A stretch of 34,038 bases of DNA. It comes from Lachnospiraceae bacterium (lineage in GTDB: Bacteria; Bacillota; Clostridia; Lachnospirales; Lachnospiraceae). The DNA is taken from contig JAAWIS010000037.1 in the NCBI GenBank assembly GCA_022796475.1, positions 1 through 34,038 on the forward strand, given 5' to 3'. The notes under the pieces are model-generated. The model saw nothing but the letters and a program-made list of their open reading frames with translations, was not told the origin of the DNA and did not search any database. Below are positions 1-34,038 of the stretch, piece by piece. Made by a program: the position numbers and the translations under genes. Positions within the stretch are counted from its first letter, which is position 1; the number at the start of each line of letters is the position of its first letter.

Positions 1-31
1 ATCGAGCGGCACTGCTGTAGCAAGAAGTGTC

Positions 32-66
32 CCAGCCGCGTTGTGCTGGCACAAAAGCGGAGCTGG
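32..66 (+). other. Stem-loop in the leader of the yqeY-like gene
   Basis: A perfect inner hairpin (arms 41-45 and 50-54, loop CTGG) sits inside an outer stem (CCGC 36-39 with GCGG 57-60, then CCAG with CTGG across a two-base bulge). No T run follows directly; the nearest is at 115-122. Bases 1-140 hold no credible gene. The structure may be the 3' end of an upstream transcript or a leader structure, which the sequence alone does not decide. Confidence 0.35.
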
Positions 67-140
67 CTGTAAGCTTTTATAGGGCGCAAGCCCGACCAGA
101 ATCATTAACAATGAATTTTTTTTAGAAAGGATAGGAGAAA

Positions 141-587
141 ATGAGCAAAATTGATGTAGTAAGAGCAGCAATGGTAGAGGCTATGAAAGCAAAGGACAAA
201 GCAAGAAAGGACTCCCTATCCATGCTGCTGAGCGCACTGAAAAACGCTCAGATTGATAAGAAGGAGCCTCTTACCGAAGCAGAAGAAAATGCGATTGTAA
301 AAAAGGAAATTAAATCCACACAGGAAACGTATGACTTAGCGCCGAAAGACCGGGAGGACATCCGCGGGGAAGCTGCTGCGCGGATTGCTGTATACAGAGA
401 ATTTGCTCCAGAAGATATGAGTGTAGAGCAGATTACAGAAGTAATCAAAGCTGTTCTGGAAGAACTTGGAATGGAAAATCCAGGTCCAAAAGATAAGGGC
501 GCAATTATGAAAGCATTAATGCCCCGGGTAAAAGGAAAGGCAGACGGCAAGGTAGTAAACGAAACGCTGGCAGAAATGCTTTCCTGA
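141..587 (+). CDS. yqeY: GatB/YqeY domain-containing protein
   Basis: This 148-residue protein matches the small YqeY family, which resembles the tRNA-binding tail of the GatB subunit of tRNA-dependent amidotransferase. The cellular role of stand-alone YqeY proteins is not well established. Family-like features are the N-terminal DVVRAAMVEAMKAKDKARKDSLSMLLSALKNA stretch (only partly quoted by position, residues 5-36), the charged middle with a KKEIKSTQETYD segment, and the C-terminal GPKDKGAIMKALMPRVKGKADGK region near residues 115-137, typical of the GatB tail domain. Length is normal for the family. The ATG at 141 follows an AGGATAGGAG purine run at good spacing. The gene stands alone here, followed by a palindromic repeat that may end its transcript. 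No signal peptide or membrane segment is visible. Confidence 0.9.
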   Translation: MSKIDVVRAAMVEAMKAKDKARKDSLSMLLSALKNAQIDKKEPLTEAEENAIVKKEIKSTQETYDLAPKDREDIRGEAAARIAVYREFAPEDMSVEQITEVIKAVLEELGMENPGPKDKGAIMKALMPRVKGKADGKVVNETLAEMLS

Positions 588-594
588 TTCTGGC

Positions 595-758
595 TAGAGC
601 GTGTCTGAAAATTCATTCCCGCCATCTACACCTTTCACTTTGCGGTATATTTGTGCCAAATTCAGTCAACATAGCCCACTATGCCTCCTTCATTTGGCAC
701 AAATCTCCCACAAAGTGGAAGGCACATCTGACGGAAAGCAATTTTCAGATACACTCTA
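595..758. repeat. 164-bp palindromic, MITE-like intergenic element
   Basis: The whole stretch is one long imperfect palindrome centred at 676/677. Symmetric paired blocks about that centre are 595-613 with 740-758 (TAGAGCGTGTCTGAAAATT against its near-complement), 636-641 with 712-717, 649-660 with 693-704 (ATTTGTGCCAAA / TTTGGCACAAAT, exact), and 670-674 with 679-683 (CATAG / CTATG). It has no ORF. The 12-mer CTAGAGCGTGTC occurs directly repeated at 594-605 and 756-767. The form suits a non-autonomous mobile element or a large RNA hairpin acting as terminator between yqeY and pepV. Confidence 0.8.
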
Positions 759-854
759 GAGCGTGTCAGAACACTAAGGATTTTTAAATCCAAATACAAA
801 AAACCTCACTCAGCAAAACACAACTATAGTCAGTCTAAGAAAGAAGAGGAAATT

Positions 855-2258
855 ATGTACAAGGAAAAAATAGAAGCATATATCGATGCCCACCGTCAGG
901 AAATGATTGATGATATCTGTACTTTATGCCGGATTAACAGTGAAAAGATGCCATATAAAGTAGGGAAACCTTTTGGGGAGGGAACCTTTATGGCTCTTGC
1001 AAAAGCACTGTCAATTGCAGAGGACTACGGGTTCCATATTAAAAATCATGACAACTACGTAGGTACAATAGACTTAAACAACGGCATCCGCAATCTTGAT
1101 ATTTTGGCTCATTTGGATGTGGTTCCGGCAGGAGAAGGATGGACGGTAACAGAACCCTTTATGCCAATTGAGAAAGATGGGAAACTGTATGGCCGTGGTA
1201 CTGCTGATGATAAAGGCCCGGCGATTGCCGCCCTCTATGGGATGCGGGCTGTGAAAGATCTGGGAATTCCAGTAACAAAAAACTGCCGTTTAATATTGGG
1301 TACAGATGAAGAATGCGGAAGTTCCGATATTGCCCATTATTATGATGAAGAGCCGGAAGCGCCTATGACGTTTTCTCCAGACGGCTCCTTCCCAGTAGTA
1401 AATATCGAAAAAGGCAGGCTGGAAGGTCATTTTACCAGGGAATTTGAACCTTCAGAACTTTTGCCGAAGCTGGTTTCCATTGAGGGAGGACTTAAGGCCA
1501 ATGTAGTTCCGGGAAAGGCATTTGCCACGGTACAAGGGCTGGATTTATCGGATCTGTGCGATTTGGCCCGGGAACTGGGACAGGAAATTGGCGTAGAATA
1601 TGAAATAAAAGCTAAGGAAGATACGGCCTATATTACGGCCATCGGAAAAGGCGCCCATGCTTCTATTCCTGAGGAGGGAGTCAATGCATTAACGGGGCTT
1701 TTGTCCCTTTTGGTAAAACTGCCGTTTGCGCCATGTGAACAGATTGATGCAGTGAAGGATCTGGTAAGTCTGATTCCTCATGGGGATACTTGTGGAAAAG
1801 AGCTGGGAGTAAAAATGGAAGATGAGTTATCCGGCAGGCTTACATTGGCGTTCAGCCTTTTGAAGGCAGATGATTCTTCATTAGAAGGAACCTTTGACAG
1901 CCGCTGCCCAATCTGTTCCAATGAAGAAAATACACTGCATGTAATTAGGAAAAATATGGCGCAAAAAGGGTTTAAGCTGTTAAATCAGTCTATGATCCCA
2001 CCCCATCATGTAAAGGGGGATTCTGTGTTTGTGCAGACACTGTTAAATACTTACCAGCGATATACTGGGCGGGAGGGAACTTGCCAGTCCATGGGAGGCG
2101 GAACTTATGTGCATAATTTGAAAAATGGAGTGGCTTTCGGTGCAGCTATGCCGGAAACAGATAACAACATGCATGGTGCTGACGAATTTGCGGTGATTGA
2201 TGAACTATTGATTTCGGCTAAGATATTTGCCCAGGTAATTGCAGATTTATGTCGCTAA
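855..2258 (+). CDS. pepV: PepV-like (Sapep family) metal-dependent dipeptidase, M20 family
   Basis: The 467-residue product is an M20 metallopeptidase of the dinuclear PepV/Sapep type, cytosolic enzymes that split dipeptides. Metal-site motifs are in order and at PepV-like spacing: H86-x-D88 in AHLDVVPAGEGW, D118/D119 in GRGTADDKGP, E152-E153 in GTDEECGSSD (catalytic Glu plus ligand), D176 in FSPDGSFP, a His in GKGAHASIPEEG (lid-domain substrate contact), and the last ligand His in NNMHGADEF near the C terminus. Length matches the family. The ATG follows AAGAAGAGGA. The gene stands alone with a terminator about 85 bases after its stop. Substrate preference among dipeptides cannot be read from the sequence. 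Confidence 0.93.
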   Translation: MYKEKIEAYIDAHRQEMIDDICTLCRINSEKMPYKVGKPFGEGTFMALAKALSIAEDYGFHIKNHDNYVGTIDLNNGIRNLDILAHLDVVPAGEGWTVTEPFMPIEKDGKLYGRGTADDKGPAIAALYGMRAVKDLGIPVTKNCRLILGTDEECGSSDIAHYYDEEPEAPMTFSPDGSFPVVNIEKGRLEGHFTREFEPSELLPKLVSIEGGLKANVVPGKAFATVQGLDLSDLCDLARELGQEIGVEYEIKAKEDTAYITAIGKGAHASIPEEGVNALTGLLSLLVKLPFAPCEQIDAVKDLVSLIPHGDTCGKELGVKMEDELSGRLTLAFSLLKADDSSLEGTFDSRCPICSNEENTLHVIRKNMAQKGFKLLNQSMIPPHHVKGDSVFVQTLLNTYQRYTGREGTCQSMGGGTYVHNLKNGVAFGAAMPETDNNMHGADEFAVIDELLISAKIFAQVIADLCR

Positions 2259-2340
2259 AACGTCCATTGTCAATGCAAAAATAAGAACAAAGAGTCCGGC
2301 AAGCCAGCCGGTATTTAGCAGCAGGAAAACAGTTGCAGGA

Positions 2341-2380
2341 AAAGCCAGCCAATCCTTAGTGATTGCTGGCTTATTTCGTT
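2341..2380 (+). terminator. Probable intrinsic terminator after pepV
   Basis: Arms AAGCCAGCCAATC (2342-2354) and GATTGCTGGCTT (2361-2372) pair with one bulged base around a short loop, followed by TTATTTCGTTT. The U tract is imperfect. It lies in the 317-base gap between pepV and the first deoR-type gene; the rest of that gap is very AT-rich (2440-2560) and likely carries the deoR promoter, though no clean -35/-10 pair was found. Confidence 0.6.
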
Positions 2381-2575
2381 TCAAGAAACAGTTCAGAATT
2401 TTCGTTCGCCCATTTGTCAGGAAAATCTTGCTTTATTTTATAAAGTGAAATAAGATAAAGAGAAGATATTTTTGAAAATGTACTTAATAAAATTAGTTTT
2501 TAAAAATCTTTTTAGGGAAAATTAGTTGTAAAAAATGTGGAATTTGTGTTTTTTTCAATATAGGAGATCAATGTT

Positions 2576-3364
2576 ATGCACAGGAAACGCCAGAAAGAGA
2601 TGCTTTCTTACCTGTCTGAAGTGAAGTTTGCCAAAACAGAGCAACTGGCCGTGAAATTTTGTGTTTCAGCAGAAACAATACGCCGAGATCTGCTGGAATT
2701 GGAGGAGGCGGCTTTCGTGAAACGGGTAAGAGGCGGAGCTATATATACCAGCGTTCATCCCTATGAATTTCAGTCCCAATATTCCAATGGAGCCTCCTCA
2801 GCCGAAGTGCAGGCAATTGCTAAACTGACATGTGAAATGATCCGTGACGGAGAGGCTGTGGCAGTAAACAACAGTGCATTTGGCAGGGAACTGGCACGCT
2901 TTTTGTTGGAAACAAAAAAACAGCTAACAGTGGTGACCAACTCACCAAAATTGGCGATGATGCTGAATGAAACGAAAAGCCATGTGGTATATTTAACCTC
3001 CGGCCGTCTGCAGAACCGAAATAAAAGTGTAACAGGAAGTATGTGCATTGCCTGTCTGGGCAATTTTAAAGTGGATAAAGCCATTGTCAGTGTGGACGGA
3101 ATTTCCATTGCTGACGGAGCAATGGCCCATGACAGGGAAGAAGCTGACGTGATTCGCAAGATGCTGGAAATCAGCCACACAAAAATCGTATTATGCCCAT
3201 ATGAGGCATTTCATAAAACTGAATTTCACAAAGCTTGTCCGGCAAAACAGATAGATTATATTATTACAGACTGGAATATCTCATCAAAGGAAATAAAAAA
3301 TTGGTCTGAGATCCAGGTAAAAGTGCTGGCTGCCGCGGCTCCTCTGAAACATAAGCATGTCTGA
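2576..3364 (+). CDS. DeoR family transcriptional regulator (copy 1)
   Basis: A 262-residue regulator with the DeoR layout: N-terminal winged helix-turn-helix (residues 3-57, with VSAETIRRDLLELE and the wing motif VRGGAIY), then a sugar-isomerase-like effector domain (about 75-235). The effector domain normally binds a phosphorylated metabolite. Here the loop usually of the form N-x-G-x-T-T is NNSAFG (residues 98-103), so the phosphate contact looks lost, and the SKF motif near the end is EAF. The close paralogue at 13082 keeps both. The start at 2576 has AGGAGA eight bases upstream; the ATG five bases earlier is out of frame and soon stops. A strong terminator at 3488-3520 separates it from the operon it probably controls. 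Confidence 0.92.
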   Translation: MHRKRQKEMLSYLSEVKFAKTEQLAVKFCVSAETIRRDLLELEEAAFVKRVRGGAIYTSVHPYEFQSQYSNGASSAEVQAIAKLTCEMIRDGEAVAVNNSAFGRELARFLLETKKQLTVVTNSPKLAMMLNETKSHVVYLTSGRLQNRNKSVTGSMCIACLGNFKVDKAIVSVDGISIADGAMAHDREEADVIRKMLEISHTKIVLCPYEAFHKTEFHKACPAKQIDYIITDWNISSKEIKNWSEIQVKVLAAAAPLKHKHV

Positions 3365-3487
3365 ATACCGATTTTCATCTGCGGAAATGATTTTTAGACT
3401 GCTGGCAGAAGAGTAGAATTGTGGAAAGTAGTTGGAATTGAGGGTAAAATCACAAATTTTAGTTGTAAAAACATAACAAATCCCACA

Positions 3488-3520
3488 AAAAGCTGTCAAT
3501 TGGCAAAATTGACAGCTTTT
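3488..3520 (+). terminator. Perfect 14-bp hairpin terminator, overlapping the next promoter
   Basis: Arms AAAAGCTGTCAATT (3488-3501) and AATTGACAGCTTTT (3507-3520) are exact complements around a 5-base loop, and the 3' arm ends in a T run. It fits a rho-independent terminator for the deoR gene. Because the 3' arm contains the TTGACA of the downstream promoter, the palindrome could also be an operator. Confidence 0.75.
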
Positions 3521-3537
3521 ATTCGTTCTGTTAAGAT
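3509..3537 (+). promoter_or_regulatory. Candidate sigma-A promoter of the catabolic operon
   Basis: TTGACA (3509-3514), a 17-base spacer, then TAAGAT (3532-3537, 4 of 6 matches to TATAAT). The predicted start is about 55 bases upstream of the ATG at 3596. The -35 box lies inside the right arm of the 3488-3520 palindrome, so a protein bound there would block RNA polymerase. The next best -10 (TATATT, 3537-3542) has poor spacing. Confidence 0.5.
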
Positions 3538-3595
3538 ATATTCAGATAAAATTTCAAAAATCAATTACAGAAAATCAGATGACGAGGATAATGAA

Positions 3596-4969
3596 ATGGA
3601 AGATTGCAAAAAATTAATTGTAAACGGCAGAGTTGTATTTCATGACGGACTGAGGGAAGTTTCGCTGTTAATTGAAAATGAAACAATAGCAGCAGTTTTA
3701 AAAAAGGGGATTTTTCCAGAGGAACCTTGTGAAGTGATTGATGCGGAAGGAAAAATTGTAATGGCTGGCATGATTGATACCCATAACCATATGTCAGATC
3801 CGGGGCCTTACAATTTTCGGGAAGATTGGTACTGCGGTTCCTGCAGTGCTGCTTCTGGCGGAATTACAACAATCTGCGATATGCCCCTTCCATCTGTGCC
3901 GGCAACCATTAATAAAGAGGGATTTCTGCAAAAGCAAAATACGGCTGCTGCCAGTTCTGTAGTAGATTTTGCTTTGTGGGGCGGTTTGATTCCTTCCAGT
4001 ATTCCTGATATGGAGGAAATGCACCGGCTTGGCTGTGTTGGGTTCAAGGGATTTATGTGTTTTGCAACCAAGGAATATCCGCGGATTACAGACGGATATC
4101 TGGCAGATGGGATGAAGCAGGCCGCCTTTTTTGACGGGCTGATTGCCCTTCATGCAGAAAATGCAGAAGCTGCTGATTTCGGATGCCGGCATTACTCAGA
4201 ATCCCATTGTGAAGATGAGGCAAAATTTGATCAGGCCAGGCCCTGGTGGACGGAGTATGATGCGATCCAGCGGGCGGTGCTGTTTGCGAAAATGACCAAA
4301 GCAAGGCTCCTGATTTGCCATACCACAATTGCTCAGGGAGCAGAATTTTTAAGAGATGCCAAAAAGGAAGGAACTCCAGTTTATGTGGAAACCTGTCCCC
4401 ATTATTTAATTTTTGATCATGATATTCTGCGGGAGAAAAAATCATTTGCCAAATGCACGCCGCCTTTCCGAAACAGGGAAAATGTGGAAAAGATGTGGGA
4501 GTACGTAAAGGACGGAACCATAGATGTGCTGGGATCGGATCACGGCCCCTTTACAGATGAGGAAAAAGTGATGCAGAAGGATTTCTGGAAGGAATACTGC
4601 GGGTTTGGATGCAATGATGTGATGCTGGCTGCAATGATTTCAGAAGGGATAGGAAAGCGGGGACTGTCCTGGAGCCGCCTCTCGGATCTGACTTCTGCAA
4701 ATGCAGCAAAAATACTTGGCCTGTATCCGAGAAAGGGAAGCCTGATGCCAGGGGCTGATGCCGATATTATTTTTATCGATCCGAAAGAGCGCTGGGTATA
4801 TGACGGCAGCAAATCATTTTCCAAGACGAAAAGTGTAAAAGGGCCTTACCAGGGAATGGAACTGACTGGCCGCGTAACCGATACCTTTGTCCGGGGAAGG
4901 CGGGTTTTTGGGGATGGAACCATATTTGCTGAGGCAGGGTACGGCAGACTGGTAAAACGGGAAGGATAA
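3596..4969 (+). CDS. allB: Allantoinase-like cyclic amidohydrolase
   Basis: The 457-residue product belongs to the allantoinase/dihydroorotase/hydantoinase group, binuclear metal enzymes that hydrolyse a cyclic amide bond. All six expected ligands are visible: H63 and H65 (DTHNH), carbamylated K151 (GFKGFMC), H186 (ALHAEN), H242 (ICHTTIA) and D315 (GSDHGPF). The segments CDMPLPSVPAT, VDFALWGGLIP and VETCPHYLIF resemble allantoinases more than hydantoinases. The reading frame is open from 3419, but the ATG at 3596 is the better start: GAGGA lies seven bases upstream and the residues added by the longer frame match nothing in the family. It is the first gene of the operon, followed by the PAL-like lyase. 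Hydantoinase or dihydropyrimidinase activity is the main alternative. Confidence 0.82.
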   Translation: MEDCKKLIVNGRVVFHDGLREVSLLIENETIAAVLKKGIFPEEPCEVIDAEGKIVMAGMIDTHNHMSDPGPYNFREDWYCGSCSAASGGITTICDMPLPSVPATINKEGFLQKQNTAAASSVVDFALWGGLIPSSIPDMEEMHRLGCVGFKGFMCFATKEYPRITDGYLADGMKQAAFFDGLIALHAENAEAADFGCRHYSESHCEDEAKFDQARPWWTEYDAIQRAVLFAKMTKARLLICHTTIAQGAEFLRDAKKEGTPVYVETCPHYLIFDHDILREKKSFAKCTPPFRNRENVEKMWEYVKDGTIDVLGSDHGPFTDEEKVMQKDFWKEYCGFGCNDVMLAAMISEGIGKRGLSWSRLSDLTSANAAKILGLYPRKGSLMPGADADIIFIDPKERWVYDGSKSFSKTKSVKGPYQGMELTGRVTDTFVRGRRVFGDGTIFAEAGYGRLVKREG

Positions 4970-5036
4970 GAAAAGCCTGGACAGGATGGCAGAAGAGGAA
5001 GGAAAAGGGGAATTTTATTTTGGAAAGGAGAAGCTT

Positions 5037-6062
5037 ATGAAACGGATAGAAGGATTTCCTGACAGGGAAAGGGCATCCCGATCCTTGTTTTGCCATAATG
5101 GGATTGCATATGAATTAATCCCGGAGTATGGAACGGTTCCCGATGAATTTGAATTTTCTATGTATTCTGGGGGCTGCTGTGATAAGGAAGAACAGTTGTT
5201 TTTAATGTGCCGTGACCCGGAGCATCCGGTAGTTGTGCTGGATGCAGGGGGAAATTATCTGAAAAGTTTTGGGAAGGGGTTGTTTCAGGAGGTGCACAGT
5301 ATTTGCGTTACGCCAGACGACACGCTGCTGTGTGTGGATACGGGGCTGCATGTGGTGCGGGAACTGACTAAGGAGGGGAAATGGATCCGGGATTTTGGAA
5401 ATTTAGGAGTCCCCAGTGACAGCGGATTTGAAAAAGACCGATGGAGAAGAATGCAGCGAAAAGGAAACCTGGTTCCTACAGATGTGGCATTTGATAAAGG
5501 CTGGTCCTTTTGGATGGGAGTAGAAAGCATCAAACGGGCTGCTCCTCCCTTTAACCGGCCAACAGGAGTCTGTGTTGGGCCGAAAGGAGATATTTTCGTA
5601 AGTGATGGATATGGAAACGCAGCCATCCATCGTTTTGCACCAGACGGCACACTGTTAAAAACATGGGGCGGGCCGGGAAATACCCCAGGCAAATTTTATG
5701 TCCCCCATAGCCTGTGGGCAGACAGAAAGAATCGTATTTGGGTAGGCGACCGGGAGGCAAACAGTATCCATGTATTTGATGAAAATGGAGAAGTGCTTGC
5801 ATACATGAATGAAAATCTGCTTCAGCCCACCGCTATTTGGGCAGATGATGATTTGATTTATATTGCAGAGCGGGGAGGCGGCCTTAGCATTTTCAATATG
5901 GATCTGGACATAGTGGCTCAGTTGGGATTTTATAATTCCCCTATCCGTGCTCATGGAATGTGCGGAAATAAAAAAGGAGAACTGTTCCTGATGCCGCTTT
6001 CAACGTATGACCGCCATTTTTTGATGAAGCTGGTGCCGATAACAAATTTATCAGCATCCTAA
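5037..6062 (+). CDS. PAL-like (peptidyl-alpha-hydroxyglycine amidating lyase) NHL beta-propeller
   Basis: A 341-residue NHL-repeat propeller without signal peptide, so probably cytosolic. The segment FNRPTGVCVGPKG... through DREANSIHVF (about 172-248) resembles the PAL domain of peptidylglycine amidating enzymes and its bacterial relatives. Candidate metal ligands are H87 (EVHSICV), H224 (VPHSLWA) and H306 (RAHGMCG), each at the start of a blade; candidate catalytic residues are Y192 (SDGYGN) and R239 (GDREAN). PAL splits a carbinolamide into an amide and glyoxylate. A cytosolic bacterial protein beside an allantoinase-like enzyme suggests a small-molecule substrate such as a ureidoglycolate-like compound; this is inference. 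The start at 5037 has AAAGGAG correctly spaced, unlike the upstream in-frame ATG at 4986. A generic NHL or SMP-30-like role is possible. Confidence 0.72.
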   Translation: MKRIEGFPDRERASRSLFCHNGIAYELIPEYGTVPDEFEFSMYSGGCCDKEEQLFLMCRDPEHPVVVLDAGGNYLKSFGKGLFQEVHSICVTPDDTLLCVDTGLHVVRELTKEGKWIRDFGNLGVPSDSGFEKDRWRRMQRKGNLVPTDVAFDKGWSFWMGVESIKRAAPPFNRPTGVCVGPKGDIFVSDGYGNAAIHRFAPDGTLLKTWGGPGNTPGKFYVPHSLWADRKNRIWVGDREANSIHVFDENGEVLAYMNENLLQPTAIWADDDLIYIAERGGGLSIFNMDLDIVAQLGFYNSPIRAHGMCGNKKGELFLMPLSTYDRHFLMKLVPITNLSAS

Positions 6063-6094
6063 ATTAATATTTATAAAAAGAAAGGAAGAGCATT

Positions 6095-7393
6095 ATGAAA
6101 AAAAGGAAAAAATTTTTAGCATTTTTGTTAGCAGGAGCAACCGTTTTTGCACTGGGGGCATGTTCCGGAAATACTTCTCCTCCTCCAACAAAGACAGAAA
6201 CGAATGTCCAGGATACAAAAGAGGAAACGAAAGATGCTCCGAAAGAAGAACAGGATACGGGAAATGCTTCAGGGAAGGCTGCAAGTGAGGACGGCCCAAT
6301 TATTATCGGTTTCCTTGGCTGGTCTTCCGGTGCAGATGCTATGTATGGCTTAGTTCCCCAGCATCTGCTGGAAACGTATTTTAAAAAAGTGAATGCAGAA
6401 GGCGGATGGCTGGGACGGGAAATCGATTTTCGTACCTATGATATATCCGGACTTGACGGAGATTTCTCAGAGGCAGTAAATGCAGCGAATAAGCTGATAC
6501 AGTCAGGAGCAGTGGCAATTCTTGGGCCAAGTAATTCCACCCAGGGGGCTGCAGTTGCAGAATTATGCAATCGTGCCGGTGTCCTTCACATCCCCTCCAG
6601 TGCCTCACAGCTTGCAACGGTAGATGATCAGGGGAATGTGCGTCCCTATACGTACCGCAGCGGCCCTGTTAACACAGATCAGGTTTCCACTATGGCAGCT
6701 TACGCCTATTATGAACTGAATAATCCGAAAGTGGCAGTTTTATACGAAACAACTCAAGTGGACACGGTAGATATGGCCAACGCATTTAAAGATACGTTTA
6801 CCGGCTACGGCGGGAACATTGTGGCAGAGGCTACGTATCAGATTAATGATGTGGAGTTTAGGGCCCAGCTTACCAGCTTAGCTCAGTCGGAACCGGATTA
6901 TTTGTTTATGCCGGTAATGGGGTATAAGGAAGCAGGATACGTGGCAAAGCAGCTATCGGAACTGGGCTTAAGCCATATTAAGCTGATTGGAAATTACGTA
7001 TACGATACAGAGGATCTGCTGACCCTTGCCGGGGCAGAACTGGAAGGATGTATTTTTGCTACAGACGGTGATATTGATGCGCCCCGGTTTGCCCAGATTA
7101 AGGAGGAGTATGAAGAATACCGCCAGGCCACAGGAATGTCCCTTCATATGCCTGGATTAAAAGCGTTCAATGAAGCAAAGATTTTGGAATATGCGATTTT
7201 AACCAGCGGCTCCACCAATCCGGACGAAATGTGCAAGGCACTGAATGAAACTTCTGGATTTGATATGATTACCAGTCCAAATAAGGGCTATGATCCGGAT
7301 ACCCATAATCTTCTTGGATTGGAATTTACTATTAAATCGGTAAAAGACGGATCCTTTGAAATACTTGGAACTTACGCCATCCCAACAGAATAA
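6095..7393 (+). CDS. Branched-chain-amino-acid-type ABC transporter, substrate-binding lipoprotein
   Basis: A 432-residue lipoprotein: basic N terminus, hydrophobic stretch, and lipobox LGAC with C23 as the lipidated residue, followed by a Thr/Glu/Lys-rich linker to about residue 65. The rest is a type I periplasmic-binding fold of the Peripla_BP_6/LivK group, with VAILGPSNSTQGAAVAELC (about 130-148) as the typical ligand-loop region and SSASQLATV after it. This family binds amino acids but also urea, short amides and other small ligands, so the ligand is open. In the cell envelope it would feed LivH/LivM. AAAGGAAGAG precedes the ATG. A strong hairpin follows the gene and may let it be made in excess of the permeases. 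Confidence 0.9.
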   Translation: MKKRKKFLAFLLAGATVFALGACSGNTSPPPTKTETNVQDTKEETKDAPKEEQDTGNASGKAASEDGPIIIGFLGWSSGADAMYGLVPQHLLETYFKKVNAEGGWLGREIDFRTYDISGLDGDFSEAVNAANKLIQSGAVAILGPSNSTQGAAVAELCNRAGVLHIPSSASQLATVDDQGNVRPYTYRSGPVNTDQVSTMAAYAYYELNNPKVAVLYETTQVDTVDMANAFKDTFTGYGGNIVAEATYQINDVEFRAQLTSLAQSEPDYLFMPVMGYKEAGYVAKQLSELGLSHIKLIGNYVYDTEDLLTLAGAELEGCIFATDGDIDAPRFAQIKEEYEEYRQATGMSLHMPGLKAFNEAKILEYAILTSGSTNPDEMCKALNETSGFDMITSPNKGYDPDTHNLLGLEFTIKSVKDGSFEILGTYAIPTE

Positions 7394-7403
7394 GCTAATG
7401 CCG

Positions 7404-7428
7404 GCCTGCAGGAAAGGCGCCTGCAGGC
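7404..7428 (+). promoter_or_regulatory. Intercistronic hairpin after the substrate-binding gene
   Basis: GCCTGCAGG (7404-7412) and CCTGCAGGC (7420-7428) are exact complements around a 7-base loop, with CCGG and CCGG just outside able to extend pairing. No U tract follows, so it is more likely an mRNA-stabilising or processing structure than a full terminator. It sits in the 75-base gap before livH. Confidence 0.6.
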
Positions 7429-7468
7429 GCGGTTTCTGCCGGGAACGGATAAAATTGGGGGTTAGCAA

Positions 7469-8341
7469 ATGATTGTTCAACAGTTGATAACAGGAATTTC
7501 CATCGGCAGTGTATACGCACTTCTTGCCGTGGGATATGCATTGGTGTTCAGTGTATTTAATTTTTCTAATTTTGGTTTTGGCCCGGTTATGATGCTGGGA
7601 GCTTTTGGGGCGCTGTTTGCCATTGAAAAAACCCATATGGCATTATTCCCGGCCATTCTGACAGCACTTGCAGTTGCAGGACTGATATCCCTTCTTATGG
7701 AGATCACCATATACCGGCCAATGCGGCAGAAAAAGGCCCTTAAGGTGTATTTGATGATAGCGGCGCTGGGGATTAATACATGTGTTCCGAATTTCTGTAT
7801 CCAGGTTTGGGGAGGTGCAGTCCGCCCATTCCCTTCAGACTGGGCAAAGGCGGTTATCCGCATAGGCGGGGTTGTAGTTCCCAGGGCAGATGTTTTAGCT
7901 GCAGTGTTATCGATTATCATGTTAGTGCTGCTGTGGTGTTTTCTGTTTCGGACGAAGCTTGGCCTTGGAATCCGGGCCAGTGCTTTTGATTCCAATACAG
8001 CCGGGTTAATGGGCATTAATGTTAACCGTGTGGCTGCCGTTATTTTTCTTCTGTCAGGTGCAACAGCAGGCCTTGCCGGATGCTTTTACGGAATGAAATA
8101 TTCTGTCTATCCCAATATGGGAGTAGTAGCTACAAAAGGATTTGTGTCGGCAACGGTAGGAGGCTTAGGAAGCCTGCCGGGGGCGGTTATTTCAGGACTG
8201 CTGTTAGGATTTTTAGAAACGATTATATCAGCCTACGTTTCTACCACGTATCGGGATTTGGTTGCATACGGTCTTTTGGTAATTGTTTTGATTATAAAAC
8301 CAAATGGCCTGTTAGGGCAGGGCGCTCATGACAAGCTATAG
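7469..8341 (+). CDS. livH: LivH-type ABC transporter permease
   Basis: The 290-residue membrane protein matches the LivH permease family (about eight hydrophobic segments). It opens with the family-typical QQLITGISIGSVYALLAVGYAL, has the FNFSNFGFGPVMMLGAF segment in place of the usual 'fahGe' motif, and carries the cytoplasmic coupling helix region LGIRASAFDSNTAGLMGINVNRV (about 167-190) that meets the ATPase. It pairs with the LivM homologue in the inner-membrane core. GGGGGTT lies upstream of the ATG. The stop is 14 bases before livM. The transported compound is not readable from the permease. Confidence 0.9.
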   Translation: MIVQQLITGISIGSVYALLAVGYALVFSVFNFSNFGFGPVMMLGAFGALFAIEKTHMALFPAILTALAVAGLISLLMEITIYRPMRQKKALKVYLMIAALGINTCVPNFCIQVWGGAVRPFPSDWAKAVIRIGGVVVPRADVLAAVLSIIMLVLLWCFLFRTKLGLGIRASAFDSNTAGLMGINVNRVAAVIFLLSGATAGLAGCFYGMKYSVYPNMGVVATKGFVSATVGGLGSLPGAVISGLLLGFLETIISAYVSTTYRDLVAYGLLVIVLIIKPNGLLGQGAHDKL

Positions 8342-8355
8342 GAAGGAGGATATAC

Positions 8356-9264
8356 ATGGGATACATTGAAGGGATTATGATCAGTGCCTGTATCAATATT
8401 GTCTGCGTGGCCGGCCTGGCGATTCTGACAGGCTATACAGGCCTTTTTTCCATGGGACATGCCTGCTTTTTATGTCTGGGTGCGTATACAGCGGGGATTC
8501 TCACTAAATTTTTCGGGGTTCCCTATCTGATAGCGCTGCTGGCAGGAGGGGGGACAGCAGCGCTGTTTAGCCTGGTAATCGGAATCCCAACATTAAGGGG
8601 GAAAATGTCAGCAGACTGCTTCACCATTGCTACCTTTGGATTTGGTGAGGCTACAAGGGTAGTGATGGCAAATATTAACCACCCTTACGTGGGAGGGGCT
8701 CTTGGACTGTCCGGCCTGAATACGGATACCACCTTGCCAAAGGCCATTGTGATTGCTGCCATTGCCGTATATTTTGCAAGAAATTATGCCAAGTCCCAGC
8801 ATGGGAAACTTGCTATCGCTGTCCGGGACCATGCGGATGCATCGGAACTGATTGGAGTGAATATTTTTCATGAGAAGCTGAAAGCACTTGCAATCAGTGC
8901 ATTTTTCTGCGGAGTAGGCGGAGGGATGATGGCTCATTACTATACGTATATTGTTCCCAATATTTTTGGAGGAACCATGTCAACCAATCTTTTGACAGCC
9001 GTGGTACTGGGAGGGGTATGTTCCGTTACCGGTCCGGTACTGGCAACTTCTGTTTTGACGGCGACTCCGGAGGTGCTTCGCTTTATGTCAAACTGGCGGC
9101 TTCCCATGTATGGCCTGGTACTGATTCTTACCATGAGAATCCGGCCAGAGGGACTCATGGGATACCGGGAACTGTCAGTCAGGCCCCTAATCCGGCGGCT
9201 GAGGAAGAAGGCAGGAAAACACAGCAGGGACAAGGAGGTGCAGCATGGCTCTTTTGGAGATTAA
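8356..9264 (+). CDS. livM: LivM-type ABC transporter permease
   Basis: A 302-residue multi-span permease of the LivM family, the second half of the membrane core. Family marks are the early ILTGYTGLFSMGHACFLCLGAY segment (about 22-43; the 'slGhaaf' motif) and the coupling helix IAVRDHADASELIGVNIFHEKLKALAISAFFCG (about 154-186). The C-terminal tail is basic (RPLIRRLRKKAGKHSRDKE) and ends inside the start of the next gene: the last 20 bases overlap livG, a sign of translational coupling. AGGAAGGAGG precedes the ATG at good spacing. Confidence 0.9.
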   Translation: MGYIEGIMISACINIVCVAGLAILTGYTGLFSMGHACFLCLGAYTAGILTKFFGVPYLIALLAGGGTAALFSLVIGIPTLRGKMSADCFTIATFGFGEATRVVMANINHPYVGGALGLSGLNTDTTLPKAIVIAAIAVYFARNYAKSQHGKLAIAVRDHADASELIGVNIFHEKLKALAISAFFCGVGGGMMAHYYTYIVPNIFGGTMSTNLLTAVVLGGVCSVTGPVLATSVLTATPEVLRFMSNWRLPMYGLVLILTMRIRPEGLMGYRELSVRPLIRRLRKKAGKHSRDKEVQHGSFGD

Positions 9265-10027
9265 GGAGTTATCCATTCATTTTGGAGGCGTAAAAGCAGT
9301 TCAGGAGGTTTCCTTTTCCGTTGAAAAGGGGGATTTTATCGGCCTGATCGGACCTAACGGCGCTGGGAAAACCACAGTATTTAACGCAGTAACCGGGGTG
9401 GTAGTGCCTACAAAGGGAACGATTTATTTTGACGGGCGCCAGTTAAACGGAATGCGTCCGGACAGAATATCCCATCTGGGGATTGCAAGAACTTTTCAGA
9501 ATATCCGTATTTACCCGAAGATGTCGGCCCTGGACAATGTAGCCATTGGCTTAGACAGCCATGCATCGTATCATACCGTTTCTGCTATGCTGGGCCTGCC
9601 CCACGTAAGGCGGCGGGATAAGGAGATACGTGAAACCTGCCTGGAATTTTTGGATCAGGTGGGGATTGTACAGTATAAAGATTCAGAAACCGGTTCTCTT
9701 CCCTATGGCATTCAGAGAAAAGTTGAGATTGCCAGGGCTTTGGCAACCAGGCCTAAGCTTTTGTTTTTAGATGAGCCGGCAGCAGGGATGAATACAGCAG
9801 AAAGCATGGAGCTTGTTTCCTTTTTACAGACGCTCCATGAAAATACCGGGATCGCCATAGTCCTGATTGAGCATCATCTGGAAGTCGTGATGGAAGTATG
9901 CAAGAAGATCCATGTGCTGAATTTAGGGCAGATGCTGGCCTCCGGCACGCCAAAAGAAATCCAGAATAATCAAGATGTGATTACGGCTTATCTGGGAGAA
10001 AGGAGGACCCCCCATGACGGAGAATAG
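9245..10027 (+). CDS. livG: LivG-type ABC transporter ATP-binding protein
   Basis: A 260-residue ATPase of the LivG type. Visible motifs are Walker A GPNGAGKT (about 36-43), the Q-loop FQNIRIYP, the signature LPYGIQRKVEIARAL, Walker B LLFLDEPAAGMN and the switch His in IEHH. The AAGMN motif after Walker B is characteristic of LivG rather than LivF. The signature reads PYGIQ where most LivG proteins have S-Y-G-Q-Q, a small change. It overlaps livM upstream by 20 bases and livF downstream by 14. AAGGAGG precedes the ATG. Confidence 0.92.
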   Translation: MALLEIKELSIHFGGVKAVQEVSFSVEKGDFIGLIGPNGAGKTTVFNAVTGVVVPTKGTIYFDGRQLNGMRPDRISHLGIARTFQNIRIYPKMSALDNVAIGLDSHASYHTVSAMLGLPHVRRRDKEIRETCLEFLDQVGIVQYKDSETGSLPYGIQRKVEIARALATRPKLLFLDEPAAGMNTAESMELVSFLQTLHENTGIAIVLIEHHLEVVMEVCKKIHVLNLGQMLASGTPKEIQNNQDVITAYLGERRTPHDGE

Positions 10028-10745
10028 CAGAGAAATTCTCTTATCTGTAAAGGATTTAAATGTGTTTTACGGAGGGATACAGGCCCTTCACGGAATTTCC
10101 CTGGAAATCAAAAGGGGGGAAATTGTATCGATTATCGGAGCCAACGGAGCCGGAAAATCCACGCTTTTAAAGACCATAGCCGGTGATAAGGAAATCGGCA
10201 GCGGAACCATAGAATGGAATGGGCAGCCGCTGCCCTCAAAGATCCATCAGTTTTCCCAGCAGGGGATCTGTCTGGTTCCGGAAGGAAGAAAGATTTTTGT
10301 CAATTTAACGGTTATCGATAACCTGCGGGTGGGAGCTTATGCGGAAAAGAAGAAATCAGTAATCCGGGAGCGGATGGAAGAGGTATTTGAACTGTTTCCC
10401 AGGCTGAAAGAGCGTTCCAAGCAGATGAGCGGCACCTTATCAGGAGGGGAGCAGCAAATGTTAGCAGTAGGAAGGGCCTTGATGGCGGCACCAAAACTTA
10501 TGATGCTGGACGAGCCTTCCCTTGGCTTGGCGCCTATTATCATTGATGAAATGTTTGAAAAATTTAAGCAGATTAATCAGGTGTATGGAACCACTATGCT
10601 GATTGTGGAGCAGAATGCCCAGTTAGCCCTGGAAACGGCAGATACAGGATATATTTTGAATCTGGGAACCATCCAAATGGAAGGAAAGGGAAAGGAACTG
10701 TTGAACAATCCTTATATTCAGAAGGCGTATTTAGGATTTCAGTAA
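10014..10745 (+). CDS. livF: LivF-type ABC transporter ATP-binding protein
   Basis: A 243-residue ATPase that pairs with LivG. It shows Walker A GANGAGKS (about 42-49), Q-loop region VPEGRKIFVNLTV (PEGR is typical of LivF), signature LSGGEQQMLAVGRAL, Walker B LMMLDEPSLGLAP (the SLGLAP form marks LivF) and switch region VEQN. The coding start overlaps the livG end by 14 bases and has AAAGGAGG inside livG. It ends 12 bases before the second amidohydrolase, so transporter and enzyme are almost certainly on one transcript. Confidence 0.93.
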   Translation: MTENSREILLSVKDLNVFYGGIQALHGISLEIKRGEIVSIIGANGAGKSTLLKTIAGDKEIGSGTIEWNGQPLPSKIHQFSQQGICLVPEGRKIFVNLTVIDNLRVGAYAEKKKSVIRERMEEVFELFPRLKERSKQMSGTLSGGEQQMLAVGRALMAAPKLMMLDEPSLGLAPIIIDEMFEKFKQINQVYGTTMLIVEQNAQLALETADTGYILNLGTIQMEGKGKELLNNPYIQKAYLGFQ

Positions 10746-10757
10746 AGGATGTGAAGG

Positions 10758-12185
10758 ATGATGCTGGATACTTTAATTTATGGCGGATATGTAATCACCA
10801 TGGAGGGAGCAGGAACCGGGGTAATCCCCTGTGGTGCGGTGGGGATTAAAGGCAATGAGATTGCAGTAGTGGGAACAGAGAAAGAAGTGTTAAAACAGTA
10901 TCAGGCCCATCGGTATCTTAATGCAGCAGGGAAAGCGGTGCTGCCTGGCTTTGTGAATGTGCATATGCATACAGGAGATGCAATTGTCCGGAGCTGCGCA
11001 CAAGATATTCCGGGAAAAATTTGGAGATTTAAAGGAATTCTGCCTCTGTTAGGGGTTGCAAGAGAGGAAGATTTTACAGCCGCATCCCAGTTAAATATCA
11101 TAGAGGCCATCCGCTCCGGGATTACCACTTTTGGCGATTATTATTATCCTATGGCAGAAATGGTAGAAAACCACATTAAACTGGGAACCAGGGCCGTGGT
11201 AAGCGGGATGATCAACGAGCTTCCTCCGGATGTTTCGGTGGTGGAGGTAGATGAGCTAATTCCTTTGGATTCTGCAGTAGGCGGGAAAAAGCTTTCGGAT
11301 AACCGGAAATTAGTAGAGCAGTATCATGAAAGCTTTGGGGGACGGATTACCTGCCGGTATGGCCCCCATTCGGCGGCCATGTGTTCAAAAGAAATGCTGG
11401 AAGAAATTAAGCATCAGGCAGATCTGGCGGATGTTGGGATTTTTACCCATCTGGTTCAGACCAGAGAGGAAATCACTCAGACCAGGCTTCGCACCGGACT
11501 AAGGCCAGTGGCGCTTCTTGATTCACTTGGATATTTAAACCGGAAGCTTTTGGCAGCCCATATGACGTATGCTTCCATGGAAGAAGTAAAACAGGTAGCC
11601 AAATCCGGCGCTTCCCTGGCCCTTTGCAGCGCCAGCATTTCCATTGTAAGGGGCGCTCTTCCTCCGGCACAGGAATTTTTAGCTTACGGGGGACGGGTAG
11701 GTTTGGGAACTGACCAGATTTGCAACGGGACCAATATGTTTGACGAGATGAAATATGCATCAATGATACACAAATATAAAAATCACGATGCAACCATGAT
11801 GCCTTCCTGGAAAATTTTAAGAATGGCAACCATTGAAGCGGCAGATGCTCTTGGCATGGCAGAAACAATCGGGTCGTTAAAAAAGGGGAAAAAGGCAGAT
11901 TTGATTGTTGTGGATTTGTCAGAACCCCATATGAATCCCATATATGATTCCCCTGTACGGAATCTGATTCCTAACTTAGTATATGCAGCAAGAGGCCATG
12001 AGGTGGAATCTGTGATCATTGACGGCAGATTTGTTATGGAAAACAGAAGGATCCTGACAGGAAAGGAAGAGGAAATTATAAAAAGGGTTCAGGAAGGGGC
12101 GGAAAGAATTGCAGGAAAGCTAAATGAACTTCCCTGGGCGAAAGAACTTCCGCTGGCGAAGTGGACAAGAGAGGGATATTATTAA
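10758..12185 (+). CDS. TrzA/AtzA-type amidohydrolase (deaminase/hydrolase of N-heterocycles)
   Basis: A 475-residue amidohydrolase of the subgroup with cytosine, guanine and S-adenosylhomocysteine deaminases and the triazine hydrolases. One metal site is visible: H69 and H71 (NVHMH), H231 (THLVQ), H268 (AAHMT) and D319 (GTDQ). In most deaminases the third His is followed by a catalytic Glu in an HxxE motif; here it is Q234 (HLVQ), so the reaction may not be a standard deamination. The tail KKGKKADLIVVDL is the usual beta-sandwich segment. AAAGGA lies eight bases before the first of two adjacent ATGs. The stop abuts the TTG start of the exporter. Exact substrate unknown. Confidence 0.85.
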   Translation: MMLDTLIYGGYVITMEGAGTGVIPCGAVGIKGNEIAVVGTEKEVLKQYQAHRYLNAAGKAVLPGFVNVHMHTGDAIVRSCAQDIPGKIWRFKGILPLLGVAREEDFTAASQLNIIEAIRSGITTFGDYYYPMAEMVENHIKLGTRAVVSGMINELPPDVSVVEVDELIPLDSAVGGKKLSDNRKLVEQYHESFGGRITCRYGPHSAAMCSKEMLEEIKHQADLADVGIFTHLVQTREEITQTRLRTGLRPVALLDSLGYLNRKLLAAHMTYASMEEVKQVAKSGASLALCSASISIVRGALPPAQEFLAYGGRVGLGTDQICNGTNMFDEMKYASMIHKYKNHDATMMPSWKILRMATIEAADALGMAETIGSLKKGKKADLIVVDLSEPHMNPIYDSPVRNLIPNLVYAARGHEVESVIIDGRFVMENRRILTGKEEEIIKRVQEGAERIAGKLNELPWAKELPLAKWTREGYY

Positions 12186-13061
12186 TTGAAGGAGAAACAG
12201 GCATACAGTTTTATTATAACAGCAGCAGTTTTGTGGGGATGCATTGGGATTTTTTACCGTAAGTTATCGTCCATGGGATTTACCCCTATGGAAATTGTTT
12301 TTATCCGTGTGACGGTGGCAGCGGCTGCTATGATCTGGTACTGCTTCATAACGGATCCCAGAAAACTGAATATTCGCCTTAAGGACAGCTTCTGGTTTTT
12401 AGGAACAGGAATTGGCAGTTTAGTATTTTTTAACTGGTGTTATTTTCATGCTATGGACAAAACCTCCCTGGCAACGGCAGCGCTGCTGTTATATACGGCC
12501 CCTGTCTTTGTACTGCTGATGTCCTGCCTGTTTTTAGGAGAGCAGATTACCAAAAAAAAGGCAGCAGCAATGGCAATTGTATTTGCAGGAAGCGCGCTGT
12601 CGTCCGGAATCCTGACGGAACAGGGAAATCCCCTGTCCTGGCCAGGGATTTTCTATGGCCTGGGGGCAGGATTCGGTTATGGGCTGTACAGTATATTTGG
12701 AACGGTTCTTCTTAGGAAGTATCAGGCGGAAACGGTAAGCACCTATACCTTTGTATTTGCAGCGGCTGGTGCAGCGCCTGCTTTTGTGTCTGGATTTCAA
12801 TGGAGCGGCCTGGCCTGCCTATCCAAGGCGCTGTGGCCTGCCCTTGGGATTGGCATCCTTAGCAGTATGCTTCCCTTTTTGCTGTATACCAGGGGGCTGA
12901 AGCTGGTTTCGGCAAGCAAAGCTTCCGGGGTTGCCGCCATCGAGCCGGTGGCTGCCGCAGCCGTCGGATTGGTTTTCTTTGAGGAAACCTTGGACGGAGG
13001 AAAGATTTTGGGAATTATCATGACGTTGTGGGGCATTTTCCTGCTGAAGTCTGCCGAATAA
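12186..13061 (+). CDS. EamA/DMT family membrane transporter
   Basis: The 291-residue protein has about ten hydrophobic spans in two related halves, as in the drug/metabolite transporter superfamily. Typical pieces are FIITAAVLWGCIGIFYRKL at the start, FFNWCYFHAMDKTSLATAALLLYTAPVFVLLMS in the first half (about 80-113) and the last-span motif SGVAAIEPVAAAAVGLVFFEETLDGGKILGI. Such proteins usually export metabolites or amino acids. The start is TTG, directly after the stop of the amidohydrolase; no ATG upstream of the first span exists, and GAGAGGGA lies about nine bases ahead. In this operon it may export the end product or excess substrate (inference). Confidence 0.87.
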   Translation: MKEKQAYSFIITAAVLWGCIGIFYRKLSSMGFTPMEIVFIRVTVAAAAMIWYCFITDPRKLNIRLKDSFWFLGTGIGSLVFFNWCYFHAMDKTSLATAALLLYTAPVFVLLMSCLFLGEQITKKKAAAMAIVFAGSALSSGILTEQGNPLSWPGIFYGLGAGFGYGLYSIFGTVLLRKYQAETVSTYTFVFAAAGAAPAFVSGFQWSGLACLSKALWPALGIGILSSMLPFLLYTRGLKLVSASKASGVAAIEPVAAAAVGLVFFEETLDGGKILGIIMTLWGIFLLKSAE

Positions 13062-13081
13062 TTGATGAAGGGATTCGTATT

Positions 13082-13891
13082 ATGTATAATGAGCGCCAAA
13101 AAGAATTAATTCGTTATCTGTCAGAAGTAAAATTTGCAAAAGCGGAACAGTTGGCGGAACGGTTCCAGGTTTCTTTGGAAACCATCCGCCGGGATTTAAT
13201 GGAGCTGGAAAAAGATTCTTCCATCAGGCGGATCCGGGGCGGTGCTGTGTACAGCAATATGCGGGCAAAGGAACTGGAATTTGCAAAAAAAATGGAGAAT
13301 AATCAAAAGGGGAAATATGCCATTGCAAATTTGGCTATGGAGTACATCAAAGACGGAGATGCCATTGCCATGAATAACGGCATAACAACACTGGCTTTGG
13401 CAAAATGTATGCAGTACAGCAGGAACCAGTTGACGATTGTTACCAATTCCCCGGATATTGCCTTGATTTTAAGTGATAACGAAAGCAATCAAGTGTTTTT
13501 AACAGCCGGTTATCTCCGCAAGCACAATAAAAGCCTGATTGGGAGTATGTGCAGTGAAAGCCTTGAATTTTTTAAAGTGGATAAGACGATTTTAAGCATA
13601 GACGGGATTTCCATCCAGGACGGTGTTACGGAGTTTAATACAGAGGAAGCCTCTATTCTCCGAAAGATGCTGGAGATTGGCCATACCAAGATGATTCTTT
13701 GTGAATTCAGCAAGTTCAGCGAGGTGGCTTTCAATAAAATCTGCCCTGCCAGAGGGATTGACTACGTGTTTACTGACTGGAACGTGCCGGCAAAGGATGT
13801 GAAAGCCTGGAGCGACATCGGAGTCAAAATCTGCTTTTCTCCAAAGCGGAAAGATTCAGGCTGCGGATTACAGGGCGCCAGCGAACCGTAA
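13082..13891 (+). CDS. DeoR family transcriptional regulator (copy 2)
   Basis: A 269-residue DeoR regulator, close in sequence along its whole length to the one at 2576 (shared stretches YLSEVKFAK, ETIRRDL, TVVTNSP/TIVTNSP, GSMC, FKVDK, DGISI, RKMLEI, HTK, CPA, IDY, TDWN). It keeps the effector-loop NNGITT (98-103) and SKF, so it should still sense a phosphorylated or similar ligand. The frame is open from 13028, but the ATG at 13082 has GATGAAGGGA eight bases upstream and aligns with the paralogue's start. It lies 20 bases after the exporter gene, as the last gene of the operon, which suggests autoregulation. No clear terminator follows; only a weak GGAGA/TCTCC hairpin at 13911-13925. Confidence 0.92.
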   Translation: MYNERQKELIRYLSEVKFAKAEQLAERFQVSLETIRRDLMELEKDSSIRRIRGGAVYSNMRAKELEFAKKMENNQKGKYAIANLAMEYIKDGDAIAMNNGITTLALAKCMQYSRNQLTIVTNSPDIALILSDNESNQVFLTAGYLRKHNKSLIGSMCSESLEFFKVDKTILSIDGISIQDGVTEFNTEEASILRKMLEIGHTKMILCEFSKFSEVAFNKICPARGIDYVFTDWNVPAKDVKAWSDIGVKICFSPKRKDSGCGLQGASEP

Positions 13892-13931
13892 CAGATTCAG
13901 AGGAATAATTGGAGAATTGCTCTCCCTTAAC

Positions 13932-13960
13932 TTTACTTACCGGGGTATTTGTTGTATACT
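13932..13960 (+). promoter_or_regulatory. Promoter of the PfkB kinase gene
   Basis: TTTACT (13932-13937), 17-base spacer, TATACT (13955-13960). This places the start of transcription about 30 bases before the ATG at 13999 and separates the kinase from the preceding operon. Confidence 0.6.
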
Positions 13961-13998
13961 TAAGAGAATAAAACAAGTAATTCCGGGAGGAACCTGCG

Positions 13999-14967
13999 AT
14001 GAGTGAAAAAAAGTACGATGTTGTGGCATTAGGCGAGCTGTTAATTGATTTTACAGAAAACGGAGTAAGCAGTCAGGGAAATACGGTTTATGAGGCAAAT
14101 CCTGGCGGCGCCCCCTGCAATGTGCTGGCCATGTTAAATAAGCTTGGCCATAAAACTGCCTTTATGGGAAAGGTGGGGGTAGATATTTTCGGGAACCGGC
14201 TAAAGGCTGTGCTGGATGAAGTCGGGATCGATACCAGCGCTCTTTTGATGGATCCGGATGTGCGGACCACACTGGCTTTTGTCCAGACCTTTGCAGACGG
14301 TGACAGGGACTTTTCTTTTTACCGGAATCCGGGGGCCGATATGATGCTGACAGAGGAAGAGCTGGATGAAGAGATGCTGGCCCAATGCAAAGTGTTCCAC
14401 TTTGGAACATTATCGATGACTCATGAAGAAGTAAGGAAGGCAACGAAAAAGGCAATTGCGGTGGCCAAAGAAAATGGGGCAGTGATTTCATTTGATCCCA
14501 ATTTGCGTCCGCCTTTATGGACTTCTCTTGATTTGGCCAGGGAGCAGGTGGACTACGGTTTAAGGCAGTGCCATATCTTAAAGATTTCTGATAATGAAAT
14601 CCAATGGTTTACAGGCAAAGAGGACTATGATGAAGGGATCCGGGTTCTTCAGGAGACTTATCAGATTCCTCTGATTTTGCTGTCATTAGGAAAAGAAGGA
14701 AGCCGGGCTTACTATAAGAATCTGAAAGTGCAGCAGGCTCCCTACCTTCAGAAAAATACCATTGAAACCACAGGGGCCGGAGATACCTTTGGAGGAAGCT
14801 GCCTTCATTTTGTGCTGGAATACGGGTTAGATAACCTGGATGAGGAGAAGCTTTCTGCCATGCTTTCCTTTGCTAATGCAGCCGCAGCCCTGATTACCAC
14901 AAGAAAAGGCGCCCTGAAAGTCATGCCAGAGGCAGAAGAAGTGAAAAAAATTATGGAAACTACTTGA
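13999..14967 (+). CDS. scrK: Fructokinase-like PfkB carbohydrate kinase
   Basis: A 322-residue ribokinase-family sugar kinase, most like bacterial fructokinases (ATP plus fructose to fructose 6-phosphate). Visible are the N-terminal ALGELLIDF (10-18), the substrate-side NPGGAPCNVL (34-43) and GKVGVDIFG, and the C-terminal signature TTGAGDTFGGS with catalytic D262. GGGAGG precedes the ATG. The gene has its own promoter and stands alone; no sucrose or fructose uptake gene is adjacent, so the specific sugar is an inference from family resemblance. The stop codon overlaps the TTGACA of the next promoter. Confidence 0.87.
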   Translation: MSEKKYDVVALGELLIDFTENGVSSQGNTVYEANPGGAPCNVLAMLNKLGHKTAFMGKVGVDIFGNRLKAVLDEVGIDTSALLMDPDVRTTLAFVQTFADGDRDFSFYRNPGADMMLTEEELDEEMLAQCKVFHFGTLSMTHEEVRKATKKAIAVAKENGAVISFDPNLRPPLWTSLDLAREQVDYGLRQCHILKISDNEIQWFTGKEDYDEGIRVLQETYQIPLILLSLGKEGSRAYYKNLKVQQAPYLQKNTIETTGAGDTFGGSCLHFVLEYGLDNLDEEKLSAMLSFANAAAALITTRKGALKVMPEAEEVKKIMETT

Positions 14968-14992
14968 CAAATCCATTAAATGGGATTACAAT
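14964..14992 (+). promoter_or_regulatory. Near-consensus sigma-A promoter upstream of the Met-rich ORF
   Basis: TTGACA (14964-14969), exactly 17 bases, then TACAAT (14987-14992): 6 of 6 and 5 of 6 matches. The -35 overlaps the last codon and stop of the kinase gene. Transcription would begin near 14999, giving a leader of about 70 bases before the ATG at 15068. Confidence 0.75.
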
Positions 14993-15067
14993 CATGCCCA
15001 TAAATCAAAATCCTACTGTTTCTATAGGAAATTTAGGAAACATGAATTTTGGACAAGGAGGACCAAT

Positions 15068-15214
15068 ATGAATCAGTTTCAGGCCATGCAGATGAATCCA
15101 ATGGGAATGAACAGCGGCATGCGTATGATGTGCGGCATGTATTTGCGTGGAAAATTGAATGTTCAGGTTCTTTGTATGGATTACAGTGATAAAAGATTTG
15201 CTGAAAGGGCATAA
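15068..15214 (+). CDS. Met-rich small protein or leader peptide (48 aa)
   Basis: I do not recognise a family. The 48-codon frame starts MNQFQAMQMNPMGMNSGMRM and has 10 Met codons (residues 1, 7, 9, 12, 14, 18, 20, 21, 24, 37), nine of them in the first 24 codons; the second half is ordinary and ends in FAERA. A textbook AAGGAGGA lies five bases before the ATG, and a near-consensus promoter lies about 100 bases upstream, so translation is plausible. No signal peptide or membrane span is seen; MxM/MxxM spacing and one Cys in MMCGM could bind soft metals. The next gene is metN, 309 bases on, with hairpins between, so a methionine-responsive leader peptide is an alternative. Too short for many gene finders. 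Confidence 0.55.
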   Translation: MNQFQAMQMNPMGMNSGMRMMCGMYLRGKLNVQVLCMDYSDKRFAERA

Positions 15215-15245
15215 TCCTTATGTCAGTAGAAGAAGCGGATATTAG

Positions 15246-15278
15246 GTCGCAGGTCTGTGCAGGACTTGCGGCTATTTT
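15246..15278 (+). terminator. Hairpin after the Met-rich ORF, possible terminator
   Basis: CGCAGGTCT (15248-15256) pairs with GGACTTGCG (15262-15270) over nine positions (two G-U) around a 5-base loop, and GCTATTTTGC follows. The U tract is short. It is directly upstream of repeat copy A, whose first hairpin starts in the same T run. Confidence 0.45.
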
Positions 15279-15400
15279 GCTTTATAGGAAATTGCGTCTT
15301 ATAAAGCAAAAACCCTCCGGGGGATGCGCACTTCGCGCTTTAAGGAAACTGTCTGCTGGCGCAGACGCGCTCCGGCGCGCCAGTCCGGCAAACCGGAATC
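15275..15400 (+). repeat. Structured dispersed repeat, copy A
   Basis: This is the first of three related copies (others at 18496 and 19021). In order it has a TTTATAGG/TATAAA hairpin, here extended to 12 exact pairs by TTTTGC/GCAAAA (15275-15286 with 15300-15311); the block AACCCTCCGGG; a GCGC-ACTTC-GCGC hairpin; a GTCTG-CTGGC-GCAGAC-type hairpin; CGCGCTCCGGCGCG; and a decayed final AGTCCGG/CCGGA hairpin. The 309-base gap between the Met-rich ORF and metN is mostly this element, plus AGGGTT/AACCCT at about 15414-15430. Confidence 0.85.
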
Positions 15401-15522
15401 TTTGTTCTTTCACAGGGTTTTTGGAACCCTTCATGAAAGCGCCTTCCTGGTGATGGAGGAATGGCCATTGATCCGCAAGTGGAAGGGCAGCCCCGTTTCA
15501 TAATAGTTTAGGAGAGAAAACC

Positions 15523-16530
15523 ATGGAAGAGAAAAAGCCAATTATCCAGTTAAATGATCTGGGGAAGCAGTTTCAGACGTCAAACGGCATTGTGACCGCG
15601 TTGGATCACATTAACCTGGAGATTATGCAGGGCGAAATTTTTGGAATTATCGGTTTATCAGGCGCAGGAAAAAGTACATTGGTTCGCTGTATTAATTATT
15701 TGGAGATTCCCACCTCTGGAACGGTAATATTTGAGGGAGTCAGTCTGGCCGGAAAAAGTGAAAAGGTAATCCGGAAAGCCAGACAGTCTATGGGAATGAT
15801 TTTTCAGCAGTTTAATCTGCTTGCCCAGAGGAATGTTCTGCAGAATGTCTGCTTTCCCTTAGAGCTTTTAAAGGTTCCGAAAAAAGAAGCGAGAAAACGG
15901 GCAGAGGAGCTTTTGGAACTGGTAGGGCTGTCGGATCGGATGAAAGCCTATCCGGCCCAGTTATCCGGCGGTCAGAAGCAGCGGGTTGCGATTGCAAGAG
16001 CACTTGCTACAAATCCCAAGGTGCTTCTATGCGACGAGGCTACCAGTGCGCTGGATCCCAAAACCACGAAACAGATTTTGGAACTTCTGAAACGAATCAA
16101 TAAAGAAATGGGAGTTACCATTATTGTGATTACTCACGAGATGGCAGTTATTGATGAGATTTGTGACAGGGTTGCAATTATTGATAACAGTCAGATTGCT
16201 GAGGCAGGAAGGGTAGCTGATATCTTTTCCAATCCCTCCACTCCCACAGGCCGCCGCCTGATTTTAGGCGACGGGGCCAAGCAGGTGGCTTTAAGAGAAG
16301 ACCGTCTGCTCCGGATTATTTTTGACGGAAGGGAATCCTCGGAGCCGGTTATTTCCAATCTGGTACTGGCTTGTAAGGTTCCGGTGAATATTATGTACGC
16401 GGAAACTAAGGATGTGGGAGGAAAGGCTATGGGGCAGATGATGATACAGATCCCGGAAGATGAAACGGATGCGAAGCGGATCATCCATTATTTAAAAATG
16501 AATAAAATTGCATTTGAGGAGGTGAAGTAG
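15523..16530 (+). CDS. metN: Methionine ABC transporter ATP-binding protein MetN
   Basis: The 335-residue ATPase energises methionine import. Motifs: Walker A GLSGAGKST (44-52), Q-loop IFQQFNLL, signature LSGGQKQRVAIARAL, Walker B VLLCDEATSALDP, switch His in VITHEM. The C-terminal part from about residue 255 is the NIL regulatory domain of MetN, which in studied homologues binds methionine and inhibits transport. Length fits a MetN with this domain. AGGAGAG precedes the ATG. The stop is one base before metI. No SAM riboswitch (S-box) core was found in the 300 bases upstream, unlike many Firmicute met operons. Confidence 0.95.
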   Translation: MEEKKPIIQLNDLGKQFQTSNGIVTALDHINLEIMQGEIFGIIGLSGAGKSTLVRCINYLEIPTSGTVIFEGVSLAGKSEKVIRKARQSMGMIFQQFNLLAQRNVLQNVCFPLELLKVPKKEARKRAEELLELVGLSDRMKAYPAQLSGGQKQRVAIARALATNPKVLLCDEATSALDPKTTKQILELLKRINKEMGVTIIVITHEMAVIDEICDRVAIIDNSQIAEAGRVADIFSNPSTPTGRRLILGDGAKQVALREDRLLRIIFDGRESSEPVISNLVLACKVPVNIMYAETKDVGGKAMGQMMIQIPEDETDAKRIIHYLKMNKIAFEEVK

Positions 16531-16531
16531 G

Positions 16532-17197
16532 ATGGTGTGGGATGGAACAACCCTGGAAATGATAAAAAATGGAATTTTGGAAACCTTATTTATGGTGTTT
16601 GGCTCTTCTATGATAGCGTATTTAATCGGGATTCCTCTTGGGATCATCCTGGTGGTAACCGATACGGACGGTATCCATCCCATTCCGGCCCTCCAAAAAC
16701 TTCTGGGGCTGATCATTAACCTGATTCGCTCTGTGCCATTTATTATTTTGCTGCTGGTAATGATTCCGGTTACCAGGGCGATTGTAGGAACCACTTTAGG
16801 GGCCAAGGCCGTGATTCCGCCTTTGGTGGCAGCGGCAGCGCCTTATATTGCCAGAATGGTAGAGTCCTCTTTTAAAGAGGTAGATGCAGGCGTTATTGAG
16901 GCGGCTAAGTCTATGGGAGCCACTACCTGGCAGATTATCTGGAAGGTTCTGCTTCCGGAAGCGAAACCAAGCCTTTTGGTTGGAGCCGCAATTTCGATTA
17001 CTACGATTTTGGGCTATTCGGCTATGGCCGGGTTCGTAGGGGGAGGCGGCCTGGGTGCAATTGCCATTAATTACGGTTACTACCGGTATCAGACGGATAT
17101 GATGCTGGTAACGGTGGTGATCCTGGTAATTATCGTCCAGATTATCCAGGAAACCTGGATGAAGTTATCTAAGATCAGCGACAAGCGGATCCGGTAA
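16532..17197 (+). CDS. metI: Methionine ABC transporter permease MetI
   Basis: A 221-residue permease with five hydrophobic spans, as in MetI. The coupling (EAA) motif is EAAKSMGATTWQIIWKVLLPEAKPSLL (about 130-155), followed by the family's SAMAGFVGGGGLGAIAINYGYYRY segment. GAGGTG lies before the ATG inside the end of metN, so the two are translationally linked. It forms the membrane pore for the MetQ/MetN system. A gap of 129 bases, with nothing convincing in it, precedes metQ. Confidence 0.95.
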   Translation: MVWDGTTLEMIKNGILETLFMVFGSSMIAYLIGIPLGIILVVTDTDGIHPIPALQKLLGLIINLIRSVPFIILLLVMIPVTRAIVGTTLGAKAVIPPLVAAAAPYIARMVESSFKEVDAGVIEAAKSMGATTWQIIWKVLLPEAKPSLLVGAAISITTILGYSAMAGFVGGGGLGAIAINYGYYRYQTDMMLVTVVILVIIVQIIQETWMKLSKISDKRIR

Positions 17198-17326
17198 GGA
17201 ACTGTTTGTTTATGATAAATAAGCTGCAAAGTCCAGCACATAAGAGGGCGCAGGCGGTGGGAATCCATGCTGAAACACGCTCTAAAAGGCCGGGACTATG
17301 GAGCAATAATTCAGGAGGAGATTATT

Positions 17327-18232
17327 ATGAAAAAAACAGTATCAGCAATTTTGGCAGCAGCAATGACAGCACTGGCGCTGTCTGCGTGCGGAGGAAGTGA
17401 GGCAGCTCCGGAAACAACTGCTTCCGGGGAAACAAAAGCAGCCGCCCAAGGGGACAATGCGAAGGAAGAGGAAACAAAAGAAGCTGGCGGCAGCAAAGCA
17501 GAGGCAGAAAAAATTGTGATCGGGGCAAGCCCGGCGCCTCATGCAGAAATTTTAAAGGAAGCTCAGGAACTGCTAAAAGCAAAAGGCTATGAGCTGGAAA
17601 TCCGGGAATATACCGACTACGTTCAGCCGAACAATGCCTTAGAGGCAGGGGATCTGGATGCAAACTATTTTCAGCATTCCCCATATCTGGAGCAGTTTAA
17701 TGAGCAGTACGGAACGAACCTGGTAAGCGCGGGTACAATTCATTATGAGCCCTTTGGGATTTATGCCGGAAAGACCTCAGATCTGTCTGCACTGCCAGAT
17801 CAGGCTAAGGTAGCAGTTCCGAATGATGTAACCAATGAAGCCAGGGCACTGCTTCTTTTAGAGGCACAGGGCCTTTTAACCTTAAAAGAAGACGCCGGCT
17901 TAAATGCAACAAAAAATGATATTGTAGAAAACCCAAAAAATCTGGAAATTATCGAAATTGAAGCAGCACAGATACCACGTTCCATCCAGGACGTAGATGT
18001 TGCAGTTATTAACGGCAATTATGCCATTGCTGCCGGCTTAAAGGTAGCAGACGCCTTAGCTGTGGAGGCTTCTGATTCACTGGCTGCCACCACTTACGGC
18101 AATGTAGTTGCAGTGCGTCAGGGAGATGAAACTTCTGAGGGAATGAAAGCGTTAGTAGAGATATTAAAGGGCGATGAAATCCGCAAGTACATGGAAGAAA
18201 AATATGAGGGCGCGGTAGTGCCCATGGATTAA
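17327..18232 (+). CDS. metQ: Methionine-binding lipoprotein MetQ (NlpA family)
   Basis: A 301-residue NlpA-family binding protein. The N terminus is a lipoprotein signal: KK, hydrophobic stretch, lipobox LSAC with C21. A Glu/Ala/Lys-rich linker (to about 60) leads to the binding domain starting KIVIGASPAPHAEIL, with YTDYVQPNNALEAGDLDANYFQHSPYL (about 90-116), a core MetQ motif. The frame extends to 17267, but the ATG at 17327 has CAGGAGGAG six bases upstream and begins at the signal peptide. It is followed by a structured terminator at 18316. Ligand assignment to methionine rests on family and operon. Confidence 0.94.
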   Translation: MKKTVSAILAAAMTALALSACGGSEAAPETTASGETKAAAQGDNAKEEETKEAGGSKAEAEKIVIGASPAPHAEILKEAQELLKAKGYELEIREYTDYVQPNNALEAGDLDANYFQHSPYLEQFNEQYGTNLVSAGTIHYEPFGIYAGKTSDLSALPDQAKVAVPNDVTNEARALLLLEAQGLLTLKEDAGLNATKNDIVENPKNLEIIEIEAAQIPRSIQDVDVAVINGNYAIAAGLKVADALAVEASDSLAATTYGNVVAVRQGDETSEGMKALVEILKGDEIRKYMEEKYEGAVVPMD

Positions 18233-18315
18233 CGTATTCTCAGTGGATAGGGGCAGGTATTTCCATGGCCCCGGAGAAACGTTCAGATAAAAGAAAATGC
18301 GATAGAATTTAATTT

Positions 18316-18386
18316 GCGGCTGTGCCGGCCAGGTTTTCACAGAGAAACTTCCCTGTGAAAGCCTGCCGTTTAACAGCCGCTTTTTC
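18316..18386 (+). terminator. Three-tier hairpin terminator of metNIQ
   Basis: Outer arms GCGGCTGT (18316-18323) and ACAGCCGC (18373-18380) are exact complements; inside, CAGG pairs with CCTG, and TTTCACAG (18335-18342) with CTGTGAAA (18353-18360). TTTTTCATT follows the outer arm. This is a convincing rho-independent terminator 84 bases after metQ. Confidence 0.8.
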
Positions 18387-18403
18387 ATTACTGTGAAAGT
18401 CCT

Positions 18404-18489
18404 GCCGCCGATTAGGCGGCCTAAGTTCAGGGATTCCAAGTGCGCCCGCCACACTTTCCTGTGTGGTGGTGGGTCTGCTGCCGGGCGCA
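18404..18489 (+). other. GC-rich structured intergenic segment
   Basis: It contains GCCGCC/GGCGGC (18404-18409 with 18415-18420) and a larger structure in which TGCGCCC (18441-18447) can pair with GGGCGCA (18483-18489) around an inner CCGCCACAC/GTGTGGTGG hairpin (18446-18454 with 18461-18469). No ORF. With the terminator before it and repeat B after it, this makes the 500-base metQ-ymxH gap almost wholly structured. Confidence 0.5.
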
Positions 18490-18495
18490 TGAAGG

Positions 18496-18622
18496 TTTAT
18501 AGGAAATTGCGTCCTATAAAGCAAAAACCCTCCGGGGAATGCGCACTTCGCGCCTAAGGAAACTGTCTGCTGACGCAGACGCGCTCCGGCGAGGGAGTCC
18601 GGCAAGCCGGACTCTTTGTTCT
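18496..18622 (+). repeat. Structured dispersed repeat, copy B
   Basis: Same order of elements as copies A and C: TTTATAGG...CCTATAAA, AACCCTCCGGG, GCGC-ACTTC-GCGC, GTCTG...CAGAC, GCGCTCCGGCG, and a final perfect AGTCCGG-CAAG... hairpin (18596-18613) followed by CTTTGTTCT. Differences from copy C fall mostly in loops. Bases 18623-18734, after it, show only a 19-codon frame without support. Confidence 0.85.
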
Positions 18623-18734
18623 ATCCGCAGACAGCGGAAAGGAATGTTCAGATGGATTTAAAAAAAGTTTTTCGTTCCGAAAAGGAGATAGGCCGCATAA
18701 ACTGGCAGTAAGAATCATTCTGCCGGAGGATGGG

Positions 18735-18995
18735 ATGCGCATCTGCGATTTGAAATATCGGGAAGTCATCAATATTCGGGACTGTAAACGTTTAGGCTTT
18801 GCCGGGGATATTGATTTTGACCTGGAAACAGGCTGTATTCTGGCGATTATCGTTCCAGGTCCGCCTACGATCTGCGGTTTTCTGGGACGGGAAAAGGAGT
18901 TTGTTATTCCATTCGAATGCATCAAGCAAGTGGGCCCGGATATTATCCTGGTAGATGTTGATGAAAAGACGGTATCAGGAAAATGCAAAACCTAA
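18735..18995 (+). CDS. ymxH: YlmC/YmxH family sporulation protein
   Basis: An 86-residue PRC-barrel protein of the YlmC/YmxH family, found in endospore formers; its molecular function is not known. The family-typical opening is RICDLKYREVINIRDCKRLG, followed by a GDIDFDLETGCILAIIVPG segment and the closing VGPDIILVDVDEK. GGAGG lies five to six bases before the ATG at 18735; another ATG at 18730 is out of frame. The gene is flanked on both sides by copies of the same repeat (B and C). Adjacent nrdR is a common neighbour in Clostridia. Confidence 0.9.
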   Translation: MRICDLKYREVINIRDCKRLGFAGDIDFDLETGCILAIIVPGPPTICGFLGREKEFVIPFECIKQVGPDIILVDVDEKTVSGKCKT

Positions 18996-19020
18996 GACTG
19001 CCATTTTTTTGTTTTTTTAC

Positions 19021-19146
19021 TTTATAGGAACTTGCGCCCTATAAAGCAAAAACCCTCCGGGAGATGCGCACTTCGCGCCTAAGGAAACTGTCTGCTGGCG
19101 CAGACGCGCTCCGGCGCGTGAGTCCGGCAGGCCGGACTCTTTTTTA
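19021..19146 (+). repeat. Structured dispersed repeat, copy C, ending in a terminator
   Basis: The best-preserved copy. It shares the TTTATAGG/CCTATAAA hairpin, the AACCCTCCGGG block, GCGC-ACTTC-GCGC, GTCTG-CTGGC-GCAGAC and CGCGCTCCGGCGCG with copies A and B. Its last hairpin (AGTCCGGC and GCCGGACT, 19121-19138) is followed by CTCTTTTTT, a strong intrinsic terminator, here likely serving ymxH. Confidence 0.88.
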
Positions 19147-19154
19147 TGAAACAC

Positions 19155-19183
19155 TTGCCAAACCTTTTCTGCTAAGGTAAAAT
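19155..19183 (+). promoter_or_regulatory. Promoter of nrdR
   Basis: TTGCCA (19155-19160), 17-base spacer, TAAAAT (19178-19183): 5 of 6 matches in each box. It lies directly after the terminator of repeat copy C and about 40 bases upstream of the predicted nrdR leader start region. Confidence 0.65.
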
Positions 19184-19230
19184 AAATAAAAGTACTAAAA
19201 TTACAGACAGCAAGCAAGGAGGAAGCAAAA

Positions 19231-19686
19231 GTGAAATGTCCATATTGCAATGCAGTGGATACGAAAGTAATTGATTCCAGGCCTGCAGATGACAACAGTT
19301 CAATTCGCAGGCGAAGACAGTGTGAATCCTGCGGGAGACGGTTTACCACTTACGAAAAACTGGAAACTATGCCCCTAATGGTGATTAAAAAAGATAATTC
19401 AAGGGAAACCTACGACCGATCAAAAATCGAAGCAGGAATTATCCATTCCTGCCATAAGCGGCCAGTTTCCATCCAGCAGATCAAAGCTATGATTGATGAG
19501 ATTGAAAATGAAATTTTTAATAAAGATGAGAAAGAGGTAGCCACTTCCTCCATCGGAGAGCTGGTGATGGAAAAGCTGAAAGATTTGGATGAGGTAGCTT
19601 ACGTCCGGTTTGCATCGGTGTACCGGGAATTTAAGGATGTAAATACATTTATGGAAGAAATTGGAAAGCTATTAAAGAGGGAATAA
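19231..19686 (+). CDS. nrdR: Transcriptional repressor NrdR
   Basis: The 151-residue protein is NrdR, the ATP/dATP-sensing repressor of ribonucleotide reductase genes. A zinc ribbon is visible with C3, C6, C31 and C34 (MKCPYC and CESCG), preceded by the basic stretch RRRRQ, and followed by the ATP-cone domain (about 46-136, starting MVIKKDNSRETYDRSKIEAGI). Length is standard. The start codon is GTG, with AAGGAGG seven to eight bases ahead; no ATG fits, since the zinc ribbon starts at once. Ten bases separate it from yqeG. No ribonucleotide reductase gene lies in this window. Confidence 0.96.
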   Translation: MKCPYCNAVDTKVIDSRPADDNSSIRRRRQCESCGRRFTTYEKLETMPLMVIKKDNSRETYDRSKIEAGIIHSCHKRPVSIQQIKAMIDEIENEIFNKDEKEVATSSIGELVMEKLKDLDEVAYVRFASVYREFKDVNTFMEEIGKLLKRE

Positions 19687-19696
19687 GGAGCAGCAG

Positions 19697-20308
19697 ATGT
19701 TTTTTCATATATGGAAACCATTTTATCCCAGAGTTTGGGCAGACAGCGCTTACGGACTTCCCTATGAATCCATGGCAAAGAAAGGGATACAGGGGCTGAT
19801 ATTTGATGTGGATAACACTCTGGCATTTCATAATGTTCCGGCAGACGATAAGGCGGTAAGGCTGTTTGCCAGGCTCCATCAATTAGGGTTTCGAACCTGC
19901 CTTTTGTCGAATAATAAAGAACCCCGCGTGAAAGCCTTTGCCCAGGCGGTGGATTCTTATTATGTATATAAAGGTGGAAAGCCAGGAGTAAAAGGATACA
20001 AAAAAGCTATGAACAAGATGGGCACCGTTCCGAAGCAGACGGTTGCAGTAGGCGATCAGCTTTTTACAGATATCTGGGGGGCGAACAGGGCTGGAATTTA
20101 CAGCATTCTGGTATCCCCGATGAATCCGAAAGAGGAGATTCAGATTGTTTTGAAACGGCTGTTAGAAATACCCATCCTTTTTGCTTACCAGAGAACCCAT
20201 CCAGGCGAGCCTAAAAAAACATGTCAGATCATGGAGGATACTGACAGCAGCTTTTGCACAGACATAAAACTGGCTGGAGATTTGGAGAAGAAGGAGAGGG
20301 AAACATGA
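19697..20308 (+). CDS. yqeG: YqeG family HAD-type phosphatase
   Basis: A 203-residue HAD-superfamily (subclass IIIA) protein of the YqeG family. Motif I is DVDNTL (D37, D39), motif II LLSNN (about 72-76), the lysine of motif III lies in KPGVKGYKKAM, and motif IV is VGDQLFTDIWGANRAG. The opening PFYPRVWADSAYGLP is a family mark. The expected activity is phosphomonoester hydrolysis; the physiological substrate is unclear, although family members carry names linking them to phosphatidylglycerophosphate phosphatase. The C-terminal extension of about 30 residues is longer than in many relatives. The stop TGA overlaps the aroD ATG (ATGA), so the two genes are coupled. Confidence 0.92.
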   Translation: MFFHIWKPFYPRVWADSAYGLPYESMAKKGIQGLIFDVDNTLAFHNVPADDKAVRLFARLHQLGFRTCLLSNNKEPRVKAFAQAVDSYYVYKGGKPGVKGYKKAMNKMGTVPKQTVAVGDQLFTDIWGANRAGIYSILVSPMNPKEEIQIVLKRLLEIPILFAYQRTHPGEPKKTCQIMEDTDSSFCTDIKLAGDLEKKERET

Positions 20309-21075
20309 TTACATCCGTAAAAGTGCGGAATTTGGTTTTAGGACAGGGACGGCCGAAAATATGCGTTCCGATTGTGGCAAAAAAAATTGATGAAATCAGG
20401 CAGGCAGCAGAGGAGATTCGAACACTTCCGGCGGATTTAGCAGAGTGGCGTGCAGACTGGTTTGAAGGGCTTGGGGAACCGGATGCTGTAAACCAAGGCC
20501 TTCAGGTGCTGCGGGAAGCCTTAGGCCAGGAACTGGCACTGCTTTTTTCCATCCGGACTAAAAAAGAAGGGGGACAGGCAGATATCTCCATGTCTGATTA
20601 TGTAGGCTTAAACCAGAAGGCTATCCAGTCCGGACTAATTGATCTGGTAGATATAGAGCTTTCTTCTGGGAAAGAAGAGGCGGCATTGCTGGTAGAAGAT
20701 GCCCACCGGTTCGGAATTAAAGTGATTATGTCCAGTCATAATTTTTACCGTACCCCGGAAATTGAGGAAATGCTTGCTTCTTTAAAAAAGATGCAGGAGT
20801 GGAATGCAGATATTCCAAAACTTGCGGTGATGCCAAAAAGCCGCCGTGATGTTTTGAAGCTGTTAACTGCCACCCTGGAGATGCGGGAACAGTATGGAGA
20901 TCGCCCAATTATTACTATGGCTATGGCGCCGGAAGGCGTAATTACCCGATTGGCGGGAGAAGCCTTTGGCTCCTGTATGACCTTTGGAAGCGCCGGGCAG
21001 GCATCGGCGCCTGGGCAAATGGAAATTTCGGAGCTTCATTATATCCTGGAAGCCATACATAAAAACATGGAATGA
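20305..21075 (+). CDS. aroD: Type I 3-dehydroquinate dehydratase
   Basis: A 256-residue class I dehydroquinase (3-dehydroquinate to 3-dehydroshikimate, shikimate pathway, cytosol). Substrate and catalytic residues are present: E47 and R49 in AEWRADW, R84 in SIRT, catalytic H145 in SSHNF, Schiff-base K172 in PKLAVM, and the C-terminal GSCMTFGSAGQASAPGQ loop. The frame is open from 20254, but the ATG at 20305 follows AAGGAGAGGG and overlaps the yqeG stop, which fits both spacing and family length. No other aromatic biosynthesis gene is nearby. Confidence 0.96.
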   Translation: MITSVKVRNLVLGQGRPKICVPIVAKKIDEIRQAAEEIRTLPADLAEWRADWFEGLGEPDAVNQGLQVLREALGQELALLFSIRTKKEGGQADISMSDYVGLNQKAIQSGLIDLVDIELSSGKEEAALLVEDAHRFGIKVIMSSHNFYRTPEIEEMLASLKKMQEWNADIPKLAVMPKSRRDVLKLLTATLEMREQYGDRPIITMAMAPEGVITRLAGEAFGSCMTFGSAGQASAPGQMEISELHYILEAIHKNME

Positions 21076-21161
21076 TATCTGCGGGGCAGTCTTTTTAAAA
21101 AGAAAAGGAGCCTGCAAGCTGATACTACAACAAATTTTTCAGCGGCAAAACTCGAAAAAGC

Positions 21162-21190
21162 TTGAAAATGAGTGAGATATCGTTTAGAAT
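21162..21190 (+). promoter_or_regulatory. Promoter of efp
   Basis: TTGAAA (21162-21167), 17-base spacer, TAGAAT (21185-21190), 5 of 6 in each box. The predicted leader is about 38 bases and includes the AAGGAGG ribosome site before the ATG at 21235. Confidence 0.6.
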
Positions 21191-21234
21191 ATAAAAGATA
21201 ATGAGATGAACGCAATTTAAGGAGGAATATCTTC

Positions 21235-21792
21235 ATGATATCAGCAGGTGATTTTAGAAACGGCATTACCTTAGAGATTGACGGCCAAGTGGTTCAGATT
21301 CTTGAATTCCAGCATGTAAAGCCAGGAAAAGGAGCTGCATTTGTCCGTACAAAATTAAAAAATGTAATTAATGGCGGTGTTGTGGAACGTACCTTCCGTC
21401 CTACCGAGAAATTCCCGGCAGCCAGGATTGATCGTGTGGACATGCAGTACCTGTACTCAGACGGCGACTTATATAACTTTATGAATGTGGAAACCTATGA
21501 TCAGATTGCGCTGAATTCCGATTTAATTGGCGATGCGTTAAAGTTTGTGAAAGAAAATGAGATGGTTAAGGTTTGCTCCTATAATGGAAATGTATTCTCC
21601 ATTGAGCCTCCGCTGTTTGTGGAGCTTGAAATTACTGACACGGAGCCAGGATTTAAAGGCGATACCGCAACAGGCGCCTCCAAGCCGGCTACCGTTGAAA
21701 CCGGGGCACAGATTAATGTGCCGCTGTTCGTCAATATTGGCGATAAGGTTAAGATTGATACCAGAACCAGCGAATATTTAGGACGTGCTTAA
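21235..21792 (+). CDS. efp: Elongation factor P
   Basis: The 185-residue EF-P rescues ribosomes stalled at polyproline stretches. It has the KOW-like N domain (about 1-65), then two OB domains ending in the conserved [24 protein letters not shown]. The loop that reaches the peptidyl-transferase centre is [10 protein letters not shown], with K32 at the tip as the residue modified in some species; no modification enzyme is seen here. AAGGAGG precedes the ATG. The gene has its own promoter and terminator and so is a single-gene unit. Confidence 0.97.
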
Positions 21793-21868
21793 TGTTTGCT
21801 GTTTGCGGTGTGCCAAATGATGCCATAAGGAAACCATTATGGCAGTCATAAAATTCAGAATTATATTC

Positions 21869-21895
21869 AGCCTGTGTCTTTGGACGCAGGCTTTT
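21869..21895 (+). terminator. Terminator after efp
   Basis: AGCCTGTGTC (21869-21878) pairs with GGACGCAGGCT (21882-21892) around a short loop, one G-U pair, followed by TTTT. Located about 80 bases after the efp stop. Confidence 0.65.
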
Positions 21896-21958
21896 GCGGC
21901 TTTGGGGATGCCTGCCTGTGGCTCCATAAAAGTAAATGAATGAAAAGGAGTATCGATT

Positions 21959-23788
21959 ATGAAAAAAATCCTTACTGTGATAGAAAACGAATTAAAAAAG
22001 GCTTTTTCGGCTGGCGGATACGAAGAAAAATTTGCAAAAGCAGTCCTTTCCAACCGCCCGGATCTGTGTGAATACCAGTGTAACGGCGCTATGGCGGCGG
22101 CTAAAGCCTACAAGAAAAAGCCTATTGAAATTGCCAGTCAGGTTGTGCAGGCACTTGGGGAAAGCCCATTGTTTTCCATGTGCGATGCGGTGATGCCGGG
22201 ATTTATTAACCTGAAGCTGGCAGACAGCTTTGTGGCAGATTATATGAATCAGATGGCGGCAGACGAAAGACTCGGTTTAAAGGAGCAGGAATCCCCCAAA
22301 ACCATTATTTTAGACTACGGCGGCGCTAATGTGGCAAAACCCCTCCATGTAGGGCATTTACGTTCCGCCGTAATCGGTGAAAGCATCAAACGGATGGGGC
22401 GGGCGTTGGGGCATCATATGATCGGCGATGTCCATTTAGGCGATTGGGGCCTTCAGATGGGGCTGATTATTGAAGAGCTTCGGGATCGGAAGCCAGAACT
22501 TCCCTATTTTGATCCGTCCTTTACCGGAGATTATCCGGATGAGCCCCCATTTACCATCAGCGAGCTGGAAGATATCTATCCTACTGCCAGCAAAAAAGCA
22601 AAGTTTAAGGCAGAAGAGGGACGGAAACAGGGAATGAGCGAGGAAGAGATTGCCAGAGAAGAAGAAAAGTCTCAGGCATTTGCAGAACGTGCCCATCTTG
22701 CTACCAGAAAGCTTCAGGAAGGTTATGCTCCCTTTCTTGCGATCTGGAATCATATTATGAACGTATCCAAGGCAGATTTAAAGAAGAATTACAGCAGTTT
22801 AAATGTTTCTTTTGATTTGTGGAAAGGGGAAAGTGATGCTCAAAAGGATATTCCCGGTTTAATTGATGATTTAATCCGTCAGGGCCTGGCTTATGAGAGC
22901 CAGGGGGCTCTGGTGGTGGATATTGGGGAACCAGGTGATTCTAAGGAACTGCCGCCCTGCATTGTGCGGAAATCAGACGGGGCGGCTCTTTATGCCACCT
23001 CGGATTTAGGAACCATTTTGGAGCGGGAGCGGGAGCTTCATCCGGATGCTTACATTTATATTGCAGACAAGCGCCAGGAACTGCATTTTACACAGGTGTT
23101 CCGGGTAGCAAAGAAAGCTGGGTTTGTGGCCCAAGATATGCCTATGAGTTTTTTGGGTTTTGGAACCATGAACGGAAAAGACGGAAAGCCGTTTAAGACC
23201 AGGGACGGCGGTGTTATGCGGCTGGAGCAGCTAATTGCCGATATTAATGAAGCCGGATACCAGAGGATTATGGAAAACCGGACAGCAGAAGAGGAAGAAG
23301 CCAGAAAAACGGCGGGGATGGTAGGACTGGCAGCCTTAAAGTATGGAGATTTGTCTAATCAGGCGGCAAAGGATTATATTTTTGACGTGGAACGTTTCGT
23401 ATCATTTGAGGGAAACACAGGACCTTACATCCTTTATACCATTGTGAGGATAAAATCAATTCTGAATAAATATCAGGAGCAGAAAGGCGAGCTGAACCGC
23501 TTCTCAATTTTGCCGGGGACATCGGAGGCAGAAAAGACCATGATGCTTGAGATTGCCCGGTATAATGATGTAATGGAGGCAGCATTTAAAGAATTGGCGC
23601 CTCATAAACTTTGCCAGTATATTTATGACTTATCCAATGATTTTAACCGTTTCTACCATGACAGCAAGATTCTCTCAGAAGAAGATCAGGAGAAGCAAAA
23701 AAGCTGGATTGGTTTGATTACTCTTGCAAAGGATGTGCTGGAAGCCTGCATCAGCGTTCTGGGATTTGAGGCGCCGGATCGGATGTAA
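21959..23788 (+). CDS. argS: Arginyl-tRNA synthetase
   Basis: The 609-residue class I synthetase charges tRNA-Arg. The additional N-terminal domain (about 1-110) is followed by the catalytic Rossmann fold with the HIGH motif as HVGH (130-133, in AKPLHVGHLRSAVIGES). The KMSKS region is degenerate (GKPFKTRDGG), as is common in arginyl enzymes, so this is not a defect. The C-terminal anticodon-binding DALR domain includes NTGPYILYTIVRIKSIL and ends LEACISVLGFEAPDRM, the usual ArgS end. AAAAGGAG lies upstream of the ATG at normal spacing. No T-box leader was found upstream. Confidence 0.97.
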   Translation: MKKILTVIENELKKAFSAGGYEEKFAKAVLSNRPDLCEYQCNGAMAAAKAYKKKPIEIASQVVQALGESPLFSMCDAVMPGFINLKLADSFVADYMNQMAADERLGLKEQESPKTIILDYGGANVAKPLHVGHLRSAVIGESIKRMGRALGHHMIGDVHLGDWGLQMGLIIEELRDRKPELPYFDPSFTGDYPDEPPFTISELEDIYPTASKKAKFKAEEGRKQGMSEEEIAREEEKSQAFAERAHLATRKLQEGYAPFLAIWNHIMNVSKADLKKNYSSLNVSFDLWKGESDAQKDIPGLIDDLIRQGLAYESQGALVVDIGEPGDSKELPPCIVRKSDGAALYATSDLGTILERERELHPDAYIYIADKRQELHFTQVFRVAKKAGFVAQDMPMSFLGFGTMNGKDGKPFKTRDGGVMRLEQLIADINEAGYQRIMENRTAEEEEARKTAGMVGLAALKYGDLSNQAAKDYIFDVERFVSFEGNTGPYILYTIVRIKSILNKYQEQKGELNRFSILPGTSEAEKTMMLEIARYNDVMEAAFKELAPHKLCQYIYDLSNDFNRFYHDSKILSEEDQEKQKSWIGLITLAKDVLEACISVLGFEAPDRM

Positions 23789-23839
23789 GAATCAATTATC
23801 AGAAAATGCATTCAGAAATGAAAACCAGGGGGGCCTGTT

Positions 23840-26800
23840 TTGAAAATAAAGAATGTAGCAGTCAGCCAATTTTGGAAAGGGGAAGCAGCGATCCGGGGAA
23901 CGGCAGAAGACGGGGGCTGTGAGTACCAGGTGCAGCTTTTTCTAACAGAGGGCAGCGTAAGGGATTCTGTCTGCTCCTGCAGAAAAGGAAACTCCGATAA
24001 AGTGATGTGCCCTCACGGGCAGGCGCTGTGGAAGGCATATCAGAAAGAAAATTCCGGCCAGGAACAAAAAGGCAAAGGTTCGGTTATGGTTTATACATCA
24101 CCGGAAGTTCGTGCCATGATACGGGAGTATACCAACCGGGAGGTGGCACAGATTCAGACAGAAGGGCAAAGGGCCCAGATAACTCTGGCGCCCAAACTGA
24201 TGATTTCTTCCGGGGGAAGGGAGATAAAGGCAGAATTTTGGCTGGTGTTTGGCCGCAGGATCCGGATAAAGGATTTGGCTGCCTTTGCCCAGGCAGTGAA
24301 CCAGGGGGCTTATGCAGAATACGGAAAAAATTTTGCCTTTCATCACAACTTGGATGCATTTACTCCCCAATGCCGCCCGCTGGTGGAATTTGCAGCAGAA
24401 ATTGCCAATACGTATCAGGAATATTACTCCCAGTTTCGCCGCTCTTCCTTTGAAACCCGCCAGCCTCTGGGGGAACTGAGCCTGAACCGGGAAAACAGAG
24501 ATCGGTTTTTTGCTATTATGGACAATCAGGTTTTGGAAGTGCAGATCGGCTTTCGGGAAAAAAGGATGCTTTTAGTGTGCCGCAAAAACCCAAGATTTTA
24601 TATTTCTGTCCAGCGCCGGGGTGAAACGGGGCTTTGCGTTTCCCTGAAAGGAAACAATACAATCTTTTTTGGAGAACGGAACCTGTATGTGGGGGATGAA
24701 GAACGAATTTACGGCTGTGATGAAACATGCAGCCGTATTTTGAGTGTTTTTATGGATCAGATAAGCCGGAGCCATTGCCAGGTAACAGTTAATGAGAAGG
24801 ACATCCCATTATTTTATGAACGTGTTTTGAAAAAGATAGAACCGTACTGTATTTTTGAAGGAGATGAAATTAACTGGCAGGATTACCAGCCAAAGCCGCT
24901 GAAAGCAGAATTCCGTTTTGACTGCGGCGGATTCAACCAGATAGAGATGGAGCCAGTCCTTTCTTATGGGGACTATTCCTTTCACCCGGTTGAAGATGAA
25001 AACCTGCCCAGGACAGTATGCAGGGATGTGCCGGGGGAATTCAGGGTAAGCCAGCTAATTGCAAAATATTTTCAGTATAAAGACCCAAGTGAAAAAAAGC
25101 TGCTTATCAGGGAACAGGATGAAATGATATTCCGGCTTCTGGAATCCGGAATCGGTGAGTTTGCCCGGCTTGGGACAGTGATGGTTTCAGAGCGCCTGAA
25201 AAAATGGAAAATCCTTCCGCCTGTAAAAGTGAAAGCGAATGTGTCCATGAACCAGGGCTGGCTTGATATTCAGGTGGATATGGAAGGGCTGAATGGCAGC
25301 GATTTTAACGGGATTTTAGAGTCATATCAGCAGAAACGTTCCTTTTACCGTTTAAAAACGGGAGAATTTTTAAAGCTGGACGATGATGGCCTTTTGGCAG
25401 TGGCACGGCTTGGAAGAGGTCTATCTCTTTCAGGAAAGGAACTTTTGGGAAAGGGAGTACGGCTTCCGGGGTATCGTGCCCTGTATCTGGACAGTCTGCT
25501 GAAAGAAGGGCCGGGAATTACCTTTTACCGGGATCAGATGTTTAAGGCCATGGTGCGGGGGATGAAATCAGTAGAGGACAGCGATTTTTCGGTGCCGGCA
25601 GCGCTGCAGAATGTGCTGAGAGGGTATCAGAAAATCGGCTACCGGTGGCTTAGGACCTTAGATGCCTATGGCTTTGGGGGGATATTAGCAGACGATATGG
25701 GCCTTGGCAAAACGCTGCAGGTGATTTCTCTTTTTTCAGATGAGTATCAAAAGGAGGGGGAGCCTTCTATTATTATCTGTCCTGCATCCCTGGTTTATAA
25801 CTGGGAAAATGAATTCCGGAAATTTGCCCCCTGGCTGAACGTCTTTACCATAGCAGGAAGCTCTGCCCAGCGGGAACAGGTCTTTCGCCTGCTTGCAGAG
25901 CCGGATAAGGGCCAGGACTGCCAGATTATAATCACTTCTTATGAGCTGCTAAAACGGGATATGGAGCATTATGAGAACATGAGCTTCCGCTTTCAGGTAA
26001 TTGACGAAGCCCAGTATATTAAAAATGCTTCCACTCAAAGCGCAAAAGCAGTAAAAGGGATTCGGGCAAAGACCAGGTTTGCGTTAACCGGAACCCCTGT
26101 TGAGAATCGTTTAAGCGAGCTTTGGAGCATTTTCGACTACCTGATGCCAGGATTTTTATTTACTTATCCCAAATTTAAAAAATCCTATGAGATTCCCATT
26201 GCAAAGGAGCAGGACAAAGAATCTTTAAGTCATCTGCGGCGTTTGATCGGCCCCTTTATCCTGCGGCGTTTGAAAAAAGATGTGTTAAAAGAGCTGCCGG
26301 AGAAATTGGAAATGGAAGTCTATTCCAAGTTTGAAGGAAAGCAGCGGGAGCTTTATGCTGCAAATGCAGCCAGACTGAAAAATAGGCTGGAACAGCTTCA
26401 TGAAACAGCGTATTGCTCAGATAAACTGCAGATTTTGGCGGAGCTTACCAGACTCAGGCAGATTTGCTGTGATCCAAGTCTTTGCTATGAAAATTATAAA
26501 GGCGGGTCAGCAAAGCTGGAAACTTGTATTGACCTGGTTAAAAACGGGATACAGGGAGGACATAAAATTCTGCTGTTTTCTCAGTTTGCCGCCATGCTTG
26601 ATGTGATTGGAAAGCGTCTTTTTACAGAAGGGATTGATTATTACCTGTTAACTGGGAAGACGCCAAAGGAAGATCGGTTAAAGATGGCGGATTCTTTCCA
26701 CAGCGATGAGGTTCCGGTTTTTTTAATCTCTTTAAAGGCTGGAGGAACAGGGCTTAATTTGACAGCGGCAGACCTGGTGATCCATTATGATCCCTGGTGG

Positions 26801-27028
26801 AATGAGGCAGCTCAGAATCAGGCCACTGACCGGGCGCACCGAATCGGGCAGGAAAAACAAGTGACCGTATTTAGGCTGATAACAAAGGGGACAATAGAGG
26901 AAAGGATCCGAATTCTTCAAAAGTCGAAACGGAGCCTGGCTGAGCAGGTCATAACGGAAGGCACTTTAGATTTTGCCAGTTTAAAGAAAGAAGATATCGT
27001 AAAGATGCTGATGCCAGAGAGCGGTTAA
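23840..27028 (+). CDS. SWIM zinc-finger SNF2 family helicase (RapA/HepA-like)
   Basis: The 1062-residue protein joins an N-terminal SWIM zinc finger (C45, C47, C57, H59 in the CxC...CxH form) to a bacterial SNF2-associated middle region and a C-terminal SNF2 ATPase. ATPase motifs: Walker A DMGLGKT near residue 620, DEAQ near 720, TGTPVENRLSELWS near 750, and motif V/VI with SLKAGGTGLNLT and DRAHRIGQ near 980-1000. Such proteins are DNA-dependent ATPases that move on nucleic acid; their role in Firmicutes is not well defined. The start is TTG, with an AGGGGGG run about ten bases ahead; no ATG lies before the SWIM finger. Nothing nearby suggests a defence island. Confidence 0.93.
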   Translation: MKIKNVAVSQFWKGEAAIRGTAEDGGCEYQVQLFLTEGSVRDSVCSCRKGNSDKVMCPHGQALWKAYQKENSGQEQKGKGSVMVYTSPEVRAMIREYTNREVAQIQTEGQRAQITLAPKLMISSGGREIKAEFWLVFGRRIRIKDLAAFAQAVNQGAYAEYGKNFAFHHNLDAFTPQCRPLVEFAAEIANTYQEYYSQFRRSSFETRQPLGELSLNRENRDRFFAIMDNQVLEVQIGFREKRMLLVCRKNPRFYISVQRRGETGLCVSLKGNNTIFFGERNLYVGDEERIYGCDETCSRILSVFMDQISRSHCQVTVNEKDIPLFYERVLKKIEPYCIFEGDEINWQDYQPKPLKAEFRFDCGGFNQIEMEPVLSYGDYSFHPVEDENLPRTVCRDVPGEFRVSQLIAKYFQYKDPSEKKLLIREQDEMIFRLLESGIGEFARLGTVMVSERLKKWKILPPVKVKANVSMNQGWLDIQVDMEGLNGSDFNGILESYQQKRSFYRLKTGEFLKLDDDGLLAVARLGRGLSLSGKELLGKGVRLPGYRALYLDSLLKEGPGITFYRDQMFKAMVRGMKSVEDSDFSVPAALQNVLRGYQKIGYRWLRTLDAYGFGGILADDMGLGKTLQVISLFSDEYQKEGEPSIIICPASLVYNWENEFRKFAPWLNVFTIAGSSAQREQVFRLLAEPDKGQDCQIIITSYELLKRDMEHYENMSFRFQVIDEAQYIKNASTQSAKAVKGIRAKTRFALTGTPVENRLSELWSIFDYLMPGFLFTYPKFKKSYEIPIAKEQDKESLSHLRRLIGPFILRRLKKDVLKELPEKLEMEVYSKFEGKQRELYAANAARLKNRLEQLHETAYCSDKLQILAELTRLRQICCDPSLCYENYKGGSAKLETCIDLVKNGIQGGHKILLFSQFAAMLDVIGKRLFTEGIDYYLLTGKTPKEDRLKMADSFHSDEVPVFLISLKAGGTGLNLTAADLVIHYDPWWNEAAQNQATDRAHRIGQEKQVTVFRLITKGTIEERIRILQKSKRSLAEQVITEGTLDFASLKKEDIVKMLMPESG

Positions 27029-27089
27029 TAGCTTGCCAGAAAGGGAACAGAAGGCTGCAGAGCACTTAGAATATGTGATGGAGGAAATT

Positions 27090-28946
27090 ATGAAAAAGCA
27101 TCGTTCCCTGCAAAAAGTGTATTATCTAAGTTTCGCATGGATGGTAGTGATCCCGATTTTTTTAGTTTTTGTGATTTCTGTAAGTATAGTACGCTATATG
27201 ATGCAGAACTCTGCCATATCGGCTATCAGAAGCCGGCAGAATACAGTGGCCTCCAGCCTGACAGAAAGTGTCAGGGATGCTTCTTTGCAGCTTTCCCATT
27301 TCGTATACGTAAATAATAATGAAATGATGGAAACAGCATCTTTAACGGATACTTCTGACGTAAAAACACGCCATACTTATACCAGCCGTTTGGATCAGTT
27401 ATTCCAGGTAGCCATGGCTCCCAAGCAGACGGTAATATCAGGTATGATTTATATGAAAGATGGAAGGTATACCTATTTAAAGCAGGAACTGGCGATTCCG
27501 AAAGAAGAAGTGGCAGCTTCCGGATGGTATCAAAGGGCACAGCAGACTCCGAATACAGTTACTATAGGATGCTATGATACATCGGATACAAAGGTAACAC
27601 TGACTGGGGGCAGAAGGGGAGAACTGGTTCTGGCAGCTGCCCTGTCTCCTGATATCGGGATAGACCGGTCTGGAAAGATTGATATGATTGTCCTTTTTTT
27701 CCGCACCCGGGTCAGCGCGCTGCTGAATGATAAGGCCCAGAAGGAAGGGCTGGGGGATACGGTGATTCTGGATGAAAAGGGGACAGTGATTTTCCAGGCA
27801 GAAGAGGAGGGAAAGGCAGAACGTTTTTTGGAAGTTTTGAAATCAGAAGCCGGGAGCCAGTCAAACAGCGAATCAGGCTTTTCGCCGGAAATTGGCGTAT
27901 ATCAGAAATGGATCCCCAAAACTCAGGAAAATTCAGCAAAAAACTGTACCTGTGTGATATCCCAGATACCAGAAACCGGGTGGAAGATTGCTTCCTGTGT
28001 CAGTACCCATTCCCTGACATACAGTTTTAACCGGGTAGCGATTTTGATGCTGGCGGTAATCGGGGCGCTGTTTCTTTTATATGCCGCATTTTCCCGGTTC
28101 TTTTTACAGAATATTATCCGTCCGGTTCATACTATGGTGGAAGGACTTTACCAGGTAGAGGAAGGAAATCTGGAAACCCATATTGATCCGGCAGGACAGG
28201 CAGAGATCCGGGAGATGATCCATTCATTTAACCGGACAGTACGGCGGCTGAAGGTTTCTGTAGAGGAACGGGAAGTGGCTCAGGAGAAAAAACTGGAAGC
28301 TGAGATCCGGGCGCTTCAGTCCCAGATTAATCCGCATTTTTTGGTAAATACATTAAATTCGATACGATTTATGGCACAGGTTTCCAAATTTGAAGGTATC
28401 CGGCGGATGGCGGAGGCCCTGATTCAGATTCTTACTTGTTCCTTTCGCAGCAACAGCAGTTTCTACACCGTAAGGGAAGAGCTTAATGTGCTGGACAGCT
28501 ATTTATATTTGATGAAAATCCGGTATTCTGATGGATTTGAGGTATTTTACCAGGTAGAGGAAGCCTGCATGGATATTTTGATCCCCCGTCTGATATTACA
28601 GCCCGTTGTGGAAAACTCCATCGTCCATGGTTTTGCGGATATGGGGGAAGATATAGGGAGGCTTGAAATCCGGGTAGGGATGGAAGAAGGAAGCCTTCTT
28701 TTGGAAGTTTGGGATAATGGGGCTGGAATGGAGCCAGGGGAAATTGCAAAGATTCTGCAGGGAAAAGATCGAAGACCGGATGATAACTACAGTATTGGGA
28801 TTGAAAATGTATTCAGCCGCCTGGCTCTTCATTTTAAGGAGCAGTGCAGAATGGAGATGGAAAGTAAGCCAGGCTCTTACACCAGAACCAGGATTTTGAT
28901 TCCAGGAAACAGGGCAGACTGCGTTGAAAGAGGAGGAAAGCCATGA
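27090..28946 (+). CDS. YesM-type sensor histidine kinase
   Basis: A membrane sensor kinase of 618 residues from this start. One span near 11-33, a large outer domain (about 34-313), a second span (about 314-338), a HAMP linker (RPVHTMVEGLYQVEEGNLE), then the His-kinase domain with phospho-acceptor H416 in QSQINPHFLVNTLN and an ATPase domain with the N box QPVVENSIVHG, DNGAGM and SIGIENVFSRL. This group pairs with AraC-type response regulators and usually reports carbohydrates. The frame is open from a TTG at 27033, but GGAGG sits five bases before the ATG at 27090, and the earlier TTG has no good site. Its last four bases overlap the regulator start (ATGA). Confidence 0.92.
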   Translation: MKKHRSLQKVYYLSFAWMVVIPIFLVFVISVSIVRYMMQNSAISAIRSRQNTVASSLTESVRDASLQLSHFVYVNNNEMMETASLTDTSDVKTRHTYTSRLDQLFQVAMAPKQTVISGMIYMKDGRYTYLKQELAIPKEEVAASGWYQRAQQTPNTVTIGCYDTSDTKVTLTGGRRGELVLAAALSPDIGIDRSGKIDMIVLFFRTRVSALLNDKAQKEGLGDTVILDEKGTVIFQAEEEGKAERFLEVLKSEAGSQSNSESGFSPEIGVYQKWIPKTQENSAKNCTCVISQIPETGWKIASCVSTHSLTYSFNRVAILMLAVIGALFLLYAAFSRFFLQNIIRPVHTMVEGLYQVEEGNLETHIDPAGQAEIREMIHSFNRTVRRLKVSVEEREVAQEKKLEAEIRALQSQINPHFLVNTLNSIRFMAQVSKFEGIRRMAEALIQILTCSFRSNSSFYTVREELNVLDSYLYLMKIRYSDGFEVFYQVEEACMDILIPRLILQPVVENSIVHGFADMGEDIGRLEIRVGMEEGSLLLEVWDNGAGMEPGEIAKILQGKDRRPDDNYSIGIENVFSRLALHFKEQCRMEMESKPGSYTRTRILIPGNRADCVERGGKP

Positions 28947-30469
28947 ACCAGGTTGTAATCGTTGATGATGATATGATTGTCCGTGTTACTCTTCGCTCTC
29001 TTTTGAAGTGGGAAAAATTTGGTTTTACGGTTGCAGCGGACTTTAGCGGAGGAAAGGCTGCTTTGGAGTATTTAAAGAGCCATAGGGCAGATCTTCTGGT
29101 TGTGGATATGAAGATGCCGGATTTGGACGGGATTTCACTGATGGAACGGCTTCAGGCAGAGGGCAAGCTTCCAGTTACAGTTGCACTGTCCGGATACAAT
29201 GAATTTGAACTGGTGCGCCAGGCTTTCCGGGTGGGAGCCTTTGACTATCTTCTGAAATCTGATCTGACCGCGGAATCTTTAAAAAGGCTTTTAGATACGC
29301 TGAACCGGCAGATTTTTTTGGAAAACCGTTCCGGAGAAAAGAAGGTTCCGGTTTTGGGAGGGGACGGGGGGGTTTTATTTGAAACGCTTACAGGAACTTA
29401 TGGAATCGTTTTATTCGAAATCGATGACCAGAAACGGCAGGCAGCCAGGTTTGGTCCGGATTTGGCAGAAGAGCTTGGAAAGCCGGTTTTGGAACTGGCC
29501 AGGCAGCTTCCCCGCGTAGCAGCTAAAGGAAGGTTAGAACCGCTTGATCCGTTTCATTACATACTGCTGTATCAGGCGGCCGATCCCATCCAGTACCATC
29601 ATACCATTACTTCCGTTGTCCGACAGCTTCAGTCCGTATGGAAGGATTATATGAATCTTACGTTGTCAGCGGCAGTCAGTGAGCCATATGAGGGAAATAT
29701 GCTTGCTCAGGCGCTGGAACGAAATTATGAACTGCTGAAACTTGCGGTTTTATCAGGACGGGGCGCACTTTGCACAGAATGGCGCTGCCGGGAGGAACTT
29801 ACCATGCTTGCAGTCTGCAGAGAACAGGAAGAAGGGCTGGTTATAGCGCTTTACCGGGGGGATCCGGTATTTTTGCAGCAGGAAAAGCAGAAGTTTTTCT
29901 GCAGGCTGGAAAAAATGGGGTTTCAGGAGGGATGCTGTTACAGCCTGATGGTAATTGTGCTGCTGGCTGCATGCTTTGCCCGGTATGAAGATGATTTTTT
30001 TGCATTGTTTCCGGAAGAAGTTTCGTACCGGGAAAAAATCGGAAGGCTTACCTGCAGCCGCGAGCTGGAACTTTGGCTGAATAACTATTTTCGCTGGGTA
30101 ACAAACTATGTAGAAAACCGAAGCCGTACCTGTCAGACAGATTTAATTGTAAAAGCGAAGCATTTTTTAAGGGACAATTATTCCAATCCGGAACTGACTT
30201 TAAAAAGCGCCGCAGATTTTGTAGGACTGAATGAAAAGTATTTCAGCTCCCGTTTCACCAAGGAATCCGGCATGACCTTTTCTGCCTATCTGACGGATCT
30301 GAGAATGCAGAAGGCGAAAAGCCTGATGCTTACTGCAGACTTTAAAATGTATGAAATCAGTGAACGGGTAGGATATCATAATACGGAGCATTTTAACCGT
30401 ATGTTTAAGCGCTGCTTTGGCGTCAGCCCAGGGGATTACCGAAAATCTCACAGGGCGGAAACCAGATAA
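28943..30469 (+). CDS. YesN-type response regulator with AraC DNA-binding domain
   Basis: The 508-residue regulator has a receiver domain (acidic D8-D10, phospho-acceptor D55 in LLVVDMKMPD, switch Lys in DYLLKSD), a long middle region of unknown function (about 135-400) and a C-terminal AraC double helix-turn-helix (about 403-505, with LKSAADFVGLNEKYFSSRFTKESGM and VGYHNTEHFNRMFKRCFGVSPGDYRK). It overlaps the kinase gene by four bases, so the pair is co-translated. The likely target is the ABC transporter operon downstream, whose upstream region has a spaced direct repeat. Confidence 0.94.
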   Translation: MNQVVIVDDDMIVRVTLRSLLKWEKFGFTVAADFSGGKAALEYLKSHRADLLVVDMKMPDLDGISLMERLQAEGKLPVTVALSGYNEFELVRQAFRVGAFDYLLKSDLTAESLKRLLDTLNRQIFLENRSGEKKVPVLGGDGGVLFETLTGTYGIVLFEIDDQKRQAARFGPDLAEELGKPVLELARQLPRVAAKGRLEPLDPFHYILLYQAADPIQYHHTITSVVRQLQSVWKDYMNLTLSAAVSEPYEGNMLAQALERNYELLKLAVLSGRGALCTEWRCREELTMLAVCREQEEGLVIALYRGDPVFLQQEKQKFFCRLEKMGFQEGCCYSLMVIVLLAACFARYEDDFFALFPEEVSYREKIGRLTCSRELELWLNNYFRWVTNYVENRSRTCQTDLIVKAKHFLRDNYSNPELTLKSAADFVGLNEKYFSSRFTKESGMTFSAYLTDLRMQKAKSLMLTADFKMYEISERVGYHNTEHFNRMFKRCFGVSPGDYRKSHRAETR

Positions 30470-30491
30470 AATTTAGCATAATCAACAAAGT

Positions 30492-30518
30492 ATCTAACGA
30501 TACATCAAAAAATCTAAC
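30492..30518 (+). promoter_or_regulatory. Direct-repeat candidate binding site for the YesN-type regulator
   Basis: ATCTAAC occurs at 30492-30498 and 30512-30518, 20 bases apart (about two helical turns), the form expected for AraC-type double-HTH binding. A GTATC/GATAC palindrome overlaps the first copy. A weak -10 (TAAGAT, 30551-30556) has no good -35, consistent with an activated promoter. The 157-base gap holds nothing else clear. Confidence 0.4.
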
Positions 30519-30626
30519 TGTATTTCATGGTATTTCTCCCGCCTTTTTGTTAAGATGAAACCGTCAGGAAGAAAGGGTTATGAAAGTAAAGGCCCTTTTA
30601 TCATAACGAAAGGACGGGAGATTTTT

Positions 30627-32018
30627 ATGAAGAAAAAAATGTTGGCTATTACACTGGGAGCAGCTATGACCGCCAGTTTGCTGGCAGGCTGCGGGGAAAA
30701 GGCGCCTGCGCCAGGGCAGGATGGAGGAACATCCGCGCCTGCGGCAGCAGAGGAAACGTCAGGAGCCGGATCTGCAGAAACAAAAGAGGCAGAAGCAGAG
30801 GGCGGCGATTTAAGCGGCGATTTGGTATTTGCTATTTGGGATAATAATCTGATGGACTATATTGATGAAAACGATATGGTTGGAAAATTCCAGGAATTAT
30901 ATCCGGACGCGAATATTGAGGTGGAAAAGATTAAAGATGATTCTGAATACTGGAATGCTATGAAAATGCGGGCTTCTGCTAACCAGCTTCCGGATGTAAT
31001 GTTTAATAAGCCATTTACTTTGTCACGGTTTAAAGATTATCTGTTAGATCTGTCCGATTTAGAAGCTGCAAAGAATAATGAACTGGCGTCAGGCTATGCC
31101 ATGGACGGAAAGGTGCTTGGAGTACCGATGACAGCAGGATACGAATATGTATTTTATTGGAAGGATATGTTTGCAGAGGCTGGGGTAGAAGTGCCGGATA
31201 CATGGCAGGAACTTCAGGATGCTGCTGCAAAGCTTCAGGAATTCTATGGTCAGGAAAATCCGGATTTTATGGCGATCGCATTAGGAGCAAAGGATGAGTG
31301 GCCAGATTATCCGTTTATGGAATTTATGCCTGCTTTGGAAAGCGGAAACGGACAAAATTGGAATGACATGGCAAAAGTGGATGAGCCTTTTGCCGAAGGA
31401 ACCGATATTAATAAGGCATATCATAAAGCGAACAGCCTGTTTACTTCCGGCGTATTTGGAAAAGACCCGTTAGGACTGGGAAATGATCAGGTAACGACTT
31501 TATTTGCCCAGAAAGAAGCAGCGATGATTGCACTGGGCGACTGGGGGCTGCAGAATATCCAGAATGGCGCAGATGACACGGCAGAGCTTGGAACTTTTTA
31601 TCTTCCGGTACGGGACAGTGAAAGCGATCCCTTCCGTGTGATTGTGCAGGGGGATTCTTTTATGGGTGTAACTACACACAGTAAGAATCCGGAACTGGCA
31701 AAAGCTTTTGTAGAATGGTTCTACAGCGAAAACTGGTATCCAGGTTATATTGAATATGTAACCAGCGCGTCTGCTATGACTACCTTCCCAAAGGAAAAGG
31801 ATCCGGTTTTAGCAGAGTCTGATACAGCACAGCCGGATATGGTGCTGGTTATGTATGACGGAGGCGGCGACGATTTCCAAGCGATTCAGAATGAAACGGC
31901 ATTTGATTATAAGAAATTAGGGGCTGAAATGTTTACAGACGGATTTGATCTGGACGGAAGGCTGAGTGAATTGAACGAAAAATGGAAAGCTGCCAGACAA
32001 AAACTGGGAATTCAATAA
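30627..32018 (+). CDS. CUT1-type sugar ABC transporter substrate-binding lipoprotein
   Basis: A 463-residue extracellular solute-binding protein (family 1, MalE-like). Lipoprotein signal with lipobox LAGC and C22, then a Gly/Ala/Glu-rich linker to about residue 58, then the binding domain (GDLVFAIWDNN onward). The hinge-like segment VPMTAGYEYVFYWKDMFAEAGVEVPDTWQEL (about 165-195) is typical of oligosaccharide binders. The frame extends to 30555, but the ATG at 30627 has AGGACGGGAG six bases ahead and starts the signal peptide. It is the first gene of the transporter operon. The ligand is unknown; no glycoside hydrolase is in the window to hint at it. Confidence 0.92.
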   Translation: MKKKMLAITLGAAMTASLLAGCGEKAPAPGQDGGTSAPAAAEETSGAGSAETKEAEAEGGDLSGDLVFAIWDNNLMDYIDENDMVGKFQELYPDANIEVEKIKDDSEYWNAMKMRASANQLPDVMFNKPFTLSRFKDYLLDLSDLEAAKNNELASGYAMDGKVLGVPMTAGYEYVFYWKDMFAEAGVEVPDTWQELQDAAAKLQEFYGQENPDFMAIALGAKDEWPDYPFMEFMPALESGNGQNWNDMAKVDEPFAEGTDINKAYHKANSLFTSGVFGKDPLGLGNDQVTTLFAQKEAAMIALGDWGLQNIQNGADDTAELGTFYLPVRDSESDPFRVIVQGDSFMGVTTHSKNPELAKAFVEWFYSENWYPGYIEYVTSASAMTTFPKEKDPVLAESDTAQPDMVLVMYDGGGDDFQAIQNETAFDYKKLGAEMFTDGFDLDGRLSELNEKWKAARQKLGIQ

Positions 32019-32057
32019 AATTATCCTTATAAATACGTAAATTTATAATTCGAAAGG

Positions 32058-32098
32058 GCCGCCGCATAATGGGTAGACAAAAAACCCTGTGCGGCGGT
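32058..32098 (+). promoter_or_regulatory. Intercistronic hairpin between binding protein and permease genes
   Basis: GCCGCCGCA (32058-32066) and TGCGGCGGT (32090-32098) pair, with GGGT/ACCC (32071-32074 with 32084-32087) inside. No U tract follows, so a partial terminator or 3'-end stabiliser for the binding-protein mRNA is likely. Confidence 0.6.
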
Positions 32099-32131
32099 TC
32101 CTGAATAAAGGGAAAGGATGGGGATTGGAAT

Positions 32132-33025
32132 ATGAGTTCTCTGGCAAAAAAAAGACGGCAGTTTATCGTAATTTCACTGATTATCCCTACGCTGCTTTTA
32201 ATCGGATTTGTGGTATTTCCGGCTATTGATCTGGTACGCATGAGCCTTACTAACTGGGATGGTTATTCGGAAAGCAGTGATTTTATCGGGCTGGGCAATT
32301 ATTTTTCTATGTTTCAAAACAAAGACTTATGGCAGTCTTTAAAGAATAATGCTGTATACTTTTTCATCCATCTCTGCATGATTCCGGTAGAACTGGGATT
32401 TGCGGTTTTGCTGGTATCAAAGCTTCGCGGGGCAAAATTTTATAAAACCATGGTATTTATGCCTTATATCATTAACGGCGTGGCTATTGCATATGCGTTT
32501 TCTTATTTCTTTTCCCCGATTAACGGGGCATTTGATGCAATTTTAGAACTGTTCCGGCTGGGGATGCTGAAAAGAAACTGGCTGTCTGATCCCAAAATTG
32601 TGAATTTTGTGCTGGCATTTGTATCGCTTTGGCGGTTTTCCGGATACCATATTGTGCTGTTTATGGCAGCGCTGCAGTCACTGCCCCAGGATGTCCAGGA
32701 GGCAGCAAGGGTAGATGGGGCCAATTCCTGGCAGATGTTTCAATACATCCAGATTCCGGCAATTATGCTGATGGTGGATTTTATCTTATTTGATAATATC
32801 CGGGGCGCTCTTCAAGTATTTGATATACCTTTTGTTATTACGGGAGGGGGGCCTGGCTACGCATCTTCCACATTTACCCTGTACACCATAAAAACAGCAT
32901 TTACTTTTTCTAATTTTGGTCTGGCTTCTACTATGGCAGTGGCAATAATGGCTATGATTGTGCTGATTTATCTGATACAGAATAAATTGATTCATGGAAT
33001 TGTGCTGAAGGGAGGAAAAGAATAA
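32132..33025 (+). CDS. CUT1-type sugar ABC transporter permease (MalF/UgpA-like)
   Basis: A 297-residue permease with about six spans. The opening LIIPTLLLIGFVVFPAIDLVRMSLTNWDGY is typical, as is the EAA coupling loop EAARVDGANSWQMFQYIQIPAIM (about 189-211), which docks on the shared ATPase. The C-terminal part has the family's QVFDIPFVITGGGPGYAS. GGAAAGGATGGGG lies upstream of the ATG. One base separates its stop from the next permease start. No ATPase gene follows inside the window; CUT1 systems often share one MsmX-type ATPase encoded elsewhere. Confidence 0.93.
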   Translation: MSSLAKKRRQFIVISLIIPTLLLIGFVVFPAIDLVRMSLTNWDGYSESSDFIGLGNYFSMFQNKDLWQSLKNNAVYFFIHLCMIPVELGFAVLLVSKLRGAKFYKTMVFMPYIINGVAIAYAFSYFFSPINGAFDAILELFRLGMLKRNWLSDPKIVNFVLAFVSLWRFSGYHIVLFMAALQSLPQDVQEAARVDGANSWQMFQYIQIPAIMLMVDFILFDNIRGALQVFDIPFVITGGGPGYASSTFTLYTIKTAFTFSNFGLASTMAVAIMAMIVLIYLIQNKLIHGIVLKGGKE

Positions 33026-33026
33026 G

Positions 33027-33860
33027 ATGAAAAAACGGACAATCGTTCAGTGCATCAAACAGCTTATCTGTATTGCCATGGTAATCCTGGTACTTCTCCC
33101 TATTCTTCTTACCTTATTTGCTGCTTTTAAAACAAAGGGGGATATGGTAAAAACTTCGCCTCTTCTTCTGCCGCCTGCAGGACGGATTACCTTTGCTAAT
33201 TTTGAAAAAGTGCTGAAAGATAAATATCTGCTGGTAGGATTTAAAAATACAGGGATTATTCTGGTGGTCAGCATTTTCTTTAATGTGATGTTCGGAACCA
33301 TTACAGCTTTTATTATTGAGCGGTTCCAGTTCCGTTTTAAAAAGGTAATTGTAGGCTTATTTTTTGCAGGTATGCTGATTCCCACCTTTGTAACGGAAAT
33401 TGCCCGGTTTAAGATTATTAACGGGCTGATGCTGTATAACAGCCTGGGCGCTCCTATTATTATTTATGTAGCGTCTGATCTGATGCAGCTTTATATTTAC
33501 CGGCAGTTTATTTCCACACTCCCGGTTTCACTGGATGAAAGCGCGCTGCTGGATGGATGCGATTATTTCGGCTTATTTGTGCGGATTATTTTTCCTCTGT
33601 TAGCTCCTGCTACAGCCACTGTGATCATTATTAAAGCGATAAACATTATTAATGACATGTATGTTCCATATCTTTACATGCCCAAAAATTCCCTGCGTAC
33701 CTTAACTACCTTTTTAATGAATTTTGCCAATGCTCAGCAGGGCTCCTGGCAGAAGCTGGCAGCAGGCATTATCATTATTATGCTGCCTACGATCGTTATT
33801 TATGTTTTCTTCCAGCGGTACATTTTAGCCGGAGTAGCTGCTGGGGCGGTGAAGGAGTAG
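33027..33860 (+). CDS. CUT1-type sugar ABC transporter permease (MalG/UgpE-like)
   Basis: The 277-residue partner permease, about six spans. The coupling loop is DESALLDGCDYFGLFVRIIFPLLAPATAT (about 170-198), where Asp-Glu-Ser replaces the usual Glu-Ala-Ala; the ending QRYILAGVAAGAVKE is the standard MalG/UgpE tail (QRyfvkGltaGAvKG). AGGGAGGAAAAG lies before the ATG within the end of the previous gene. Together with the upstream permease and the binding lipoprotein it forms a carbohydrate importer. The 178 bases after it hold a possible weak promoter (TATACT at 33914-33919) and a hairpin element but no gene. Confidence 0.93.
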   Translation: MKKRTIVQCIKQLICIAMVILVLLPILLTLFAAFKTKGDMVKTSPLLLPPAGRITFANFEKVLKDKYLLVGFKNTGIILVVSIFFNVMFGTITAFIIERFQFRFKKVIVGLFFAGMLIPTFVTEIARFKIINGLMLYNSLGAPIIIYVASDLMQLYIYRQFISTLPVSLDESALLDGCDYFGLFVRIIFPLLAPATATVIIIKAINIINDMYVPYLYMPKNSLRTLTTFLMNFANAQQGSWQKLAAGIIIIMLPTIVIYVFFQRYILAGVAAGAVKE

Positions 33861-33955
33861 AAATGAAATATATTCTTTATACAAAAATAATGGAAAAAAT
33901 TAGTTATAGCTGATATACTTAAAAAACTGGAATATATATTCAGTACACTAGTGTT

Positions 33956-34003
33956 CTGTCTGGCTCATAGATAGGCAAACTTCCTTGCCTATTTTCCTGA
34001 CAG
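33956..34003 (+). terminator. Nested hairpin element near the window end
   Basis: ATAGGCAA (33971-33978) and TTGCCTAT (33985-33992) are exact complements around a 6-base loop, followed by TTTC. CTGTC before and GACAG after can pair outside them. It may be the operon terminator or the edge of a repeat cut by the window end. Confidence 0.45.
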
Positions 34004-34038
34004 CGCCACTCCCCAAGCCTCGACGTAGCAACCGCTAC

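Follow-up and report, generated by a model that had tools for sequence, protein, structure and literature searches.

Organization of the locus

The window analyzed here (the whole stretch of 34,038 nt from the forward strand of contig JAAWIS010000037.1, Lachnospiraceae bacterium, assembly GCA_022796475.1) carries ten genes on the same strand between positions 3596 and 13891, as noted in a preliminary description and as borne out by the gene coordinates (Table 1). In gene order, the intergenic gaps measure 16, 32, 75, 14, -20, -14, 12, 0 and 20 bases; both overlaps lie inside the Liv-type importer, where the preliminary description had noted several. The family assignments of the ten genes are upheld by profile matches (NCBIfam, Pfam), and for the propeller the likely start codon is that used by its orthologues. 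Three features had been overlooked: a second DeoR-family gene, an inverted repeat and a promoter.

Table 1. Genes and regulatory features of the operon and its upstream region
Feature	Position	Strand	Basis or remark
Second DeoR-family regulator, directly upstream of the operon	2576..3364	+	NCBIfam, Pfam
Inverted repeat, probable operator	3488..3520	.	Perfect 14-bp arms, 5-nt spacer
Promoter TTGACA-17-TAAGAT, TG preceding the second hexamer	3509..3537	+	Conserved in six clusters
Cyclic amidohydrolase (hydantoinase/allantoinase/dihydroorotase class)	3596..4969	+	TIGR03178; residues invariant in 8/8 cluster members
PAL-like six-bladed NHL propeller	4986..6062 (likely start ATG 5037)	+	Pfam, structure comparison, alignment
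Peripla_BP_6 substrate-binding protein (SBP) of the importer	6095..7393	+	Pfam
LivH/UrtB-like permease	7469..8341	+	NCBIfam, Pfam
LivM/UrtC-like permease	8356..9264	+	NCBIfam
LivG-like ATPase	9245..10027	+	NCBIfam
LivF-like ATPase	10014..10745	+	NCBIfam
TRZ/ATZ-type amidohydrolase, Gln234 replacing the usual Glu	10758..12185	+	NCBIfam, Pfam, alignment
EamA-family transporter, accessory	12186..13061	+	Pfam; in 2/8 clusters
DeoR-family regulator, probable repressor of the operon	13082..13891	+	Pfam; ATG within listed ORF 13028-13891

The importer has the composition of a Liv/HAAT-type ABC system, with a Peripla_BP_6 SBP, two Liv-type permeases and two ATPases; the families were assigned with NCBIfam for all five proteins and with Pfam for the SBP and the first permease only. 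A urea transporter was considered and rejected, as the UrtB, UrtC, UrtD and UrtE models scored 121.7, 63.1, 201.3 and 213.5 bits against cut-offs of 250.3, 296.2, 304.1 and 285.8, respectively.

A candidate operator and promoter precede the operon

The inverted repeat was not recovered in any of 100 shuffles of the window. With up to three mismatches allowed, it occurs once per genome in six of the eight operon-bearing genomes and is missing from the other two; the reversed pattern, used as a control, gave no sites in all eight. The promoter overlaps the right arm of the repeat, ahead of the first operon gene, and both arms together with the downstream hexamer are conserved letter by letter, at fixed spacing, in six clusters. 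It is this conservation that constitutes the evidence for the promoter, because the promoter scan, in which the site is one of six with 10/12 matches, gave a total of 25, not far from the average of 19.2 (sd 4.7) in shuffles. From these sequence features, the repeat is probably the operator of the operon, and the downstream DeoR protein is predicted, as probable, to be its repressor; the upstream DeoR protein is a paralogue of the latter (49.6% identity over 250 aa). The pattern scan also lists the repeat as terminator-like, and it could in principle end the upstream DeoR gene instead of serving as an operator, an alternative that bears on regulation only. This is quite unlikely, however, as merely four of the 14 pairs in the stem are G-C, and as the fixed spacing of arms and hexamer extends to two clusters (L010 and L014) in which the closest listed ORF upstream, among those that reach 150 aa or have a BLAST hit, lies on the other strand.

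The gene set recurs in related clusters

Seven related clusters were fetched with the PAL-like protein, making eight with that of the window. The cyclic amidohydrolase is in the same cluster as the propeller at all seven fetched loci, more often than expected by chance, and six of the seven also have the importer and the TRZ/ATZ enzyme. In the remaining cluster (L014) a different importer is present and the TRZ/ATZ gene is missing, and we therefore regard the amidohydrolase and the propeller as the core of the system. Thus, the gene set is found well beyond this strain, contrary to what would have counted against the preliminary description, and its conservation supports a co-ordinated import-and-degrade unit. 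That unconnected enzymes were brought together beside an amino-acid importer, by chance or horizontal transfer, would fit the patchy occurrence of the locus (an operon-type PAL is present in 4/11 genomes of the genus), but is highly improbable, as the gene set recurs in eight clusters in spite of the rearranged gene order in two of them (L011 and L012) and the importer swap in L014, and as the promoter block is common to six.

The operon had been described as one for import, degradation and export. The first two functions are supported; the exporter is not, the EamA gene being present in just two of the eight clusters, so that export is not part of the core. Among other neighbors, a putative ornithine cyclodeaminase gene adjoins the TRZ/ATZ gene in two clusters (L008 and L013); it was rejected as a pathway partner, since it lies beside 2/8 clusters, has copies elsewhere in 5/8 genomes and has none in the genome of the window (G000). 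An RraA-like gene adjoins the L013 cluster only.

The cyclic amidohydrolase and the allantoin route

Residues H63, H65, K151, H186, H242 and D315 of the cyclic amidohydrolase are invariant in an alignment of all eight cluster members. The protein scores 375.9 bits with the model for allantoinase AllB (TIGR03178), narrowly above the cut-off of 357.85, and far under the cut-offs of the other two allantoinase models (NF004839 and NF005960). Four amidohydrolase relatives from other kinds of clusters (L040-L043) all exceed the TIGR03178 cut-off as well, so the label does not discriminate, and with a score this marginal a firm identity as an allantoinase is not sustained. Relatives at 54-58% identity adjoin sugar- or BMP-type importers and genes of the BNR_2, epimerase and FCD types; in the 20 kb examined, neither a PAL nor a TRZ gene is beside them. 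ErtD, the hydantoin-5-propionate amidohydrolase of ergothioneine utilization, belongs to the same amidohydrolase class, but its model was rejected, since the match reaches 266 bits where the cut-off is 650, and no other Ert model is among the matches listed for the ten proteins compared with NCBIfam.

The preliminary description saw none of the standard allantoate enzymes in the sequence; in the window's genome (95.6% complete), no AllC/carbamoylase-type, AllA or urease-alpha match was found. Profile searches with TIGR01879 and PF04115 gave no match in that genome or in genome G305, and the M20 peptidase encoded at 855-2258 accordingly falls outside the TIGR01879 type. Elsewhere in the genomes, TIGR01879-type amidases occur in six of the eight unique operon-bearing genomes and AllA-family (PF04115) matches in three of the eight; the allantoicase search carries no weight, as no control genome gave a match. 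The operon has in common with allantoin degradation (allB, allC and allA/allD loci) an AllB-class amidohydrolase and predicted end products of a similar type (urea, glyoxylate), but where allantoin loci have allC and allA it has a Liv importer and a PAL propeller. PAL-type chemistry is compatible with ureidoglycolate, and this, together with a TIGR03178 score above the cut-off, would suit standard use of allantoin, with an allantoinase, unlinked later genes and the propeller as a ureidoglycolate lyase replacing AllA. We consider this unlikely: the score is barely over the cut-off (376 against 358), whereas the proteobacterial AllB of L057 reaches 524, and no AllC-type amidase is present in G000 or G305.

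The PAL-like propeller

The PAL-like fold proposed earlier gains support from structure comparison, in which the protein appears as a six-bladed NHL propeller that superposes on the peptidylglycine alpha-amidating lyase (PAL) domain of PAM (3fvz; 25% identity over 275 residues, seventh by Z), although NHL domains other than lyases score as well as PAL. H104, Y209, H241, R256 and H323 are conserved in 16/16 aligned PAL-like sequences and R76 in 14/16; with eight of these rows and three plasmid relatives, R76 is found in 11/11 and R256 in 10/11. PAL has three Zn-binding His residues and catalytic Tyr and Arg residues, and the conserved His, Tyr and Arg of the propeller presumably lie at motifs equivalent to those of rat PAL. 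The position directly following the last conserved His holds Gly in all eight operon members, that of the window included, and Asp in PAL. The PAL fold is familiar from peptide amidation; unlike PAL of PAM, the operon propeller is bacterial, its operon encodes no monooxygenase partner and no peptide substrate is predicted for it.

Eight more distant PAL relatives (32-56% identity) were examined, their context being judged partly by eye. Four of these (L020-L023) are near lactonase, YhcH, Amidohydro_2 and aldolase- or dehydrogenase-like genes and near sugar- or dipeptide-type importers, with no amidohydrolase of the operon's class nearby. Several relatives of both enzymes are thus in sugar-type genomic company, BMP- and sugar-type importers occur in related clusters, and the regulators belong to the DeoR family, whose members usually sense sugar phosphates. 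A carbohydrate-type route would account for these observations: the ring opened by the amidohydrolase would be a sugar-derived lactam or one of another kind, and the propeller, resembling PAL in fold and metal site only, would act on a hemiacetal, a lactone or a glycosyl-amide. Such a route seems rather unlikely, if a serious contender, as the importer belongs to the Liv type, that of amino acids and amides, and as the genes common to the eight clusters include neither a kinase nor an aldolase, a lactonase or a sugar dehydrogenase.

The TRZ/ATZ enzyme

The best PDB matches of the second amidohydrolase are of the TRZ/ATZ class, with AtzA at E 5.6e-46. The metal site (His/His/His/His/Asp) is shared with the aminohydrolases of this class (AtzA, MTA/SAH deaminase, TrzN), its ligands H69, H71, H231, H268 and D319 being invariant in 7/7 cluster members. 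In contrast, the catalytic Glu of the HxxE motif of those enzymes is replaced by Gln234, likewise in 7/7 cluster members, whereas the four TRZ-like paralogues in the window's genome carry Glu at this position. The same HxxQ motif is present in an amidohydrolase encoded in a cyanobacterial polyketide cluster (L056; 39% identity), which we take to be CyrG/CyrH-like and whose context, unlike that of the operon enzyme, is biosynthetic. CyrG/CyrH are only "discussed" for uracil ring formation (PMC3252866).

A proposed pathway

Taken as a catabolic unit with a single operator, probably under DeoR control, the Lachnospiraceae operon may serve to import a cyclic ureide or imide, open its ring and cleave the product by PAL-type chemistry, a reading that we put forward tentatively. 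The Liv-type importer would take up a cyclic ureide or imide that is small and polar. The TRZ/ATZ enzyme, missing in one cluster, may convert some precursors into the ring substrate of the amidohydrolase, either by removing an amino substituent hydrolytically or in a related step. The cyclic amidohydrolase would then open a hydantoin-like ring, yielding an N-carbamoyl acid with an alpha-hydroxyl group (for example, ureidoglycolate from 5-hydroxyhydantoin), and the propeller would cleave the carbinolamide C-N bond. This last step, of the ureidoglycolate-lyase type and performed by a PAL fold, would release glyoxylate or a different 2-oxo acid together with urea, a substituted urea or an amide. 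Because some relatives of both enzymes sit in sugar-type clusters, the ureide or hydantoin substrate is one that we infer from the two enzyme families.

A more specific and very unlikely version would have the operon degrade cyclic guanidino adducts derived from arginine (glycation hydroimidazolones and related compounds) or hydantoins from oxidized pyrimidines: the Gln-type TRZ/ATZ enzyme would split off the amino acid or amine, the amidohydrolase would open the (hydroxy)hydantoin ring that is left and the PAL-fold lyase would act as a ureido-acid lyase. The Liv importer, EamA in two clusters and the putative ornithine cyclodeaminase gene beside TRZ in L008 and L013 would suit such substrates, subject to the wider distribution of the last in these genomes and its lack in that of the window.

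In the part of the literature covered, we found no published description of this gene set or of a PAL-fold ureidoglycolate lyase. The proposed import and degradation of a cyclic ureide or imide could be tested in cultured [Clostridium] asparagiforme DSM 15981 and [Clostridium] citroniae WAL-17108. If correct, it would mean that a PAL-fold enzyme has acquired a catabolic role and that Enterocloster-type bacteria have a dedicated route, needing neither AllC nor AllA nor urease, by which a cyclic nitrogen compound is turned into a 2-oxo acid and urea.

The operon and its relatives in other genomes

All ten genes ascribed to the operon in the preliminary description exist; they share a strand, the operon's ends are as claimed, and NCBIfam and Pfam searches bore out the families given; the genes overlap twice, at livM/livG and livG/livF. 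A second DeoR gene, 49.6% identical to the downstream one, lies upstream. The window is one entire contig (C90) of a genome of 3.77 Mb, in 170 contigs and 95.6% complete.

A contig scan of genomes with the PAL-like propeller (PAL) as query, which detects close relatives only, returned seven loci (L008-L014), every one of which was inspected. With the window these make eight clusters: L008 (Clostridiales bacterium 1_7_47_FAA), L009 ([Clostridium] asparagiforme), L010, L013 ([Clostridium] citroniae) and L011, L012 and L014 (MAGs). PAL, the query, is in all eight by construction; the independent count is that of the cyclic amidohydrolase, found in 8/8 (63-79% identity to the window's copy). The Liv importer and the TRZ/ATZ-type amidohydrolase (TRZ) each occur in seven, as does the DeoR gene, for which L011, starting at the amidohydrolase, is uninformative. 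The EamA exporter, previously counted as an operon part, is in just two (window and L010). The cluster extends beyond this strain to seven further loci, but its order is not fixed: in L011 and L012 PAL follows TRZ rather than preceding the importer. In L014, which lacks Liv genes and TRZ, the amidohydrolase and PAL are separated by an ABC importer of the BMP type (Bmp SBP, a pair of permeases and a single ATPase). Because L014 swaps the importer and dispenses with TRZ, yet keeps amidohydrolase, PAL, DeoR and operator, it makes the amidohydrolase and PAL the core of the system. A 13-sequence amidohydrolase tree places L014 with the window and L010 (support 95/98); the PAL tree did not resolve its placement.

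Operon-type PAL (at least 72% identity) has a patchy distribution, with four of the genus's 11 genomes carrying it; any PAL (E <= 1e-20) was found in 6/299 genomes of the family, and at E <= 1e-40 the window's own genome was the only one among 398 of the phylum. The window's genome and G306, the genome of L012, also encode a second, distant PAL-like propeller; its neighbours, assigned by eye, are tripartite tricarboxylate transporter-, HpcH/HpaI-type aldolase- and dehydrogenase-like genes.

Positions of the features discussed
Sequence	Feature	Positions
Window	Operon, ten genes (+)	3596-13891
Window	Upstream DeoR gene	2576-3364
Window	TAGTTGTAAAA	2523-2533; 3460-3470
Window	Inverted repeat	3488-3520
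Window	TTGACA to TAAGAT	3509-3537
Window	125-nt repeat	15281-15406; 18496-18620; 19021-19145
L008	Ornithine cyclodeaminase, putative	17386-18483
L013	Ornithine cyclodeaminase, putative	17195-18352
L025	Distant PAL-like propeller	9806-10903
L027	Distant PAL-like propeller	3290-4465

A candidate operator

The amidohydrolase gene is preceded by a perfect inverted repeat whose 14-bp arms are separated by 5 nt. Its right arm includes TTGACA, with TAAGAT 17 nt further. A promoter consensus scan found 25 candidate sites in the window where shuffles averaged 19.2 (sd 4.7), a difference that is not significant alone, and six sites shared the top score. The repeat/promoter block is kept in six clusters; with 12-nt arms as query it is perfect in the window, L009, L010 and L014 and has one mismatch in L008 and L013. 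Allowing up to three mismatches, exactly one site was found in each of six of the eight unique operon-bearing genomes and none in G306 and G307 (the genomes of L012 and L011); the reversed pattern gave zero sites in any of the eight, and shuffled window sequences held zero copies. The consensus scan also classes the repeat as terminator-like, but a transcription terminator is at odds with the lack of any listed same-strand gene upstream in L010 and L014 and with the letter-by-letter conservation of both arms. Since it overlaps the -35 box, the repeat fits a candidate repressor site, perhaps for one of the two DeoR proteins, and the operon is probably under single regulation.

The sequence TAGTTGTAAAA precedes the first DeoR gene and, in a second copy, the amidohydrolase promoter; L009, L010 and L014 have near-copies ahead of their amidohydrolase genes. 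With one mismatch allowed it has three matches in the window, a count reached by 2/100 shuffles, and it is possibly a second regulatory site.

The window also carries a dispersed 125-nt repeat, with 53 matches in its genome (about 45 near full length, 86-100% identity), some in head-to-tail arrays with a period of about 125-128 nt. Its RNA folds better than shuffles (z -3.67; 1/200 equally good), and an Rfam search of the window at gathering score gave no match.

The enzymes and a possible route

Residues H63, H65, K151, H186, H242 and D315, which we take to have a metal role, are invariant in 8/8 cluster amidohydrolases. The enzyme, earlier called allantoinase-like, does score above the TIGR03178 allantoinase cut-off, narrowly (375.9 vs 357.85), and falls far under those of two further allantoinase models. 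Of the other cluster members, the three tested reach 380-394; relatives in clusters of another kind, four in number, lie at 368-381, and the proteobacterial AllB of L057 at 524, so that the allantoinase label is weak. Amidohydrolase matches occur in 5/299 genomes of the family, the window's included, the other four being relatives at 54-58% identity. A different recurrent cluster (L040-L043) combines a 54-58% identical amidohydrolase with sugar- or BMP-type importers, BNR_2- and epimerase-type genes and an FCD-type regulator gene. The Pfam assignments come from one representative each (L041 for BNR_2, epimerase and FCD; L042 for Peripla_BP_4; L043 for Bmp), and the matching genes in the remaining clusters were assigned by eye. 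No PAL or TRZ lies within the 20 kb read around each, and we know of no pathway for such a cluster.

In TRZ the metal ligands are conserved, but HLVQ or HLSQ stands where the HxxE motif is expected, Gln234 being invariant in 7/7 cluster enzymes. Glu is kept in four TRZ-like paralogues of the window's genome (22-29% identity), a count from eight of the nine other PF01979 matches that excludes four poor alignments (E 1e-5 or worse). The nearest plasmid-borne relative (L056, 39% identity) has Gln as well, at a locus that resembles a cylindrospermopsin cluster. For CyrG/CyrH of such a cluster, uracil ring formation is only discussed, without biochemical proof, in one account (PMC3252866). A putative nickel-pincer-dependent ornithine cyclodeaminase gene adjoins TRZ in two clusters; further copies lie elsewhere in five of the eight operon-bearing genomes.

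Among these eight, TIGR01879 (AllC/carbamoylase class) had no match in G000 (the window's) and G305 (that of L010) and was above cut-off in the remaining six. AllA (PF04115) had no match in five and reached 24-33 bits (cut-off 23) in G701-G703; urease alpha had none in seven and a single partial match (23 bits) in G703.

The simplest chemistry that would use both core enzymes in sequence is ring opening followed by carbinolamide cleavage. The amidohydrolase would open a hydantoin-like ring to an N-carbamoyl-alpha-hydroxy acid, from which PAL would release urea (or an amide) and glyoxylate (or another 2-oxo acid); the plainest example would be 5-hydroxyhydantoin, via ureidoglycolate. Because several relatives of both enzymes are found in sugar-type gene company, we put this ureide route forward tentatively, as possible rather than probable, beside a carbohydrate-type pathway, which we regard as rather unlikely. 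The literature searched contained no published description of this operon. It is a real, conserved, catabolic operon of Lachnospiraceae and a new combination of known families.
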